From positions 1 through 64,000 of the forward strand of contig CAJOIU010000004.1 in NCBI GenBank assembly GCA_905234855.1: a stretch of 64,000 nt of DNA, in the 5' to 3' direction. Source of the DNA: an uncultured Oscillospiraceae bacterium. GTDB taxonomy: Bacteria; Bacillota; Clostridia; Oscillospirales; Oscillospiraceae. Every line of letters begins with the position of its first letter. Within the stretch, counting starts at the first letter, position 1. A program made the position numbers and the translations under genes. This document shows positions 1-64,000 of this stretch, piece by piece. The notes beneath the pieces were generated by a model that saw only the letters and a list, made by a program, of their open reading frames with translations, had not been told where the DNA came from and ran no database searches.

Positions 1-21
1 GGTGGTTATCAAGGTGGACAT
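1..21 (-). CDS. Start of a gene running off the left window edge (MSTLITT...)
   Basis: Reverse complement reads CCCGGAGGTACCATCCACC-ATG-TCC-ACC-TTG-ATA-ACC-ACC: a GGAGG Shine-Dalgarno about 11 nt before ATG, directly downstream of the 67-1986 gene. Confidence 0.35.
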
Positions 22-66
22 GGTGGATGGTACCTCCGGGGTGCGGTGAGTTGGGCGGGGCGTCCG

Positions 67-1986
67 TCAATCGGCGGCGCTGTCCTCGGCAAAGCCCTCG
101 TAGGGCAGCTCGATCTCGCCCGCGTCTGTCGCGGCGAAATAGGCGTTCAGATCGGACGCGAGCTTCGAAGTGTAAAGCGTGCGCGTGGGCGCGGCCAGAT
201 GATAGTCGTCGTCGAAGAACACGGCGGGCTCATAGATGGCGTCCTTGATGTCGCCGAGGATGTTGATGTTGTAGTTTTCGTCGAGATAGGACTGGAAGGC
301 GTCCATGGCCTCGTCGGTCTGATAGTCATAGAGGGAGTTGCGGTTGAGCGGCGTGAACGCCATGGCGTAGTCGATGCCGTTTTGCTGCAGCTTCCAGTAT
401 TGGACGTTGCTGTAGTAGATCATGAAGTCGTATTCCGGCCAGCCGTCGCCGAGATAGATCTTGCGGCCGTTCGTAAAGCTGTCGGAGCCGTTGGCGCGGG
501 TAACGACGTTCAGCGTGCCCTGAATGTCGTAATAGCCGTTCGGCGCGAGGGAGCTGACGTAGTCCTCATAGGTCATGGGGCTCATATCCCGCCGCGCGTC
601 GAGGTAGGAGTTGAAGGAGTCGTAGAGCATGTTGTACTTTGCGGCGTTCACCCAGCTGAAGATGTTGTAGCAGCTTTCAAAGGAGCGGAAGGTCTCCCAG
701 CGACACTGCACGCCGCCGAGCTGCCAGTAGCTGTATTCGATGATCTGCAGCAGGAAGTCGCCCTCCTTCATGAAGCGCATCGCCCAGTCGCTCGTCATAT
801 TGAAAAGGTTCGCGCCGTTGGAGCCGCAGTTCAGCACGAGATAGTCCCGGTTGAGCTCGGATTCGAGCTGCTCCGCGTCTACGGCATAGGTGGTGGAGGA
901 GCCGCCGAGGACGATCATCTTCGGCCGGTCGGAGTCCTTCCAGTAGTTCATGATCTCGATCTTCTTCGTGTGGTTGTTGAACCAGTTCGAATACCGCGGC
1001 ATGGTGGCGGCGCTGAAATAGACGGAATAGAGCCACCAGTCCTCATTGAAGGAGGCGTCGGAGAGGTAATCGAGGGAATCAAAAAGCACGAGGCTGTGAA
1101 GGTTCTCGCAGTTGTTGCAGGAATAGTCCTCGATCACGCGGATGGAGGAGGGGAAGACAATGCTCGTAATGGTGTCGTTTTCGGAAAACGCGCCCGCGGC
1201 CACGCCGACGACGGGTTCGTTGTTATAGGTGGAAGGGATGCTGACGGATTCACCGCCGGTATAGCCGGTGATGAACCAGCCGCCCCGGGAGTTGTCGTAT
1301 TCGAAGGTAAAATCGCTGGCCGGATTCTGCTCGCTCCAGATGCAGTAGAGCTCGATGACCTCGTCGGTGTCCTCGAAGGCCTTGCCGCCGATGTTATAGA
1401 ACTCGCCGGAATTGTCCGCCTCGGTGTTGTAGCCGATGAGGGTATAGCCCTCGCGCTCGAAGTAGCCCATCTCCGGCAGGGTGTTGGGATAGAGGTAATA
1501 GGCGAGGGAGAAATCGTCCCAGAGGGTATCCGTGGTGGAGACGAGGTTTTCCTCGGCGCAGTCGGTGGCGCCGATCACGGTGCCGCCGTTCGTGTGGTAG
1601 CGGACGAGGGCGGTGTCATGATCGCGGAAATTGGCAAAAAGCCATGTATCGCCCGTGATGGGGAAGGTATAGTCCTTATCATAGCTCACGATAACGCCGC
1701 CGTCGGAGAGATAGCCGCCGGAGGTCCAGCAGAAAAATGCGCTGCTGTCGGAGGGAACGGCATGGGCGGTGATCTCCGTTCCGGCGTCATAATAGCCCTG
1801 CACGGTCTCGCTGTAGATGTTGCCCTCCGCGCCGTCGTAGGTCATGCCGAAGGAAAACCGGCCGTCGCCGCCGTCGATGGACACCCCGTCGATGGAGATG
1901 GTCACGTCTGAACAGGCACAGAGCAAAGCGATCATGAGGATCGCGAGGAGAATGGGGATGATTCTTTTCAAGGCTTTTCCCTCCAA
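67..1986 (-). CDS. Lipoprotein with InlB/Listeria-Bacteroides-like repeat, BspA-type LRR and C-terminal SGNH/DltD-like domain
   Basis: Lipobox IALLCAC; YHTNGG...REGYTLIGYNTEADNSG repeat; GYTGGESVSIPSTYNNEPVVGVAAGAFSENDTITSIVFPSSI LRR; KMIVLGGSSTTYAVDAEQLESELNRDYLVLNCGSNGAN SGNH-like block. Confidence 0.75.
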   Translation of the reverse strand: MEGKALKRIIPILLAILMIALLCACSDVTISIDGVSIDGGDGRFSFGMTYDGAEGNIYSETVQGYYDAGTEITAHAVPSDSSAFFCWTSGGYLSDGGVIVSYDKDYTFPITGDTWLFANFRDHDTALVRYHTNGGTVIGATDCAEENLVSTTDTLWDDFSLAYYLYPNTLPEMGYFEREGYTLIGYNTEADNSGEFYNIGGKAFEDTDEVIELYCIWSEQNPASDFTFEYDNSRGGWFITGYTGGESVSIPSTYNNEPVVGVAAGAFSENDTITSIVFPSSIRVIEDYSCNNCENLHSLVLFDSLDYLSDASFNEDWWLYSVYFSAATMPRYSNWFNNHTKKIEIMNYWKDSDRPKMIVLGGSSTTYAVDAEQLESELNRDYLVLNCGSNGANLFNMTSDWAMRFMKEGDFLLQIIEYSYWQLGGVQCRWETFRSFESCYNIFSWVNAAKYNMLYDSFNSYLDARRDMSPMTYEDYVSSLAPNGYYDIQGTLNVVTRANGSDSFTNGRKIYLGDGWPEYDFMIYYSNVQYWKLQQNGIDYAMAFTPLNRNSLYDYQTDEAMDAFQSYLDENYNINILGDIKDAIYEPAVFFDDDYHLAAPTRTLYTSKLASDLNAYFAATDAGEIELPYEGFAEDSAAD

Positions 1987-2140
1987 ACCGGGCAGGCGCC
2001 GGCGTCAAATATCACAGAATATGAGCTATTGTACCGAAATCATATAATACGTCAAAATAAGGAGAAATTCAACTCCAAATTCCCCCTTGCCGCCAGTATG
2101 AAAAATCTTTAATATAGGAACGCGCCGAAGCGCCGCGGGC

Positions 2141-2169
2141 TTGACAGGATCGAAGGCGAAGGGTTACAA
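2141..2169 (+). promoter_or_regulatory. Sigma-A type promoter for the tailoring operon
   Basis: TTGACA, 17-nt spacer, TTACAA (then T). Confidence 0.6.
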
Positions 2170-2220
2170 TCAGCGGTGGCGGATGACCAGTATACGTTGC
2201 ATGGAAGAGAGAAACCGGCT

Positions 2221-3699
2221 ATGAGCAGCATCATCGAGTATCTTGACGCCTCCTGTGAGGCGTATCCGAAGGCCGTGGCCGTAGCCGACGGCGCCCGCGG
2301 GCTCACCTTTGAGGCGCTGCGCCGGATGGCGTGGGGGCTCGGCGGCTTTTTGCTGGAAAAGGGCGTTTGCGGACAGGCCGTGGGCGTCTATGCCCAGCGG
2401 AAGGCGGAGGTCATCGCTGCGATGCTCGGCTGCGCCGTTTCTGGGAACTCTTATGTCCCCCTCAATCCCGATGCCCCGGCGGAGAAGACGAAAAAGATCC
2501 TCGCCCACGCGGGCGTGCAAGTGATCCTCGGCTTTGCCGACGGCGAATACGACGGCGCGGATGCGGGCTGCGAGTATATCCGCATGGACGGAGAGTGTTT
2601 TCCTGTATCCGACACCCGGCCGGATGTGACCGTCCGCGGGGAGGACACGCTCTATATCATCTATACCTCCGGCTCCACCGGCGAGCCGAAGGGCATTCGC
2701 AAGAGCCATGGCTCCGTGGTGGATTTCATCGAGGCCTATGTTCGGGAGCTGGGCTTTACCCATGAAGAGATCCTCGGCAACCAGACGCCGTTCTGCTTCG
2801 ATGCCTCGGCCAAGGATATCTATCTCATGCTTAAGACCGGCGCGCGGATGGAGATCATCCCCTCGGAGAAATTTATCTTCCCCGTGCAGCTCATCGAGTA
2901 TCTGAACGAGAAGAAGATCACCTTTATCTCTTGGGTGCCTTCGGCGCTGGCCATTGTGGCGCGGCTGCGCACCTTCCGGGATATCCTGCCGACGACGGTG
3001 CGGCGCGTAGCCTTCGTGGGGGAGGTGTTCCCCGTCAAAGACCTCGAGGCGTGGCGCACGGCTCTGCCGGAGCTCGAATATATCAATCTATACGGCTCCT
3101 CGGAGCTGGCGGGCGTTTGCGCTCTCTACCGCATCCCCAAGCACATTCCCTGCCCGCCCGCGCTGCCCATTGGCAAGCCGCTGGGAAATTCGAAAATCTA
3201 TCTTTGGGAGGATGGGAAGCTTGTCCCGGATCGGGGGGAGATGCTCGTGGCCAGCGCCGCGCTGGCGGACGAGTATATCCACGACCCGGAAAAGACCGCC
3301 GTCACCTTTACGGAGATCGAGATCGACGGGAAACCCACCCGGGTGTTGCATACCGGCGACTGGGCAAGATATGACGAAAACGGCGACCTCGTGTTCATTT
3401 CCCGGGGCGACGGGCAGATCAAATATAAGGGCTACCGCATCGAGCTCGGCGAGATCGAGGCGGCGGTGAATGCGCTCGATTTCATCGGCCGCGCCTGCTG
3501 CCTGTATAACGCCGAGAAGGAGCGGATCACCGTTTTCTGCACCACCGATCGCGATGGGCTGAGGCTGCGCGACCTGAACGCCGCCCTTGAGGGACGGCTC
3601 GTGGATTATATGCTGCCCCGCCGTCTTGTCGTGCTGGACGAGATGCCGCTCAACGCCAACGGCAAGATCGACCGGCCGTATCTGAAAACCATGCTGTGA
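2221..3699 (+). CDS. DltA/NRPS-like amino acid adenylation enzyme (standalone A domain)
   Basis: YTSGSTGEPKG, FCFDASAKDIYL, NLYGSSE, HTGDWARYDENGD, YKGYRIELGEIE, NANGKIDR core motifs. Start moved to ATG 2221 because the promoter would place the transcription start near 2176. Confidence 0.9.
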   Translation: MSSIIEYLDASCEAYPKAVAVADGARGLTFEALRRMAWGLGGFLLEKGVCGQAVGVYAQRKAEVIAAMLGCAVSGNSYVPLNPDAPAEKTKKILAHAGVQVILGFADGEYDGADAGCEYIRMDGECFPVSDTRPDVTVRGEDTLYIIYTSGSTGEPKGIRKSHGSVVDFIEAYVRELGFTHEEILGNQTPFCFDASAKDIYLMLKTGARMEIIPSEKFIFPVQLIEYLNEKKITFISWVPSALAIVARLRTFRDILPTTVRRVAFVGEVFPVKDLEAWRTALPELEYINLYGSSELAGVCALYRIPKHIPCPPALPIGKPLGNSKIYLWEDGKLVPDRGEMLVASAALADEYIHDPEKTAVTFTEIEIDGKPTRVLHTGDWARYDENGDLVFISRGDGQIKYKGYRIELGEIEAAVNALDFIGRACCLYNAEKERITVFCTTDRDGLRLRDLNAALEGRLVDYMLPRRLVVLDEMPLNANGKIDRPYLKTML

Positions 3700-3708
3700 G
3701 GAAAGCTT

Positions 3709-4881
3709 ATGACGAATGAAACGCTGCTGGCGCTGGCCAAGGAATACGGAACGCCCCTGTATGTCTTCGACGCGGACGCCTTCCAAAAGCGGGCTGCGCT
3801 CGTAAAAAATGCAATGGGGGAGGGGATCGCCCTCTGCTATTCCATGAAGGCCAACCCCTTTTTGCTGCGCTGTCTGCCCGAAGAGATTTCCATGCTGGAG
3901 GTGTGCAGTCCCGGCGAGCTGACCGTGTGCGAGAACGCGGGCGCCGATCTGACGCGCATCGTTTTTTCCGGCGTGAACAAGACCCGGGAATGCGTTGAGC
4001 GGGCGATGGACGACCGTGTGAACGTGTTCACCGCGGAAAGCCCGCTGCACTGCGAACATATCGAGGCGGCCGCCGCTGCCCGGGGGATCACCGTGCCGGT
4101 GCTTATGCGCCTGACCTCCGATAACCAGTTCGGCATGGACGAGGACGTGATCGTGTCGCTCGCTGCGGCGCGGGATCAGGCGTATCCCCATATCGACTTC
4201 GTCGGCCTGCATTATTTTTCCGGCACGCTCAAAAAACGCCCCACCCTCATCGGCCGTGAGCTGGATAAGATGGACGTGCTGGCGCGTCGTGTGAAGGAAG
4301 AGGCGGGTATCACGCTTACCCGCATGGAATACGGCCCCGGCCTCTGGATCGACTATTTCGGCGACGACCCGGACGGCGCGGAGGAGGCTCTGCTCGCGGA
4401 GGCGGCGGAGGTCATCCGGCCGATGGGCGAGAAATACGATCTCACCGTGGAGATGGGGCGGTTTTATTCCGCGCCCTGCGGCGCGTATCTCACGACCGTT
4501 ATGGACACGAAAACGAACTGCGGCTACAACTACGCTATCGTGGACGGCGGCCTGCATCAGATGAACTACGACGGACAGATGAAGGGAACGCAGGTGCCCG
4601 ATATCCGCTGCTTGACAGGCGCCGCGGGCGAGGAGAGCGACTGGTGCATCTGCGGCAGCCTCTGCACGCCGAACGATGTTTTGGTACGCCGGGTTTCGAT
4701 GCATGCCCCGATGCGGGGCGATATTCTGGCCTTCTGCCGGACAGGCGCCTATTCCATCAACGAGGGCTTCGCGTTCCTCCTGAGCCGCGATCTTCCCGCG
4801 GTGGTGATTTATTCGGAGAAAAACGGCGCGCATGTCGCCCGTGAGCATATAAGGCTCGATCCTCTCAATACCCCGAAATAA
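3709..4881 (+). CDS. Fold-type III PLP-dependent decarboxylase/racemase family (DapDC/ODC-like)
   Basis: CYSMKANP PLP-lysine motif, GLHYFSG, EYGPGLW, CGSLCTPNDVL C-terminal motif. Confidence 0.85.
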   Translation: MTNETLLALAKEYGTPLYVFDADAFQKRAALVKNAMGEGIALCYSMKANPFLLRCLPEEISMLEVCSPGELTVCENAGADLTRIVFSGVNKTRECVERAMDDRVNVFTAESPLHCEHIEAAAAARGITVPVLMRLTSDNQFGMDEDVIVSLAAARDQAYPHIDFVGLHYFSGTLKKRPTLIGRELDKMDVLARRVKEEAGITLTRMEYGPGLWIDYFGDDPDGAEEALLAEAAEVIRPMGEKYDLTVEMGRFYSAPCGAYLTTVMDTKTNCGYNYAIVDGGLHQMNYDGQMKGTQVPDIRCLTGAAGEESDWCICGSLCTPNDVLVRRVSMHAPMRGDILAFCRTGAYSINEGFAFLLSRDLPAVVIYSEKNGAHVAREHIRLDPLNTPK

Positions 4882-4896
4882 AGAAGGAGTCACACC

Positions 4897-5502
4897 ATGG
4901 ATATCGACTATTTTTCCAACAAAGAGCTGCGTGAGATGGGCTTCAAAAAGCTCGGAAAACGCGTGCTGATCTGCCGCACCTGCAAGATCTATCACACCGA
5001 TCAGATCGAGATCGGCGACGATGTGGAGATCGACGATTTCACCATCCTGAACGGCACCATCTCCATCGGCAATCACATCCACATCAGCTCCAACTGCGAG
5101 CTTTACAGCGGCGAGTCCCGCATCGAGATCGCGGACTATGTCGGCATCTCGTCCCATTGCTCGTTCTACGGCATCACAGACGATTATGTAGGGCCGTATA
5201 TGAACAACCCCACCGTGCCGCCCCGCTTCCGCAATCTCACCGAGGAGCCGGTCATCATCGACAAGCATGTTCTGATCGCCACCCACAGCGTCGTGCTGCC
5301 GGGCGTGCATATCGGCGAGGGCTGCTCCTTCGGCGCGCACGCCATGATCTCGAAGTCCACCGAGCCTTGGGGCGTTTATGTCGGCTGTCCCGCTCGGCGC
5401 ATCAAGGAGCGCGACCGGGGCATTCTGGAAAAATGCCGCCAGCTTGAGGAGAGCGAGGCTGCCCGCAAGGAGCGCGCCGCCGCCAGAAAAGCCAAGCTTT
5501 GA
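4897..5502 (+). CDS. Left-handed beta-helix (hexapeptide) acyltransferase
   Basis: Hexapeptide repeats (IEIGDDVEIDDF, ISIGNHIHI, VVLPGVHIGEGCSFGAHAMIS, VYVGCPARRI). Confidence 0.88.
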   Translation: MDIDYFSNKELREMGFKKLGKRVLICRTCKIYHTDQIEIGDDVEIDDFTILNGTISIGNHIHISSNCELYSGESRIEIADYVGISSHCSFYGITDDYVGPYMNNPTVPPRFRNLTEEPVIIDKHVLIATHSVVLPGVHIGEGCSFGAHAMISKSTEPWGVYVGCPARRIKERDRGILEKCRQLEESEAARKERAAARKAKL

Positions 5503-5529
5503 AAAACCAAATTTGGAGGATTATACAAA

Positions 5530-5754
5530 ATGCGCGAACAAGTTTTAGAGATCCTGCTGGATGTCGTCCCCGATGTGGACTTTGAAAATGAGGTCGATCT
5601 CATCGCCGGAAAGATCATCGACTCCTTTGCTGTCGTCGCCATGGTGAACGAGCTGAACGACGAGCTGGATATCGACATTCCCTCCCGCGAGATCCTGCCG
5701 GAAAACTTCTACAGCCTCGATACCATCGTGAAGCTGGTGGAGAAGTATAGCTGA
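5530..5754 (+). CDS. Acyl/peptidyl carrier protein (DltC-like)
   Basis: 74 aa, helix pattern and candidate phosphopantetheine Ser in KIIDSFAVV. Confidence 0.85.
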   Translation: MREQVLEILLDVVPDVDFENEVDLIAGKIIDSFAVVAMVNELNDELDIDIPSREILPENFYSLDTIVKLVEKYS

Positions 5755-5769
5755 TCCGAAGACAAAAAA

Positions 5770-5808
5770 GGGCTGCCGCACCATTTGGTATGCGGCAGTC
5801 CTTTATTA
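5770..5808. terminator. Bidirectional intrinsic terminator
   Basis: gggctgccgca / tgcggcagtcc 11-bp stem flanked by A and T tracts, between convergent genes. Confidence 0.8.
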
Positions 5809-5810
5809 TT

Positions 5811-6200
5811 TTACCGGCGGGTATCCGTTTCGTTTCCGATATAACCGTCGCGGTCGGTGACAGTGCCGTCCGCCGCGCTGCCCATGCCGTCAGTCATATC
5901 CTCGACAGCGTTGCCCGCGCCGTTCACGATATCACCGACGGCGTCGCCGGCGCCGCGCACCGCGTCGCCCACTGCGTCGCCCGCGCCCCGGGCGGCGTCG
6001 CCGATGGCGCCTCCGATGCCGGTATCGGTGCCGTTACGATCCGGCGCGGCAGTAGCCGCGGGAGCTGTCGTGGCAGTCGCCGCGGGACTGGGGGTAGTGC
6101 GCGCCTCTTCGCGGCGCATGGTTCTCGTGTTCGTGCCGCAGGCGGTCAGAGCGGAAAGCAGCAGCGCTGCCGCCGCGAAAATGGAAATTATGGATTTCAT
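5811..6200 (-). CDS. Small repeat-containing lipoprotein
   Basis: MKSIISIFAAAALLLSALTACG lipobox, then GAGDAVGD-type repeats. Start trimmed to ATG 6200. Confidence 0.65.
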   Translation of the reverse strand: MKSIISIFAAAALLLSALTACGTNTRTMRREEARTTPSPAATATTAPAATAAPDRNGTDTGIGGAIGDAARGAGDAVGDAVRGAGDAVGDIVNGAGNAVEDMTDGMGSAADGTVTDRDGYIGNETDTRR

Positions 6201-6341
6201 CCTTTTGCCTCCGATTGTTTTGAAAGTTACGGGCATAGTATGACCGAATCGAAGGCTTTTTTTCACGGCGGTGCAATTTGCATGATTTTGTAAAAAAACG
6301 GAACCGCCTAAGCGATCCCGTTTCGATATTTGATTTGACTG

Positions 6342-7013
6342 TCAGATCACACCCGCGAGGACGAGAGCCAGCAGCACGAAGGTCGCAAGAAGAACGAGAG
6401 TGACGAGGATCACGCCCCATTTGGTGCTGCGCTTTGCGCCGGAGGAGGATTCCTCCACGAGATGCGCCCGGCGCAGGGCGGTGACGATGGGCTTGTAGAG
6501 CAGCATGGTGAGCGTGGCGTTGATGCCGCCCTTGACGAGGTTGAAGGGCAAAAACACCGGGATCAGCATGGCGGCCACGGCGCTGCGGGGATAGCCCATA
6601 TAGATCGGCGTAATGAGGTAGTTCCAAAGGAGCATCAGCGCCGTCATGAGCAGAACGCCGCCCACGAGGCCGAGAATCGCGCCCTTCATGCTGTGATCGC
6701 GCTTATAGATCACCGCGGCGGTGCAGGCGAAGGCACAGCTTGCAAGCACGTTCATCACAAGGCCGATGAAGCCGGTGCTGCTGATGGTGAGCATCTCCAC
6801 GAGGGACACGACGACCGTGATGGCGACCGCTGCGAGGGGTCCCATCATGAAGCCGCCGATGACGATGACAACGTCCTTCAGGTCGAAGGACAAAAAGCCG
6901 GAAACCGTTGGGAATACGTTGGAGATGAGCTTTGCCACGAAGGCGATGGCGCACAGCATGGCGAGGGTGGCGAGGGTTTTGGCGCTGATGTGTTTGGTGC
7001 TTGTGTTTTTCAT
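6342..7013 (-). CDS. ribU: ECF transporter S component, riboflavin (RibU-type)
   Basis: Multi-TM S-component (ISNVFPTVSGFLSFDLKDVVIVIGGFMMGP...); directly downstream of an FMN riboswitch. Start trimmed to MKNTSTKH. Confidence 0.85.
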   Translation of the reverse strand: MKNTSTKHISAKTLATLAMLCAIAFVAKLISNVFPTVSGFLSFDLKDVVIVIGGFMMGPLAAVAITVVVSLVEMLTISSTGFIGLVMNVLASCAFACTAAVIYKRDHSMKGAILGLVGGVLLMTALMLLWNYLITPIYMGYPRSAVAAMLIPVFLPFNLVKGGINATLTMLLYKPIVTALRRAHLVEESSSGAKRSTKWGVILVTLVLLATFVLLALVLAGVI

Positions 7014-7043
7014 GGTTTTCTCCGCGTCTTGTAAATTAGGGCA

Positions 7044-7076
7044 AAAGAAAAACACCCGGAAAACCTTCCGGGCGCG
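7044..7076 (-). terminator. Riboswitch-associated intrinsic terminator
   Basis: Minus strand CGCCCGGAAGGTTTTCCGGGTGTTTTTC between aptamer and start codon. Confidence 0.8.
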
Positions 7077-7108
7077 CAAAGAATATGGATGAGGGAACAT
7101 CCTCGATC

Positions 7109-7219
7109 CGTCCTCTTCCATCCAGACTGTAACTGTCGGCGCCGTGATTTCAACGGCTCAACGCTTTCGCGCTCGCGGGCTGTACCGCCGGTGGGGACTT
7201 TCACCCCGCCCTGAAGACG
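7109..7219 (-). promoter_or_regulatory. FMN riboswitch (RFN element)
   Basis: Minus strand CGTCTTCAGGGCGGGGTGAAAGTCCCCACCGGCGGTACAGCCCGCGAGCG...GCCGACAGTTACAGTCTGGATGGAAGAGGACG matches the RFN consensus. Confidence 0.96.
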
Positions 7220-7290
7220 GTATTATTATAGCACGGGAATCACAGATTGCAATACCCTAACCGAAAAATGTATGGTATAATCAAAGCGCT

Positions 7291-7818
7291 ATGATGAAAC
7301 GTGAGATCACCTGCTGCTTCACGGGGCACCGCACAGCGAAGCTGCCGTGGGGCGAAAATGAGGACGCGCCGGACTGCCGGCGGCTGAAAGCCGCGATCGC
7401 AGATGTGCTGGAGGCGGTGTATACGGCGGGCTATCGCTGCTTCTTCTGCGGCATGGCCGACGGCGCGGATATGTATTTCGGCGAGGCGGTCGCTGCGCTG
7501 CGGGAGGAGCATCCCGATGTGAGGCTGGAGGCGGCGGTCCCCTTTCCCGGGCAGGAGCGGCGGCTTTCCGCGGCGGGACAGGCTCGGTATATCCGCCTCA
7601 AGCAGCGGTGTGATGCGGTTACGGTGATTCGTCCGAAATATACCCGGGGCTGCATGATGGAGCGCAACCGCTATATGGTGGATCGCTCCGCGCTGCTCAT
7701 CGCGGTCTATGACGGACGGCAGGGCGGAACGAAAAGCACGATCCACTATGCTGCGGCGCGGGGACTGGAGATCATCGAGCTGCCCGTGACCGGGCTGCCT
7801 GAGGAGTCGGCGGACTGA
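7291..7818 (+). CDS. SLOG-family (DUF1273/YpsA-like) protein
   Basis: CCFTGHRTAKLPWG start, GMADGADMYFGEAV, GGTKSTIHYA. Confidence 0.75.
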   Translation: MMKREITCCFTGHRTAKLPWGENEDAPDCRRLKAAIADVLEAVYTAGYRCFFCGMADGADMYFGEAVAALREEHPDVRLEAAVPFPGQERRLSAAGQARYIRLKQRCDAVTVIRPKYTRGCMMERNRYMVDRSALLIAVYDGRQGGTKSTIHYAAARGLEIIELPVTGLPEESAD

Positions 7819-7921
7819 TTTGGCGGTAATTATAAGATTTTTTCCGCAGAATGCTTGTTGAAAACAGACCGCGAGTATGGTAAGATAAGATATCAAAATA
7901 TGTTTTGCAGGAGGTGAGCAT

Positions 7922-9424
7922 ATGGCGGAAGAACGTGTTCCTCTGATCGAGCTGAGGAACATCACGAAGGTCTTCCCCGGCGTCAAGGCGCTGTCGGATG
8001 TGTGCTTCACGGTCTATCCCGGCGAGGTGCATTCCCTGTGTGGCGAGAACGGCGCAGGAAAATCCACGCTCATTAAGGTCATGACCGGCGCGCACGCTGC
8101 GGATGGCGGTGAGTATTTCATCGACGGAAAGCCTGTGCATATCAGCTCTACGGCGGAGGGTATCGCCCTTGGCGTGTCTTGCGTCTATCAGGAGCTTTCC
8201 ATCGCCCCGCAGCTCGATGTTGCGCAGAACCTTTATATCGGCAATCTGCCGATGAAGGGCATCTTCATCGACCACAAGAAGCTCTACCACGACGCGCAGG
8301 AGGTGCTTTCGCTCCTCAACATGAACATCTCGCCCAAGACCCCGGCGGGCGAGCTTTCCGTTGGCCAGCAGCAGATGATCGAGATCGGCCGCGCCGTCAC
8401 GAGAAACGCCCGCTGCATCATCATGGACGAGCCGACCTCCTCCCTTTCCGAGGCGGAGACAGAGACCCTCTTCAAGATCATCGGTATCCTGCAGGAGCGC
8501 GGCATCGCTATCGTATACATCAGCCACCATCTGGACGAGGTCATGCTGCTGTCCGACCGCATCACGGTCATCCGCGACGGGCAGAACATCATCACCATGA
8601 ACAAGGCCGATACCACGCAGGATATCCTTATCACCAACATGATCGGCCGCCCGCTGGATAAGCAGTATCCCGAGAAGACCGGCCGCAAGCAGGGCGAGGT
8701 CATCCTGGACGTGCAGCAGCTCTCCGGCGAGAAATTCCGGGATATCTCCTTCCAAGTCCACGCGGGCGAGGTACTGGGCTTCTTCGGCCTCGTCGGCGCC
8801 GGCCGGTCGGAGATCATGCGCGCGATCTTCGGCGCGGATAAGCCGTCGAACGGCAGTGTTACGATAAACGGAAAGCCCATCCGTCCCGGCAGCCCCGCGG
8901 ACGCGATCCAGAAGGGCATCGGCTTCGCTACCGAGGACCGCAAGAAGGAAGGCCTCATGCTTCGGCTGAGCATTCTTCTGAACTCCACCGTCGTGAAGCT
9001 GCCGCATCTGGCAAATGTCGGCGTCATCGACCGCAAGAGCCAGAACGCAGACGCGGAGAAATACGTCACCGCCATGCGCACCAAGACGCCATCCATCAAC
9101 CAGCTCGCCGGCAACCTCTCCGGCGGCAACCAGCAGAAGGTCGTCTTGGCGAAGTGGCTCACGATGGAGCCGCAGGTGCTGATCCTCGACGAGCCCACCC
9201 GCGGCATCGACGTCGGCTCCAAGGCGGAGATCTACGACATCATCAACGATCTTGCCAAATCCGGCATGGCCATCATCGTCGTTTCCTCTGAGATCGAAGA
9301 GATCATGGGCGTTTGCGACAGCGTTATCACCATTTTCGAGGGCAATATGACCGCGCAGCTCCCCATCACGCCGGAGCTTACGCGCGAGAAGGTACTTGCC
9401 TGCTCGCTGGGAGGTAAGCCGTAA
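7922..9424 (+). CDS. Sugar ABC transporter ATP-binding protein (RbsA/MglA family)
   Basis: Two tandem ATPase domains (GENGAGKSTL; LSGGNQQKVVLAKWL; LDEPTRGIDVGSK). Confidence 0.95.
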   Translation: MAEERVPLIELRNITKVFPGVKALSDVCFTVYPGEVHSLCGENGAGKSTLIKVMTGAHAADGGEYFIDGKPVHISSTAEGIALGVSCVYQELSIAPQLDVAQNLYIGNLPMKGIFIDHKKLYHDAQEVLSLLNMNISPKTPAGELSVGQQQMIEIGRAVTRNARCIIMDEPTSSLSEAETETLFKIIGILQERGIAIVYISHHLDEVMLLSDRITVIRDGQNIITMNKADTTQDILITNMIGRPLDKQYPEKTGRKQGEVILDVQQLSGEKFRDISFQVHAGEVLGFFGLVGAGRSEIMRAIFGADKPSNGSVTINGKPIRPGSPADAIQKGIGFATEDRKKEGLMLRLSILLNSTVVKLPHLANVGVIDRKSQNADAEKYVTAMRTKTPSINQLAGNLSGGNQQKVVLAKWLTMEPQVLILDEPTRGIDVGSKAEIYDIINDLAKSGMAIIVVSSEIEEIMGVCDSVITIFEGNMTAQLPITPELTREKVLACSLGGKP

Positions 9425-10401
9425 TGCAGGAAAACAAGATCAAAAACGCATTCAAGCGGTTTTTCGCGCTGGACGCCAGCGCGGTCATCGTGGCAATGGT
9501 GGTGCTGGTGGCGCTCATCTCCATCCTCGCGCCGCAGATCACCGGCGGCACCTTCCTCACGAAGACCAATATCATGAACATCTTCCGCAAGCAGACCTAT
9601 ATCGGCATCATCGCCTGCGGAATGACCCTCGTCATGATCACGGGCAACATTGACCTCTCCGTCGGCAACATGATGACGCTTCTCACCGTTATCTGCGCGC
9701 TGCTGACGAAAAGCGTCGGCCCCGTTCCTGCGATTTTCCTCACGCTCCTCATCGGCGCCGCCTGCGGCGGCCTCAACGGCGTGCTTGTCGGCCCCCTCGG
9801 CCTCAACGCCTTTATTTCCACCCTCGGCACCACGTCGATCTTCTATGCGCTGGCGCTCATCATCAGCTCCGGTTTCACCCAGAGAGCGGAATCGAAGCTC
9901 TTTGACGTGATCGGCAGCGGCAGCCTGTGGATCTTCCCCGTGCCGGTCGTCATCATGGCGGTCGTCGTGGCGATCTTCTGGTTCGTCCTCAAGCGGACGG
10001 TCTATGGCCAGCAGCTTTACGCCATCGGCGCGAACAAGACCGCCGCGGACTTCTCCGGCATCCGCTCCAAGGTGCAGGTGATGGTGACCTACATCCTCAC
10101 CGGCCTGTGCGTAGCGCTGGCTGCCATCGTGATGATCGCGCGCTCCACCTCCGCGAACCCCCAGGCCGCGGGCGGAACGGAAATGGACGTTATCCTCGCC
10201 GTCGTCGTCGGCGGCACGAGCATCGCCGGCGGTAAGGGCACCATGTTCGGCACCGTGCTGGGCTTCCTGTTCATCGGCTTCATGACCACGGGCTTCACGT
10301 TCCTCGGCATGAACGAATACATTCAGAGCATCGTCACCGGCGTCATCCTTGTGGCCGCCCTGAGCTTCGACGTTATCAAAGCAAGGAGGAGCAAGCTGTG
10401 A
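9424..10401 (+). CDS. Sugar ABC transporter permease (RbsC family)
   Basis: GMTLVMITGNIDLSVG, VVVGGTSIAGGKGT. Confidence 0.93.
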   Translation: MQENKIKNAFKRFFALDASAVIVAMVVLVALISILAPQITGGTFLTKTNIMNIFRKQTYIGIIACGMTLVMITGNIDLSVGNMMTLLTVICALLTKSVGPVPAIFLTLLIGAACGGLNGVLVGPLGLNAFISTLGTTSIFYALALIISSGFTQRAESKLFDVIGSGSLWIFPVPVVIMAVVVAIFWFVLKRTVYGQQLYAIGANKTAADFSGIRSKVQVMVTYILTGLCVALAAIVMIARSTSANPQAAGGTEMDVILAVVVGGTSIAGGKGTMFGTVLGFLFIGFMTTGFTFLGMNEYIQSIVTGVILVAALSFDVIKARRSKL

Positions 10402-11381
10402 AAGATCAAGTAACTGCCCTGCCCGCCAAAAAGCGCGTCAAGAGGCTGATTTCGGACTATAACTCCGTTGCCATCGTGCTGATCCTGCTCATCATCGCCA
10501 GCTTTGTGGTGGACGGCTTTAACGGCAAGAGCATCAACACCATCCTCATCCAAGCCAGTCTCTATGGCTTCATCGCGCTGGGTCTATCCCTCGTGATGAT
10601 CACCGGCAATATCGACCTTTCCGTGGGCTATCAGCTCTGCACCGCCGCCATCCTGTGCGTGCTGGTGCTCAACGCGACCGGCAGCATGATCCTCGCCGCC
10701 GTCGTGGCGCTGCTCATAGGCGCCCTGACCGGCTCCATCAACGGCTGGGTCGTGACGAAGATCGGCGTCAATCCTCTCATCGCCACCATTGCCACCAACT
10801 ACATCTACAAGGGCTTTTCCTATTACTTCACGGAAAACGGCGCGCTCTCGCCGCTGAAGGAATACAAGGATACCCTGAAGGGCATCGCGAAAGCGCAGCT
10901 TTTCGATTCGAAATGGCTCACTGTCACGATCATCATTTTCGTGGTGGTACTGGCGCTCATGTATATCATCCTCTACAAGACCCGCTTCGGAAACGCCCTC
11001 TATATCAGCGGCGACAACGCCGAGGCCGGTGCCTTCGCGGGCATCAACATCAACAACGTGAACTTCCTCGCCTTCCTGCTGTGCGGCGTGTTCTGCGCCG
11101 CCGCGGGCATCCTGTTCGCTTCGGACAGCGCCGGCGTCACCTATACCATGGGCGAGGGCAAGGACGTGTTCGCCATCTCCGCCTGCGTCATTGGCGGCAT
11201 CAAGATGATCGGCGGCAAGGGAACCATGGTGAACGTGCTCTCCGGCGTTCTCATCATGCGCATCATTTCCAAGGCTCTCGATATGATGCTGCTGCCGCAG
11301 CAGTGGTCGAACTTCGTTTCCGGCGCTCTGCTCATCGTCATCCTGCTGGTGGACGCGCTGTCCTCCCGCAAGAAGGCTTGA
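10398..11381 (+). CDS. Sugar ABC transporter permease (RbsC family)
   Basis: GLSLVMITGNIDLSVGYQL, CVIGGIKMIGGKGT; 4-nt overlap with the upstream gene. Confidence 0.93.
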   Translation: MKDQVTALPAKKRVKRLISDYNSVAIVLILLIIASFVVDGFNGKSINTILIQASLYGFIALGLSLVMITGNIDLSVGYQLCTAAILCVLVLNATGSMILAAVVALLIGALTGSINGWVVTKIGVNPLIATIATNYIYKGFSYYFTENGALSPLKEYKDTLKGIAKAQLFDSKWLTVTIIIFVVVLALMYIILYKTRFGNALYISGDNAEAGAFAGININNVNFLAFLLCGVFCAAAGILFASDSAGVTYTMGEGKDVFAISACVIGGIKMIGGKGTMVNVLSGVLIMRIISKALDMMLLPQQWSNFVSGALLIVILLVDALSSRKKA

Positions 11382-11451
11382 TCCCCTGTATGTCACCGCG
11401 GAACGCGGTTTCATAAAAACGAATCCTATATTTTCAGAAAGGACACAAATC

Positions 11452-12540
11452 ATGAAAAAGATCATCGCACTTGTTCTTGCGCTGATGATGGTTCTCGCTC
11501 TGTGCGCCTGCGGCTCTCAGGGTGGTACCACCGAAGCCGCTCCCGCCGCCGAGGCTGCTCCCGCTGCTGAGGCCGAGCCCGCTGCCGAGGCCGAGCCCGC
11601 TGCCGAGGCTGAGCCCGCTGCCGAGGCTGAGCCCGCTGTCGGCGGCGATCTTGACCGCAACGGCGACGGCAAGGTCACCATCGGCTATTCCACCATCGCC
11701 TATGCCATTGCTCCGCTGACCCAGTTCCTCTGCGATAACCTCAACGAGCTGGCCACGGCCGAAGGCTGGGAGTTCAGCTACCTCGCCGCTGAGGGCGACG
11801 CTATGCTGCAGGGTCAGCAGATCGAGACTCTCGTGGATCAGGATCCCGACTATCTCGTTATCTTCCCCGCGGACGCTGAGCTCGCCATCGACTGGGTCGA
11901 GGGCGCTGCTGACGAAGGCGTGCCCGTATTCCTTGTCGGCACTGACGTTGCCGAAGAGGCGCATGACAGCGCTATCGCTTTCTGCGGCCCGGATAACTAT
12001 GCCATGGGCGTTGAGCTGGCTGAGGCTCTGATTGCCGCCAACGGCGAGGATGCCGCTCTCGGCATCGTGGAGATCGGCGGCAACGCCGGCCAGGCGGACT
12101 ATATCGACCGTAAGGCCGGTTTTGAGGATACAATCGCTTCCTCCTCCAACTACACCATCCTCGGCGACACCGCTTGGTGCCACTCCAGCCGTACCACCGC
12201 GCAGGACTCCATGGCGGACTTCCTCTCCACCTATGGCGACCAGATCAACGTCCTCTATGGCATGGACGACGACCTGACCCTCGGCGGCGTTAACGCCATC
12301 GCTGAGGTCGGCCGCGACGATATTCAGGTCTACTCCATCACCGGCCAGGTCGAGGCTATTCAGGCCATCAAGGACGGCAAGATGGTCACAACCACCTACA
12401 CCCCGACCCGTCTCACCGCTTCCCTCGTGATCGATGCCATCAATGAGTATGCCGCCAACGGCAGCATCGAGTATTATCAGTCCTATCTGCCCGACCTCAT
12501 CACCGCCGACAATGCGGATAACTATGAGGGCGAGTTCTAA
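11452..12540 (+). CDS. Sugar ABC transporter substrate-binding lipoprotein
   Basis: Lipobox ALCACG, Ala/Glu/Pro linker, periplasmic-binding-protein fold; last gene of the ABC operon. Confidence 0.9.
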   Translation: MKKIIALVLALMMVLALCACGSQGGTTEAAPAAEAAPAAEAEPAAEAEPAAEAEPAAEAEPAVGGDLDRNGDGKVTIGYSTIAYAIAPLTQFLCDNLNELATAEGWEFSYLAAEGDAMLQGQQIETLVDQDPDYLVIFPADAELAIDWVEGAADEGVPVFLVGTDVAEEAHDSAIAFCGPDNYAMGVELAEALIAANGEDAALGIVEIGGNAGQADYIDRKAGFEDTIASSSNYTILGDTAWCHSSRTTAQDSMADFLSTYGDQINVLYGMDDDLTLGGVNAIAEVGRDDIQVYSITGQVEAIQAIKDGKMVTTTYTPTRLTASLVIDAINEYAANGSIEYYQSYLPDLITADNADNYEGEF

Positions 12541-12566
12541 GGATCGGCTGAAAACCGCATAAGCCT

Positions 12567-12597
12567 TGGAGTGCCGCGTGAGCGGCGCTCCTTTTCA
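12567..12597. terminator. Intrinsic terminator
   Basis: ggagtgccgc-gtga-gcggcgctcc-tttt hairpin. Confidence 0.75.
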
Positions 12598-12912
12598 TAT
12601 AAGCTCGACGCGGTATTTCTCCAGCCAGTAGTTGAGCTGCAGCATATAGGCGATGGTCTGCGGCGCGGTCATGAGCTGCCCATACCACGGCTCGGCGCTG
12701 TCGCTCTGGAGAAGAGTCTCCAGCGCCTCCCGGCGCACGATGGACAGCAGCGGGGCGGTTCCTTCCGCCATGACCTCCCGCAGCCTATCGGACACGGCGG
12801 CAAGATAGGACGGATTGTGGGTTTTTGGATAAGGACTTTTTTTCCGCCAAAGCACATCATCCGGCAGCAAGCCGCGAACGGCCTCCCGCAGCAGACCTTT
12901 CTCATAATGCCG
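12595..12912 (-). pseudogene. asnB: Asparagine synthase (glutamine-hydrolysing) C-terminal fragment
   Basis: EKGLLREAVRGLLPDDVLWRKKSPYPKTHNPSYL...WYGQLMTAPQTIAYMLQLNYWLEKY is the AsnB C-terminus; N-terminal portion missing upstream. Confidence 0.88.
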
Positions 12913-14554
12913 GTGATCCGTCGGACACGGTTTGTGATAAGGATTCGGCTTCGGCGCGGGGAAAGCGGTAGAAGATCTCAAGCTCCTGTTCCCGGACGCC
13001 GTTCGGCAGCTTCACAGCCTCGTGGACGGTGATCTTCTCGATCAGCCCTTGGAGCAGCTCGGCTGTCAGCTCGGTGGGAGCCGCATATTTCTCGATAAGC
13101 GCGCCCCAGCGCTGGGCGCTGCCGTCGTCAGCGGGTTTTCCGGCCGACTCCTTTAGGCGCACCGTCCTTTCGGCCAGCGCTGCCTGTTCCGCTTGATATT
13201 TCTCCGAGAGTATTTCGTAGTTGTATTCTGTGATCCTGCCTGCCGCCCGATCCTCAAAAAGTATTGAAAAGATGCGATCCAGCTCTGCTTTTCGTTTTTC
13301 GGCCTTGGCGAGCTCCGAAGCCCGTTTTTTGGCGGCGGCCGCGCCTTCGCGGCCGCTTGTCCGCAGGAGCCCTGCAAGCAGTCGCTGCTTTTCCGGCGGG
13401 GTCAGTGCTGCCCAAACACGGAGACGGGCGAGGATGACGGCATAGAGCGCGTCATAGCGGATATAATGCTGGGTGCAGCCCGCCCGTGCGGTTCCATAGC
13501 GGCGATAGCCGGAGCAATTGAAATAGGCGATAGGCTTTTTGCCCGCCCGGTTCGTCCCATAGCCCAGTGCCCGTCCGCAGCCGCCGCATCGCGTCAGTCC
13601 CGCAAAAATCTGTACGGTGTTTTCCCTCGTGCTGCGGCGACGGGAGGCAAGCGCAAGCTGAACGCGCTCAAAAAGCTCGGCGCTTATGATCCCTTCATGG
13701 GTGTTTTCCACCCGGATCCACTCCTCTTTTGGGCTGCGGATCATTTTTCGGTTCTTATAGGATATGCTGTGCTTTTTGTTTTGGACGCTGTTGCCGATAT
13801 ACACCTCGTTTGTCAAGAGGCTTTTAACGTAGGTATCCGTCCATCGGTACGCCTTTTCGCCGGGGTTTTCCCCGTGGATATGGGCGAAGCTGCCGTCCCG
13901 CTGATAATGGAGCCAGCTCGGCGTGGGAACCTGCTCCTCGGCGAGGAGCTTTGCGATCCTTTGCGCGCCATGACCGTGGGCGGCAAGATCGAAGATCCGT
14001 TCGACGATCCACCGGGTATCTTCGTCAATGAGCAGCCTGTTCGGATGCTCCGGGTCTTTTTTATAGCCCAAGGGCGCGTGGGTGCAGATATACTCCCCCG
14101 CGGCGTACTTGGCTCGGTAGGCCGCTTTCACCTTGCGGCTGGTGTCCTTGGCGAGCCATTCGTTGAACAGGTTCTTGAACGGCACAAAGTCGCTCAGCCC
14201 ATGCTCCGTGTCCTCGTTGTCCGTCACGGCGATGTAGCGGATGCGCTTTTCCGGGAACACAAATTCCAGATAGTAGTCCATCATTACATGCTCGCGCCCG
14301 AGTCGGGACAGGTCTTTCGTGATGATGCAGCCGATCCTGCCCGCGTCCGCGTCGGCCAGCATACGCTGGAAGGCCGGTCGGTCGAAGCTCGTGCCGCTCC
14401 AGCCGTCGTCCACATATTCGTCATAGACGGGAAAGCCATGCTCCTTGGCATACGCCCGCAGGATGGTGCGCTGGGTCTCGATGCTCACGCTGTCGCCATA
14501 GCTCTCGTCGTCTACGCTCAGTCTCATATAAAGTGCTGTTTGGTTCGACCGCTT
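12902..14554 (-). CDS. Large serine recombinase (resolvase/recombinase/zinc-ribbon domains)
   Basis: ALYMRLSVDDESYGDSVSIETQR, DGWSGTSFDRPAFQRMLADADAGRIGCIITKDLSRLGREH, zinc ribbon CGGCGRALGYG. Start placed at TTG 14554 after a GGGAGG SD. Confidence 0.95.
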   Translation of the reverse strand, partial: KRSNQTALYMRLSVDDESYGDSVSIETQRTILRAYAKEHGFPVYDEYVDDGWSGTSFDRPAFQRMLADADAGRIGCIITKDLSRLGREHVMMDYYLEFVFPEKRIRYIAVTDNEDTEHGLSDFVPFKNLFNEWLAKDTSRKVKAAYRAKYAAGEYICTHAPLGYKKDPEHPNRLLIDEDTRWIVERIFDLAAHGHGAQRIAKLLAEEQVPTPSWLHYQRDGSFAHIHGENPGEKAYRWTDTYVKSLLTNEVYIGNSVQNKKHSISYKNRKMIRSPKEEWIRVENTHEGIISAELFERVQLALASRRRSTRENTVQIFAGLTRCGGCGRALGYGTNRAGKKPIAYFNCSGYRRYGTARAGCTQHYIRYDALYAVILARLRVWAALTPPEKQRLLAGLLRTSGREGAAAAKKRASELAKAEKRKAELDRIFSILFEDRAAGRITEYNYEILSEKYQAEQAALAERTVRLKESAGKPADDGSAQRWGALIEKYAAPTELTAELLQGLIEKITVHEAVKLPNGVREQELEIFYRFPRAEAESLSQTVSDGSPAL

Positions 14555-14577
14555 CAAATGATACCTCCCGAAAAAAC

Positions 14578-14611
14578 GACCCACGCTTACGGTTCGATAA
14601 GCGTGGGTTCC
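14578..14611 (-). terminator. Hairpin upstream of the recombinase (terminator-like)
   Basis: Minus strand ACCCACGCTTAtcgaaccgTAAGCGTGGGT followed by CGTTTTTT. Confidence 0.6.
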
Positions 14612-14620
14612 GTTCTGTTA

Positions 14621-14803
14621 TTATTCTGCAGGCTCGCTGCGGGAGCCGTCCTCCTGCCGGGCGGCATAGAGGATGAGCTCCTCCAGCAGCTCGCTCATGG
14701 GTTTCCCCTTTTCCGCAAAGTGTTCCGTGACCTTGATGCGGTTCTTCCCGCGGTGGAAAACCGCCTGTTCGTCTTCATCGACCGTATAGAACGCCTTGCC
14801 CAT
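14621..14803 (-). CDS. Small protein linked to the recombinase
   Basis: MGKAFYTVDEDEQAVFHRGKNRIKVTEHFAEKGKPMSELLEELILYAARQ; AGGAGG upstream; resembles small transposon-associated proteins only loosely. Confidence 0.5.
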   Translation of the reverse strand: MGKAFYTVDEDEQAVFHRGKNRIKVTEHFAEKGKPMSELLEELILYAARQEDGSRSEPAE

Positions 14804-14912
14804 GCCGATCCGCGCCGCCTCCTGTGCCGCCGTGATCCCGAAACGGTGTGTTCGGGTCAATCCATGCCTATGCGGGATCGCCCGACCATATGACAGGCAT
14901 CGCCATGAGAAA

Positions 14913-14946
14913 AAACGTCCGGCACGACGCTTTGCGTGCCGGACGG
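14913..14946 (-). terminator. Intrinsic terminator downstream of ilvA
   Basis: gtccggcac...gtgccggac stem, T tract on the minus strand. Confidence 0.75.
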
Positions 14947-16164
14947 TCATTCCATTTCCTGTATGCGGTCGGTCATGATCTTGAAGCCGGCCTTCGTGAG
15001 CTCATCCTTGATGGTTTGGATCTGGGCGAAATCACGGGTCTCCATGCCGATCTTGAGGAAGCAGCTCGAGATCGCCATGTTCGCGTCCGAACGCTCATGG
15101 TGGACGGAGACGACGTTGCCGCCGCAGTCGGAGATGATCTTGCTCACACCCACGAGCTGACCGGGTTTATCCTCCAGCGCGATCTGCAGAACGCTGTTGC
15201 GCCCGCCCATGACAAGGCCGCGGGTGATGACCCGGGAGAGGATGTTCACGTCGATGTTGCCGCCGGAGACGAGGCATACGACCTTTTTGCCCTCAATGGG
15301 CAGCTTGTGGAACATGGCTGCGGCCACGCTGACCGCGCCTGCACCCTCGGCAATGAGCTTCTGCTGTTCGATGAGCGCAAGGATGGCTGCGGCGATCTCG
15401 TCCTCCGAGACGGTCACCACGTCGTCCACAAACTGCTTTGTCATGGAGAACGTCACGTCCCCCGGCGTTTTCACCGCGATGCCGTCGGCAAAGGTGGCAA
15501 CGGTTTCCAGCGTCACGATCTCATCCATCTGGCGGCTGCGCGCCATGCTGGGCGCGTTGGAGGCCTGAACGCCGTAGACCTTCACGTTCGGGTTGAGGCT
15601 CTTGACGGCGCAGGCGACGCCGGAGATGAGCCCGCCCCCGCCCACGGGGACGATGATGGCGTCTACCTCCGGGAGCTGGTCGAGGATCTCAAGGCCGATG
15701 GTACCCTGCCCGGCGATGACGAGCTCGTCGTTGAAGGGGTGGATGAAGGTGGCGCCCGTCTCGTCCCGCAGGCGGCAGGCGTATTCATAGGCGTCGTCAT
15801 ACGCGCCGGGAACGAGCCGCACCTCCGCGCCGAGACGCTTCGTGGCCTCCACCTTGCTGATAGGCGCGCCGTCGGGCATGCATACGATGCTGCGGATGCC
15901 CATTTTCGTGGCCGAGAGCGCCACGCCCTGCGCATGGTTTCCGGCGGAGCAGGCGATGATGCCCGCCGCCCGCTGCTCCGGGGTGAGGGAGGCGATCTTG
16001 TTGTATGCGCCCCGCAGCTTGAAGCTGCCGGTCACCTGCAGGTTCTCGGCCTTCAGATAGATCTGGGTATCGCCGCTGAGATTTGGCGCTTGGAGCAGGT
16101 CGGTTCTGCGCGCTATGTTTTTGAGCGTGAACGCGGCCTGATAGATCTTGTCAAGGGTCAGCAT
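14947..16164 (-). CDS. ilvA: Threonine ammonia-lyase with C-terminal ACT domain
   Basis: KAENLQVTGSFKLRGAYNKI PLP lysine, CSAGNHAQGVA, VGGGGLISG; C-terminal ACT region. Confidence 0.92.
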   Translation of the reverse strand: MLTLDKIYQAAFTLKNIARRTDLLQAPNLSGDTQIYLKAENLQVTGSFKLRGAYNKIASLTPEQRAAGIIACSAGNHAQGVALSATKMGIRSIVCMPDGAPISKVEATKRLGAEVRLVPGAYDDAYEYACRLRDETGATFIHPFNDELVIAGQGTIGLEILDQLPEVDAIIVPVGGGGLISGVACAVKSLNPNVKVYGVQASNAPSMARSRQMDEIVTLETVATFADGIAVKTPGDVTFSMTKQFVDDVVTVSEDEIAAAILALIEQQKLIAEGAGAVSVAAAMFHKLPIEGKKVVCLVSGGNIDVNILSRVITRGLVMGGRNSVLQIALEDKPGQLVGVSKIISDCGGNVVSVHHERSDANMAISSCFLKIGMETRDFAQIQTIKDELTKAGFKIMTDRIQEME

Positions 16165-17399
16165 GGATCGGTATTCTCGCTTTCGTTGGATTCATCCCGG
16201 CGGCAGACAAGATCGTTAATGAACTGCTGTGCCGTGCGGCCGGAGCGGCTGCCGCGCCGTACCTGCCATGTGGCTGCCGCCGCGCGCAGCTCCTGCGCCG
16301 ATAGTCCCGCCAGCGCGGGGGAGCGCTCCGCCAGACCGCGCACGATGGCGTGGTATTCCTCAAACGAGGGGTTCGGATAGAAGATCTGCAGGCCGAAACG
16401 CCCGGCCAGCGACAGCTTTTCCTCCATCGTGTCGGAGCGGTGGATATCGCCGTCATGCTCCATGTCGGAGCGGTCGTTCCATGTTTCCTTGATGAGATGG
16501 CGGCGGTTCGAGGTGGCATAGATGAGAACGTTTTCCGGCGCGGCCTCCGCGCCGCCCTCCATGACGGCCTTCAGGTGCTTGTATTCCACCTCGTTTTCCT
16601 CGAAGGAAAGGTCGTCCAAAAACAGGACGAAGCGATAATTCCGACCCTTGATCTGGGAGAGCAGATCGGGGATGAGGGAGAATTGATGCTTATATAGCTC
16701 AATGAGCCGCAGCCCCCGGTCGGCGTATTCGTTTGCGATGGCTTGGATGCTCGTCGATTTTCCCGTTCCCGCATCGCCGTAGAGCAGCACGTTATTGGCG
16801 TGACGCCCGCGCAGAAAGGCGAGCGTGTTTTCCAAAAGCTGCGCCTTCTGTGATTCATAGCCCACGAGATCGGCCAAATGCACCGGCCGCCGATTGTCCA
16901 CGGGAAACAGCCGCGCATGACCGCGCCGCTCTTCCACGCGGAAGAGCTGACCCATGCCGAGGGTGCCGACGCCCTGCGCCGCGTAATGCGCCGTGACGAG
17001 GACTAAAAGCTCCTCCGCCGAAGAGGCTGCCGCGAGCTTTTCGGCAAGAGCAGAGATCTGCCGTGCGGCGGGAGAGAGCGCCATGACGCTCTCATGCCGG
17101 AAATCCGCCAAAAGTCCCGCAGTGGGCGCCTCCGGCGTCATGGAAAAAAGCTGGCGGTAGAGCTCCATATCGTGCAGCGCCAACGCCCACAGGCTGTCGT
17201 GCGGCGCCTCCCGCCGCTCGCAGGCAAGGGAAAAGGGGTTCTCGTCCGCGATGATATCATGTGTCAGCGAGCAATGCCACAGATTCCCCTGCCAGCCGAG
17301 GGCGGCGGCGCGTCGGATCAGCTCCGGGGTGGGGTGCCGCCGCGGATGATACAGCATGGACTGCTCGGCCAGCCGGTCAAATGCTTGCGTGTTGGACAT
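16158..17399 (-). CDS. AAA-type ATPase, DUF815 family
   Basis: VLLYGDAGTGKSTSIQAIAN, FVLFLDDLSFEENEVEYKHLKAVMEGG, IYATSNRRHLIKETW. Start trimmed to MSNTQAF. Confidence 0.85.
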   Translation of the reverse strand: MSNTQAFDRLAEQSMLYHPRRHPTPELIRRAAALGWQGNLWHCSLTHDIIADENPFSLACERREAPHDSLWALALHDMELYRQLFSMTPEAPTAGLLADFRHESVMALSPAARQISALAEKLAAASSAEELLVLVTAHYAAQGVGTLGMGQLFRVEERRGHARLFPVDNRRPVHLADLVGYESQKAQLLENTLAFLRGRHANNVLLYGDAGTGKSTSIQAIANEYADRGLRLIELYKHQFSLIPDLLSQIKGRNYRFVLFLDDLSFEENEVEYKHLKAVMEGGAEAAPENVLIYATSNRRHLIKETWNDRSDMEHDGDIHRSDTMEEKLSLAGRFGLQIFYPNPSFEEYHAIVRGLAERSPALAGLSAQELRAAAATWQVRRGSRSGRTAQQFINDLVCRRDESNESENTDPC

Positions 17400-17400
17400 G

Positions 17401-19062
17401 TTATTGCAGGATCGCGCCCTTGTCGGCGGAGGTGACGAGCTTGGCATAGCGGGCGAGATACCCGGTTTTGACCTTCGGCTCGGGGCAGACCCATGCCGCC
17501 CTGCGGCGGGAAAGCTCCTCATCGGATACCTTCAAGGCGACGGCGTGGTTCGGGATGTCGATGGCGATGATGTCGCCCTCCTCCACGAGGCCGATCGTGC
17601 CGCCCGCGGCGGCTTCCGGGCTGACGTGACCGATGGCCGCGCCACGCGTTGCGCCGGAGAAGCGTCCGTCCGTGATGAGCGCTACGCTGGAGCCGAGACC
17701 CATACCAACGATGGCGGAGGTGGGGTTCAGCATTTCACGCATGCCGGGGCCTCCCTTCGGACCCTCGTAGCGGATGACGACTACATCTCCGGGGTTGATC
17801 TTTCCGGCGTAGATGGTGCCGATGGCGTCCTCCTCGGAGTCGAACACGCGGGCAGGGCCTTCATGCACCATCATTTCCGGTGCGACGGCGCTCTGCTTAA
17901 CGACACAGCCGTCCGGTGCGAGGTTACCGTAGAGCACGTTGATGCCGCCGGTAGCGGAGAAGGGCTCCTCCAGCGGGCGGATGAGGTTCGTATCCCGGTT
18001 CGTGACGTCCTCGAGGTTTTCCGCGACGGTCTTTCCTGTGGCGGTGAGAAGACTTGTGTCGAGAAGCCCAGCCTTCGTCAGCTCCTTCATGACCGCCCAA
18101 ACGCCGCCGGCGTGGTCGAGGTCTTCCATGAAGGTGTCGCCCGCCGGGGCGAGGTGGCAGAGGTTCGGCGTCTTGTCGCTGATCTCGTTGACCATATGCA
18201 GGTCGAGCTCCACGCCCGCTTCATGGGCGATGGCAGGCAGATGCAGCATGGTGTTCGTGGAGCATCCGAGCGCCATATCCACCGTCTCCGCGTTATGGAA
18301 GGCGGCGGCGGTCATGATATCGCGCGGGCGGATATTCTTTTCGATGAGCTCCATGATCTTCATGCCGGTGTGCTTGGCAAGACGCAGGCGCGCGGAGTAT
18401 ACGGCGGGGATGGTGCCGTTGCCGCGCAGCGCCATGCCGATGGCCTCGGTCAGGCAGTTCATGGAGTTGGCGGTATACATGCCGGAGCAGCTCCCGCAGG
18501 TGGGGCAGGCGTTTTCGGTGTATTCCGCGACGCCCGCTTCGTCGAGCGTTCCGGCGTGATACGCGCCAACGGCCTCGAACATATGGGAAAGGCAGGTGCG
18601 GCGTCCGTCGTTCAGCTTACCGGCCAGCATCGGGCCGCCGGAGACAAAGATCGCGGGGATATTAAGGCGCGCGGCGGCCATGAGAAGGCCGGGCACGTTC
18701 TTGTCGCAGTTGGGGATCATCACAAGCCCGTCAAACTGATGGGCGATCGCCATGGCCTCGGTGGAGTCCGCGATGAGATCACGGGTCACGAGGGAATATT
18801 TCATGCCGATATGCCCCATGGCGATGCCGTCGCACACGGCGATGGCGGGGAACATGACCGGCGTGCCGCCCGCGGCGCGGATGCCCGCTTTGACGGCGTC
18901 GGCGATCTTATCGAGGTTCATATGGCCGGGGACGATCTCGTTATAAGAGCAAACGACGCCCACCAGCGGGCGTGCCAGCTCCTCGTCCGTATAGCCGAGG
19001 GCATATAAAAGACTGCGGTTCGGGGTGCGTTCGACCCCGATCTTAACCTGTTCAGAAAGCAT
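17401..19062 (-). CDS. ilvD: Dihydroxy-acid dehydratase
   Basis: Full-length IlvD ([32 protein letters not shown]). Confidence 0.97.
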
Positions 19063-19088
19063 AGATAATCTCCTATTGTGGCTGGTCG

Positions 19089-19159
19089 CCTTGCCGGAGG
19101 ATATCCCGGCCGGAACGTCCCTGCGGGCAATGTTCCGTCCGGCACACCCTCCGGCAAGG
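19089..19159. repeat. Long intergenic stem-loop between ilvC and ilvD
   Basis: Perfect 12-bp outer stem ccttgccggagg / cctccggcaagg plus nested pairing inside. Confidence 0.7.
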
Positions 19160-19182
19160 TCTACGTGTCTGTGAGTGTCAGA

Positions 19183-20211
19183 TTAGTTGGAAGCGCTGTC
19201 GAGTCCCTTGTCGCCGTCCTGCGAATCCTTCCAGAGCATATTCTCGCGCAGCTCGCGGCCGATGATCTCCATCGGGTGCTTGGCCAGCATGGCGCGCTTG
19301 GAGTTGAAGAAGGTGCGGCCGTTCTTGTTCTCCGCGATCCACTTGCCGGCGAAGGTACCGTCTTGGATGTCGGCGAGGACGGCGCGCATGTTGGCCTTCA
19401 CGACGTCGTGGGGCAGTACCCGCGGGCCGGAGACGTATTCGCCGAACTCGGCGGTGTCGGAGATGGAGTAGTTCATGGCCGCCACGCCGCCCTTGTTGAT
19501 GAGGTCGATGATGAGCTTCATCTCGTGGATGCACTCGAAATAGGCGTTCTCGGGCGCGTAGCCGGCCTCGCAGAGGACTTCAAAGCCGCACTGCATCAGA
19601 TCGACGACGCCGCCGCACAGAACGGTCTGCTCGCCGAAGAGGTCGGTTTCGGTCTCGTCATGCATGGTGGTCTCCATGATGCCGGCGCGCGCGCCGCCGA
19701 TGCCGGCGATGTAGGCAAGCGCGATCTCCAGCGCACGGCCGGAGGCGTTCTGCTCCACGGCCACGAGGCAGGGAACGCCCTTGCCCGCCACATACTGGGA
19801 ACGAACGGTGTGGCCGGGCCCCTTCGGGGCGGCCATGAACACATCCACGTCCGCGGGGGGAACGATCTGCTGATAACGGATGTTGAAGCCGTGGGCGAAG
19901 GCGATGGCCTTCCCGGCGGACAGGTTGGGTGCGACGGATTCCTTATAGATATCGGCGGCGCGCTCGTCGTTCACGAGCATCATGATGATGTCCGCGGCCT
20001 TGGTGGCCTCGGCAACGGTCATCACGGTGAAGCCGTCCTCGGCGGCCTTCTGCCAGCTCTTGCCCTGACGCAGGCCCACGATCACGTCGCAGCCGGAATC
20101 CCGCAGGTTCTGCGCATGGGCGTGGCCTTGAGAGCCGTAGCCGATGATGGCGATCTTCTTGCCGTTGAGGAATTGGATGTCGCAGTCCTGCTCGTAGTAC
20201 ATTTTAGCCAT
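19183..20211 (-). CDS. ilvC: Ketol-acid reductoisomerase
   Basis: [38 protein letters not shown]. Confidence 0.97.
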
Positions 20212-20268
20212 GATAGAAAACTCCTTATATTTTGATTTTATAATAAGCGAAGGGATAAACGGGGAAAC

Positions 20269-21198
20269 TCAGCCCTTGGCGTCGGCGGTATGCACGACGA
20301 TCTGGGGGAAGGGGATCTCGATGTCCTTTTCGTCGAAAAGCACCTTGATATCCCGGGTGAGGAGCCGCTGGGCGGTGAAGATATCCGTCTCCCGGACGCT
20401 GACGACGAATTTCAGATTGACGCCGCTGTCCGCCAGCTCGGTTATGCCGAGGTACTGCGGCGCGTCGAGATAGATATCCCGATGGGCGTCCAGCATGAGG
20501 GGGAGACTTTCGGCGAGGATCGCTTCCAGACGTTTGATATCGGTGCTGTAGGAAACGCTGACCTCGCAGGCGGCGAGGGAATCGTTGCGGGAACGGTTCT
20601 GGAGGTTGCGGATATCGGAGTTGTTCACGATCTTGAGGTTGCCTCCGGCATCCTCGATCACCGTGGTGCGGACGCCGATGCTGCGCACCGTGCCGCGAAA
20701 ATCGTCCAGAATGATGATGTCGCCGATGGCATACTGGCCTTCAAAGATGATAAAGATGCCGGTGATGATATCCTCGATGAGGCTCTGGGCGCCGAAGCCG
20801 AGGATCAGGCCGATGATGCCGACTCCGGCCAGCACCGCCGCGGTGTTGACGCCGAGGATGCTCAGGCACCAGATCACGGCTAGGATCACCGCGAGATACT
20901 TGATAACGCCGGTGATGAGCTGGGTGATGGTGCGGGTGTGGTCGTTTTTGCGGCCGACCAGCGCCAGCAGAAGCTTCAGGATCGTGTAGCAGAGCCATGT
21001 GATGCAGATAGCGGGGATGAGGGTGAGGATATGCGCGATCGTGAACTCTCCGCTGCGCTGGATGAGGAAATGAGAGAGCTCCAGATCCCGGATGCTTTCC
21101 GCTGTGCCGGCGGAGAGGGGGAGCCATTGGGGGTTCAGAAGCAATGCGATGAGAACGACCGAGATCACGATACCGAGGATGGTTTTTGCGGTTTTCAT
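20269..21198 (-). CDS. MscS-type mechanosensitive ion channel
   Basis: GIIGLILGFGAQSLIEDIITGIFIIFEGQYAIGDIIILDDFRGTV. Confidence 0.93.
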   Translation of the reverse strand: MKTAKTILGIVISVVLIALLLNPQWLPLSAGTAESIRDLELSHFLIQRSGEFTIAHILTLIPAICITWLCYTILKLLLALVGRKNDHTRTITQLITGVIKYLAVILAVIWCLSILGVNTAAVLAGVGIIGLILGFGAQSLIEDIITGIFIIFEGQYAIGDIIILDDFRGTVRSIGVRTTVIEDAGGNLKIVNNSDIRNLQNRSRNDSLAACEVSVSYSTDIKRLEAILAESLPLMLDAHRDIYLDAPQYLGITELADSGVNLKFVVSVRETDIFTAQRLLTRDIKVLFDEKDIEIPFPQIVVHTADAKG

Positions 21199-21216
21199 GG
21201 ATTTGTCCTCCGAAAG

Positions 21217-22629
21217 TTATTCGTCGATCTTTACGGGATCGCCGGGATAGACGTCAGTAATGGGGTATACCGTTCCGTCGTAGGGGTCGGTGGCGCAGGC
21301 GGTATAGGCCGGCACGATCTGGATACAGTCGGCGTCGATGCCGCCGGGCGGTGTGATGTCGAGGGTCGTCTCATAGGTGTAGAGGTAATACCATTCGCCC
21401 CATTTTTCCTCTGGGCCGGTAACGGTGACGGGACTGGCGCCGGAGCCGTCCCAAAGCACCTGCTCCGCCCCGGCCTCCGCGTAGGTGCCGGGCGAGACCT
21501 CCTTCATCCATACGAGCTTCAGGGAGGTGAAGTCCACCGAATAGGTCAGCGGATCGTTCAGCCGTACCCAGATCTCCGTGTTCAGCGTGACGGTCTTCGA
21601 GGTGACCGCGCCGGTGGCCGTGGTGCTGTAGAGGAAGGAGACATAGCCGAACTCGGGCTCCGCCGTGATCGTTGCAGTCAGTGTTTTTGCTTCTCCGCCG
21701 AGGGTATAGTCCATTGTGACGGTGGCGACCCACCGATCACCGAAGGTGTATGCCAGCTTTCCGGCAGTGTCGATATTCGCCTGCAGATCGCCGGTGCCCG
21801 TGATATCCGCCGAGTCGGCAGCGTCGGACGGCGTAGTTTCCGAGGCGAGATGCACGCGGGAGACGATGTTTTCCGCGTCGTTTGCCGTGACCGTAAAGTA
21901 TACGGCGGCATGATCGAAGTTGGTCCAATAATCGATCCCAGTGGCGGTAAGCGTCGGATCGGACAGATCGGCAGGCGTGGGTGTAGGTGTCGGCGTGGGT
22001 GTCGGTGTCGGCGTGGGTGTAGGTGTCGGCGTCGGCGTCGGACTGGGCGATGCCGCAGTCGTGGGCGTCGGAGAAGGCGTGGACGTCGGCGCCGGTGTAT
22101 CTGCCGGCACAGGCGTATCCGTGGGCGCGGGCGTCAAAGTAGGCGTGGGCGCCGGGGTGTCGGTGGGCGCCGGCGTTGCGGTCGGCGTGAGCGTATTGAT
22201 CGGCGTAGGAAGGATCGGCGGGAACGTGGGCGATATCGGGATCGGCGTCGGCGCGGGCGTCATGGTCGGCGCAGACGTCGGCTCTGTGGTAGGCGTCGGT
22301 GTCGGCGTGGGCGGCGCGGTGGGCGTCGGCGTCGGACTGGGCGATGCCGGAGGCGTGGGCATGGGTGTCGGGGCAGGTGTCGGTTCCGCTGTCGGGGTGG
22401 GGGCAGGCGCGAATACCTCGCTCATGGTCGGAGGCGGACTATCCTCTGGCGGCCGCTCCCGGGAGGGTGCGGCCAGCGCTGTGGAAAGCAGCAGAACAAA
22501 GCCGACGGCCAGTAGCGGCGCAGCGGATAGGATCGGTCGCTTGGATGACAGCTTTTTGTGATGCCGCCCGCCCTTGACGGGCTCGTACGGCTCTCCGAAT
22601 TCCGGGTAGCGATCATCGATCTCGCGCAT
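21217..22629 (-). CDS. Membrane-anchored protein with long Pro/Thr-rich region
   Basis: Single N-terminal TM segment, about 150-residue (PT)n-rich stretch, C-terminal globular region. Confidence 0.75.
   Translation of the reverse strand: MREIDDRYPEFGEPYEPVKGGRHHKKLSSKRPILSAAPLLAVGFVLLLSTALAAPSRERPPEDSPPPTMSEVFAPAPTPTAEPTPAPTPMPTPPASPSPTPTPTAPPTPTPTPTTEPTSAPTMTPAPTPIPISPTFPPILPTPINTLTPTATPAPTDTPAPTPTLTPAPTDTPVPADTPAPTSTPSPTPTTAASPSPTPTPTPTPTPTPTPTPTPTPTPADLSDPTLTATGIDYWTNFDHAAVYFTVTANDAENIVSRVHLASETTPSDAADSADITGTGDLQANIDTAGKLAYTFGDRWVATVTMDYTLGGEAKTLTATITAEPEFGYVSFLYSTTATGAVTSKTVTLNTEIWVRLNDPLTYSVDFTSLKLVWMKEVSPGTYAEAGAEQVLWDGSGASPVTVTGPEEKWGEWYYLYTYETTLDITPPGGIDADCIQIVPAYTACATDPYDGTVYPITDVYPGDPVKIDE
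21960..22430 (-). repeat. Low-complexity Pro/Thr codon repeat tract
   Basis: Degenerate gtgggtgtcggc-type units (CCnACn on the minus strand). Confidence 0.8.
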
Positions 22630-22714
22630 GGGAGGTCTCCTTCTTTCCGCAGGTGATTTGATCCGAGGACATTATACTACATCTTTGGACAAAGCACTAC
22701 AGAAATCTGCCTGA

Positions 22715-23266
22715 TCAGCGCACGTTTTTACCGTAGTTGAACTCACCGCGCACCTTGGTGTCGTCGTGGAGCGTCGGCGCGCCGCGCTCGAGGGCGACGA
22801 TGCCGGTGCGGTCGATCTCAAGGATGCCATGCTTCTCCAGCAGGGCAAGGATGGCGTTCGTCTTGTCCTCCTGCCCGATGACGGCGAGGATCAGGGAGGA
22901 GGGCGCTACGTCAATGATCGACGCGCGGAAGATATTGCAGATCTGGATGATCTCGTTGCGGGCGTCGGCGGTCTCGGCGCGCACCTTGATGAGGGAAAGC
23001 TCCCGGCGGAGCGCAAGATCGGCGGACAGCACCTTGACTGAATGGACGGGGAAGAGCTTGCGGAGCTGATTGCATAGAAGATTCACCTGCGCGTCGGTCT
23101 CGGCCATGATCTCGGTGGTGATGCGAGTGACGCCGGGCTGCTCGATGGGACCGGCGGAGAAGGATTCGATGTTATAGCCCTTGCGGGAAAACAGGTGGGC
23201 GATCTGGCTCAGAACGCCTGCCACGTTATCCACAAGGATGGCCAGCGTATAGCGTTTCTTTTCCAT
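22715..23266 (-). CDS. ilvN: Acetolactate synthase small subunit
   Basis: MEKKRYTLAILVDNVAGVLSQIAHLFSRKGYNIESF ACT domain. Start placed 8 nt after a GGAG SD. Confidence 0.93.
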   Translation of the reverse strand: MEKKRYTLAILVDNVAGVLSQIAHLFSRKGYNIESFSAGPIEQPGVTRITTEIMAETDAQVNLLCNQLRKLFPVHSVKVLSADLALRRELSLIKVRAETADARNEIIQICNIFRASIIDVAPSSLILAVIGQEDKTNAILALLEKHGILEIDRTGIVALERGAPTLHDDTKVRGEFNYGKNVR

Positions 23267-23279
23267 CTTCATGTCTCCT

Positions 23280-24986
23280 TTACGCCAGCAGGAACTGGGT
23301 GATGGGGTTGCCGCCGCTGACCATGGGACGCACCATCTCGTCCACATCGATCACGCAGTCGATGACATAGCCGTGACCGCAGGCGAGCGCCTCATGAAGA
23401 GCGTCCTCAAAGTCGGCCTGATTACTCACCCGGCGGCCGGAAAGACCGTAGGCCTCCGCGAGCTTCACATAGTCCGGCTCCTTGGCGATATCCGTCTGGC
23501 AGTAGCGATGGTCGTAAATGAGCGTCTGCCATTGGCGCACCATGCCGAGAGTGCGGTTATCGAACAGGATGGTGATGACGGGCAGATCGTAATAGGCAAC
23601 GGTGGCAAGCTCATGGCAGTTCATGCGGAAGCTTCCGTCGCCGGTAATGTGCAGCACGACTTTGTCCGGGTGGCTGACCTTCGCGCCGATGGCCGCGCCG
23701 AGACCGAAGCCCATGGAGCCGAAGCCACCGGAGGTAAGGAGCTGGCCGGGGTAGTCGTAATGGAAATGCTGGATCGCCCACATCTGATGCTGCCCCACGT
23801 CGGTGGCTACCATGGTGTCCTGCGGACAGATGCGCGCCACGGAATCGGAGATCTGGCGGGGATTTAGAGAATCGCCCGCGAGGGAGTATTCCGTTTCCGT
23901 GGGGAAGGAGAATACATACTCCTTCCACAGGGTGTGATCCTGCTGGGTGACGCGCTCGTTCAGAAGCTCCAGAACACGCTTGGCGTCGCCGATGATGTGG
24001 TGGGCAGTCTGCACATTTTTGTTGATCTCGGAGCGGTCGATGTCCACATGGACGATTTTCGCCTGTGCGGCGAAGCTGGCCGGATCGAGGGCGACGCGGT
24101 CGGAGAAGCGGCAGCCGAAGGCGATCAGAAGATCGCAGCTGTCCACCGCCATATTGCTGGCCTGCGAGCCGTGCATGCCGATCATGCCGGTGGTGAGGGG
24201 GTTCCGGCCGCGGAAGCCGCCGCCGCCCATGACGGTGATGGCCACCGGCGCGTCAATGCGGTTAGCAAACTGCTCAAATTCCACATGGGCGCGGCTTCGG
24301 ACGACGCCTCCGCCGCAGATGAGCAGCGGCTTCTCGGCCTCATTTATCATCTCCACCAGCTTGTCGATATCTGCGAGATCCGGCTCCGGGGCTTTGAGAT
24401 CGTGACTCGCCCGGGCGATGAGCGCCCCAAGGCGCCCCTCGGCGTAGTGCTTGTCGCGTTCGAGCGGCTCATACTCGGCCTGCTCTGCCGTGGCATTTTT
24501 CAAAACATCGATCAGTACAGGGCCGGGACGGCCGGAGCGGGCGATGGCAAAGGCCTCGCGCATCACGTCCGCGATCTGATCCGCATGGGAAACGATATAG
24601 TTGCATTTCGTGATGGGCATGGAGATGCCGGTGATATCCACCTCTTGGAAGGAGTCCTTGCCGATGAGGTTTTTGCCCACATTGCAGGTGAGGAACACGA
24701 CGGGAGACGAGTCCATATACGCCGTGGCGATGCCGGTGATGAGGTTCGTCGCGCCCGGGCCGGAGGTGGCGAAGCAAACGCCGACCTTGCCGGTGGAACG
24801 GGCATAGCCGTCCGCGGCGTGGGCAGCACCCTGCTCGTGGGCGGTGCGGATATGGCGGATGCGATCCTGATAGTGGTACAGCTCGTCGTAAACATTCAGG
24901 ATCGTGCCGCCGGGATAGCCGAAGATGGTGTCCACGCCCTGCTCCAGCAGACATTCGATGATGATTTTTGCGCCTGTCATTTTCAT
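23280..24986 (-). CDS. ilvB: Acetolactate synthase large subunit
   Basis: TPP enzyme (FGYPGGTILNVYDELY, HEQGAAHAADGYAR, ITGDGSFRMNCHEL). Confidence 0.96.
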   Translation of the reverse strand: MKMTGAKIIIECLLEQGVDTIFGYPGGTILNVYDELYHYQDRIRHIRTAHEQGAAHAADGYARSTGKVGVCFATSGPGATNLITGIATAYMDSSPVVFLTCNVGKNLIGKDSFQEVDITGISMPITKCNYIVSHADQIADVMREAFAIARSGRPGPVLIDVLKNATAEQAEYEPLERDKHYAEGRLGALIARASHDLKAPEPDLADIDKLVEMINEAEKPLLICGGGVVRSRAHVEFEQFANRIDAPVAITVMGGGGFRGRNPLTTGMIGMHGSQASNMAVDSCDLLIAFGCRFSDRVALDPASFAAQAKIVHVDIDRSEINKNVQTAHHIIGDAKRVLELLNERVTQQDHTLWKEYVFSFPTETEYSLAGDSLNPRQISDSVARICPQDTMVATDVGQHQMWAIQHFHYDYPGQLLTSGGFGSMGFGLGAAIGAKVSHPDKVVLHITGDGSFRMNCHELATVAYYDLPVITILFDNRTLGMVRQWQTLIYDHRYCQTDIAKEPDYVKLAEAYGLSGRRVSNQADFEDALHEALACGHGYVIDCVIDVDEMVRPMVSGGNPITQFLLA

Positions 24987-25007
24987 AGGATACTACCTGC
25001 CTGTTTA

Positions 25008-26078
25008 TCAGATCCGCGCGAGGATGGCTTCGGTCATCCCGCCGCAGGTGAGAACGGGGTCGCCGGGGCCGGCGATATCGTTCGTGCGGCACCCGTCGTT
25101 CAGCGCCCTGTCAACAGCGGCTTCGATGGCGTCCGCCTCGGCCTTCAGATCGAAGGAATAGCGCAGCATCATCGCGCCGGAGAGGACGGTGGCGATGGGA
25201 TTGGCCTTGCCGGTGCCGGTGTATTTCGGAGCGGAGCCGTGGATCGGCTCGAACAGGCCGCGGGTGCTGTCGCCGAGGGAGGCGGAGGGCAGCATGCCGA
25301 TGGAGCCGGTGATCTGGCTGGCCTCGTCGGAGAGGATATCGCCGAACATGTTCGTGGTGACGAGGACATCGAACTGGGAGGGGTTGCGCACGAGCTGCTG
25401 GGCGGTGTTGTCCACCAGCATATCCTCCACGGTGACCCCCTCGTATTCCTCCGCGACGCGGTGGACGATCTCACGCCAGAGCCGCGAGGTCTCCAGAACG
25501 TTCGCCTTGTCCACGCTGATGACTTTGCCGGTGCGTTTCTGGGCGGCGCTCATGGCGACGCGGCAGATGCGCTCGATCTCCATGACGGAATAGGCCTCGG
25601 TGTCATAGGCCTCGGGGCCGTATTGCCCCTCCCGGCGGCCACGGTCGCCGAAGTAGATGCCGCCGGTCAGCTCGCGGACGATGAGCATATCAAAGCCGTT
25701 TGCTACGAGATCGGCGCGCAGGGGGCATTTGCCCGCGAGCGCGGGATAGAGCTTCGCCGGACGCAGGTTCGTATAAAGCCCCATGGCGGCGCGGATGCCG
25801 AGAAGTCCCTTCTCCGGGCGGAGCTGAGCGGGGAGTGTGTCCCACTTGGGGCCGCCCACCGCGCCGAGCAGCACGCTGTCGGCGGCAAGGCAGCCGTCCA
25901 CGGTCTCCTGCGGCAGGGGAACGCCTGTGGCGTCGATGGCGGCGCCGCCGATGAGGTATTCGGTGAAGCGGAAGGTATGGCCGAATTTTTCGGCGACCTT
26001 CTCCAGTACGGCTACGGCGCTGTCCACGATCTCGGGGCCGATGCCGTCGCCCTTCAGAAGCGCGATATTGTATTCCAT
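25008..26078 (-). CDS. leuB: 3-isopropylmalate dehydrogenase
   Basis: LLKGDGIGPEIV, RELTGGIYFGDRG, MFGDILSDEASQITGSIGMLPSASLG. Confidence 0.97.
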   Translation of the reverse strand: MEYNIALLKGDGIGPEIVDSAVAVLEKVAEKFGHTFRFTEYLIGGAAIDATGVPLPQETVDGCLAADSVLLGAVGGPKWDTLPAQLRPEKGLLGIRAAMGLYTNLRPAKLYPALAGKCPLRADLVANGFDMLIVRELTGGIYFGDRGRREGQYGPEAYDTEAYSVMEIERICRVAMSAAQKRTGKVISVDKANVLETSRLWREIVHRVAEEYEGVTVEDMLVDNTAQQLVRNPSQFDVLVTTNMFGDILSDEASQITGSIGMLPSASLGDSTRGLFEPIHGSAPKYTGTGKANPIATVLSGAMMLRYSFDLKAEADAIEAAVDRALNDGCRTNDIAGPGDPVLTCGGMTEAILARI

Positions 26079-26093
26079 GGCAGTCTCCTTTTC

Positions 26094-26585
26094 TTAACCG
26101 TTCTGGCGGCTCTTCAGATAGGCAAGAAGCCCGCCGTGAGAGATGATGTTGTTGATGAACGCGGGGAACGCGACCGCTTGAAATTTCGCGCCGGTCGTCT
26201 CGTCGGTGATCGCACCGGTATCGTAATCAACGGATACGGTGTCGCCGTTTCGGATGGCCTCGGCGGCCTCCGGGCATTCGAGGATGGGAAAGCCGATGTT
26301 GATGGCGTTGCGGTAAAAGATGCGGGCGAAGCTCGCCGCAATGACGCACTCCACGCCGCTGGCTTGGATGGCGATGGGGGCGTGCTCCCGGGAGGAGCCG
26401 CAGCCGAAGTTCCAGCCGCCGACCATGATATCGCCCTTTTTGACCGTTGGGGCGAACGCCGCGTCGATATCCTCCATGCAGTGCTTTGCCAGCTCCTCCG
26501 GGGAGGGCGCGTTCAGATACCGGGCGGGGATGATGACGTCGGTGTCGACGTTATCGCCGTATTTGAAAACCTTTCCTGTTACCAT
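26094..26585 (-). CDS. leuD: 3-isopropylmalate dehydratase small subunit
   Basis: [30 protein letters not shown]. Confidence 0.96.
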
Positions 26586-26597
26586 GACGAATCCTCC

Positions 26598-27860
26598 TTA
26601 ATCAAGATCGGCGGGGGAGGCCAGCGCGCCTTTCACGGCGCTGGCCGCGGCCACGGCGGGGGAGGCGAGGATGACCTCGCTCTCGGTATGACCCATGCGC
26701 CCGACGAAGTTGCGGTTCGTGGTGGCGACGGCGCGCTCGCCCTCGGCCATGCAGCCCATATGCCCGCCGAGGCAGGGACCGCAGGTGGGCGTGGAGAAGG
26801 CGCAGCCGGCATCAAGAAAGATCTCCGTCAGGCCCTCCCTGAGGCATTGGCGGCTGACCTCCTGCGTGGCGGGGATCACGATGCAGCGAACGCCGTCCGC
26901 GACCCTGTGTCCCTGGAGGATCGACGCTGCGACGCGCATATCGGAGATGCGCCCGTTCGTGCATGAACCGATGACCACCTGATCGACCGGCATCCCGCGC
27001 ACCTCGCTGACGGTGCGGGTATTCGACGGAAGGTGCGGCAGCGAAACGGTGGGCTCGAGCCTGCTGAGATCGATGACGACCTCGGACTCGTATTCCGCGT
27101 CCGCGTCGGCCTCATACGCCGTCCACGGGCGACTCATGCGGCCGGTAACGTATTCGACGGTCTTTTCGTCTACGGGGAATATGCCGTTCTTTGCTCCGGC
27201 CTCAATGGCCATGTTCGCGATGGTGAAACGGTCGTCCATGGAGAGCGCCTTGACGCCCTCGCCGGAGAATTCGAGGGATTTATACAGCGCGCCATCTACG
27301 CCGATCCGGCCGATGAGGTGAAGGATCACGTCCTTGCCGCTGACATAGGGCGGCAGCGTGCCGGTGAGGGTCACGCGGATGGCGGGGGGGACCTTGAACC
27401 AGTTCTCGCCGACGGCCATGCCCGCGGCCATATCCGTGGAGCCGACGCCGGTGGAGAAGGCGCCGAGCGCGCCGTAGGTGCAGGTGTGGCTGTCCGCGCC
27501 GATGACGCAGTCGCCGGGGCCGACAAGACCCTTTTCCGGCAGCAGCGCATGCTCGATGCCGACCTGCCCCACATCGTAGAGGTGGGTAATACCGAACCGA
27601 TGGGCAAATTCCCGGGCGGTCTTGCAGAGCTGCGCAGATTTGATATCCTTGCAGGGGGTGTAGTGGTCGAGGACGATGGCGATCCTGTCCTTGTCAAAGA
27701 TGCCGGTGAAGCCTGCTTGGTCGAACACCGAGACGGCAACGGGTGTGGTCACATCGTTGCCGAGGACGAGATCGAGCTTTGCCTCGATGAGGTCGCCCGC
27801 CTTCACGCTGGGAAGTCCGGCGTGCGTGGCGAGGATCTTCTGGGTCATGGTCATGCCCAT
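26598..27860 (-). CDS. leuC: 3-isopropylmalate dehydratase large subunit
   Basis: [46 protein letters not shown]. Confidence 0.96.
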
Positions 27861-27864
27861 GCGG

Positions 27865-29394
27865 TCAAACCTCCTTTTTTGTGGCGGCGCAGAGCTTGTT
27901 CACGGCGCTGATATAGGCCACAATGGAGGCCTCGATCACGTCGGTGGAAAGTCCCTTGCCGGTGTATGTCCTGCCGCCGGCGACGAGCTTCACAGTGACG
28001 TCGCCCAGCGTGTCCTTGCCCTCGGAAATGGAGTGGATGTTGTAGATATCGAAGGTATGCTCCACGGGCTTCACGATCTTGTCGATGGCGTTGAAGGCCG
28101 CGTCAATGGGGCCGTCACCGAGGCATACGTCCTCAAACTTTTCGCCGTTCTTTTCAAGGCTGACGGTGCAGGTGGCGGTGGTGAAGTTGGAGGTGTGAAC
28201 GGCAAACCAGTCGAGCTTGTAGCCGTTCTGCACATCCACGTCCGCCACGGCGCGATGCTCCGCAATGGCTTCCAAGTCGGCGTCGGTCACGGTCTTTTTC
28301 TTATCACACAAAACCTTGAATTCCTCAAAGCAGGCCACGAGCTCCTCCTTGGAGAGGGTGTAGCCGAGCTGCCGCAGCCGATCCTCCACGGCGTGCTTGC
28401 CGGAGTGCTTGCCGAGGACGATATTGTTCGTCTGGATACCGAGGGATTCAGGTGTGAGGATCTCGTAGGTCTGCTTATTGGCCAGCACGCCGTGCTGATG
28501 GATGCCCGCCTCATGGGCAAAAGCGTTGCGGCCGACGATGGGCTTGTTGAGCGGTGCGCTCTGGCCGATGATGTTGTATACGGTACGGCTGGCGCGGGAG
28601 ATCTGCGTCGTGTCGATGCGGGCGGAAAAGGGATACACCGTGGGGCGGGTGTGCATGGCCATGACGACCTCCTCCAGCGCGGTATTTCCCGCCCGCTCGC
28701 CGAGACCGTTCACAGTGCATTCGATCTGCCGCGCGCCGCCCAGAACGCCCGCGAGGGAGTTTGCTGTGGCGAGGCCGAGATCGTTGTGGCAATGGACGGA
28801 GAAAATGGCCTTGTCGCTGTCGGGAACGTTTTTGCGCAGGTACTCGATGAGCTCCCGCATCTCGGCCGGGGTGGTATAGCCCACGGTGTCGGGGATGTTC
28901 ACAGTGGTGGCGCCGGCGCGGATGGCGGCGTCCACGATCTTCACGAGGAAATCCCAGTCGCTGCGGGTGGCGTCCTCGGCGGAAAACTCGATGTTCGAGC
29001 AGTATTTCTTTGCATGGGCGGTCATGGAGGAAACGGAGGCAAGAACCTCTTCCGGCGTCATTTTGAGCTTAAACTCCATGTGCAGGGGGCTCGTGGCGAT
29101 GAAAAGATGGATGCGGGGATCTGCGGCCATTTTCACCGCCTCCCATGCCGTGTCGATGTCCTTGACGTTTGCCCGAGCCAGTGAGGCCACGGAGCAGTCC
29201 CGCACCGTTTTGGCGATGGTGCTGACGGACTCGAAGTCGCCGGGGGAGGAGATGGCGAAGCCTGCCTCAATGACGTCGACCTTCATCTTTTCCAAGCATT
29301 TGGCGACCTCGATCTTTTCCTTGAGGTTCATGGAGCAGCCGGGAGACTGCTCGCCGTCGCGGAGGGTGGTGTCGAAAATTACGATCTGATCCAT
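27865..29394 (-). CDS. leuA: 2-isopropylmalate synthase
   Basis: [44 protein letters not shown]. Confidence 0.97.
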
Positions 29395-29466
29395 TTGGCT
29401 GATACCGTTCCTTTCCGTCCTTGGATGGTTTTTTCTGTATGATCGCAGGCCATCGGCGTTGATATG

Positions 29467-29503
29467 AAAAAACCGTATGGCCCGAAAAGTCAGACCATAC
29501 GGT
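29467..29503 (-). terminator. Attenuator terminator upstream of leuA
   Basis: Minus strand ACCGTATGG...CCATACGGT followed by TTTTTT. Confidence 0.85.
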
Positions 29504-29542
29504 GTGATCCTGCCTGCTTTGCCGATATCGTTACCGGCGTTT

Positions 29543-29632
29543 TCAGCATCCCGTGCTCAGAGCATGACTTTTCGCGCTATTATCACGACCCCACAGTCGA
29601 ATAATAACGCTAAGTAGAAGGATAATGCTCAC
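29543..29632 (-). CDS. Branched-chain amino acid leader peptide (attenuation), 29 aa
   Basis: GTG-started MSIILLLSVIIRLWGRDNSAKSHALSTGC*; 9 of residues 3-13 are I/L/V, upstream of a terminator hairpin and leuA. No strong SD seen. Confidence 0.75.
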   Translation of the reverse strand: MSIILLLSVIIRLWGRDNSAKSHALSTGC

Positions 29633-29678
29633 AAAAGCGAAAACCACGGTGCTACCTCGTCTTGCAGTAGTTGAAAAG

Positions 29679-29707
29679 ACTTTATCACATCACATCGAAG
29701 CTGTCAA
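29679..29707 (-). promoter_or_regulatory. Promoter of leu/ilv operon
   Basis: Minus strand TTGACA, about 17 nt, TAAAGT. Confidence 0.6.
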
Positions 29708-29821
29708 GTATTTTCATTATAATATGTATGTTAAAGAATACACATTGTTCGGTCTGTGCAAACAGCGAAAGAAGTGCTATAATAGCACCCGTTGAGAAAG
29801 AGAAGGGATCAGATTCATACG

Positions 29822-30601
29822 ATGTGGAAATATTTCGGCGTTTTTTGTAATGTGCTGACCGTTCTGCTGGGCGGGTCGCTGGGGCTTTTGCTCCGTGCTC
29901 GGGCGAAGCGGGCGGCGGCCGCCCCAACGGGGGGCGCTTCTGCGCTTCCGCCGCGGGAGAAGCTGCCGGAGGTGATGATGGTCTGCCTCGGCTTTTGCAC
30001 CATATTCGCCGCCGCCTCGGGACTCATGGGTGTGGAGGACGGCGTGCAGGCGCTGATCTGCGTGGGATCGATGGCGGTCGGCGTCCTCATCGGATGGGCG
30101 CTGCGGATCGACGACCGGCTGAATCGGTTGGGCGATACTTTTTTGGAACGGTTTGCCAAGGACGGAGCCTCCGGACGGAGTAATCCTGCCGAGGGTGTGG
30201 TGACGGCGACCCTGCTGTTCTGCATCGGCTCCATGACGTTTCTCGGCTCCTTCGAGAGCGCGGCCAATCCCGCCGGAGCGCTCGACTTGAACTGCCACAC
30301 GACGCTGCTTATCAAATCCATGCTGGATTTCGTCTCTTCCACCTGCCTGGCCGTGACGTTCGGCGCATCGGTGCTGGCCTCCGCCGCATGTGTGCTGGTG
30401 TTTCAAGGACTGCTCGTTCTGCTGGCCTCGTCGATCCAGCCGTTTCTGGAGCAGATTGCCGTCATGCCGATCATCGGCTGCGTAGGGTCGCTGATCCTGC
30501 TGGCGATCGCCCTCAATCTGCTTGGCATCAAAAAGATCAAGACCGCGGACTATCTTCCGGCGCTGTTTCTGCCGATCCTCATTTGCTGGCTGATCTCCTG
30601 A
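29822..30601 (+). CDS. DUF554 family membrane protein
   Basis: Hydrophobic protein with GGSLGLLLR, GVEDGVQALICVGSMAVGVLIGW, CIGSMTFLGS. Confidence 0.8.
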   Translation: MWKYFGVFCNVLTVLLGGSLGLLLRARAKRAAAAPTGGASALPPREKLPEVMMVCLGFCTIFAAASGLMGVEDGVQALICVGSMAVGVLIGWALRIDDRLNRLGDTFLERFAKDGASGRSNPAEGVVTATLLFCIGSMTFLGSFESAANPAGALDLNCHTTLLIKSMLDFVSSTCLAVTFGASVLASAACVLVFQGLLVLLASSIQPFLEQIAVMPIIGCVGSLILLAIALNLLGIKKIKTADYLPALFLPILICWLIS

Positions 30602-30644
30602 AATCTTCGGGAAAAAGAGGAAAAGTGCGGATTTGCGGTTGAAG

Positions 30645-30656
30645 TTCCCGCGGGAA
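30645..30656. promoter_or_regulatory. Palindrome ttcccgcgggaa in promoter spacer
   Basis: Perfect 12-nt palindrome immediately after TTGAAG and before TTTAAT/TAATAT. Confidence 0.45.
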
Positions 30657-30720
30657 TGTGATTTAATATAAGTTGTTCAAATTCTTTATGTATTTCTGAT
30701 CCGAAACAGGAGTGTACGAT

Positions 30721-31584
30721 ATGGGCAGAGTTGACGGAAAACGCATTAAAAACGAGGTGCCGATGTATCTGCTGGCGCCCCAGTTCATGACCCAGCGGAA
30801 CGACGCGATGAACATGACGACGGTGGACATCCCCATCGAGCCGCTGCGCAAGTATATGAATGCCAAGCGCAAGGAAGGGCATCACATCAGCCATATGGCA
30901 CTCATCATGTGCGCCTATGCGCATCTGGTGGGGGAGTATCCCTCCATCAACCGATTCATCGCCAACAAGCGCGTGTATGAGCATAACGACTTCTCCGTGG
31001 CGCTGGTGGTGCTGCGTCCCGGCAACACCGGCAACGACGATACCATGGCGAAGCTCTATTTCACGCCGGAGGACACCATTTTTGACGTGCAGCGGAAGAT
31101 CGACGAATACATTGAGGTGAACACCACCGGCGCGGATGAGGACAGCAACGCGCTGGATAAGTGGATGGGCATCCTCTGCTCGCTGGGCGGTCTGCTGGAT
31201 TTTGCGGGCTGGCTGCTGCGGCTCCTCGACCGGCATGGCTGGCTGCCGCGGGCGCTGGTGGACGCCAGTCCCTTCCACGCGAGCCTGCTCATCACGAACC
31301 TCGCCAGCATCCGCACGAACCATATCTATCACCATGTCTATAATTTCGGCACTACCTCCGTCTCCATCGCCATGGGCAACATGCGCGAGGTGCCGAAGCG
31401 CGGGCGTGACGGAGGCGTGGAGCTGGTGCGCTGTATCCCCCTCGGCGTCGTGATGGACGAGCGCATCGCCTCCGGCCATTATCTGGCGCTGGCCTTCGCC
31501 CGCATGAAGGATATGCTGGCTCACCCTGAGCAGCTCGAGCAGCCCGGCACGCGCGTCGCTGCGCTTCAGGGGCAGGGACGATAA
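30721..31584 (+). CDS. Standalone CAT/E2-like (2-oxoacid dehydrogenase acyltransferase fold) protein
   Basis: HHISHMALIMCAYAHLVGEYPSINRFI and GVVMDERIASGHYLALAFARMKDML resemble the E2/CAT catalytic domain without a lipoyl domain. Confidence 0.65.
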   Translation: MGRVDGKRIKNEVPMYLLAPQFMTQRNDAMNMTTVDIPIEPLRKYMNAKRKEGHHISHMALIMCAYAHLVGEYPSINRFIANKRVYEHNDFSVALVVLRPGNTGNDDTMAKLYFTPEDTIFDVQRKIDEYIEVNTTGADEDSNALDKWMGILCSLGGLLDFAGWLLRLLDRHGWLPRALVDASPFHASLLITNLASIRTNHIYHHVYNFGTTSVSIAMGNMREVPKRGRDGGVELVRCIPLGVVMDERIASGHYLALAFARMKDMLAHPEQLEQPGTRVAALQGQGR

Positions 31585-31593
31585 CAAATAAAA

Positions 31594-31634
31594 AGATATC
31601 GCCGGAGACTGCGCGCCTCCGGCGATATCTTATT
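31594..31634. terminator. Bidirectional terminator
   Basis: agatatcgccggag...ctccggcgatatct stem between convergent genes. Confidence 0.8.
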
Positions 31635-32163
31635 TGCCTTCCACATAATCGAGCAGCGCCTCCGGCGCGGAAAAAACGCCGAGACATGTCCACAGATCCC
31701 GGGTAATGAAGGACTGAGCCTCCATCTTCCGCAGAAATACCAGCAGCTCGTCGTAGTAACCGCCGATGCTAAAGATCGCCACGGGCTTATTGTGCCGTGC
31801 CAGCGAGCGCAGCGTCAGCACCTCGAAGAACTCGTCCAGCGTGCCGATGCCTCCGGGCGCGATGATGAAGCCGTCGGAGCGATCCTCCATGATGCCCTTT
31901 CGCTCGTCCATCGTCTCGGTGAAGATCAGCTCGTCGCAGTCCGTCAGGACGCCGGGCTGATCGAAAAACCTCGGCGCAACGCCGACGATGCGGCCGCCAT
32001 GCCGCCGCATCCCCCGGGCTGCCGCGCCCATCATGCCGGTTGCTCCGCCGCCGAATACGAGGGTATGACCCCGCTGTGCCATGGCCTCGCCCAGCGCCTC
32101 GGTTTGTTTTATGTAAACCTTTGGCACGGTATCGCTTGCCGCGCCGAACAGACAGAGATTCAT
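31630..32163 (-). CDS. LOG family protein (TIGR00730/lysine-decarboxylase-like Rossmann)
   Basis: LVFGGGATGMMGAAARG, APGGIGTLDEFFEVLT. Start trimmed to MNLCLFG. Confidence 0.9.
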   Translation of the reverse strand: MNLCLFGAASDTVPKVYIKQTEALGEAMAQRGHTLVFGGGATGMMGAAARGMRRHGGRIVGVAPRFFDQPGVLTDCDELIFTETMDERKGIMEDRSDGFIIAPGGIGTLDEFFEVLTLRSLARHNKPVAIFSIGGYYDELLVFLRKMEAQSFITRDLWTCLGVFSAPEALLDYVEGK

Positions 32164-32177
32164 GGGGATTCCTCCTG

Positions 32178-32939
32178 TTATACCCAGAAGATATCCGGCT
32201 CCGGGCGGGTGGGGATGTTGGGGAAGCGCACGCCGTCGGGGATGCCCACCATCATGCAGCATTGCATCGAGCAGCCGTCGGGGATGCCCAGCATGGCCTT
32301 CAGCTCCGGGCAATGTCCCGTGATCTGGCGAAGATACCCGCCCCAGCAGGTGCCGAGGCCACGGCTTACGAGCAGCAGCTCCGCCGTCTCCATGGCGATA
32401 GCGGCGTCCACGCAGGGATTCAGGCAGTCGTCCGGGGACCAGCCGATGAGGATGACCGGGGCGTTGCCGGTGAGCAGGTCGAACCCCTTGGCCGCAAACC
32501 GCACCAGCTCCGGCGCTTCGCCGGTTTCCTCGCAATGACGCAGGGCGAGCTCCCGCACGGCGGCGGTGCGCTCCATGCCGTAGACCACCGTCCAGCGGTT
32601 GGCGTGCTGGTTTTTGCCGCTGGGGGCATAGCCCGCCCGCTGCAGCGCCCATTCGATGATTGCCCGATCCGGCGCTTCGGTTTTGAATCGCCGCACCGAG
32701 CGGCGCGAAACGATCACGCGCTCCAGCGCATCCTCCGGCGGATCAATGATCGCCGGCGCGCCGTTATCCAAAACCGCCTGCCGCGGGCAGACGGCGGCGC
32801 ATTGTAGGCAGCCCATGCAGGCGCCCCGACCCGTGGCGGCCGGGCCTTCGTCCGTCATACGCAGATGCCCCATGGAGCAGGTCTTTACGCATTTCCCGCA
32901 GCGGACACAGCGTTCGCGGTCAAATGTTATGTTAACCAT
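32178..32939 (-). CDS. Nitroreductase with N-terminal 4Fe-4S ferredoxin domain
   Basis: CVRCGKCVKTC and CMGCLQCAAVCP; RRSVRRFKTEAPDRAIIEWALQRAGYAPSGKNQ. Confidence 0.9.
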   Translation of the reverse strand: MVNITFDRERCVRCGKCVKTCSMGHLRMTDEGPAATGRGACMGCLQCAAVCPRQAVLDNGAPAIIDPPEDALERVIVSRRSVRRFKTEAPDRAIIEWALQRAGYAPSGKNQHANRWTVVYGMERTAAVRELALRHCEETGEAPELVRFAAKGFDLLTGNAPVILIGWSPDDCLNPCVDAAIAMETAELLLVSRGLGTCWGGYLRQITGHCPELKAMLGIPDGCSMQCCMMVGIPDGVRFPNIPTRPEPDIFWV

Positions 32940-33053
32940 AGCAAACAGTTCTCCCTTTGTTTTGCAGACACGATGGAAATATTATAGCAAAGCTGGCATT
33001 TATTTGCAAATACTGGTACAATAGGAAAAAACAATGGCAGGAGGCAGAAACGT

Positions 33054-34460
33054 ATGGGATATAAGCAGCAGATCACGGACTGGATGCAGGCGCACAGGGA
33101 AGAACTGATCGAGGATCTGAAGCGGCTTTGCCGCATTCGCAGCGTGATGGGCGAGGCGCGGGAGAACGCGCCCTACGGCGAGGGTCCCGCCAAGGCGCTG
33201 GCGGAGGCCATGGAGCTTTGCGCTGGCTATGGCTTTGCGGTGGAAAACCACGGCTGGCGGGTGATGACCGCCGACCTCGGCGCTCCGGAAGGGCGAGCTC
33301 TCGATATGCTTGCGCATCTCGACGTGGTGGGCGAGGGAGACGGCTGGGACACCGATCCCTATGAGCCGACGATCAAGGATGACGGGTATATCTATGGCCG
33401 CGGCGTATCGGACGATAAGGGTGGCGCGGTGGCGGCGCTGTATGGCATGCGATGCGTGAAGGAGCTGGGGCTTCCGCTGAAGCGCGGCTGCCGGCTCATC
33501 CTCGGCACGGATGAGGAGTCCGGCTCCAGTGATATCGAATATTACTACAAGCGCGAAAAGCCCGCGCCGAATACCTTCTCGCCGGACGCAGAATTTCCCG
33601 TATGCAACGCGGAGAAGGGTATGTATCGCCTGCGCTTCCGCAAGAGCTGGGCGGAGGAAACGGCGCTGCCCCGGGTGGCGTCGCTCTCCGGCGGCTTCCG
33701 GGTGAACGTGGTGCCGACGGAGGCCGGCGCCGTGATCGCAGGGATGGAGCCGATGCACCTCATGGCGGGCGCTGCGCCGCTCTGTGCGGAGCTGGGAGCC
33801 TCGTGCCGGGTGGAGGAAACGCCCGAGGGCGCCCGGCTCACTGTGGTAGGCAAGGGCTGCCATGCCGCCTCGCCGGAGCTGGGCTTAAACGGCAATACCG
33901 TGCTGATCCGCGTTTTGACCGAGCTGCCGTTGGCGGAATGCGCCTCCACCCGGGCGCTGCGGGAGCTCGACCGTCTGCTGCCCCACGGCGACTTCTTGGG
34001 CAAGGCTCTCGGTATCGCCCAGAAGGACGCGCCTACGGGGGAGCTCACCTGCTCCTTCACCCAGATCGACTTCACCGAAACAGGACTGGAGGGGATTTGT
34101 GACTGCCGCGTGCCCCTGTGCGCCACGGCGGAAAACTGTAAGGACGTGGCGGACGCGGCGCTGTCGGCCTGCGGCTTCGAGACGGCGGGCATGATGATCC
34201 CGCCTCACTATACGCCGGAGGATTCGGCGTTTATCCGCACGCTGCTTGCATGCTATGAGGATTTCACCGGCCGGAAGGGCGAGTGCTATTCCATGGGCGG
34301 CGGGACGTATGTCCACGATATCCCCGGGGGCGTGGCCTTCGGCATCGGGATGCCGGGGGTGGACGTGCGGATGCACGGCGCGAACGAGCGCTATCCCGTA
34401 GAGGATCTATTCACCTCGGCGATGATTTTTGCTGCCTCCATCGCGGCTCTCTGCGGCTGA
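33054..34460 (+). CDS. M20 family dipeptidase (PepV-like)
   Basis: LAHLDVVGEGDGW, GRGVSDDKGGAVAALY, GTDEESGSSDI. Confidence 0.9.
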   Translation: MGYKQQITDWMQAHREELIEDLKRLCRIRSVMGEARENAPYGEGPAKALAEAMELCAGYGFAVENHGWRVMTADLGAPEGRALDMLAHLDVVGEGDGWDTDPYEPTIKDDGYIYGRGVSDDKGGAVAALYGMRCVKELGLPLKRGCRLILGTDEESGSSDIEYYYKREKPAPNTFSPDAEFPVCNAEKGMYRLRFRKSWAEETALPRVASLSGGFRVNVVPTEAGAVIAGMEPMHLMAGAAPLCAELGASCRVEETPEGARLTVVGKGCHAASPELGLNGNTVLIRVLTELPLAECASTRALRELDRLLPHGDFLGKALGIAQKDAPTGELTCSFTQIDFTETGLEGICDCRVPLCATAENCKDVADAALSACGFETAGMMIPPHYTPEDSAFIRTLLACYEDFTGRKGECYSMGGGTYVHDIPGGVAFGIGMPGVDVRMHGANERYPVEDLFTSAMIFAASIAALCG

Positions 34461-34469
34461 AGCGTCGGA

Positions 34470-35795
34470 ATGATCGCGATACCGGCGCATGTGCGCGAGG
34501 TGCTGGAACGGCTGTGGGAGGCGGGCTTCGAGGCCTATCCCGTAGGCGGCTGCGTGCGGGATGTGCTTCTGGGAAAAACGCCGCAGGATTGGGATATCTG
34601 CACCGCCGCCCGACCCGAGCAGACGCGGGCGGTGTTTGCTGATCGCCGTGTGATCGAAACGGGGATGAAGCACGGCACCGTCACGGTGATTACCGACGGC
34701 CGGCCGGTGGAGATCACTACCTTCCGGGTGGAGGCGGACTATGGCGACCGGCGGCATCCGGACAGCGTGGCGTTCGTGCAAAGCCTGCGGGAGGATCTTG
34801 CCCGGCGGGATTTCACCGTGAATGCCATGGCCTTCGATGCGGACGGCGGGGTGATCGACCCCTTCGGCGGACAGGAGGATCTTGCCCGCGGCGTGATCCG
34901 CTGCGTGGGCGAACCGGAAGAGCGCTTCCGTGAGGACGCGCTGCGCATCCTGCGAGGTCTGCGCTTCGCCGCGAGGCTTGACTTTCGCATCGAGGAAAGG
35001 ACCGCGGAGGCTTTGCGCGACAACCGGGCGCTGCTGAACGATATCTCCCGGGAACGGTTTTTCTCGGAGCTGAAGGGACTTTTATGCGGCACCGGCGCGG
35101 GAGAGGTGCTGCGGGCGTTTCCCGAGGTGATCTTCACCGTGATCCCGGAGCTCGCGGCGGAATATGGCTTCGAGCAGAACAGTCCCCACCATATCCACGA
35201 TATCTGGACGCATACGACCATGGCGGTGGACGCCATCGCACCCGAACCTGCCCTGCGGCTCACCATGCTGCTGCACGACGTGGGCAAGCCGGAAAAATAC
35301 TTCACGGACGAAAACGATGTCGGCCACTTCTACGGTCACGCGGAGGCGGGCGCCGTAAAGGCCGACGCGATCCTGCGCCGTCTGCGGTGCGACAACGATA
35401 CACGGGAAGCGGTCACGCTGCGCATCCGATATCACGATATCGAGCCGCCGCAGACGAAAAAGGGCGTGCGCCGCCTCGTGGTGAAGCTTGGTGAGCCGAC
35501 GGTGCGCGATCTGATCGCCTGCTGGAAAGCGGATTCCGCTGACCGCGCCGCACCTGTTCGGAAGAGGAATCTGGCGTTCATCGGCGTGACCGAAGGATTG
35601 CTGGACGAGTTGATGGCGCAGGAGAGCTGTTTTTCACTCCGTGATCTCGCCGTGGACGGAAGCGACATGCTGGAGCTGGGGATGGAACCCGGCCCGGCGC
35701 TGGGCGATACGCTTCGGGAGCTTTTTCGGATGGTAACGGAGGAGGGGGTCCCGAATGAAAAGGAGACGCTCCTCCGCTATGTAAAAAAGCCGTAA
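34470..35795 (+). CDS. cca: CCA tRNA nucleotidyltransferase with HD domain
   Basis: YPVGGCVRDVLLGKTPQDWDICT, RRDFTVNAMAFD, RILRGLRFAARL, HDVGKPEKYF. Confidence 0.92.
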   Translation: MIAIPAHVREVLERLWEAGFEAYPVGGCVRDVLLGKTPQDWDICTAARPEQTRAVFADRRVIETGMKHGTVTVITDGRPVEITTFRVEADYGDRRHPDSVAFVQSLREDLARRDFTVNAMAFDADGGVIDPFGGQEDLARGVIRCVGEPEERFREDALRILRGLRFAARLDFRIEERTAEALRDNRALLNDISRERFFSELKGLLCGTGAGEVLRAFPEVIFTVIPELAAEYGFEQNSPHHIHDIWTHTTMAVDAIAPEPALRLTMLLHDVGKPEKYFTDENDVGHFYGHAEAGAVKADAILRRLRCDNDTREAVTLRIRYHDIEPPQTKKGVRRLVVKLGEPTVRDLIACWKADSADRAAPVRKRNLAFIGVTEGLLDELMAQESCFSLRDLAVDGSDMLELGMEPGPALGDTLRELFRMVTEEGVPNEKETLLRYVKKP

Positions 35796-35798
35796 GAA

Positions 35799-35820
35799 AT
35801 GCATAAATTTATTTATGCAT
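35799..35820. promoter_or_regulatory. Perfect palindrome ATGCATAAAT-TT-ATTTATGCAT upstream of degV
   Basis: 10-2-10 inverted repeat between cca and degV. Confidence 0.5.
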
Positions 35821-35907
35821 AGATTGCGTTTTATAGGTTGGTATATTAGAATATCATATAATGTAAATTATCCATCAAAGCAGAAATAGAGAGGAATACT
35901 GGAAAAC

Positions 35908-36753
35908 ATGAAAATCAAGATCACGGCGGACAGTACCTGCGACCTTAGTCGGGAGCTGATCGAGCAGAACGACATCACCATTACGCCTCTCACCGTGACC
36001 TGTGACGGCAAAAGCTACCTCGACGGGGTGGAGATCGATCCCGAGACAATGTTCGAGATCACCGAGTCTACCGGCGGCATCGCAGCGACGGCGGCGGTGA
36101 ACATCCATGCATATACGGATACGTTTTCCGAGCTGCTGAAGGAATACGATGCCATTGTGCATTTCACGATCAGCAGCGCTATGTCCGCCTGCTACCAAAA
36201 CGCCTGCATCGCGGCGGAGGAGCTGGGGAACGTCTATGTCGTGGACAGCCAGAACCTTTCCACGGGCATCGGTCATCTCGTGCTGGATGCCTGCGAGCTC
36301 GCGCGGGAGGGAATTTCGGCGGAGGATATCAAAAAAACGCTGGACGAGCGCAAAAAGAAGCTGGACGTCAGCTTCGTCCTCTCTACGCTGGAATATCTGC
36401 GCCGCGGCGGGCGTTGCACGACGGTGGCGGCGCTTGGCGCGAACCTGCTGAAGCTGCGTCCGTGCATCGGCGTGTCGAACGGCACGATGGGCGTCGGGAA
36501 GAAATACCGCGGCAACATCCGGGACTGCCTCGTGCAGTATGTAAAAGATAAGCTTTCGGCGCCGGAAACGGTGGATCCCCGCAGGGTTTTCATCACCGAT
36601 TCGGGCTTCGATGAGGAGACCCGGAGTATCGTGGAGAAGGCTGTGCGGGAGTGCGTACCCTTCGAGGAAGTTATACATACCCGCGCCGGCTGCACCGTTT
36701 CCTGCCATTGCGGACCGGGCTGCTTGGGCATTTTATTCTATCGAAAAGCGTAA
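35908..36753 (+). CDS. DegV family fatty-acid-binding protein
   Basis: ITADSTCDLSRELIEQNDITITPLTVTCDGKSYLDG; HFTISSAMSACYQNA. Confidence 0.92.
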   Translation: MKIKITADSTCDLSRELIEQNDITITPLTVTCDGKSYLDGVEIDPETMFEITESTGGIAATAAVNIHAYTDTFSELLKEYDAIVHFTISSAMSACYQNACIAAEELGNVYVVDSQNLSTGIGHLVLDACELAREGISAEDIKKTLDERKKKLDVSFVLSTLEYLRRGGRCTTVAALGANLLKLRPCIGVSNGTMGVGKKYRGNIRDCLVQYVKDKLSAPETVDPRRVFITDSGFDEETRSIVEKAVRECVPFEEVIHTRAGCTVSCHCGPGCLGILFYRKA

Positions 36754-36936
36754 TTATTGATAAAAAATCCGTGGTTGGGGCAGAAAAACCTAACAAATAT
36801 TTTGTTTTTGATGGAAAATTAATAATTTGTTCACAATTTCTATGTTTATAGTTATTGCATTATGTAAAAATTTGGATTACAATGCTTTTGGTCTTTAATG
36901 ACATTGCGATAGGTATAACGATAGGGGGTGTATGGA

Positions 36937-37272
36937 ATGTCAAGACCAAAGGGAAGTAAAAACAAGAAAACGCTGCTCAATGAGGCTCGCTTGGGAGAGA
37001 GGATCGCTGAGCAGAAGGCTCTGAAAAAGAAGCTGGATGCTGAGGAAAAAAAGCTGATGGCTTCCATGGAGGAATTGAAGGAGCAGCTTAAAACCAAGCG
37101 TAAGGAGCTTCGCGCCGCGGAAAAGCTGATCGCCTCGCTGGAGAACCAGAAGGAGCAGGCCGATGCGATCGCGGTTGCCGTTGCGCAGAAGAAGGAGATC
37201 GAAAAGGTCGTCTCTTCGCTGGTGAGCAGCGGGCACTCCGCCGATGAAATTCTGGGAATGCTGAAGAAATAA
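36937..37272 (+). CDS. Small basic coiled-coil protein
   Basis: MSRPKGSKNKKT N-terminus (AT-hook-like RPKGSKNKK) followed by heptad-rich E/K helix. Confidence 0.6.
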   Translation: MSRPKGSKNKKTLLNEARLGERIAEQKALKKKLDAEEKKLMASMEELKEQLKTKRKELRAAEKLIASLENQKEQADAIAVAVAQKKEIEKVVSSLVSSGHSADEILGMLKK

Positions 37273-37282
37273 TCCAAAATAG

Positions 37283-37318
37283 CGTGGAACCCCCGCCGGG
37301 TTGGCGGGGGTTCCTTTA
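37283..37318. terminator. Bidirectional terminator
   Basis: ggaacccccgcc-gggtt-ggcgggggttcc, T tract. Confidence 0.85.
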
Positions 37319-37325
37319 TTTTCCA

Positions 37326-39167
37326 TTAAGTGCGTTTATGCAGCAACATGCGGCTGGCGTTCAGGATGGCCAGAACGGCAACGCCCACATCGGCGAAGAC
37401 CGCGCCCCACATGGAGGCGAGTCCCAGCGCGCCGAGGAGCAGGAAAAGTCCCTTCACGCCCAAGGCAAAAACGATATTTTCCCGCACGATGCGCAGGCAT
37501 TTGCGCGAAATATCCATGGCGTTCGTGAGCTTAGCGGGGTCGTCGTCCATCAGCACGATATCGGCCGCCTCGATGGCGGCGTCCGAGCCCATGGCGCCCA
37601 TGGCGATGCCCACATCCGCGCGGCTGAGTACGGGGGCGTCGTTCACGCCGTCGCCCACATAGGCGAGGACGCCGTCGGTCTGCGCCAGCAGCGCTTCCAA
37701 GCATGTCACCTTGTCGGCAGGCAGAAGCTGCGCGCGGACATCGTCGAGCCCCAGCTCCGCCGCGACAGCCTGCCCGACGGCTTCCGTATCGCCGGTAAGC
37801 ATCACGGTGCGGATGCCCCGGGCTTTGAGAGCTGCGATCGCCTCCGCAGCGGTGGGCTTCGGGCGATCCGCGATCACGGCGCAGCCGAGATAGGCGCCGT
37901 TTTTGGCAACATACACCGCCGTGCCGGTCATGGGCGGCTGCGTAGGCTCGATACCCTCCTGCCGCAGCAGCGTTTCGTTTCCGGCGAGGACGGATACGCC
38001 GTCCACCGAGACGGAGATTCCGTGGCCGGGGATCTCCCGCACCTGCGATATCCGGGCGGGATCGGCCTCGCCGCCCCATGCGCGGCGCAGGGACTGAGCA
38101 ATGGGATGGCTGGAATAAAGCTCCGCGAGCGCGGCTGTTTCCAATAGCTCCGCTTCGGAAATGCCCGGCGCGGGGTATAGTTCCGCGAGGGAGAACTCGC
38201 CGCGGGTGAGGGTGCCTGTCTTGTCGAACACGACGGTTTTCGTGTCCGCCAGCAGCTCGAGGTAGTTGCCGCCCTTCACGAGGATGCCCTGCGCGGACGC
38301 GCCGCCGATGCCGCCGAAGAAGGACAGAGGAATGGAGATCACCAGCGCGCAGGGGCAGGAGATGACGAGGAAAATAAGCGCCCGATGCACCCACACGACC
38401 CAGTCGCCTGTGATGAGCGAGGGGATCAGCGCCAGCACCGCGGCGGCGATCACGACGGAGGGGGTATACCATCGGGCGAATTTCGTGATGAAGTTTTCTG
38501 CTTTTGCTTTTTTCGAGGCGGCATTCTCCACCAGATCGAGGATCTTCGCCACCGTGGTCTGGCCGAATTCCTTCGTGACGCGCACGGTGAGGACGCCGGT
38601 AAGGCTCACGCAGCCGGAGAGGATCTCATCGCCCGTCGCCACGTCCCGCGGGGAGGATTCGCCGGTGAGCGCCGCGGTATCGAGCGCGGATGCCCCCTCC
38701 AGCACGACGCCGTCCAGAGGCACTTTTTCGCCCGGGCGGATGACGATGATATCCCCCGGGGCGACCTCTTCGGGATCGACCTCGGTGATCTCGCCGTCCC
38801 GCAGGAGATTCGCTGTGTCCGGGCGGATGTCCATGAGCTGGGCGATAGAGCGGCGGGATTTGCCGACGGCGCAGCTCTGGAACAGCTCGCCAACCTGATA
38901 AAACAGCATGACGCCCACCGCCTCGGCGTATTCCCCCAATACCAGCGCGCCGAGGGTGGCGATGCACATGAGGAAATTCTCGTCGAACACCTGCCCGTGG
39001 GCGATGTTGACGGCGGCTTTACGCAGCACGTCCCAGCCGATGATGAAATAGGGGATCAGAAACAGCGGCAGCCGCCAGAGTCCCTCCACCGGAATGAGCG
39101 CCGCGGCGACCAGAAGAGCGCCGCTCACGAGGCTGCGGACAAGCGTCCGTTTCTGCTTGCGTGTCAT
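37326..39167 (-). CDS. Heavy-metal P1B-type ATPase (ZntA/CadA-like)
   Basis: DKTGTLTRGEF, SCPCALVISIP, GDGVNDAPVL; starts at MTRKQKR. Confidence 0.92.
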   Translation of the reverse strand: MTRKQKRTLVRSLVSGALLVAAALIPVEGLWRLPLFLIPYFIIGWDVLRKAAVNIAHGQVFDENFLMCIATLGALVLGEYAEAVGVMLFYQVGELFQSCAVGKSRRSIAQLMDIRPDTANLLRDGEITEVDPEEVAPGDIIVIRPGEKVPLDGVVLEGASALDTAALTGESSPRDVATGDEILSGCVSLTGVLTVRVTKEFGQTTVAKILDLVENAASKKAKAENFITKFARWYTPSVVIAAAVLALIPSLITGDWVVWVHRALIFLVISCPCALVISIPLSFFGGIGGASAQGILVKGGNYLELLADTKTVVFDKTGTLTRGEFSLAELYPAPGISEAELLETAALAELYSSHPIAQSLRRAWGGEADPARISQVREIPGHGISVSVDGVSVLAGNETLLRQEGIEPTQPPMTGTAVYVAKNGAYLGCAVIADRPKPTAAEAIAALKARGIRTVMLTGDTEAVGQAVAAELGLDDVRAQLLPADKVTCLEALLAQTDGVLAYVGDGVNDAPVLSRADVGIAMGAMGSDAAIEAADIVLMDDDPAKLTNAMDISRKCLRIVRENIVFALGVKGLFLLLGALGLASMWGAVFADVGVAVLAILNASRMLLHKRT

Positions 39168-39385
39168 TTGAGAACGATCTCGCAGTCCGGCTCCACCCGC
39201 TTGCAGCATTTCACGACGTCCTTCATGATGGCGTCGAAGCGGGCGTCGTCCGCGTCCACAGTCATTTTCTGCGTCATGAAGCTGACGGAGGCGTCGTTTA
39301 CGCCGTCCAGCTTTTTGATGGCGTCCTCCATCTTGCGGGCGCAGTTGGCGCAATCAAGATCAATGAGCTTGAAAGTCTTTTTCAT
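39164..39385 (-). CDS. Heavy-metal-associated (HMA) domain protein
   Basis: FKLIDLDCANCARKMEDAIKKLDGV; 4-nt overlap with the ATPase gene. Confidence 0.9.
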   Translation of the reverse strand: MKKTFKLIDLDCANCARKMEDAIKKLDGVNDASVSFMTQKMTVDADDARFDAIMKDVVKCCKRVEPDCEIVLK

Positions 39386-39427
39386 GATGGTTCGCTCCTC
39401 TATACAATCTTTTTACGCGGGGGACAG

Positions 39428-39796
39428 TTACTCGTTCACATGCTCCATGCCTTGAGCGATGATCTTGCGCACATGATCGTCGGCCAGCGAATAGAAAACG
39501 GTTTTGCCGTCCTTCCGCGGCTTTACGAGCCGGCTGGCCTTCAAAAGCCGAAGCTGATGGCTGACCGCGGATTGCGTCAGCCCCAGAAGCTGGGCGATAT
39601 CGCATACGCAAAGCTCTGCCTCGAACAGGGCGTAGAGGATTTTGATGCGCGTGGAGTCGCCGAAGATCTTGAAAAGCTCCGCCAAGTCGTAGAGCGTTTC
39701 ATCATCCGGCATATCCCGCAGTACCTGCTCCACCGTCTGCTCATGCACACAGAGAAAGCCGCACCGTTCGATTTCGCTTGTTCCGATCTCACGCAT
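39428..39796 (-). CDS. ArsR/SmtB-family metalloregulator
   Basis: ELCVCDIAQLLGLTQSAVSHQLRLLKASRLVKPRKDGKTVFYSL. Confidence 0.92.
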   Translation of the reverse strand: MREIGTSEIERCGFLCVHEQTVEQVLRDMPDDETLYDLAELFKIFGDSTRIKILYALFEAELCVCDIAQLLGLTQSAVSHQLRLLKASRLVKPRKDGKTVFYSLADDHVRKIIAQGMEHVNE

Positions 39797-39815
39797 CTTG
39801 TCACCTCGCCAAACA

Positions 39816-39841
39816 AACATATGAATGGATGTTCATATGTT
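39816..39841. promoter_or_regulatory. ArsR/SmtB operator
   Basis: aacatatgaatg-ga-tgttcatatgtt; 12-2-12 imperfect inverted repeat with perfect 10-bp outer arms. Confidence 0.8.
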
Positions 39842-39932
39842 AGCATAATAACACCGCTGTGTCAATAGATGAAATGCAAAAATGCAAAAACCGCCGCGCG
39901 GCTGCTGCCGTACGGCGGTCGGACAGTATAAG

Positions 39933-41102
39933 CTATTTGAGGCTTTGCAGAAACAGGGCGATACGGCGCAGGGCTTCCTCCAGATTCTGCATGCTGGCGG
40001 CGTAGCACATGCGCACAAAGCCTTCGCCGCTCTCGCCGAAGGCGTTGCCCGCGATGCAGGCGACCTTCTGCTCCACCAGCAGACGCTCGCAGAATTCCTC
40101 CGAGGAGAGGCCGGAGGAGCGGATGCAGGGGAACATATAGAAGGCACCTCGGGGCTCGAAGCAGTCAAGACCAAGCTGCCGCAGTCCGTTCAGAAGGAAG
40201 CGGCGGCGGCCGTCGTATTCCTCTTTCATGGCCTCGATGTCCTCGTCGCCGCTGCGCAGCGCTTCAATGGCGGCGTATTGGCTGGTGGTCGGCGCCGACA
40301 TGATCGCATATTGATGGATCTTCGTCATCTGGGCGATCAGCTCCTTGGGGCCGCACACATAGCCGAGGCGCCAGCCGGTCATGGAGTAGCATTTCGACAT
40401 GCCGTTCACCACGATGGTGCGCTCGTACATCTCGGGGATATTTGCCATGGAGACGTGATGCCGCCCGTAAGTCAGCTCGGCGTAGATCTCGTCTGACAGG
40501 ACGAGGATATTATGCGCCCGCAGGATGGGAACGAGCTTTTCAAGATCCTCCCGCTCCATGATCCCGCCGGTGGGATTCGAGGGGAAGGGGAGAACGAGAA
40601 CCTTGGTTTTCGGCGTGATGGCCGCTTGGAGCTGCTCGGGGGTGAGGCGGAATTCATTCTCCGCTGTCAGCGGGATCGGCACGGGTACGCCGGAGGCCAG
40701 CGCGGCGATAGGACCGTAGCATACGAAGCTGGGCTCCGGGATCAGCACCTCGTCGCCGGGGTTTATGACGCAGCGGATGGCAAGGTCGATGGCCTCGCTG
40801 CCGCCCACGGTGACCAGTACCTGATTCTCCGGGGCGTAATGCAGGTCGAACCGGCGCTCAAGGTATTCGCAGATGGCCTTGCGCACATCGTTCATGCCGG
40901 CGTTGGAGGTGTATTTCGTAAAACCCTTTTCGAGGGATTTGATGCCGGCAGTGCGGATATGCCACGGGGTCGGGAAATCCGGCTCGCCCACGCCGAGAGA
41001 GATGGCGTCGGTCATCGTTTCGAGGATATCGAAGAATTTGCGGATGCCGGAGGGCTTGATATCCTGCACCCGCTGAGAAATGAGGGAAGTATAGTCGATC
41101 AT
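39933..41102 (-). CDS. PLP-dependent aminotransferase class I/II
   Basis: ISLGVGEPDFPTP, PFPSNPTGGIM, VVNGMSKCYSMTGWRLGY. Confidence 0.92.
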   Translation of the reverse strand: MIDYTSLISQRVQDIKPSGIRKFFDILETMTDAISLGVGEPDFPTPWHIRTAGIKSLEKGFTKYTSNAGMNDVRKAICEYLERRFDLHYAPENQVLVTVGGSEAIDLAIRCVINPGDEVLIPEPSFVCYGPIAALASGVPVPIPLTAENEFRLTPEQLQAAITPKTKVLVLPFPSNPTGGIMEREDLEKLVPILRAHNILVLSDEIYAELTYGRHHVSMANIPEMYERTIVVNGMSKCYSMTGWRLGYVCGPKELIAQMTKIHQYAIMSAPTTSQYAAIEALRSGDEDIEAMKEEYDGRRRFLLNGLRQLGLDCFEPRGAFYMFPCIRSSGLSSEEFCERLLVEQKVACIAGNAFGESGEGFVRMCYAASMQNLEEALRRIALFLQSLK

Positions 41103-41590
41103 GAGAAAATCAGCCTCTCCCTCTGTGTCTGGCGCGGCTCGAACACTTTATTCTGCTGCTTATATTTTTTGAGGATGAAATGCGTGGCGGTGGAGGTCAC
41201 GCCCTCAATGGTAGAAAGCTTCTGGGAAACGAACAGCGCTACCTCCCGCAGGGTGCGGCCAGTGATGACGACGGATACGTCATAGCCGCCGCTCATGAGA
41301 TAGCAGCTCTCCACCTCGTCGTATTGGTAAATGCGCTCCGCGATGCGGTCGAAGCCGTCGCCGAGCTGCGGGGTGATCTTTACCTCGATGATGGCTTCAA
41401 CGAATTCCGTGGCGGTTTTTTCCCAGTTTATCAGCGCTTTATAGCCGAGGATCACGCCGTCCGCTTTCAGCGCTTCGATGCGCTGGGCGATATCATCCTC
41501 GGTGGTATTGCACATGGCGGCAAGCTGCGCGGCGCTGTAGGTGCAGTCCTCCTCCAGCAGCTTCACAAGTTTTTTGGAGCATCGATCCAT
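41099..41590 (-). CDS. Lrp/AsnC family transcriptional regulator
   Basis: Winged helix plus RAM domain; 4-nt overlap with the aminotransferase. Confidence 0.88.
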   Translation of the reverse strand: MDRCSKKLVKLLEEDCTYSAAQLAAMCNTTEDDIAQRIEALKADGVILGYKALINWEKTATEFVEAIIEVKITPQLGDGFDRIAERIYQYDEVESCYLMSGGYDVSVVITGRTLREVALFVSQKLSTIEGVTSTATHFILKKYKQQNKVFEPRQTQRERLIFS

Positions 41591-41772
41591 GGTATAAGCC
41601 TCCCGGATAGTATTGCTGCTATTATACACGAGCATCGGGGAATTGAAAAGAGATTTTTCGCGAAACGCGGTTCGATGCCGGATCGGCATATTGCGCTTGT
41701 GTTCAGCGGGAAAATGTGATAATCTATTATAGTAAAGACAAAAGCAGTCTACGATCCAAAGGAGTTATCACC

Positions 41773-42147
41773 ATGGCAATGAACATCCATGAGTCGGCAG
41801 AGGATTATCTGGAGTGCATCCACATGGAAACGCTCAAGCGCGGCTATGTGCGATCCATCGATGTCGCTAATGCGCTGGGCTATTCAAAGCCCTCGGTCAG
41901 CATCGCCATGAAGCAGCTGGAGGAAAACGGCTATATCACCCGGGATGAGAACCGTTTTCTCTACCTTACGGACAAGGGAAGCGAGATCGCCCTGCGGATC
42001 TATGAACGGCATGAAACGCTGGCTGCCGGCCTCATGAAGCTGGGCGTGAGCGAGGAAAATGCTTACAAAGACGCCTGCAAGATCGAGCATGACTTGAGCG
42101 ACGAGAGCTTTGACCGCATCCGGGAGTACCTCGGAAAAATCAACTGA
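41773..42147 (+). CDS. DtxR/MntR-family metal-dependent regulator
   Basis: ESAEDYLECIHMETLKRGYVRSIDVANALGYSKPSVSIAMKQLEENGYI. Confidence 0.88.
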   Translation: MAMNIHESAEDYLECIHMETLKRGYVRSIDVANALGYSKPSVSIAMKQLEENGYITRDENRFLYLTDKGSEIALRIYERHETLAAGLMKLGVSEENAYKDACKIEHDLSDESFDRIREYLGKIN

Positions 42148-42161
42148 ATCGAAAAAAGCCC

Positions 42162-42197
42162 ATACGGAGCCTCGTTTTGAACGAGGCTCCGTATGTC
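42162..42197. terminator. Bidirectional terminator
   Basis: catacggagcctcg-ttttgaa-cgaggctccgtatg. Confidence 0.75.
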
Positions 42198-42203
42198 ATC
42201 TAT

Positions 42204-44582
42204 TTACAGCTTTTCCATATACCGCGAGGCAGCCTTGAGCATAAGGCGCTTCGTGCCGACGCCGTCGAAATCGATCTCCACGAGATGATCGCCGCCCATC
42301 GGCGTCATCTTCACGATCACACCCTCGTGGAACGCACTGTGCCGCACGCGGTCGCCCACGGCATAGGCGACCTTGACCGCGGCTGGCTTCGATACAGGCG
42401 GCGCCACGGTCTTCTTCTGGGGCGGCCATTGCGGCCGGGGACGGGGCACGTCCTCGAAGTCGAAATACGTCGGCTTGAGGTCGGCGTATGGCCGGTCGAT
42501 ATGCTCCGGCGGGATCTCGTCCACAAAGCGGCTGACCCGGTGGGACGCGGTCTGGCCGAATACCATGCGCTGCCGCGCGCTTGTGATGACAAGGCGCTTT
42601 TTCGCGCGGGTGATCGCCACATAGGCGAGCCGCCGTTCCTCCTCCATCTGATCCGCCTCGCCGATGGCCTGCAGGGAGGGGAAGATGCCCTCCTCCATGC
42701 CCGCGATGAATACGGTGGGAAATTCGAGACCCTTTGCGGAATGGATGGTCATGAGGGTGACGGTGTTTTCGTCCGCCTGCATGTTCTGCAGATCGGTATA
42801 GAGGCTCACCTCGTCGAGGAAGCCGGCCAGAGAATTGTCTCCGCTCTGCTTCACGTGGGTGGCGATGAAGCTTTTGAGCTCCCGCACGTTTTCGAGCTTG
42901 TTGAGGTTTTCCTCCGACTGGGTCTCCTGCAGGATGCGGGCATAGCCGGTCTTTTCCAGCAGCGCGTCGTACAGCTCCTCCAACCCCGAGGTCTGCGTCA
43001 TGGCGGAAAGCTCGTTCATCATGGCGGCGAAGCCCTTCAGCTTTTCCGACGCCCGGGAAAGCTCCGGGAAGCGTTCGGCCATGGAGATCACGGTAAACAG
43101 CGGGATGCCGTTCTGCTCGGCGATGCCGCGGGCCTTTTCCACCGTGGCGTTTCCGATGCCGCGGGCAGGGACGTTGATGATCCGCAGCAGGCGCAGCTCG
43201 TCGGCGGGATTGAGCAGCACGAAGAAATACGCCATCAGATCCTTGATCTCCGCCCGCTCGAAGAAGGGATTGCCCTTCACGATGCGGGGGCGGACGCCGT
43301 TTCGCAGAAATGCCTGCTCCAAGGAGCGGGACTGGGCGTTCAAACGATACAGCACCGCGTGATCCCGCAGATTGTCGCCCCGCTGCACGGCCTGCAGCAC
43401 CTGCCGGACGATATACTGCGCCTCGTCGTCCTCGTTCTTGGCGATATACAGCGTGATGCGATCCCCGTCCCCGGCTTCGGTCCAGAGCTTTTTGCCCTTG
43501 CGCCCGGTGTTGTGGGAAACGACGCCGTTGGCCGCGTCGAGGATATGTCCCGTAGAGCGATAGTTCTGCTCGAGTCGGATCACGCGGCTGTTTTTATACT
43601 GGCCTTCGAAGGAGAGGATGTTCTCGATGGTCGCGCCCCGGAAAGCATAGATGGACTGATCGTCGTCGCCGACGACGCAGATGTTTTTATGTCCGCCCGC
43701 CAAGAGGCTCGCCAGCAGGTATTGGAGGTTGTTTGTGTCCTGATACTCGTCGATGAGGATGTAGCGGAACTTGTGCTGATAGTATTCCCGCACGTCCTCG
43801 CAGTCTTGCAGGAGCCGGACGGTGTTGTAGATGAGATCCTCAAAATCCATTGCCCCGGCCTCTTTGAGCCGGTCGGCGTAAGCCGCATACAGCGCGGCAA
43901 CGCCCTGCATACGGAAATCGCCCATCCGATCCGCCATGGCGGCAAACTCGCCCGGGGACTGCAGCTTGTCCTTGGCCTTGTCGATGATGCCAAGCACCCA
44001 TTTGGGCGGATACAGCTTTTCGTCCTTGTTCTGCTCCTTGAGGATGCGCTTCATCACCGCCGTGCGGTCGGCGGTGTCGTAGATCGTGAAGCTGTTCGGG
44101 AAGCCGAGGCGCTCCGCGTCCCGCCGCAGGATGCGCACGCAGGCGGAATGGAACGTCCGTGCCCATATATCCTCTGCCGCGGTACCGAGCATGGCGTTCA
44201 GCCGATCCTTCAGCTCGCCCGCGGCCTTGTTCGTGAAGGTGATGGCAAGGATGCGCCACGGCTCCACGGGATCATAGGCCGCGCAAAGCTCCGCCTCCCG
44301 CTTGACGGACATGTCGCCGTCCAGATAGCGCTTCATGAGCGAGAGCTTTTCCCTGTCCGCGTCGGGGGGCAGGAGCTCACAGTCCGAGGCCTTGCCGTAT
44401 TTCATGAGATTGGCGATGCGGTTTATGAGGACGGTGGTCTTGCCGCTTCCCGCCCCGGCGAGGATCAGAAGCGGACCCTCCGTGGCCATGACGGCCTCCC
44501 GCTGGCGGCTGTTGAGCCGAGGGAAATTGCGCGCGATGACCTCTCGCCGCGTATGTAAGTAGTCGTTTGTAAAAGTATCCAT
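42204..44582 (-). CDS. pcrA: UvrD/PcrA-type ATP-dependent DNA helicase
   Basis: LNSRQREAVMATEGPLLILAGAGSGKT, ITFTNKAA, DEYQDTN, QNYRST, TIHSAKGLEF. Confidence 0.95.
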   Translation of the reverse strand: MDTFTNDYLHTRREVIARNFPRLNSRQREAVMATEGPLLILAGAGSGKTTVLINRIANLMKYGKASDCELLPPDADREKLSLMKRYLDGDMSVKREAELCAAYDPVEPWRILAITFTNKAAGELKDRLNAMLGTAAEDIWARTFHSACVRILRRDAERLGFPNSFTIYDTADRTAVMKRILKEQNKDEKLYPPKWVLGIIDKAKDKLQSPGEFAAMADRMGDFRMQGVAALYAAYADRLKEAGAMDFEDLIYNTVRLLQDCEDVREYYQHKFRYILIDEYQDTNNLQYLLASLLAGGHKNICVVGDDDQSIYAFRGATIENILSFEGQYKNSRVIRLEQNYRSTGHILDAANGVVSHNTGRKGKKLWTEAGDGDRITLYIAKNEDDEAQYIVRQVLQAVQRGDNLRDHAVLYRLNAQSRSLEQAFLRNGVRPRIVKGNPFFERAEIKDLMAYFFVLLNPADELRLLRIINVPARGIGNATVEKARGIAEQNGIPLFTVISMAERFPELSRASEKLKGFAAMMNELSAMTQTSGLEELYDALLEKTGYARILQETQSEENLNKLENVRELKSFIATHVKQSGDNSLAGFLDEVSLYTDLQNMQADENTVTLMTIHSAKGLEFPTVFIAGMEEGIFPSLQAIGEADQMEEERRLAYVAITRAKKRLVITSARQRMVFGQTASHRVSRFVDEIPPEHIDRPYADLKPTYFDFEDVPRPRPQWPPQKKTVAPPVSKPAAVKVAYAVGDRVRHSAFHEGVIVKMTPMGGDHLVEIDFDGVGTKRLMLKAASRYMEKL

Positions 44583-44678
44583 AGCTTTGCCATTATAGCA
44601 TGCGGAGCAGCCTCTTGCAATTGTGGAAAATGCTGTCTATAATAAGTCGGATCGTGGGAAAGGGGGCGGCGTTCGACC

Positions 44679-46007
44679 GTGCTGTTTGATAATAAGTCGC
44701 TGCGGGCGCTGCTGATCCCGCTGGTGATCGAGCAGGTGCTGACCGGCCTTATGGGCATCGCGGATACGCTGATGGTATCGAATATCGGCGAGGCCGCCGT
44801 GTCAGGCGTGGCGCTGGTGGACTCGATCAACCTGCTGTTTATCTATTTTTTCTCCGCTTTGGCCACCGGTGGCACCATCGTATGCGCCCAGTATATCGGC
44901 CATGACGACGAGGCAGGCGCCGGCCGCGCGGCGCACCAGACGGTGCTTTCGAGCGTGCTGCTGGCGCTGGCCCTGTGCATATTGCTGGCGCTTGCGCGCC
45001 GTCCGCTGCTGAAGCTCATCTTCGGCAGCGTGGAGCCGGCGGTCATGGACGCAGCGGTAGTATATATGCTCATCACTGTTTTGAGCTATCCCTTTCTCGC
45101 GCTGTATACTGCCAGCGCTGCGCTGTACCGTGCGCTGGGAGATTCCCGTCGGCCCATGATCGTGGCGGCGGTGGCGGACGGCCTGAATATCCTCGGCAAC
45201 GCCGTTTTGATCTTCGTATGCGGCCTCGGTGTGGCGGGGGCGGCCATTGCCACGCTGGCGAGCCGGATCTTCAGCGCTGCCGTGATGCTGTATTTTCAGC
45301 GCCGTCCGGGGCAGACCATCTCCCTCGGCGGCATCGGAGATCTGAAGCCGGACGGCGTTATGATCCGGCGCCTGCTGCGGATCGGTCTGCCGAATGCAGT
45401 GGAAAACGGCATGTTTCAGTTCGGCAAGCTCATGGTACAGAGCACGGTGTCCATCCTCGGAACTACCGCCATCGCGGCGCAGGCGGTGGTGGCCACGCTG
45501 GAAATGTTCGGCTCCATGCCCGCCATGGCCATCGGCACGGGACTTCTCACCGTGGCGGGACAATGCATCGGCCGCGGACGGACGGATGAGGCGCGGCGGT
45601 ATATCAAGCGGTTCACGGGGATCTCCGAGATCGTTGTTCTTATCACGGGTGTGCTGCTCTCCGCCGGTGTTCCGTTTTTGGTGAAGCTCACGGCGCTGTC
45701 CGACGAGGGCGCGCGGCTGACCTGCCGACTCATCTGGTTCACCTGTGCCATGAAGCTTCTGTTGTGGCCGGGCGCCTTTACCAAGCCCAACGGCCTGCGC
45801 GCCGCCGGGGACGTGGCCTTTGCCATGTGGGTCAGCACTGTCAGCATGTGGGTGTTCCGGGTGGGGCTGAGCTGGTGGCTCTGCCGCTATACCGCCGTGG
45901 GGCTGTGGGGCGTCTGGATCGGCTGGTGCACGGACTGGCTCATCCGCAATATCTGCTTTGGTCTGCGTTTCCGCGGCGACCACTGGCTGACGCATTCGGT
46001 ATTATGA
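44679..46007 (+). CDS. MATE family efflux transporter
   Basis: 12-TM MATE-like (IADTLMVSNIGEAAVSGVALVDSINLLF); GTG start. Confidence 0.88.
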   Translation: MLFDNKSLRALLIPLVIEQVLTGLMGIADTLMVSNIGEAAVSGVALVDSINLLFIYFFSALATGGTIVCAQYIGHDDEAGAGRAAHQTVLSSVLLALALCILLALARRPLLKLIFGSVEPAVMDAAVVYMLITVLSYPFLALYTASAALYRALGDSRRPMIVAAVADGLNILGNAVLIFVCGLGVAGAAIATLASRIFSAAVMLYFQRRPGQTISLGGIGDLKPDGVMIRRLLRIGLPNAVENGMFQFGKLMVQSTVSILGTTAIAAQAVVATLEMFGSMPAMAIGTGLLTVAGQCIGRGRTDEARRYIKRFTGISEIVVLITGVLLSAGVPFLVKLTALSDEGARLTCRLIWFTCAMKLLLWPGAFTKPNGLRAAGDVAFAMWVSTVSMWVFRVGLSWWLCRYTAVGLWGVWIGWCTDWLIRNICFGLRFRGDHWLTHSVL

Positions 46008-46025
46008 TGTACATGGATATGATAA

Positions 46026-46065
46026 GAGCCTCCGGCTGCGCTTTGCGCTGCCGGAGGCTTTTTTC
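46026..46065 (+). terminator. Intrinsic terminator
   Basis: gcctccggc-tgcgctttgcgct-gccggaggc-tttttt. Confidence 0.8.
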
Positions 46066-46073
46066 TATTCGGT

Positions 46074-46430
46074 TCAGGCGATCGCGGCCTTGGCCTTCTC
46101 GACGAGAGCGGTGAAGGCGGCGGGATCGTTGATCGCGGTCTCAGAGAGCATCTTGCGGTTCATCTCGATGCCGGCCTGCTTGAGGCCGTACATGAAACGG
46201 GAATAGTTGATGCCGTTCTGCTTGCAGGCGGCGCTGATGCGGGTGATCCACAGTCTGCGGAAATCACGCTTGCGCAGCTTGCGGCCGACATAGGCGTAAC
46301 GCAGGCTCTTCATGACGGCCTGATTGGCCATCTTATAGTGACGGGACTTGCTGCCCCAATAACCCTTGGCCATGCCGAGGATCTTGTTTCTTCTCTTGCG
46401 CGTCATCATTGCGCCTTTAACACGTGCCAT
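46074..46430 (-). CDS. rplT: 50S ribosomal protein L20
   Basis: [35 protein letters not shown]. Confidence 0.98.
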
Positions 46431-46445
46431 CTTTCGTTGCCCTCC

Positions 46446-46649
46446 TTATTTGTACGGAATCATGCGCTTGACAGTCGCCGCGTTGGTGCTGTCGGCATAG
46501 GCGCCCTTGCGGAGGCCTCTCTTGCGTTTGGTGGTCTTTCCGTGGCCGTTGAGCAGATGGCTCTTATAGGCATGCGCGCGCTTGACCTTGCCGTTTTTGG
46601 TAAGGGAGAAACGCTTCTTGGATGCACTGTGGGTCTTCAGTTTCGGCAT
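46446..46649 (-). CDS. rpmI: 50S ribosomal protein L35
   Basis: MPKLKTHSASKKRFSLTKNGKVKR. Confidence 0.98.
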   Translation of the reverse strand: MPKLKTHSASKKRFSLTKNGKVKRAHAYKSHLLNGHGKTTKRKRGLRKGAYADSTNAATVKRMIPYK

Positions 46650-46668
46650 TTCGATGTATCTCCTTTGC

Positions 46669-47217
46669 TTATTCTTGCTTCTGGGGTTGCTTTTTGGGAG
46701 GCGTCTGCGCCTTGGGGGACAAAAACTCCGTCATGAGGCGGCCTTCCAGCTTGGCGCCCTTATCGAGCTTGGCGATATCCTCGCACTCGGCGGCGAAGCG
46801 CTCGAGCAGATTCCGGCCGAGATCGGTGTGCGCCATCTCGCGGCCGCGGAAACGCACAGTGACCTTCAGGCGGTTGCCCTCCTGCAGGAACTTCTGTCCG
46901 TTGCGGAGCTTCACCATAAAGTCGTTCTCGCCGATGGACGGCGACATGCGGATCTCCTTGACCTCGATGACATGCTGGTTTTTCTTGGCCTCTTTTTCCC
47001 GCTTTGCCTGCTCGAAACGGAACTTTCCGTAATCCATGATCTTGCAGACGGGCGGTTTGGCCACGGGAGAGATCATGACAAGATCGAGGTCACGCTCCAT
47101 GGCGACCTCCAATGCCTCCTGCGAGGACATGATGCCAAGCTGCTCTCCGTCTTCTCCGATGAGCCGAACCTGCGGCTCGCGGATATCCTCATTGATCGGA
47201 TGATTCGTGGTTGCTAT
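46669..47217 (-). CDS. infC: Translation initiation factor IF-3, apparent AUA start
   Basis: In-frame upstream extension ATA-ATTNHPINEDIREPQVRLIGEDGEQLGIM-SSQEAL; GGGAGG SD 10 nt before ATA. The track's ATG 47130 truncates the conserved N-terminus. Confidence 0.88.
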   Translation of the reverse strand: MATTNHPINEDIREPQVRLIGEDGEQLGIMSSQEALEVAMERDLDLVMISPVAKPPVCKIMDYGKFRFEQAKREKEAKKNQHVIEVKEIRMSPSIGENDFMVKLRNGQKFLQEGNRLKVTVRFRGREMAHTDLGRNLLERFAAECEDIAKLDKGAKLEGRLMTEFLSPKAQTPPKKQPQKQE

Positions 47218-47251
47218 TGCCGTAGCACCTCCCTGAATGGTATAAACAGAA

Positions 47252-47280
47252 ACGCGGATACGAAGTTCGTATCCGCGTCA
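47252..47280 (-). terminator. Leader hairpin upstream of infC (attenuator-like)
   Basis: Minus strand GCGGATACGAACTTCGTATCCGC followed by a T-rich stretch. Confidence 0.6.
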
Positions 47281-47382
47281 AACACAGGCTGACCCCCATA
47301 GGGGAAAGACGGTTTGCTGCCGCGGCGCGCTCTTGCGGCCGGGCGAGGACGGATACCGCTTCGTCCTTCTTTATGCCACAAC

Positions 47383-47411
47383 ACTATAACAGCGCAGTCC
47401 CGCGTTGTCAA
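47383..47411 (-). promoter_or_regulatory. Promoter of infC-rpmI-rplT
   Basis: Minus strand TTGACA, 17 nt, TATAGT. Confidence 0.8.
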
Positions 47412-47443
47412 GCATTTTTTTGGAAAGCCGGAGAAAAGCCGCC

Positions 47444-48148
47444 TTATTCGCCTTCCGGCGCGTCCTCGGTCTCTGCGGCGGCGGCTTCCGCCGCCTTTTC
47501 CTGCTCAATGGCGAGCTTTACGATGCGGCTGGTGCCGAGACGGTCGGCGCCGAGGGCGATGAAGTCCTCCGCGTCCTGCATCGTCTTGATGCCGCCGGAG
47601 GCCTTGACCTTGACGGCGTCGGGGCAGCACTCGCGCATGAGCGCCACATCCTCCCGCGTCGCGCCGCCGGTGGAGAAACCGGTGGAGGTCTTGATATAAT
47701 CTGCACCGGCGGCGGCCACGAGGGAGCAGAGCATCCGCTTTTCCTCGTCTGTGAGAAGGCACGTCTCGATAATGACCTTCAAAACATGTCCCTTGGTGAA
47801 CTCCCGGACGGTCTTCATCTCATCGAGCAGGGCTTCCCAGCAGGCGTCCTTCACCATGGAGAGGTTAATCACCATGTCGATCTCGTCCGCGCCGTTACGG
47901 ATGGCGTCCTGCGCCTCGAAGGCCTTGACCTTCGGCGTGCTGTAGCCGTTGGGGAAGCCGATGACCGTGCAGATCCTGAGCTTATCGCCCACATAGCGCT
48001 TCGCGCCCGCTACATGACAGGGCGGGATGCAGACGGAGGCCACGCCGTAGCGCATGCCCTCGTCGCAGAGCTGGATGATCTCGGCGACGGTCGCGTCCTG
48101 CCGGAGCAGGGTGTGGTCGCAGCGGCTGAGAATTTCTTTCAGTTCCAT
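47444..48148 (-). CDS. deoC: Deoxyribose-phosphate aldolase
   Basis: DHTLLRQDAT, VCIPPCHV, KVIIETCLL, YIKTSTGFSTGGAT, VKASGGIKT. Confidence 0.95.
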   Translation of the reverse strand: MELKEILSRCDHTLLRQDATVAEIIQLCDEGMRYGVASVCIPPCHVAGAKRYVGDKLRICTVIGFPNGYSTPKVKAFEAQDAIRNGADEIDMVINLSMVKDACWEALLDEMKTVREFTKGHVLKVIIETCLLTDEEKRMLCSLVAAAGADYIKTSTGFSTGGATREDVALMRECCPDAVKVKASGGIKTMQDAEDFIALGADRLGTSRIVKLAIEQEKAAEAAAAETEDAPEGE

Positions 48149-48246
48149 AGTATCCTCCTGTAAAGGAGCCGGGCGGCTCCGAGTGATCGTCATATTCCCC
48201 GCACATCGCCGCATAAACTGTGCTATCAACTATGCGAGGTGCGTCT

Positions 48247-48852
48247 ATGGACGAGGTATTTTCCGCCAATCGGGCGGAGCTGTGCGGCGAGGTCGCGGCG
48301 CCTCCCCGCTTCTCCCATGAAAGCCGGGGCATTCGTTTCTTTACGTTTCCGCTGGAGACGCGCCGCCTCAGCGGCGCGTCCGATACGCTCAATATCGTTC
48401 TGCGGGAGCGGCTGCTTTACGAAATGCCGCTGGAGGAGGGCGACCGTGTGCGCGTTGCGGGGGAGCTGCGGTCGTTCAACAACAAATCCGGCGTCGGCAA
48501 CCGGCTGATCCTCACCGTGTTCACCCGGGAGCTGCTGAGCGGCGGCGGGGAGGACGAGAATCATATCCTGCTCAATGGCACGGTCTGCAAGGAGCCGATG
48601 CTGCGGGTCACCCCCATGGGGCGGGAGATATGCGATATCATCCTTGCAGTGGGGCGGCGGTACCGCCGCAGCGATTATATCCCCGTGATCGCATGGGGAC
48701 GGCAGGCGCGGGATATCGCGCTTTGTCCCGTAGGCACGCAGCTTGCGGTGCGGGGACGGCTCCAGTCCCGGGCGTATACGAAGGTCATTGACGGACAGAG
48801 CCATGAGCGGATGGCCTTCGAGGTTTCCGCGGCGGATATTTTTCCGCTGTGA
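48247..48852 (+). CDS. SSB-like protein with two apparent OB-fold domains
   Basis: NRAELCGEVAAPPRF...RVRVAGELRSFNN and LNGTVCKEPMLRVTPMGREICDIILAVGR...VIAWGRQARDI...LAVRGRLQSR. Confidence 0.65.
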   Translation: MDEVFSANRAELCGEVAAPPRFSHESRGIRFFTFPLETRRLSGASDTLNIVLRERLLYEMPLEEGDRVRVAGELRSFNNKSGVGNRLILTVFTRELLSGGGEDENHILLNGTVCKEPMLRVTPMGREICDIILAVGRRYRRSDYIPVIAWGRQARDIALCPVGTQLAVRGRLQSRAYTKVIDGQSHERMAFEVSAADIFPL

Positions 48853-48997
48853 CAATATTATACCTATTGTAGCCGTTTCCGGCCGCGCTGTCAAATATTG
48901 AAAAGTTCGTTCATCTGTATTATGATATAAGCAAGGCAGAGGGATAGACGATACATACGCCATGCCAAAAACGTATCATCAAGGAGGATGAACCGTC

Positions 48998-50479
48998 ATG
49001 CCCCCCAAACAAATGAAACAGGAGCTGGCCGCGATCGCGGCGGAAAAAGGACGCGGCGCTATGCCGAAGATCCTGCTGGCAGCGGCGGAATGCGCGCCGC
49101 TGGCAAAGACCGGCGGCCTGGCAGACGTGGTGGGAACGCTGCCGAAGTATTTCCGCAAGCTCGGCGTCGACGCCCGTGTCATGATCCCGTATCACCGCAT
49201 CATCAAGGATAAATACGGCGATCAGGTGGAATATCTTTTCAGTTTTGAGATCTCCCTCGGCTGGCGCCGGAAATTTGTCGGCGTGAACCGGCTTATGCTG
49301 GATAAGGTCTGCATCTGGCTCATCGAAAACGAGGAATATTTCGGCGGCCCGATCTATATGCCGAACCGGGAGGGCGAGCAATACGCCTATTTCACCCGCG
49401 CCGTGCTGGAGGCGCTGCCCCGGCTGGGATTCATTCCCGATATCATCCATTGCAATGACTGGCATACCGGTATGCTGCCGCTGCTGCTCAAGACCCAGTA
49501 TATCGACTCGCCGCTGGCGAAGACGAAGAGCCTCATCACCATCCATAACATTGCCTATCAGGGGCTGTGCAGCTTTGGCTTCGTGCAGGATTATCTTGCC
49601 GTGCCGGACGGCTGCTTCGGCCTCATGGAGCGGTTCGGACAGGCGTCCTTCCTCAAAGCGGGCTGCGTCATGGCCGACCGGGTCAGCACCGTAAGCCCCT
49701 CCTATGCGCGGGAGATCTGCACGCCGGAATACGGTGAGGGACTGGAGCGGGAGCTTTCCTTCCGGGGCGATGTCTGCGGCATCACGAACGGGATCGACAA
49801 AACCGTGTGGACACCATCGAAGGATCCCCATATCCCCGTGCCCTACAGCCGCTCGAAGCTCACCGGGAAGCTGCAATGCAAGACCGCCCTGCTGGAGGAG
49901 CTTGGACTGGAGCTCGTGCCGAGCCGTCCCCTCATCGGTATCGTTACCCGGCTGGCCGAGCAGAAGGGCATCGACCTCATCATGGGCGCGATGGATAAGT
50001 TGCTGTGGGACAACGATTTCGCCTTCGTCCTGCTCGGGAACGGCGACGCCCGCTATGAGGACTGGCTCCGGGGGCTGCAGGCGCGTCATCCCGGGCGCGT
50101 GTGCGCGTGGATCGGCTATGATGACGCCCTCAGCCATCGCATCTATGCCGGGTGTGACTTCTTCCTCATGCCGTCCCGGTTCGAGCCCTGCGGCATATCC
50201 CAGCTCATTTCCATGGCCTACGGCACCCTTCCTATCGTGCGCGAAACGGGCGGCCTGCGGGATACGGTGCAGCCCTATAACCGCTATACCGGCGAGGGTA
50301 CGGGTTTCTCCTTCACGCGCTATGAGCCGGACGATATGGCCGGAGCGATCCGCTATGCCCTCGGCACCTACGGTGACAAGCACGCCATGGCAAAGCTCAT
50401 CAAAAACGCCATGTCCGTGGACGTGAGCTGCGAGCAATGGGCCTTCGAATACGCGAAGCTCTATCTCGATATGCTGTGA
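48998..50479 (+). CDS. glgA: Glycogen synthase
   Basis: ILLAAAECAPLAKTGGLADVVGTLPKYF, IIHCNDWHTGMLPLLL, PSRFEPCGISQLI. Confidence 0.96.
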   Translation: MPPKQMKQELAAIAAEKGRGAMPKILLAAAECAPLAKTGGLADVVGTLPKYFRKLGVDARVMIPYHRIIKDKYGDQVEYLFSFEISLGWRRKFVGVNRLMLDKVCIWLIENEEYFGGPIYMPNREGEQYAYFTRAVLEALPRLGFIPDIIHCNDWHTGMLPLLLKTQYIDSPLAKTKSLITIHNIAYQGLCSFGFVQDYLAVPDGCFGLMERFGQASFLKAGCVMADRVSTVSPSYAREICTPEYGEGLERELSFRGDVCGITNGIDKTVWTPSKDPHIPVPYSRSKLTGKLQCKTALLEELGLELVPSRPLIGIVTRLAEQKGIDLIMGAMDKLLWDNDFAFVLLGNGDARYEDWLRGLQARHPGRVCAWIGYDDALSHRIYAGCDFFLMPSRFEPCGISQLISMAYGTLPIVRETGGLRDTVQPYNRYTGEGTGFSFTRYEPDDMAGAIRYALGTYGDKHAMAKLIKNAMSVDVSCEQWAFEYAKLYLDML

Positions 50480-50498
50480 TTATTTTTCCCCAAATAAA

Positions 50499-50536
50499 TT
50501 CCCAGCCTTTCCGTTTTGGAATGGCTGGGTCTTTTT
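50499..50536 (+). terminator. Intrinsic terminator
   Basis: cccagcc...ggctggg-tctttttt. Confidence 0.7.
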
Positions 50537-51000
50537 TATCGGTTGAGGAGCCACACGCCCGCGTTCAGGTAGATGGCAAAGGCCACCCAGATGAGATACG
50601 GCAGCATCAGTTTCCCCGCGGTGGATCGGATGCGGTAAAACCGCAGCGTCGTCAGCAGGATCAGCACCCACAGCAGGATCAGCCACAGCAGCGCGAAGCC
50701 GAACCGGCGGGCGTTGAAGAAAATGAGCGACCAGCAGAAATTGAAAAAGAGCTGGGCGGCGTAAAGCCCGAGGGCGCTGCCGCGATCCGGGCTGTCCGTG
50801 TCCCATACGAGATAGGCCGCGATCCCCATGAGGACGAACAGGATCGGCCATACGACGCTGAATACCCAGTCCGGCGGCGACAGCGGCGGCTGCGCGGTCA
50901 TGTCATACAGCCGCATCGCGTCGCGGGTCAGCAGCGCGGACAGTCCGCCGACGCCCAAACTAATGACAAGGCTGACAACCAGCGGTTTGTATTTTCTCAT
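50536..51000 (-). CDS. TspO/MBR family protein
   Basis: PPLSPPDWVFSVVWPILFVLMGIAAYLVW, NFCWSLIFFNARRFGFALLWL; trimmed from a spurious 534-aa ORF. Confidence 0.92.
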   Translation of the reverse strand: MRKYKPLVVSLVISLGVGGLSALLTRDAMRLYDMTAQPPLSPPDWVFSVVWPILFVLMGIAAYLVWDTDSPDRGSALGLYAAQLFFNFCWSLIFFNARRFGFALLWLILLWVLILLTTLRFYRIRSTAGKLMLPYLIWVAFAIYLNAGVWLLNR

Positions 51001-51171
51001 ACCCTTTCCTCCCTTCATGGATAGCCTATGCGCCTGCGGCGGAAACCATGCGGAGAAAAACATTTCAATTCGTTTATATTGTAACTTTTTGTTATAAAAG
51101 TGTTGTGTATGCAGGACGGCAAATACAGTATAATTTGATCGGAATATTAACGATCGGAAAGGAGATCCAGC

Positions 51172-54100
51172 ATGAAATCCAAGCGTATTATGAGCCTGCT
51201 CATGGCGCTGTGTCTGTGCCTGAGCCTTTCGGCGGGCGCGTTTGCCTCCGGCGAGGCTTCCGGCAGCGCCTCGGGCGGCTCGTCCGGCAGCTATGAGAAC
51301 CGTCCCGTGTTCGCCTCCGGCGTCTACGAGATGGAGAGCGCGGATGCGGTCACGGCGAGCTATCGGCTCTATGGGTATTACAACACCACGGACGCCTCGG
51401 AGCCGGACGCCTTTACGCTGCTGCCCTTCGCCCCGGGAACGACCGCCGGGGTGTATACCGATAGTGGCTGCGATACCCCGCTGCCCGGCGCGGCCGCGGC
51501 CTTCGACGGGGAAACGCTGACCGTCACCTTTGCCGCGCCTCCGGCGGAGGAGACGTTCGGCTATGTGCGGTTCGACGACGGCGCGACGGAATTTACCGCC
51601 GTTCCCGTTTACGTTGTGAGCTATGCCGCGCAGGACTACCTGAACGCTACGACGGATTACAACGGCTATGCGCTGCGCTATGATGCCAATGCTTACACCC
51701 CCGGCGCGGTTTATTACCATAACGGCACGGCGGACGCCATCATCGGCGGCGCCATCGACCTCTTCGGCGCGGAGGACTTCGCGGAGGAGATCGCTGCGGC
51801 GGCGGTGGAATACGGCTACGACTACGACGAGCTGTACGACGCGGTGGACTGGTATCTGAATAACGGCGCCACAACCGGCGGCGATACATGGGAGGAATTC
51901 CTCACCGACCGTCTCGTGAATGTGAACCCCACCGACGCGAAGGACGCCGTCCATGTGGGGGACGGATATCTGCGGGTCGAGGCATGCTACTACCTCTTCC
52001 GCTATTATTGGATGAACAACACCACCTATGAGGTCACGGCGGGCGACGACGTCACCGGCATCTTTGGGGACAATATGAACAAGCTCTATGAGGACTTCAA
52101 CGACTTCTTCTGGGGCCACTACTACTGCACTTGGTTCCAAGCGCTGAACCCCGCGCTGCGATCCGGCGGCCTGTTCCGCTATGACAGTGTGGTGGATCCC
52201 GACGGCACGAACACCGACGAGACCGGTATGTACAAATACCGCCCCGAACTGGGGGTGGAGGGGCAGCTTCCCTATGAGATCGACGAGGCCATCACCTACG
52301 GTGACCTCTTCAATATGATTTATAACGCCATCACCGGCGGACAGTCCGCCCTGAACGAAACGGGCGAGGAATATGCCCGCGTGCTGAAGAAAATCGGCGG
52401 CGGCAGCCGCTATAACAACGTGCTGTCCGTCATTGAATATCTCGACCTGAGCTATCCCATCGACGAGATCATCGACGAGCCCGTGTCAAAATGGGACGCC
52501 GTCATGGTTTTCTATCGGGTGCTGAAGGGCACCTCCGACGCGGCCAAGGAGATCCCCGACGACGATACCGAGGATATCTATCTCTATAACACCACAAAGC
52601 ACGGAACGCTGGCGAAGGACACCTATCTCGATACGGACACCTACTATTCCCGCCATGGCGTCGATGAATACGTCGCTGAGACGAACCATTACGGGCTGAC
52701 CACCATGGCCGCCGTGACCATCAGCGCGAAGGACACGGTGGACGAGAGCGAGTGGGAAGGCTGCACCTTCTTCCCGGCGGGAGACTACTATATCATCCTC
52801 GACGATACCGCGATCATCGACCGCGCCGTTGCCACGAATACGCAGGGGACGATCTATTACGAGGCAGGCTATTCCGCGACGGAGTACGGCGGCGAACGGG
52901 AATATGAGGCACTGGCGTTCTCGTGGCAGCTCGAGGGCGACACGCTGGTGATTTCCGGCGTCGAGGGCTATAACAGCTTCGCCGCGGGAACCACATGGGA
53001 TCTGGCGGACGTCGGCTCATTCTACTGCTCCGGCCTGTGGATCCGGGACGGGGTGAAGGCCGAGCTGAAAAACACGACCGTTCTGGCGCAGGCCTCCGGC
53101 ACCGGCGACGATATCCGCGACGACTCCCACCGCTTCTTCGGCGGCGGCGACGGCCTGCAGGTCACGGATAAAAACACCGCCGTTACCGTGGAAAACGATA
53201 ACGGACAGATCTTCCTCATCGGCACGGGCAGCACCGCGGCAGGCTCTATCTATGCCGGGGCTGGCTCCACTACCGTGATCCGCGGCTCCACGCTGCGCAA
53301 TGCCAGCGGCCATCCCTTCAGCATCTTCTATAACGGCGTGCTGGTGCTGGATAACGACAGCCTCATGAACAGCGGCCGTATCTTCAACTCCGATGCAAGC
53401 TCCGGCACCATCATCTTCAACGACGTGGTGGCCGTGGAAAACAGCGGCGCGTCCGTCATGGACGAGACCTGCTCTGCCTATTTCGTCGACACCTTCGTTA
53501 CGAAGCTCTCCGGCTGGGAGGTTAACGGCAATGCGCAGGCGGTGCTGACGAATACCACCGTGGAGACCGGCGGGAGCTGGAACTTCTCGAACAAGACCTC
53601 CATGACCTCCGATGTTGGCGAGGTCGTGCTGGTGAACTCGAATCTGCTCAATACGAGCGGCACACTCATCAATGCCACGCGCGGCGGCCGGGGCTATTTC
53701 CATGTGGTCGATTCCCGCGTGAACTGGAACGGCACCGCCGATACCAAGCTCTTCTCCGTGGGCGGACCCAACAGCTACACCGGCGCGTCGCTTTATGTGG
53801 ATGTGGACGCTGCGTCCGAATTTCCGACGGCATTCTCCGTGGCCGTGGCCGGCGACTGCTTCAGCTCCGTGCGGGGCTGGAACGATGATGTGCTGTCGTA
53901 TGAGTCGAACTCCACGCTGTATCTCGATATCGACAAGCCCGTACAGGTGAAGATGGACTGCACCGACGTGGTGGTCTGCTCCTTCGGCATGGTCGGCGTG
54001 ACCGATCAGTTCACCGCCACCGGCAACGTCATCTTCGCGGAGGACGGCGCGTATGTCTATACCGGCCTCGACGAGGCGGGGGGGCTGTATAACGCCGACC

Positions 54101-54204
54101 TCGTCACAGCTTTCACCCCGAAGGGCGACGGCACGGCGGACGTGACCTATACGCTCTCCGATGGCAGCACCATGACCTACGAGAATCTTCCCTACGAGGG
54201 ATGA
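51172..54204 (+). CDS. Large secreted protein with right-handed beta-helix-like C-terminal half
   Basis: Signal peptide MKSKRIMSLLMALCLCLSLSAGAFASG; repeating VxVxNxxxI/ TNTTVETGG-type rungs; no sorting motif. Confidence 0.75.
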   Translation: MKSKRIMSLLMALCLCLSLSAGAFASGEASGSASGGSSGSYENRPVFASGVYEMESADAVTASYRLYGYYNTTDASEPDAFTLLPFAPGTTAGVYTDSGCDTPLPGAAAAFDGETLTVTFAAPPAEETFGYVRFDDGATEFTAVPVYVVSYAAQDYLNATTDYNGYALRYDANAYTPGAVYYHNGTADAIIGGAIDLFGAEDFAEEIAAAAVEYGYDYDELYDAVDWYLNNGATTGGDTWEEFLTDRLVNVNPTDAKDAVHVGDGYLRVEACYYLFRYYWMNNTTYEVTAGDDVTGIFGDNMNKLYEDFNDFFWGHYYCTWFQALNPALRSGGLFRYDSVVDPDGTNTDETGMYKYRPELGVEGQLPYEIDEAITYGDLFNMIYNAITGGQSALNETGEEYARVLKKIGGGSRYNNVLSVIEYLDLSYPIDEIIDEPVSKWDAVMVFYRVLKGTSDAAKEIPDDDTEDIYLYNTTKHGTLAKDTYLDTDTYYSRHGVDEYVAETNHYGLTTMAAVTISAKDTVDESEWEGCTFFPAGDYYIILDDTAIIDRAVATNTQGTIYYEAGYSATEYGGEREYEALAFSWQLEGDTLVISGVEGYNSFAAGTTWDLADVGSFYCSGLWIRDGVKAELKNTTVLAQASGTGDDIRDDSHRFFGGGDGLQVTDKNTAVTVENDNGQIFLIGTGSTAAGSIYAGAGSTTVIRGSTLRNASGHPFSIFYNGVLVLDNDSLMNSGRIFNSDASSGTIIFNDVVAVENSGASVMDETCSAYFVDTFVTKLSGWEVNGNAQAVLTNTTVETGGSWNFSNKTSMTSDVGEVVLVNSNLLNTSGTLINATRGGRGYFHVVDSRVNWNGTADTKLFSVGGPNSYTGASLYVDVDAASEFPTAFSVAVAGDCFSSVRGWNDDVLSYESNSTLYLDIDKPVQVKMDCTDVVVCSFGMVGVTDQFTATGNVIFAEDGAYVYTGLDEAGGLYNADLVTAFTPKGDGTADVTYTLSDGSTMTYENLPYEG

Positions 54205-54221
54205 TCAAATAATAAAACAAG

Positions 54222-54263
54222 AGCGCGCTGCGGTTCACTCCTTGGGAACCGCAGCGCGCTTGC
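54222..54263. terminator. Bidirectional terminator overlapping the kinase 3' end
   Basis: agcgcgctgcggtt...aaccgcagcgcgct 14-bp stem. Confidence 0.75.
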
Positions 54264-55605
54264 TATCTTTCGGGAAGGTGAGGAGGAAGACGGAGCCCTC
54301 TCCCGGGGTGCTTTGCAGATGGATGGAGGCGTTGTGGAGCAGAGCCGCGTGCTTCACGATGGACAGGCCGAGACCCGTGCCGCCCACCTCCTTGGAATGG
54401 CTTTTATCGACGCGGTAAAACCGCTCGAATATGCGATCCTGATGCTCCTGCGGGATGCCGATGCCCGTGTCCGAAACGGAAAGGCGGACGCCCTCGGGAA
54501 CGGTTTCCGTGCGGATCGTGACCCGTCCGCCCTCGGCGCTGTATTTGATCGCGTTGTCGCAGAGGTTGTATACGATGCTGTAGAGGTATTGCTGAATGCC
54601 CAGCAGCTCAGCCCTTTCGCCCTCCACGACAAGCTCCACACCCTTGGCTTCCGCTTCGGCGGAAAGGCTGTCCGCGGCGTTTTCTGCGATGCGGTGCAGG
54701 TCTGAGGTCTCCCATTGCATGCCGAGGCCGCCGCTGTCCAGCTTCGTCAAGTCGATGATATCCTCCACAAGCTTCGTCATGCGCTGGGATTCCGCCCGGA
54801 TCCGGCCGGCAAAGGGCTTCACGTCCTCGGGCTTTGCCATGCCGCTTTCCAGCAGCTCCGCGTAGCCGGAGATCACATGCAGAGGCGTTTTCAGCTCGTG
54901 GGAGACGTTGGCGGTAAATTCCTGCCGGATCTGGGAGGTCTTCTCCAGCTCCGCCTGATCCCGGCGGATCTGGGTCTGCTGATGATCGAGCCTCTGGAGC
55001 AGCGGCTCGATCTCGGCGTAATCCCGCTTGCCGATGTATTGCATGGGGTCGTCCAGCTCGACGCTGTTGATGGGCTCCACGATCCGCCGGGAAAGCCGGG
55101 AGGCCAGCAGGAACGACAGCACCAGCGCCACGACGATAATCGCGCACACCGGCAATGCGAGGCCCAGCAGAAGCCGCCATACCGTGGCCTGTGTGGCGGA
55201 AAGGCGCAAAACGGTGCCGTCCGGCAGCCGCCGCGCGTAATAGAGCTGCTTTTCCGAGAGCGTGTCGGAATAGCGGCTGCTTTGCCCCACGCCGGTGGCG
55301 AGAGCCTGCCGGATCTCCTCGCGTTCCATGTGGTTCACCATGACTGCGCTGTCCGCCTCGTTGTCATACAGCACGCTGCCGTCGCTGGTGATCCATGTGA
55401 TGCGGTAATCCTCGGGATCGAGATCGTCGAAAAAGGCGCGGCCGTTCAGTATGACGCCCCGCGCCGCGAACTGGGATTCCAGCTCCAGATGGCTGCGCTG
55501 CAGCTCGGTGAAGGAGTTATACAGCACCGCCAGTATGATGGTGAGGGAAGCCAGAAACACCGCCAGCGTCACGATCCAGATGGCGTGGAAGATTTTCCGG
55601 CTCAC
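54235..55605 (-). CDS. Sensor histidine kinase (PhoR-like)
   Basis: FTANVSHELKTPLHVISGYAELL, DNAIKYS, DTGIGIP, GGTGLGLSIVKH; GTG start overlapping the regulator stop. Confidence 0.93.
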   Translation of the reverse strand: MSRKIFHAIWIVTLAVFLASLTIILAVLYNSFTELQRSHLELESQFAARGVILNGRAFFDDLDPEDYRITWITSDGSVLYDNEADSAVMVNHMEREEIRQALATGVGQSSRYSDTLSEKQLYYARRLPDGTVLRLSATQATVWRLLLGLALPVCAIIVVALVLSFLLASRLSRRIVEPINSVELDDPMQYIGKRDYAEIEPLLQRLDHQQTQIRRDQAELEKTSQIRQEFTANVSHELKTPLHVISGYAELLESGMAKPEDVKPFAGRIRAESQRMTKLVEDIIDLTKLDSGGLGMQWETSDLHRIAENAADSLSAEAEAKGVELVVEGERAELLGIQQYLYSIVYNLCDNAIKYSAEGGRVTIRTETVPEGVRLSVSDTGIGIPQEHQDRIFERFYRVDKSHSKEVGGTGLGLSIVKHAALLHNASIHLQSTPGEGSVFLLTFPKDSKRAAVPKE

Positions 55606-56276
55606 GGTTCGGCCTCCAAGCGGTAGCCGACGCCGCGCACGGTTTGGATGGCGCTGCCGCAGCTTCCGAGCTTTGTGCGCAGTGTGCCGATGTGGACGTC
55701 CACCGTGCGGGTCTCGCCGATGTTTTCCGCGCCCCATACGGAGGCGAGGAGTTGATCCCGGGAGAATACCTGCCCGACGTTTTCCATCAGCAGCCGGAGA
55801 AGGTCGTATTCCTTCAGCGTGAGCGAGATCGCCTGTCCGTCCGCCGTGACGGAATGTCGGGTCTTGTCCATCGTGATGGCGCCACGGGTCAGAACGGCGT
55901 GCTCATCCTTCGGCGCGGTGCGGCGCAGGACAGCCTTGATGCGGGAGAGCATCTCCATCATGCCGAAGGGCTTGCTGAGATAATCGTCCGCGCCGAGATC
56001 GAGGCCGACGACCTTGTCGTATTCCGAACCCTTGGCCGTGGCCATGATGACCGGCACATCCGCCGTGAGTGGCGCGGAGCGAAGCTTTTTGAGGATCTCG
56101 ATGCCGTCCTCGCCCGGCAGCATGATATCGAGGATCACGAGCTGCGGCTTTTCGGTCGCCATAGCCGCCCAAAAGGCGGCGCCGTCCGGGAAGCCGGTCG
56201 CGTCAAAGCCGGAGACATTCAGCGTATATACCATCAGGTCGCGGATGCTGGCGTCATCCTCCACACAGTAGATCAT
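55602..56276 (-). CDS. OmpR/PhoB-family response regulator
   Basis: MIYCVEDDASIRDLMVYTL, LDIMLPGEDG, winged-helix C-terminus. Confidence 0.95.
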   Translation of the reverse strand: MIYCVEDDASIRDLMVYTLNVSGFDATGFPDGAAFWAAMATEKPQLVILDIMLPGEDGIEILKKLRSAPLTADVPVIMATAKGSEYDKVVGLDLGADDYLSKPFGMMEMLSRIKAVLRRTAPKDEHAVLTRGAITMDKTRHSVTADGQAISLTLKEYDLLRLLMENVGQVFSRDQLLASVWGAENIGETRTVDVHIGTLRTKLGSCGSAIQTVRGVGYRLEAEP

Positions 56277-56518
56277 AGTTTCCTCCGTTTTGCCGGTTAT
56301 TCGGCTTTATGGTGTCACAGGATTGAAAGCTCCCGTATCGATGCATCGTAAATATGTGTAAAGTATTTCCGGCGCTGCTTGCATTATAAGGGGAGCGGCG
56401 GCGGGAAGTCAAGAAAGGAAAAAATATTTCTCTACCCCCTTTTTTCGGACAGGCGGCCGAAGAGTATATGTGCAAGTGATTGCACGATAATGATTGTTTT
56501 TTACAGGAGGAAACCGTT

Positions 56519-57094
56519 ATGAAAACATGGACTGCGCGATGCGCGGGAGCGCTGGCGTTCCTGCTGGCGGCTGTGATACTGCTTTCGTCCGCCTTTGCCA
56601 GCGGGGAGCCGCGGCCTCCCTTCAGCGGAGAGCCTTCCGGCGAGGTCGGTCTGGGCGCTTTGATGAAGCCGGAGGATATGGGCGTGATCGGCGAGGTGCT
56701 GTACCGCGCAGCAGGCGTATCGATTGAAAACGCGGACGATCTGGCGGCGCTTTTGGCAGAGGCGGATATCCCGGCGCTGGCGGCAGAACTGCGGATCGTG
56801 TTGGATATGACGCAGCTCATGACCGATGAGGAGCTGCGGACGCAGATCGAATCGCTGGCGCTAGCGTATGGATACTCCTTCACGGACGCGGAGCTGGATG
56901 CCATCGTGCGGCTCTGCCGCTCGTTCGAGCCGCTGACCGAAGCTGAGCTGCGGGAAAGGCTGGAGCAGATGCAGGGAAATTACCTCGCCGTGCAGGAGGT
57001 GCAGGAGAGTCTGAGCTCGCTGGGCGACCGCCTGCAGATGTTCCTGCAGAAGATCGCGGAGCTGATCCGCAGCCTGCTGGCAAGATTCGGCTGA
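56519..57094 (+). CDS. Secreted protein, DUF1002-like
   Basis: Signal peptide; YGYSFTDAELDAIVRLCRSFEPLTEAELRERLEQM. Confidence 0.6.
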   Translation: MKTWTARCAGALAFLLAAVILLSSAFASGEPRPPFSGEPSGEVGLGALMKPEDMGVIGEVLYRAAGVSIENADDLAALLAEADIPALAAELRIVLDMTQLMTDEELRTQIESLALAYGYSFTDAELDAIVRLCRSFEPLTEAELRERLEQMQGNYLAVQEVQESLSSLGDRLQMFLQKIAELIRSLLARFG

Positions 57095-57121
57095 TCGGGG
57101 CATGCCGGGGCCTTCTTCTCA

Positions 57122-58642
57122 TTATCCCAGCCCGACCTCCTTCATCTCCCATGGGACATTATACAGATACTCCGCAATGCGGTGATCGCAGAACGGAACG
57201 CGCACCTCCAGCGCGCTGTACATGGACATCCTGTCCTTCCGATCAAGGAGCGTTTGCATAAACCAGTCGGTATTGAGGCGCATCATCTCCCGCATGCGGC
57301 GGTCGGCTGCGCTGTCCTCCGGGAGGCTGTCCGTATCCCGGATCGTATCGTAATACCGAGCCAGCACATAGGCGCGGGCGTCCAGCCCCTCCATGTATTC
57401 CGGCCGCAGGAACGAGGCGCGCCAGCGGATCGACTGCGCCCACGGGAAGCCCTCCGCCATGCGGATCTTCTCGTCCCGATACCAAGGATAACCGCCGAAG
57501 ATCTCATCGGCGCACTCCCCGGAAAGCGCCACGGTGACATGCTCCCGGATGCGCTTGCAGAATTGCAGTAGAGAGGAATCCACATCGCTCATGCCGGGCA
57601 GGTCGCGCGCGTCCACGGCCTCGAACAGCCCCTCCACCAGATCGTCCGTGTCGAGAGTGACAAGGACGTTCTCACATCCGAGCCAGTCCCGCAGGCCGGG
57701 GATATAGTCCGTGTCGGTGTTGGGCTGGAATTTTCCCGCGCGGAAATACTTGCGGTTATCCCGATAGTCCACCGAAAAGGTGACAAGCTTCTGCCCGCGG
57801 CGGCGCATATAGCTGTTCGCGACGGAGCTGATGATGCCCGAATCCAGCCCGCCGGAGAGGAAGGTGCCGATGGGTACGTCGGAGACAAGCTGCCGCTCGA
57901 TGGCGTCGGCCACCAGCCAGCGCACATGGGCGGCGGTGTCCGAAAAGCTCTCCCGATGCGGCCGGGGCGTCAGCTTCCAATATCGCTCGGTATGGAGGCC
58001 GTATTCGTCGAAATAGCCCCGATAAGCGGGGGGCAGCTCATAGATCTCCTTAAAAACGCCGCAGCCCGGCGTACGGCCGGGGCCGGTGAGAAGCAGCTCG
58101 CGGACGGAATCCGCGTCCGCCTGCGGCGATACCCACGGATGCGCCAGTAACCCCTTCAGCTCCGAGGCAAAGAGGAATGCCCCCCGGCGCATCGCATAGA
58201 ACAACGGCTTTACGCCCATACGGTCGCGTGCGAGGAAAAGGCGGCGTATCTCCGGCTCCCATACGGCAAAGGCGAATATGCCGTTGAACCGCTCGACGCA
58301 GGCAGCGCCCCAGCGGAGATAGGCCTTCAGAACCACCTCCGTATCCGAATGCCCGGAGAATTCAAAGCCCGCCCCCTTCAGCTCGCCGCGCAGCTCGGCG
58401 GTGTTATAAAGTTCGCCGTTATAGACGAGGACGCATTGCCTGCTGCCCGCGGCGGCCATCATGGGCTGGCGGCCGTTATCGGCGTCGATGACGCACAGCC
58501 GGTTATGGAACAGCGCGGCGTTTTCGGAAAAGTATTCGCCGTGCTGATCCGGCCCACGGCTTTTCATACTGGTTTTCATTTCCGTGAGATCGAGGCCGCG
58601 CACATCCTGCGCAAGGTCGATCATTCCTGCGATGGAACACAT
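57122..58642 (-). pseudogene. asnB: Asparagine synthase N-terminal part (506 aa, truncated)
   Basis: MCSIAGMIDLAQ glutaminase domain, FLSGGLDSGIISS synthetase motif; ends abruptly at VPFCDHRIAEYLYNVPWEMK-EVGLG*, lacking about 100 C-terminal residues. Confidence 0.9.
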
Positions 58643-58663
58643 AGTATCACCCCATAAACCAAT

Positions 58664-58702
58664 AATAAAAAGGCATGACGCGGTGTGCGCATGCCTTTTG
58701 TT
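58664..58702 (-). terminator. Intrinsic terminator downstream of obgE
   Basis: aaaaggcatg...catgcctttt. Confidence 0.7.
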
Positions 58703-58740
58703 CTCGGTTCAGTATATGCGGTTTTGCGGAAGTTGTCGCA

Positions 58741-60015
58741 TTATGATAGGTATTCAAAATGCAGCTCCGCGATGCTGATGGTATCGCCGTCGGAAAGACC
58801 CATCTCCTCCATGCGGTCGTAAACGCCCGCCTCCCGCAGCTTGCGGTCGAGGTACATCCGGGATTCATAGTCGGAGAAATTGACCCGCGCCACCAAGCGG
58901 TCGAGCCAGTCACCCCGCAGCTGCCAAACATCGTCGATCAGCTCGATGACGAGATCGTCCGCCGTGCCGAGCTTCACCTCCGGCGCGACGTAATCCGCCT
59001 CGAATACCGTTACGGGCGGCAGCTCCGCCAGCTTCCCGGCGGCGGCCATGGTCAGCTCATGCAGACCCTGATGCGCCGCGGCGGAGATCTCGAAGAACTC
59101 ATACCCCCGCTCCGTCACATAGGCGCGCAGGGCGTCAAGAGGCTCCCGATCCTCGCCCAGCAGATCGCATTTGTTCGCGGCGACGAGCTGGGGACGCTCG
59201 GCAAGCTCGGGGCTGTATTCCCGCAGCTCGGCGTTGATGGCCTCGAAATCCGCGATAGGATCCCGCCCCTCGCTGCCGGAGACGTCCACGACATGGATCA
59301 GCAGGCGGCAGCGGTCGATATGCCGCAGGAAATCATGTCCGAGACCCGCGCCCTCGCTGGCGCCCTCGATGATGCCGGGAATATCCGCCATGACAAAAGA
59401 GACGCCCGGCCCGGCATAGACGACGCCGAGGTTTGGATAGAGGGTGGTGAAAGGGTAATTTGCGATCTTCGGATGCGCCCGGCTCACGACGGAAAGAAGC
59501 GTCGATTTGCCTACGTTCGGGAAGCCGACGAGACCCACATCCGCCAAGAGCTTCAGCTCCAGAATGACCTCCCGGTATTCGCCCGGCAGACCGGGCTTGG
59601 CGAAGTGGGGCGTCTGGCGGGTGGGTGTGGCAAAGTGCTTATTGCCCCAGCCGCCCCGGCCGCCCCGGGCGAGGATAAAGCTGTCCGCAGCGGACATATC
59701 CTGCATGACCGCGCCGGAGTCCTTGTCCCGGATCACGGTGCCCTTCGGTACGCGCAGGATCACGTCCTCGCCGTCCTTGCCGGAGCAGCGCTTGCCCTGC
59801 CCGGGCATGCCGTTCGGGGCGATGAATTTGCGCTTATAGCGGAAATCCATCAGCGTGGACATAGAGGGATCGACCTGCACGACGATGTTGCCGCCGCGCC
59901 CGCCATCGCCCCCGTCGGGGCCGCCCGCGGCGACATATTTCTCCCGGTGGAAGGCCACCGCGCCGCCGCCGCCGTCCCCGGCGCGGACGGTGATCGTAAC
60001 TTTATCAACAAACAT
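58741..60015 (-). CDS. obgE: GTPase ObgE/CgtA
   Basis: MFVDKVTITVRAGDGGGGAVAFHREKYVAAGGPDGGDGG, GFPNVGKSTLLSVVSRA, OCT domain. Confidence 0.97.
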   Translation of the reverse strand: MFVDKVTITVRAGDGGGGAVAFHREKYVAAGGPDGGDGGRGGNIVVQVDPSMSTLMDFRYKRKFIAPNGMPGQGKRCSGKDGEDVILRVPKGTVIRDKDSGAVMQDMSAADSFILARGGRGGWGNKHFATPTRQTPHFAKPGLPGEYREVILELKLLADVGLVGFPNVGKSTLLSVVSRAHPKIANYPFTTLYPNLGVVYAGPGVSFVMADIPGIIEGASEGAGLGHDFLRHIDRCRLLIHVVDVSGSEGRDPIADFEAINAELREYSPELAERPQLVAANKCDLLGEDREPLDALRAYVTERGYEFFEISAAAHQGLHELTMAAAGKLAELPPVTVFEADYVAPEVKLGTADDLVIELIDDVWQLRGDWLDRLVARVNFSDYESRMYLDRKLREAGVYDRMEEMGLSDGDTISIAELHFEYLS

Positions 60016-60043
60016 GTGACATCACCCAATGGAAAGGATACAA

Positions 60044-60074
60044 AAAGCGGCGGTAGATGTTACCGCCGCTTTCG
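60044..60074 (-). terminator. Intrinsic terminator of rplU-rpmA
   Basis: aaagcggcggta-gatgt-taccgccgcttt. Confidence 0.75.
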
Positions 60075-60079
60075 AATAA

Positions 60080-60340
60080 TTACTGCTGAACCTCGTATAC
60101 GGAGACCTTCTTGCGGTCAGAGCCGTAACGCTCGAACTTCACGATGCCGTCTGCCTTCGCATAGAGGGTATCGTCGCCGCCGCGGCCCACGTTGGTGCCG
60201 GGGTGGATCTTCGTGCCGCGCTGACGGACAAGGATGTTGCCGGCCAGAACGAACTGACCGTCGGCCCGCTTCGCGCCGAGGCGCTTGGAATTACTGTCGC
60301 GACCGTTTTTGGTGGAGCCGCCGCCCTTTTTATGTGCCAT
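60080..60340 (-). CDS. rpmA: 50S ribosomal protein L27
   Basis: [28 protein letters not shown]. Confidence 0.98.
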
Positions 60341-60357
60341 GTGATTTTCCCTCCTTG

Positions 60358-60669
60358 TCAGCCGATGGCGCCGATCTCAACCTTGGTGTAAGGCTGACGA
60401 TGGCCCTTGGTGTTGCGATAGCCCTTCTTGGGCTTCATCTTGTAGACACGGATCTTCTTCGCGCGACCCTGCTTGACGACGGTGCCGGCGACGGAAGCGC
60501 CTTCTACATAAGGAGCGCCAAAGGTGCTGCCCTCTTCGCCGATGACGGCCAGAACCTTGTCGAACTTGACGGAAGCGCCTTCCTCGGCGTCCAGCTTCTC
60601 GACGAAGATCACGTCGCCCTCGGCCACGCGGTACTGCTTACCGCCGGTCTCGATGATTGCGTGTTTCAT
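60358..60669 (-). CDS. rplU: 50S ribosomal protein L21
   Basis: [26 protein letters not shown]. Confidence 0.98.
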
Positions 60670-60754
60670 ACGAAAATATTCCTTCCTTTCGGGCTCGCTG
60701 TCCCGGGGGCGGCCATGGCCGACTTAAAATGACCCCTTTCAAAGCGGCTTTGAT

Positions 60755-60783
60755 ATCATAGCATACGCCTGTCCGCTTGTCAA
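60755..60783 (-). promoter_or_regulatory. Promoter of rplU-rpmA
   Basis: Minus strand TTGACA, 17 nt, TATGAT. Confidence 0.8.
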
Positions 60784-60871
60784 ATGATTTTTTTGCCTAG
60801 GAAAACTCTTGACGACGGCGGGAGATGATGTCTATTATAATACATAAATAAATTGATTCAAGAGGCGGCAT

Positions 60872-61597
60872 ATGGAGATCATCCGATCCCGGCAGAACGA
60901 GCTCATAAAGCATTTTATCGCCCTCGGCGCGGATGTGAAGGCGCGTCAGGCGGCGGGGGAATATATCTGCGCGGGGGACAAGCTGCTGCGGGAGGCGGCG
61001 GCCTCCGGCGCGGAGATCGGCTGCGTGCTGACGGCCGAGCCGCGGGAGGGCTTTCCCTGCCGACTGGTGACGCCGGAGCTGCTGCGGGCAGTGTCCCCGC
61101 TGCAGAACAGTCCCGGCCCGGTGTTCACGGTGAAGATGCGGCCGCTGCCGCCTCCGGAGACCCTCGCGCGGGTGATCGTACTGGAGAACGTGCAGGATCC
61201 CGGCAACGTCGGAACCGTCCTGCGGACGGCGGACGCCTTCGGCATCGACCTTGTGGCGCTGTGCGGCGCGTGCGCCGATCCCTATAACCCCAAGACCGTC
61301 CGCGCCTCCATGGGCGCGATCTTTCGGCAGAGTGTCGTCCGTGCCGAAACAGAGGAACTGCGGACGATCCTCGGCGGTCTGCCGCTGTATGGCGCGGCGC
61401 TGGAGGCGGACGCGGAGGATATCCGCTTGCTGCCGAAAACGGGGCTGGCCGTGGCCGTGGGAAACGAAGGGCGGGGGCTGACGCCGGAGCTTTTGGCGCA
61501 GTGCGCCGGATCGGTCGTCATTCCGATGCAGCCCCGCGCGGAATCGCTGAACGCCGGGGTCGCGGCGGCGGTGGTCATGTGGGAGATGGTGCGGTAG
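60872..61597 (+). CDS. TrmH/SpoU-family RNA 2'-O-methyltransferase
   Basis: VLENVQDPGNVGTVLRTADAFG, VAVGNEGRGLTPELL, IPMQPRAESLNAGVAAAVVMWE. Confidence 0.95.
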   Translation: MEIIRSRQNELIKHFIALGADVKARQAAGEYICAGDKLLREAAASGAEIGCVLTAEPREGFPCRLVTPELLRAVSPLQNSPGPVFTVKMRPLPPPETLARVIVLENVQDPGNVGTVLRTADAFGIDLVALCGACADPYNPKTVRASMGAIFRQSVVRAETEELRTILGGLPLYGAALEADAEDIRLLPKTGLAVAVGNEGRGLTPELLAQCAGSVVIPMQPRAESLNAGVAAAVVMWEMVR

Positions 61598-61598
61598 C

Positions 61599-62744
61599 AT
61601 GGCAAGACTGAAATACTGGGTTTGGCTGTCGTGCGTCGGCGGCGTGCGGCCGATAACAAAATACCGGCTGTGCGAGGCAATGGACGGGCCGGAAAAGCTG
61701 TTTTTTGCCGGACGGGACGAGATTCTGGCCGCCGGCGCAACGGAAGCAGAGGCGGATCGGCTGGCGGACAAGAGCATGGCGGGCGCCTCCCGCGCGATCT
61801 CTTCCTGCGCCGAGCGCGGGATCACGATCCTCACGCTGCAGGACGCCACTTATCCCGAGCGGCTTCGGAATATTCCCGATCCGCCGGTGGTACTGTATGT
61901 ATGGGGACAGCTCCCGGCGGTGGACGAGCATTTGCTCATTGCCGTGATCGGCACGCGCCGCCCCTCGCCCTATGGGATGCGGATGGCGGCCAAGCTGGGC
62001 GGAGAGCTCACCGAGGGCGGCGGGATCGTCGTATCGGGTCTGGCCGAGGGCTGCGACAGCGCCGCGATGGAAGCAGCGCTTCGGGCGGGCGGCCGCACGG
62101 TAGGCGTGCTCGGCACGGCCATCGACGTGGTGTATCCCGCGAAGCACCGCAGTCTTTTTGAAGCGGTGAAGGCAAACGGCGCGCTGGTGAGCGAGTATGC
62201 GCCGGGGATGCGGACATTCCCGGCGGACTTCAAGGCGCGCAATCGCATCATCTCCGGCCTGTCCGTCGGCGTGGTGGTGGCGGAGGCGCCGATCCGCAGC
62301 GGCACCCGGGTCACGGCGAACTTTGCGTTGGATCAGGGGCGGGATGTTTTCGCCGTTCCCGGCAACGCGGACGCAGCGTCCATGGCGGGCTGCAACGATC
62401 TTCTGGCTCACGGCGCCATCGTAACTACTTGCGGGGCGGACATTTTCGCGGAATATCGGTCAAGAAACGACCTGCTGCCCCAAAAAATGACGGCGACACC
62501 TATTAAAAAAGAGATTGACAAGCCCAAGGACATAGTTTATATTGACCTATCGGAAGCGCCGGAAAATCTGCCCGCGGATCAGCGGGCGATCCTCCGGGCG
62601 ATGACCCGTTCGGAGATGCATGCCGATGAGATCATCGAGGCGACAGGTCTTCCCGCAGCGGCGGCGCTGGCAGCGCTGACCATGCTGCAGGTGACGGGAT
62701 ATATCACCCAGAGCGCGGGACGGCGCTATACGCGGAAACAATGA
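61599..62744 (+). CDS. dprA: DNA-processing protein DprA
   Basis: YPERLRNIPDPPVVLYVWG, AVIGTRRPSPYG, SGLAEGCDSAAMEAAL. Confidence 0.95.
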   Translation: MARLKYWVWLSCVGGVRPITKYRLCEAMDGPEKLFFAGRDEILAAGATEAEADRLADKSMAGASRAISSCAERGITILTLQDATYPERLRNIPDPPVVLYVWGQLPAVDEHLLIAVIGTRRPSPYGMRMAAKLGGELTEGGGIVVSGLAEGCDSAAMEAALRAGGRTVGVLGTAIDVVYPAKHRSLFEAVKANGALVSEYAPGMRTFPADFKARNRIISGLSVGVVVAEAPIRSGTRVTANFALDQGRDVFAVPGNADAASMAGCNDLLAHGAIVTTCGADIFAEYRSRNDLLPQKMTATPIKKEIDKPKDIVYIDLSEAPENLPADQRAILRAMTRSEMHADEIIEATGLPAAAALAALTMLQVTGYITQSAGRRYTRKQ

Positions 62745-62763
62745 TTTTTAGCGAGGAATGGAT

Positions 62764-64000
62764 ATGGCAAAGGCAAAGAGCGAGCTCGTGATCGTGGAGT
62801 CTCCCGCGAAAGCGAGAACGATCGAAAAATATCTCGGCGGCGATTATAAGGTGGTTGCCTCCATGGGGCATCTCCGGGATCTGCCGAAGAGCAATATGGG
62901 CGTCGATATTGAAAACGGGTTTGAACCGAATTACCAGCCCGTCAAAGGCCGGGAGGACGTGATCGACTCTCTGAAAAAAGCGGCGAAAAAGGCAAACACC
63001 GTCTATCTCGCGACCGACCCGGACCGCGAGGGAGAAGCGATTTCATGGCACTTGAAGGAGCTTTTGGATCTGCCGGACGAAAAGGCGCGCCGCGTCACCT
63101 TTAATGAAATCACGAAAAAGGTCGTGCAGGACAGTATCGAGCATCCGCGGGACATCGATCAGGATCTGGTGGATGCCCAGCAGGCACGCCGCATCCTTGA
63201 CCGTATCGTGGGCTATAAGCTCAGCCCGCTTCTCTGGCGCAAGATCCGCAAGGGTCTTTCCGCCGGGCGCGTCCAGTCCGTCGCCACGCGGATGGTGGTG
63301 GATCGGGAGGAGGAGATCAAAAACTTTGTCCCGGAGGAATATTGGTATCTGAACGCTAAGCTCGCCACCGCCGAAGGGGAGAGCTTCGAGGCGCTGTTCC
63401 ACGGCACCGAGACGAAGAAGATGGAGCTGCACAGCGAGCAGGACGTCGATGCCGTCTGCCGCTCTGTGGAGGGAAAGCCCTTCGTCATCCGCACCGTGAA
63501 GCACGGGAAAAAGCAGCGCAGCCCGTCGCCCCCGTTCATCACCTCCACGCTGCAGCAGGAGGCGTCCCGCCGGCTGGGCATGACCCCGCGCCGGACGATG
63601 AGCATCGCCCAGCAGCTCTATGAGGGCGTGGATATTGAGGGCGAGGGCACCGTCGGCCTTATCACCTATATGCGTACCGACTCCCTGCGCCTGTCCGAAG
63701 ACGCGCTGGCCGCCGCGGGCGTATTCATCCGCGAGAGGTATGGCGAGGCGTATTATTACGGCAAGCCCCGCAGGTTCAAGACAGGCTCCAACGCGCAGGA
63801 CGCCCACGAGGCGATCCGTCCCTCCGTTCCGAGCCTTACGCCGGAGCGGGTGCGCAAGAGCCTCACGGGCGAGCAATACCGCCTTTACCGCCTCATTTGG
63901 GGTCGGTTCACCGCGAGCCAGATGGCAAACGCCGTGTATGACAACGTAACGGTGGACGCTGTGTGCGAGGGGTATCTCTTTCGGGCGAACCATTCCGAGA
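62764..64000 (+). CDS. topA: DNA topoisomerase I, partial (runs off window)
   Basis: MAKAKSELVIVESPAKARTIEKYLGGDYKVVASMGHLRDLPKS; ATDPDREGEAISWHL; not in the supplied ORF track because it has no stop in the window. Confidence 0.96.
   Translation, partial: MAKAKSELVIVESPAKARTIEKYLGGDYKVVASMGHLRDLPKSNMGVDIENGFEPNYQPVKGREDVIDSLKKAAKKANTVYLATDPDREGEAISWHLKELLDLPDEKARRVTFNEITKKVVQDSIEHPRDIDQDLVDAQQARRILDRIVGYKLSPLLWRKIRKGLSAGRVQSVATRMVVDREEEIKNFVPEEYWYLNAKLATAEGESFEALFHGTETKKMELHSEQDVDAVCRSVEGKPFVIRTVKHGKKQRSPSPPFITSTLQQEASRRLGMTPRRTMSIAQQLYEGVDIEGEGTVGLITYMRTDSLRLSEDALAAAGVFIRERYGEAYYYGKPRRFKTGSNAQDAHEAIRPSVPSLTPERVRKSLTGEQYRLYRLIWGRFTASQMANAVYDNVTVDAVCEGYLFRANHSE

Follow-up and report, generated by a model that had tools for sequence, protein, structure and literature searches.

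Near the start of the stretch of DNA analysed here (64,000 nucleotides from an uncultured Oscillospiraceae bacterium; the window), a stand-alone amino-acid adenylation (A) enzyme, a fold-type III PLP decarboxylase, an AntD-like left-handed beta-helix (LbH) acyltransferase and a DltC-like acyl carrier protein (ACP) form a single operon, opposite which a divergent unit begins.

67..1986, minus strand: divergent lipoprotein, first gene of the MBOAT unit (signal, InlB/BspA-LRR-like repeats, C-terminal SGNH-like part with GGSS...DDYH)
2141..2170, plus strand: putative sigma-70-like promoter, TTGACA-18-TACAAT (consensus scan, 11/12 matches)
2221..3699, plus strand: stand-alone amino-acid adenylation enzyme, P0001 (Pfam AMP-binding; start from orthologues)
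3709..4881, plus strand: fold-type III PLP decarboxylase, P0002 (Pfam, PDB sequence match, motifs, Foldseek)
4897..5502, plus strand: LbH acyltransferase of AntD type, P0003 (PDB 3vbi match)
5530..5754, plus strand: DltC-like ACP, P0004 (Pfam PP-binding, NCBIfam PRK05087, DSF motif)
5773..5798, no strand assigned: probable bidirectional terminator formed by an inverted repeat (minus-strand call)

The sequence-only reading had described a promoter, four tightly spaced genes and a closing terminator at this place. The genes are found as four co-directional ORFs with gaps of 9, 15 and 27 bp, and the putative promoter 5' of them is the top of 6 promoter-like matches against 2.0 expected. The terminator stands in part: an inverted repeat is present, but it was called on the minus strand, looks bidirectional, and is a weak point because terminator-like matches overall are hardly commoner than in shuffles (5 versus 4.3). 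The ORF of the A gene opens at GTG 2176 and stops at 3699; its start is most likely ATG 2221 rather than GTG 2176, as orthologues begin there. Third-position changes predominate in all four genes and the gene order is identical in every orthologous locus with a contig long enough, which together argue that the operon is not a chance arrangement. The FDAS motif (A4) of the A domain and the DSF serine of the ACP, both pointed out earlier, are present and kept in orthologues.

P0001 matches Pfam AMP-binding at 8.5e-54 and, as its best NCBIfam model, AA-adenyl-dom at 4.5e-81, under the cut-off of that model, whereas against the curated DltA model it reaches 241.7 bits versus a cut-off of 559.9. 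The specificity residues read by alignment are D-A-K-S-A-V-L-G-C-K, including Asp235 and Lys239 (GrsA numbering), and every genus member read keeps these two, as do 18 of 21 more distant loci; loci L177-L179 have Ile/Arg in their place. Lys239 is the Glu-selecting residue of surfactin synthetase, and the pocket of DltA is not known to have it. The Asp235/Lys239 pair thus suggests an acidic substrate. FDAS had been called typical of alpha-amino-acid activation, but it does not show alpha-attachment; an acidic substrate is what the conserved Lys239 indicates, and since decarboxylation on the carrier needs a free alpha-carboxylate, attachment through the side-chain carboxylate would be required. 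Lys239 was rejected as a marker peculiar to PLP-containing operons, as it is also found in sister A-ACP-MBOAT-SGNH operons without a PLP gene, and by itself it is therefore no sign of side-chain loading. The carrier P0004 lies just above the Pfam PP-binding cut-off (21.2 versus 20.8 bits), has its phosphopantetheine serine at residue 32, and scores below the cut-offs of the DltC models PRK05087 (6.1e-9, 35.8 versus 68 bits) and TIGR01688 (23.4 versus 52.4 bits).

In P0002 the Pfam domains Orn_Arg_deC_N and Orn_DAP_Arg_deC (the C-terminal decarboxylase domain) are both above cut-off, and the best PDB sequence match is BtrK (2j66, 2.7e-30), at an identity of only about 24%; this bears out the relationship to BtrK that had been proposed. 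The sequence-only reading had named an ordinary LysA as the finding that would speak against it, i.e. a diaminopimelate decarboxylase of lysine biosynthesis that stands beside an A domain by accident, and TIGR01048 (lysA) is indeed the best NCBIfam match of P0002 by E-value. The match scores 171.7 bits, however, where the cut-off is 297.9; P0002 has CTPND at the position of the LysA motif CESGD (C[T/S]xxD in its family and CTPxD in BtrK, versus CES[GD]D in the 27 LysA compared); the LysA active-site (lid) loop is missing, a loss of about 15 residues; its own genome has a separate LysA with CESDD (G000:C11:45925-47037); and the linkage of the PLP gene to A, ACP and MBOAT genes is conserved. On motif, score, separate LysA and linkage we reject this assignment and would leave it the very slightest of chances. 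A racemase that converts an L-aminoacyl-ACP to the D form, so that the operon would be a Dlt system for a non-alanine D-amino acid, has in its favour that alanine racemase also belongs to fold-type III, that Ala_racemase_N gives a weak match under its cut-off (20.3 versus 24.1 bits), and that ordinary alpha-carboxyl loading by an A domain with Asp235 would then be possible. The fold and motifs of P0002 disfavour it and make it improbable: the nearest sequences and the Foldseek matches are decarboxylases, no racemase occurs among the 50 best Foldseek matches, the C-terminal decarboxylase domain is above cut-off, and the family keeps the ExGR Glu and the decarboxylase Cys of fold III. The PLP lysine is kept as well.

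Of 35 genomes sampled within the genus, 11 share the conserved operon, and the MBOAT of the divergent unit is present in exactly the same 11; in G028 both are present, on different large contigs. By simple counting, with kinship ignored, this co-occurrence corresponds to 1 in 4e8, but as the genomes with the operon form one clade in the RpoB tree it counts as about one event. The same PLP family is found in 21 more distant clostridial loci at 34-50% identity, where an A gene stands beside the PLP gene in all 21, an ACP gene in 20 (the exception is a contig end) and a DltB-like MBOAT gene in 19, in at least four shuffled gene orders; all 18 of the distant MBOAT loci on long enough contigs also have an SGNH-like gene, assigned by motif. 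The same searches found no A, ACP, MBOAT or SGNH-type partners within 1.5 kb of 27 LysA loci. The synteny search that had been proposed thus gives conserved linkage rather than scattered homologues, and as the distant loci pair the PLP gene with A, ACP and MBOAT genes, the wider system would be a Dlt-like carrier/MBOAT/SGNH pathway with an added decarboxylase. The four-gene operon described earlier accordingly stands as a unit, but not as the whole system, since it has MBOAT and SGNH-like partners directly beyond the window edge, which in distant relatives are part of the operon itself.

The divergent unit has the order lipoprotein, small membrane protein, MBOAT (P0007) and SGNH/LRR protein, of which the latter three are outside the window; its placement directly beside the operon follows from 99 bp that the window start and contig C12 share exactly, C12 holding the next genes. 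The same order is found in L035, L042 and L043 and in the unlinked copies L137-L139 and L142. The only PDB matches of the MBOAT are to DltB, the His motif LWHG/FWHG is present in the MBOATs read, and a shuttle-like xYxxF hexapeptide closes nearly all of them, C-terminal xYxxF being present in all 50 MBOATs compared; the motif is one described for MBOAT-SGNH systems (PMC12148441). The SGNH-like partner has GDS/GSS and D..H motifs, with Pfam and PDB profile matches that are not significant; an AF2 model of P0005, made for the SGNH fold, had a pLDDT of 52, too poor for a fold search. The MBOAT of the window lineage was expected to group with the operon MBOATs, which the tree contradicts: it falls outside their clade, so the unit may be an unrelated O-acetylation unit.

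P0003 matches AntD (PDB 3vbi) over its length at 1.8e-46, the next different protein being at 4.4e-11, and it conserves the Ser and Asp altered in the AntD entries 3vbk, 3vbm, 3vbl and 3vbp; its sequence places it among sugar N-acyltransferases of the AntD type, AntD being the anthrose N-acyltransferase. The LbH enzyme, listed earlier among the four operon genes, does not belong to the core: its gene is found only in the window clade, none of the 21 distant PLP-family loci having it, and on this distribution it is an add-on of the clade. The pattern could mean that the window clade has been rewired, with the LbH enzyme transferring the ACP-bound decarboxylated amino acid to a 4-amino-sugar nucleotide in the cytoplasm, for a surface glycan, and the MBOAT unit serving separately (e.g. 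in O-acetylation). Its presence within the operon at every window-clade locus reaching far enough, its rank as the most conserved operon enzyme (87-94% identity), its match to AntD, its absence from distant loci that mostly have their own operon MBOAT, the non-operon type of the window-lineage MBOAT and one strong DegT-type sugar aminotransferase in the same genome all favour such rewiring. The acyl donor of AntD, however, is acyl-CoA, the operon lacks linked sugar-nucleotide genes, and the MBOAT unit adjoins the operon and shares its distribution exactly; we regard the rewiring as somewhat unlikely. A small-molecule pathway, in which the carrier-bound amino acid would go into a secreted product like butirosin or the macrolactams, shares its three-enzyme logic with those systems, but no PKS or NRPS assembly line is linked in the related loci read and the partners that recur throughout are membrane/surface proteins (MBOAT and SGNH-like), which leaves it highly improbable.

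Dlt is described as the carrier-protein MBOAT-SGNH pathway, other MBOAT/SGNH pathways being stated to have no carrier protein (PMC12148441). The present system resembles Dlt (DltA, DltB, DltC, DltD, DltX; teichoic acid D-alanylation) in its stand-alone A enzyme, small carrier, DltB-like MBOAT and SGNH-like partner, and in distant relatives the A enzyme, carrier, MBOAT and SGNH/DltD-like protein (by motif only) are encoded together. It differs in its PLP decarboxylase, its A-domain pocket with Lys239, its shuttle tyrosine at the MBOAT C terminus where Dlt has the DltX microprotein, its scores under the DltA and DltC cut-offs, and the LbH enzyme added in the window clade. PatA/PatB-type MBOAT-SGNH acetylation likewise has an MBOAT with a fused C-terminal shuttle hexapeptide but uses acetyl-CoA. 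For decarboxylation chemistry on a carrier there is precedent in VinN/VinL/VinO, which supply the beta-amino acid starter unit of vicenistatin (PMC11284099), and in FlvN/FlvL/FlvO, which convert L-Asp to the beta-alanyl-carrier for the fluvirucin starter unit (PMC10951976). These too combine an A enzyme, a stand-alone ACP and a PLP decarboxylase for a carrier-bound aspartate-type substrate (here predicted), but they feed polyketide synthases, whereas the partners here are MBOAT/SGNH or LbH proteins. As in Vin, Flv and BtrK-type systems, an A enzyme or ligase, an ACP and a fold III decarboxylase are linked, with a motif lacking the DAP-binding Glu. In butirosin BtrJ/BtrI/BtrK, BtrK is the nearest solved sequence and itself decarboxylates glutamyl-ACP, but its product is an antibiotic side chain; BtrJ is not known to be an A-domain enzyme. 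The exosortase-A-associated pair TIGR03098/TIGR03099, of unknown function, also joins an AMP-forming ligase to a fold III decarboxylase, but the scores here are far under cut-off (190.7 versus 592 and 166.7 versus 478 bits), no exosortase was found in the operon neighbourhood, and a search covering few subscription journals found no literature on the pair. AntD itself belongs to the anthrose cluster of the Bacillus cereus group, whereas the LbH gene here is linked to an ACP gene.

Taken together, the parts, their linkage and their residue patterns lead us to favour, at slightly better than even odds (about 0.5), a Dlt-like envelope-acylation pathway in gut Clostridia, with the carrier as the site where the acyl group is made. 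From these observations we infer the substrate, its side-chain attachment, the decarboxylation, the direction of transfer and the acceptor. The A enzyme would adenylate an acidic amino acid, most likely L-aspartate via its beta-carboxylate (alternatively glutamate), and load it on the ACP phosphopantetheine through the side-chain carboxylate; the PLP enzyme would strip the free alpha-carboxylate of the tethered amino acid to give beta-alanyl-ACP (or GABA-ACP). The DltB-like MBOAT would accept the acyl group from the ACP; by way of the shuttle tyrosine in its C-terminal part, the group would reach an extracytoplasmic SGNH-type partner, which would esterify an envelope polymer. In the window clade the last step may fall to the MBOAT or to the AntD-like LbH enzyme, which would either cap the tethered amine or make an amino-sugar nucleotide the recipient of the acyl group. 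Carrier-dependent tailoring, as proposed in the sequence-only reading, thus remains the most likely function; its linkage, dlt-like A/ACP pair and BtrK match are retained, but its attachment mode, system size and LbH role are revised. No earlier description of such a system, with MBOAT, DltB, decarboxylase and ACP, was found in literature mostly outside subscription journals, so a prior report is possible.

The pathway seems to vary the D-alanine (Dlt) scheme of bacteria by decarboxylation on the carrier. More broadly, and with doubt slightly outweighing belief, it may represent a second carrier-dependent MBOAT-SGNH pathway across Clostridia for beta-alanyl/4-aminobutyryl envelope esters, to which one clade adds an AntD-like enzyme directed to amino sugars. 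If so, bacteria would customise an acyl group prior to its export by adding a decarboxylase to Dlt-like machinery, and such esters would add positive charge without an alpha-amino acid. Antibiotic starter-unit chemistry would thereby be joined with cell-surface decoration, in beta-alanine/GABA envelope modifications that have perhaps never been sought in gut Clostridia.

The operon at the left end of the window reads as an amino acid tailoring unit that depends on a carrier protein, the function first proposed from sequence alone, and as a predicted function the proposal now holds up further than had been claimed. The four packed genes of that reading are borne out, with a single promoter-like site ahead of them, and a divergent gene lies beside them.

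2141-5757, + strand: tightly packed operon of a stand-alone adenylation (A) enzyme, a fold-type III PLP enzyme, a left-handed beta-helix (LbH) acyltransferase and an ACP
67-1986, divergent from the operon: lipoprotein carrying BspA-type repeats, its C-terminal part SGNH-like

Orthologues place the start of the A gene at ATG 2221, the ACP carries the DSF serine, and third-position changes predominate in all four genes on comparison among relatives. An antisense open frame of 750 aa (window 3088-5340, - strand), of a kind numerous in this G+C-rich sequence, was judged to be a codon-usage artefact. The genome (G000) is a draft of 1.79 Mb with a completeness of 82.6%; among the genomes of the named collection, its near relatives are uncultured Oscillospiraceae, and the isolate names of some point to red deer and rabbit.

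The PLP enzyme (P0002) scores over the cut-offs of both Pfam decarboxylase domains, and the LysA and exosortase-associated models match it far below theirs. Its best solved sequence in the PDB is BtrK, which the molecule name of 7ru7 gives as the butirosin enzyme decarboxylating glutamyl-ACP, and the best 50 matches of the AlphaFold model (pLDDT 79) are all decarboxylases (LysA, BtrK, SbnH, D-ornithine/D-lysine and lysine/ornithine decarboxylases). The operon enzymes retain the PLP lysine, the Cys and the Glu of ExGR, and many distant members have Gln for the stacking His. In LysA, the Glu of CESGD contacts the far end of diaminopimelate, whereas the operon enzymes have C[T/S]xxD, as in BtrK. 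They also lack ∼15 active-site loop residues that LysA has, a loss that would open the active site to the carrier arm. G000 encodes its own, separate LysA. BtrK-like PLP enzymes at L091-L094 (motif GPLCTPTD or GPSCTPTD, 25-31% to P0002) have no MBOAT; two ACP-like frames lie close to the gene at L092, and a separate conserved neighbourhood is common to L091 and L094.

Alignment to GrsA, using a ruler fragment checked against its known code, gives the pocket DAKSAVLGCK for the A enzyme (P0001), DAKS[AC]VLG[AC]K for its genus relatives and DVKILSLCCK or near it at most distant loci, the next-to-last residue varying with how gaps are placed locally. Asp235 binds the amino group and Lys239 is reportedly the Glu-selecting residue of surfactin synthetase; both occur in all A domains compared except those of L177-L179, and their retention suggests a dicarboxylic amino acid. 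Since PLP decarboxylases act only where the alpha-carboxylate beside the amine is free, an acidic amino acid would have to be attached to the carrier through its side chain. The proposed logic, side-chain loading and decarboxylation on the carrier, is that of VinN/VinL/VinO (PMC11284099) and of FlvN/FlvL/FlvO, which take L-aspartate to beta-alanyl-carrier (PMC10951976). The A domains of L177-L179 (pocket IAR..SQACK), whose PLP neighbours are the nearest outside the genus (50% identity), have Ile235/Arg239 and lack Asp235, and so probably activate a substrate with its amine farther from the activated carboxylate. A second stand-alone A domain in G000 (L135, C32:6140-7729; 37% to P0001) has the pocket DNLFYCMDCK and no carrier gene detected near it; a related gene lies at L187 923-2434.

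The gene linkage in the sequence-only reading extends more widely than claimed. Of the 35 genus genomes, 11 have a PLP orthologue (72-85% identity), with A, PLP, LbH and ACP in constant order at every locus on a long enough contig. Orthologues of P0007, the MBOAT on contig C12, are found at 73-77% identity in precisely those 11 genomes; matches in the other 24 reach no more than 46%. Because the genomes with both units form one clade on the RpoB tree (9 of the 11 placeable), this co-occurrence reflects mostly a single shared history; operon and MBOAT unit are kept together in genomes even where unlinked. Window bases 1-99, reverse-complemented, match bases 1-99 of C12 (L045) exactly, and from this 99-bp end overlap the window's contig (C4) and C12 very probably join at a point left open by the draft assembly. 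From there, C12 encodes a small membrane protein, P0007 and an SGNH/LRR protein. The small protein, read by eye, is a hydrophobic frame between lipoprotein and MBOAT (L045 about 78-311); it has similar frames in L035, L042 and L043 and is not obviously DltX-like. The order lipoprotein, MBOAT, SGNH/LRR adjoins the operon in those three loci also, and lies on contigs other than the operon's in G004, G016, G027 and G028.

Outside the genus, another 21 loci, their PLP relatives at 34-50% identity, came from searches of 391 class genomes and 301 family genomes. The A gene adjoins the PLP gene, or only the ACP gene intervenes, in all 21; an ACP is present in 20 (in L083 by translation of a gap), the exception, L082, being a contig end; 19 have an MBOAT (L088 lacks it and the L082 contig stops short); and SGNH-like genes accompany it in 18/18 MBOAT loci reaching far enough. 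Gene orders are A-PLP-ACP-MBOAT, A-ACP-PLP-MBOAT, ACP-A-PLP-MBOAT and PLP-ACP-A-MBOAT. A response regulator and histidine kinase adjoin the operon in five distant loci and, in the window clade, in L038 (kinase in L040). As a control, none of 27 LysA loci from the same searches had any of these partners within 1.5 kb. LbH was found at none of the 21 distant loci.

The LbH enzyme matches PDB entry 3vbi, named galactoside O-acetyltransferase (1.8e-46), which we take to be AntD, the anthrose N-acyltransferase; the AntD paper is among the references of PMC8141488. AntD acylates a 4-amino sugar nucleotide. Two residues altered in related PDB entries are kept here, the Ser (to Ala, Thr and Cys there) and the Asp (to Asn). 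Capping of the tethered amine or carriage of an acyl group to an amino sugar would both fit. P0007 has PDB matches to DltB only. On the tree, the operon MBOATs and those of PLP-less sister operons form their own clade with P0007 outside. The window clade would thus have had its original MBOAT replaced by P0007, or else its transfer step taken over by the LbH enzyme. The MBOATs of these loci end in a hexapeptide resembling the acyl-shuttle motif FxYxxF (PMC12148441). MBOAT/SGNH pathways except Dlt have no carrier protein according to the same paper, whereas the operons here have one.

The sister operons belong to genomes of the same genus that lack the PLP gene (G024, G007, G011 and G002, the last with its ACP undetected by the search).

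L185 6853-11204: PLP-less A-ACP-MBOAT-SGNH operon
L186 6857-11234: PLP-less A-ACP-MBOAT-SGNH operon
L187 6658-10975: PLP-less A-ACP-MBOAT-SGNH operon
L188 7301-11671: PLP-less A-ACP-MBOAT-SGNH operon

All three aligned A domains have Lys239, with the pocket DAKCAGLGCK (L185, L186, L187), which calls for caution in reading side-chain loading from that residue. These operons read as a Dlt-like pathway without the decarboxylase, probably for an acidic amino acid. In G026, an A-MBOAT-ACP-SGNH set (L189 1857-14802) sits in a wider cluster with IspD-like cytidylyltransferase, NAD-dependent epimerase, transketolase-like and LuxE genes, partners which suggest a teichoic-acid-like or capsule acceptor.

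As the operon proteins miss the DltA and DltC cut-offs, membership of Dlt is not claimed; the working mode is most likely Dlt-like, differing from Dlt by an added on-carrier decarboxylase. In the PLP-less operons the amino acid would go over untrimmed, and the PLP enzyme thus looks like an optional tailoring step.
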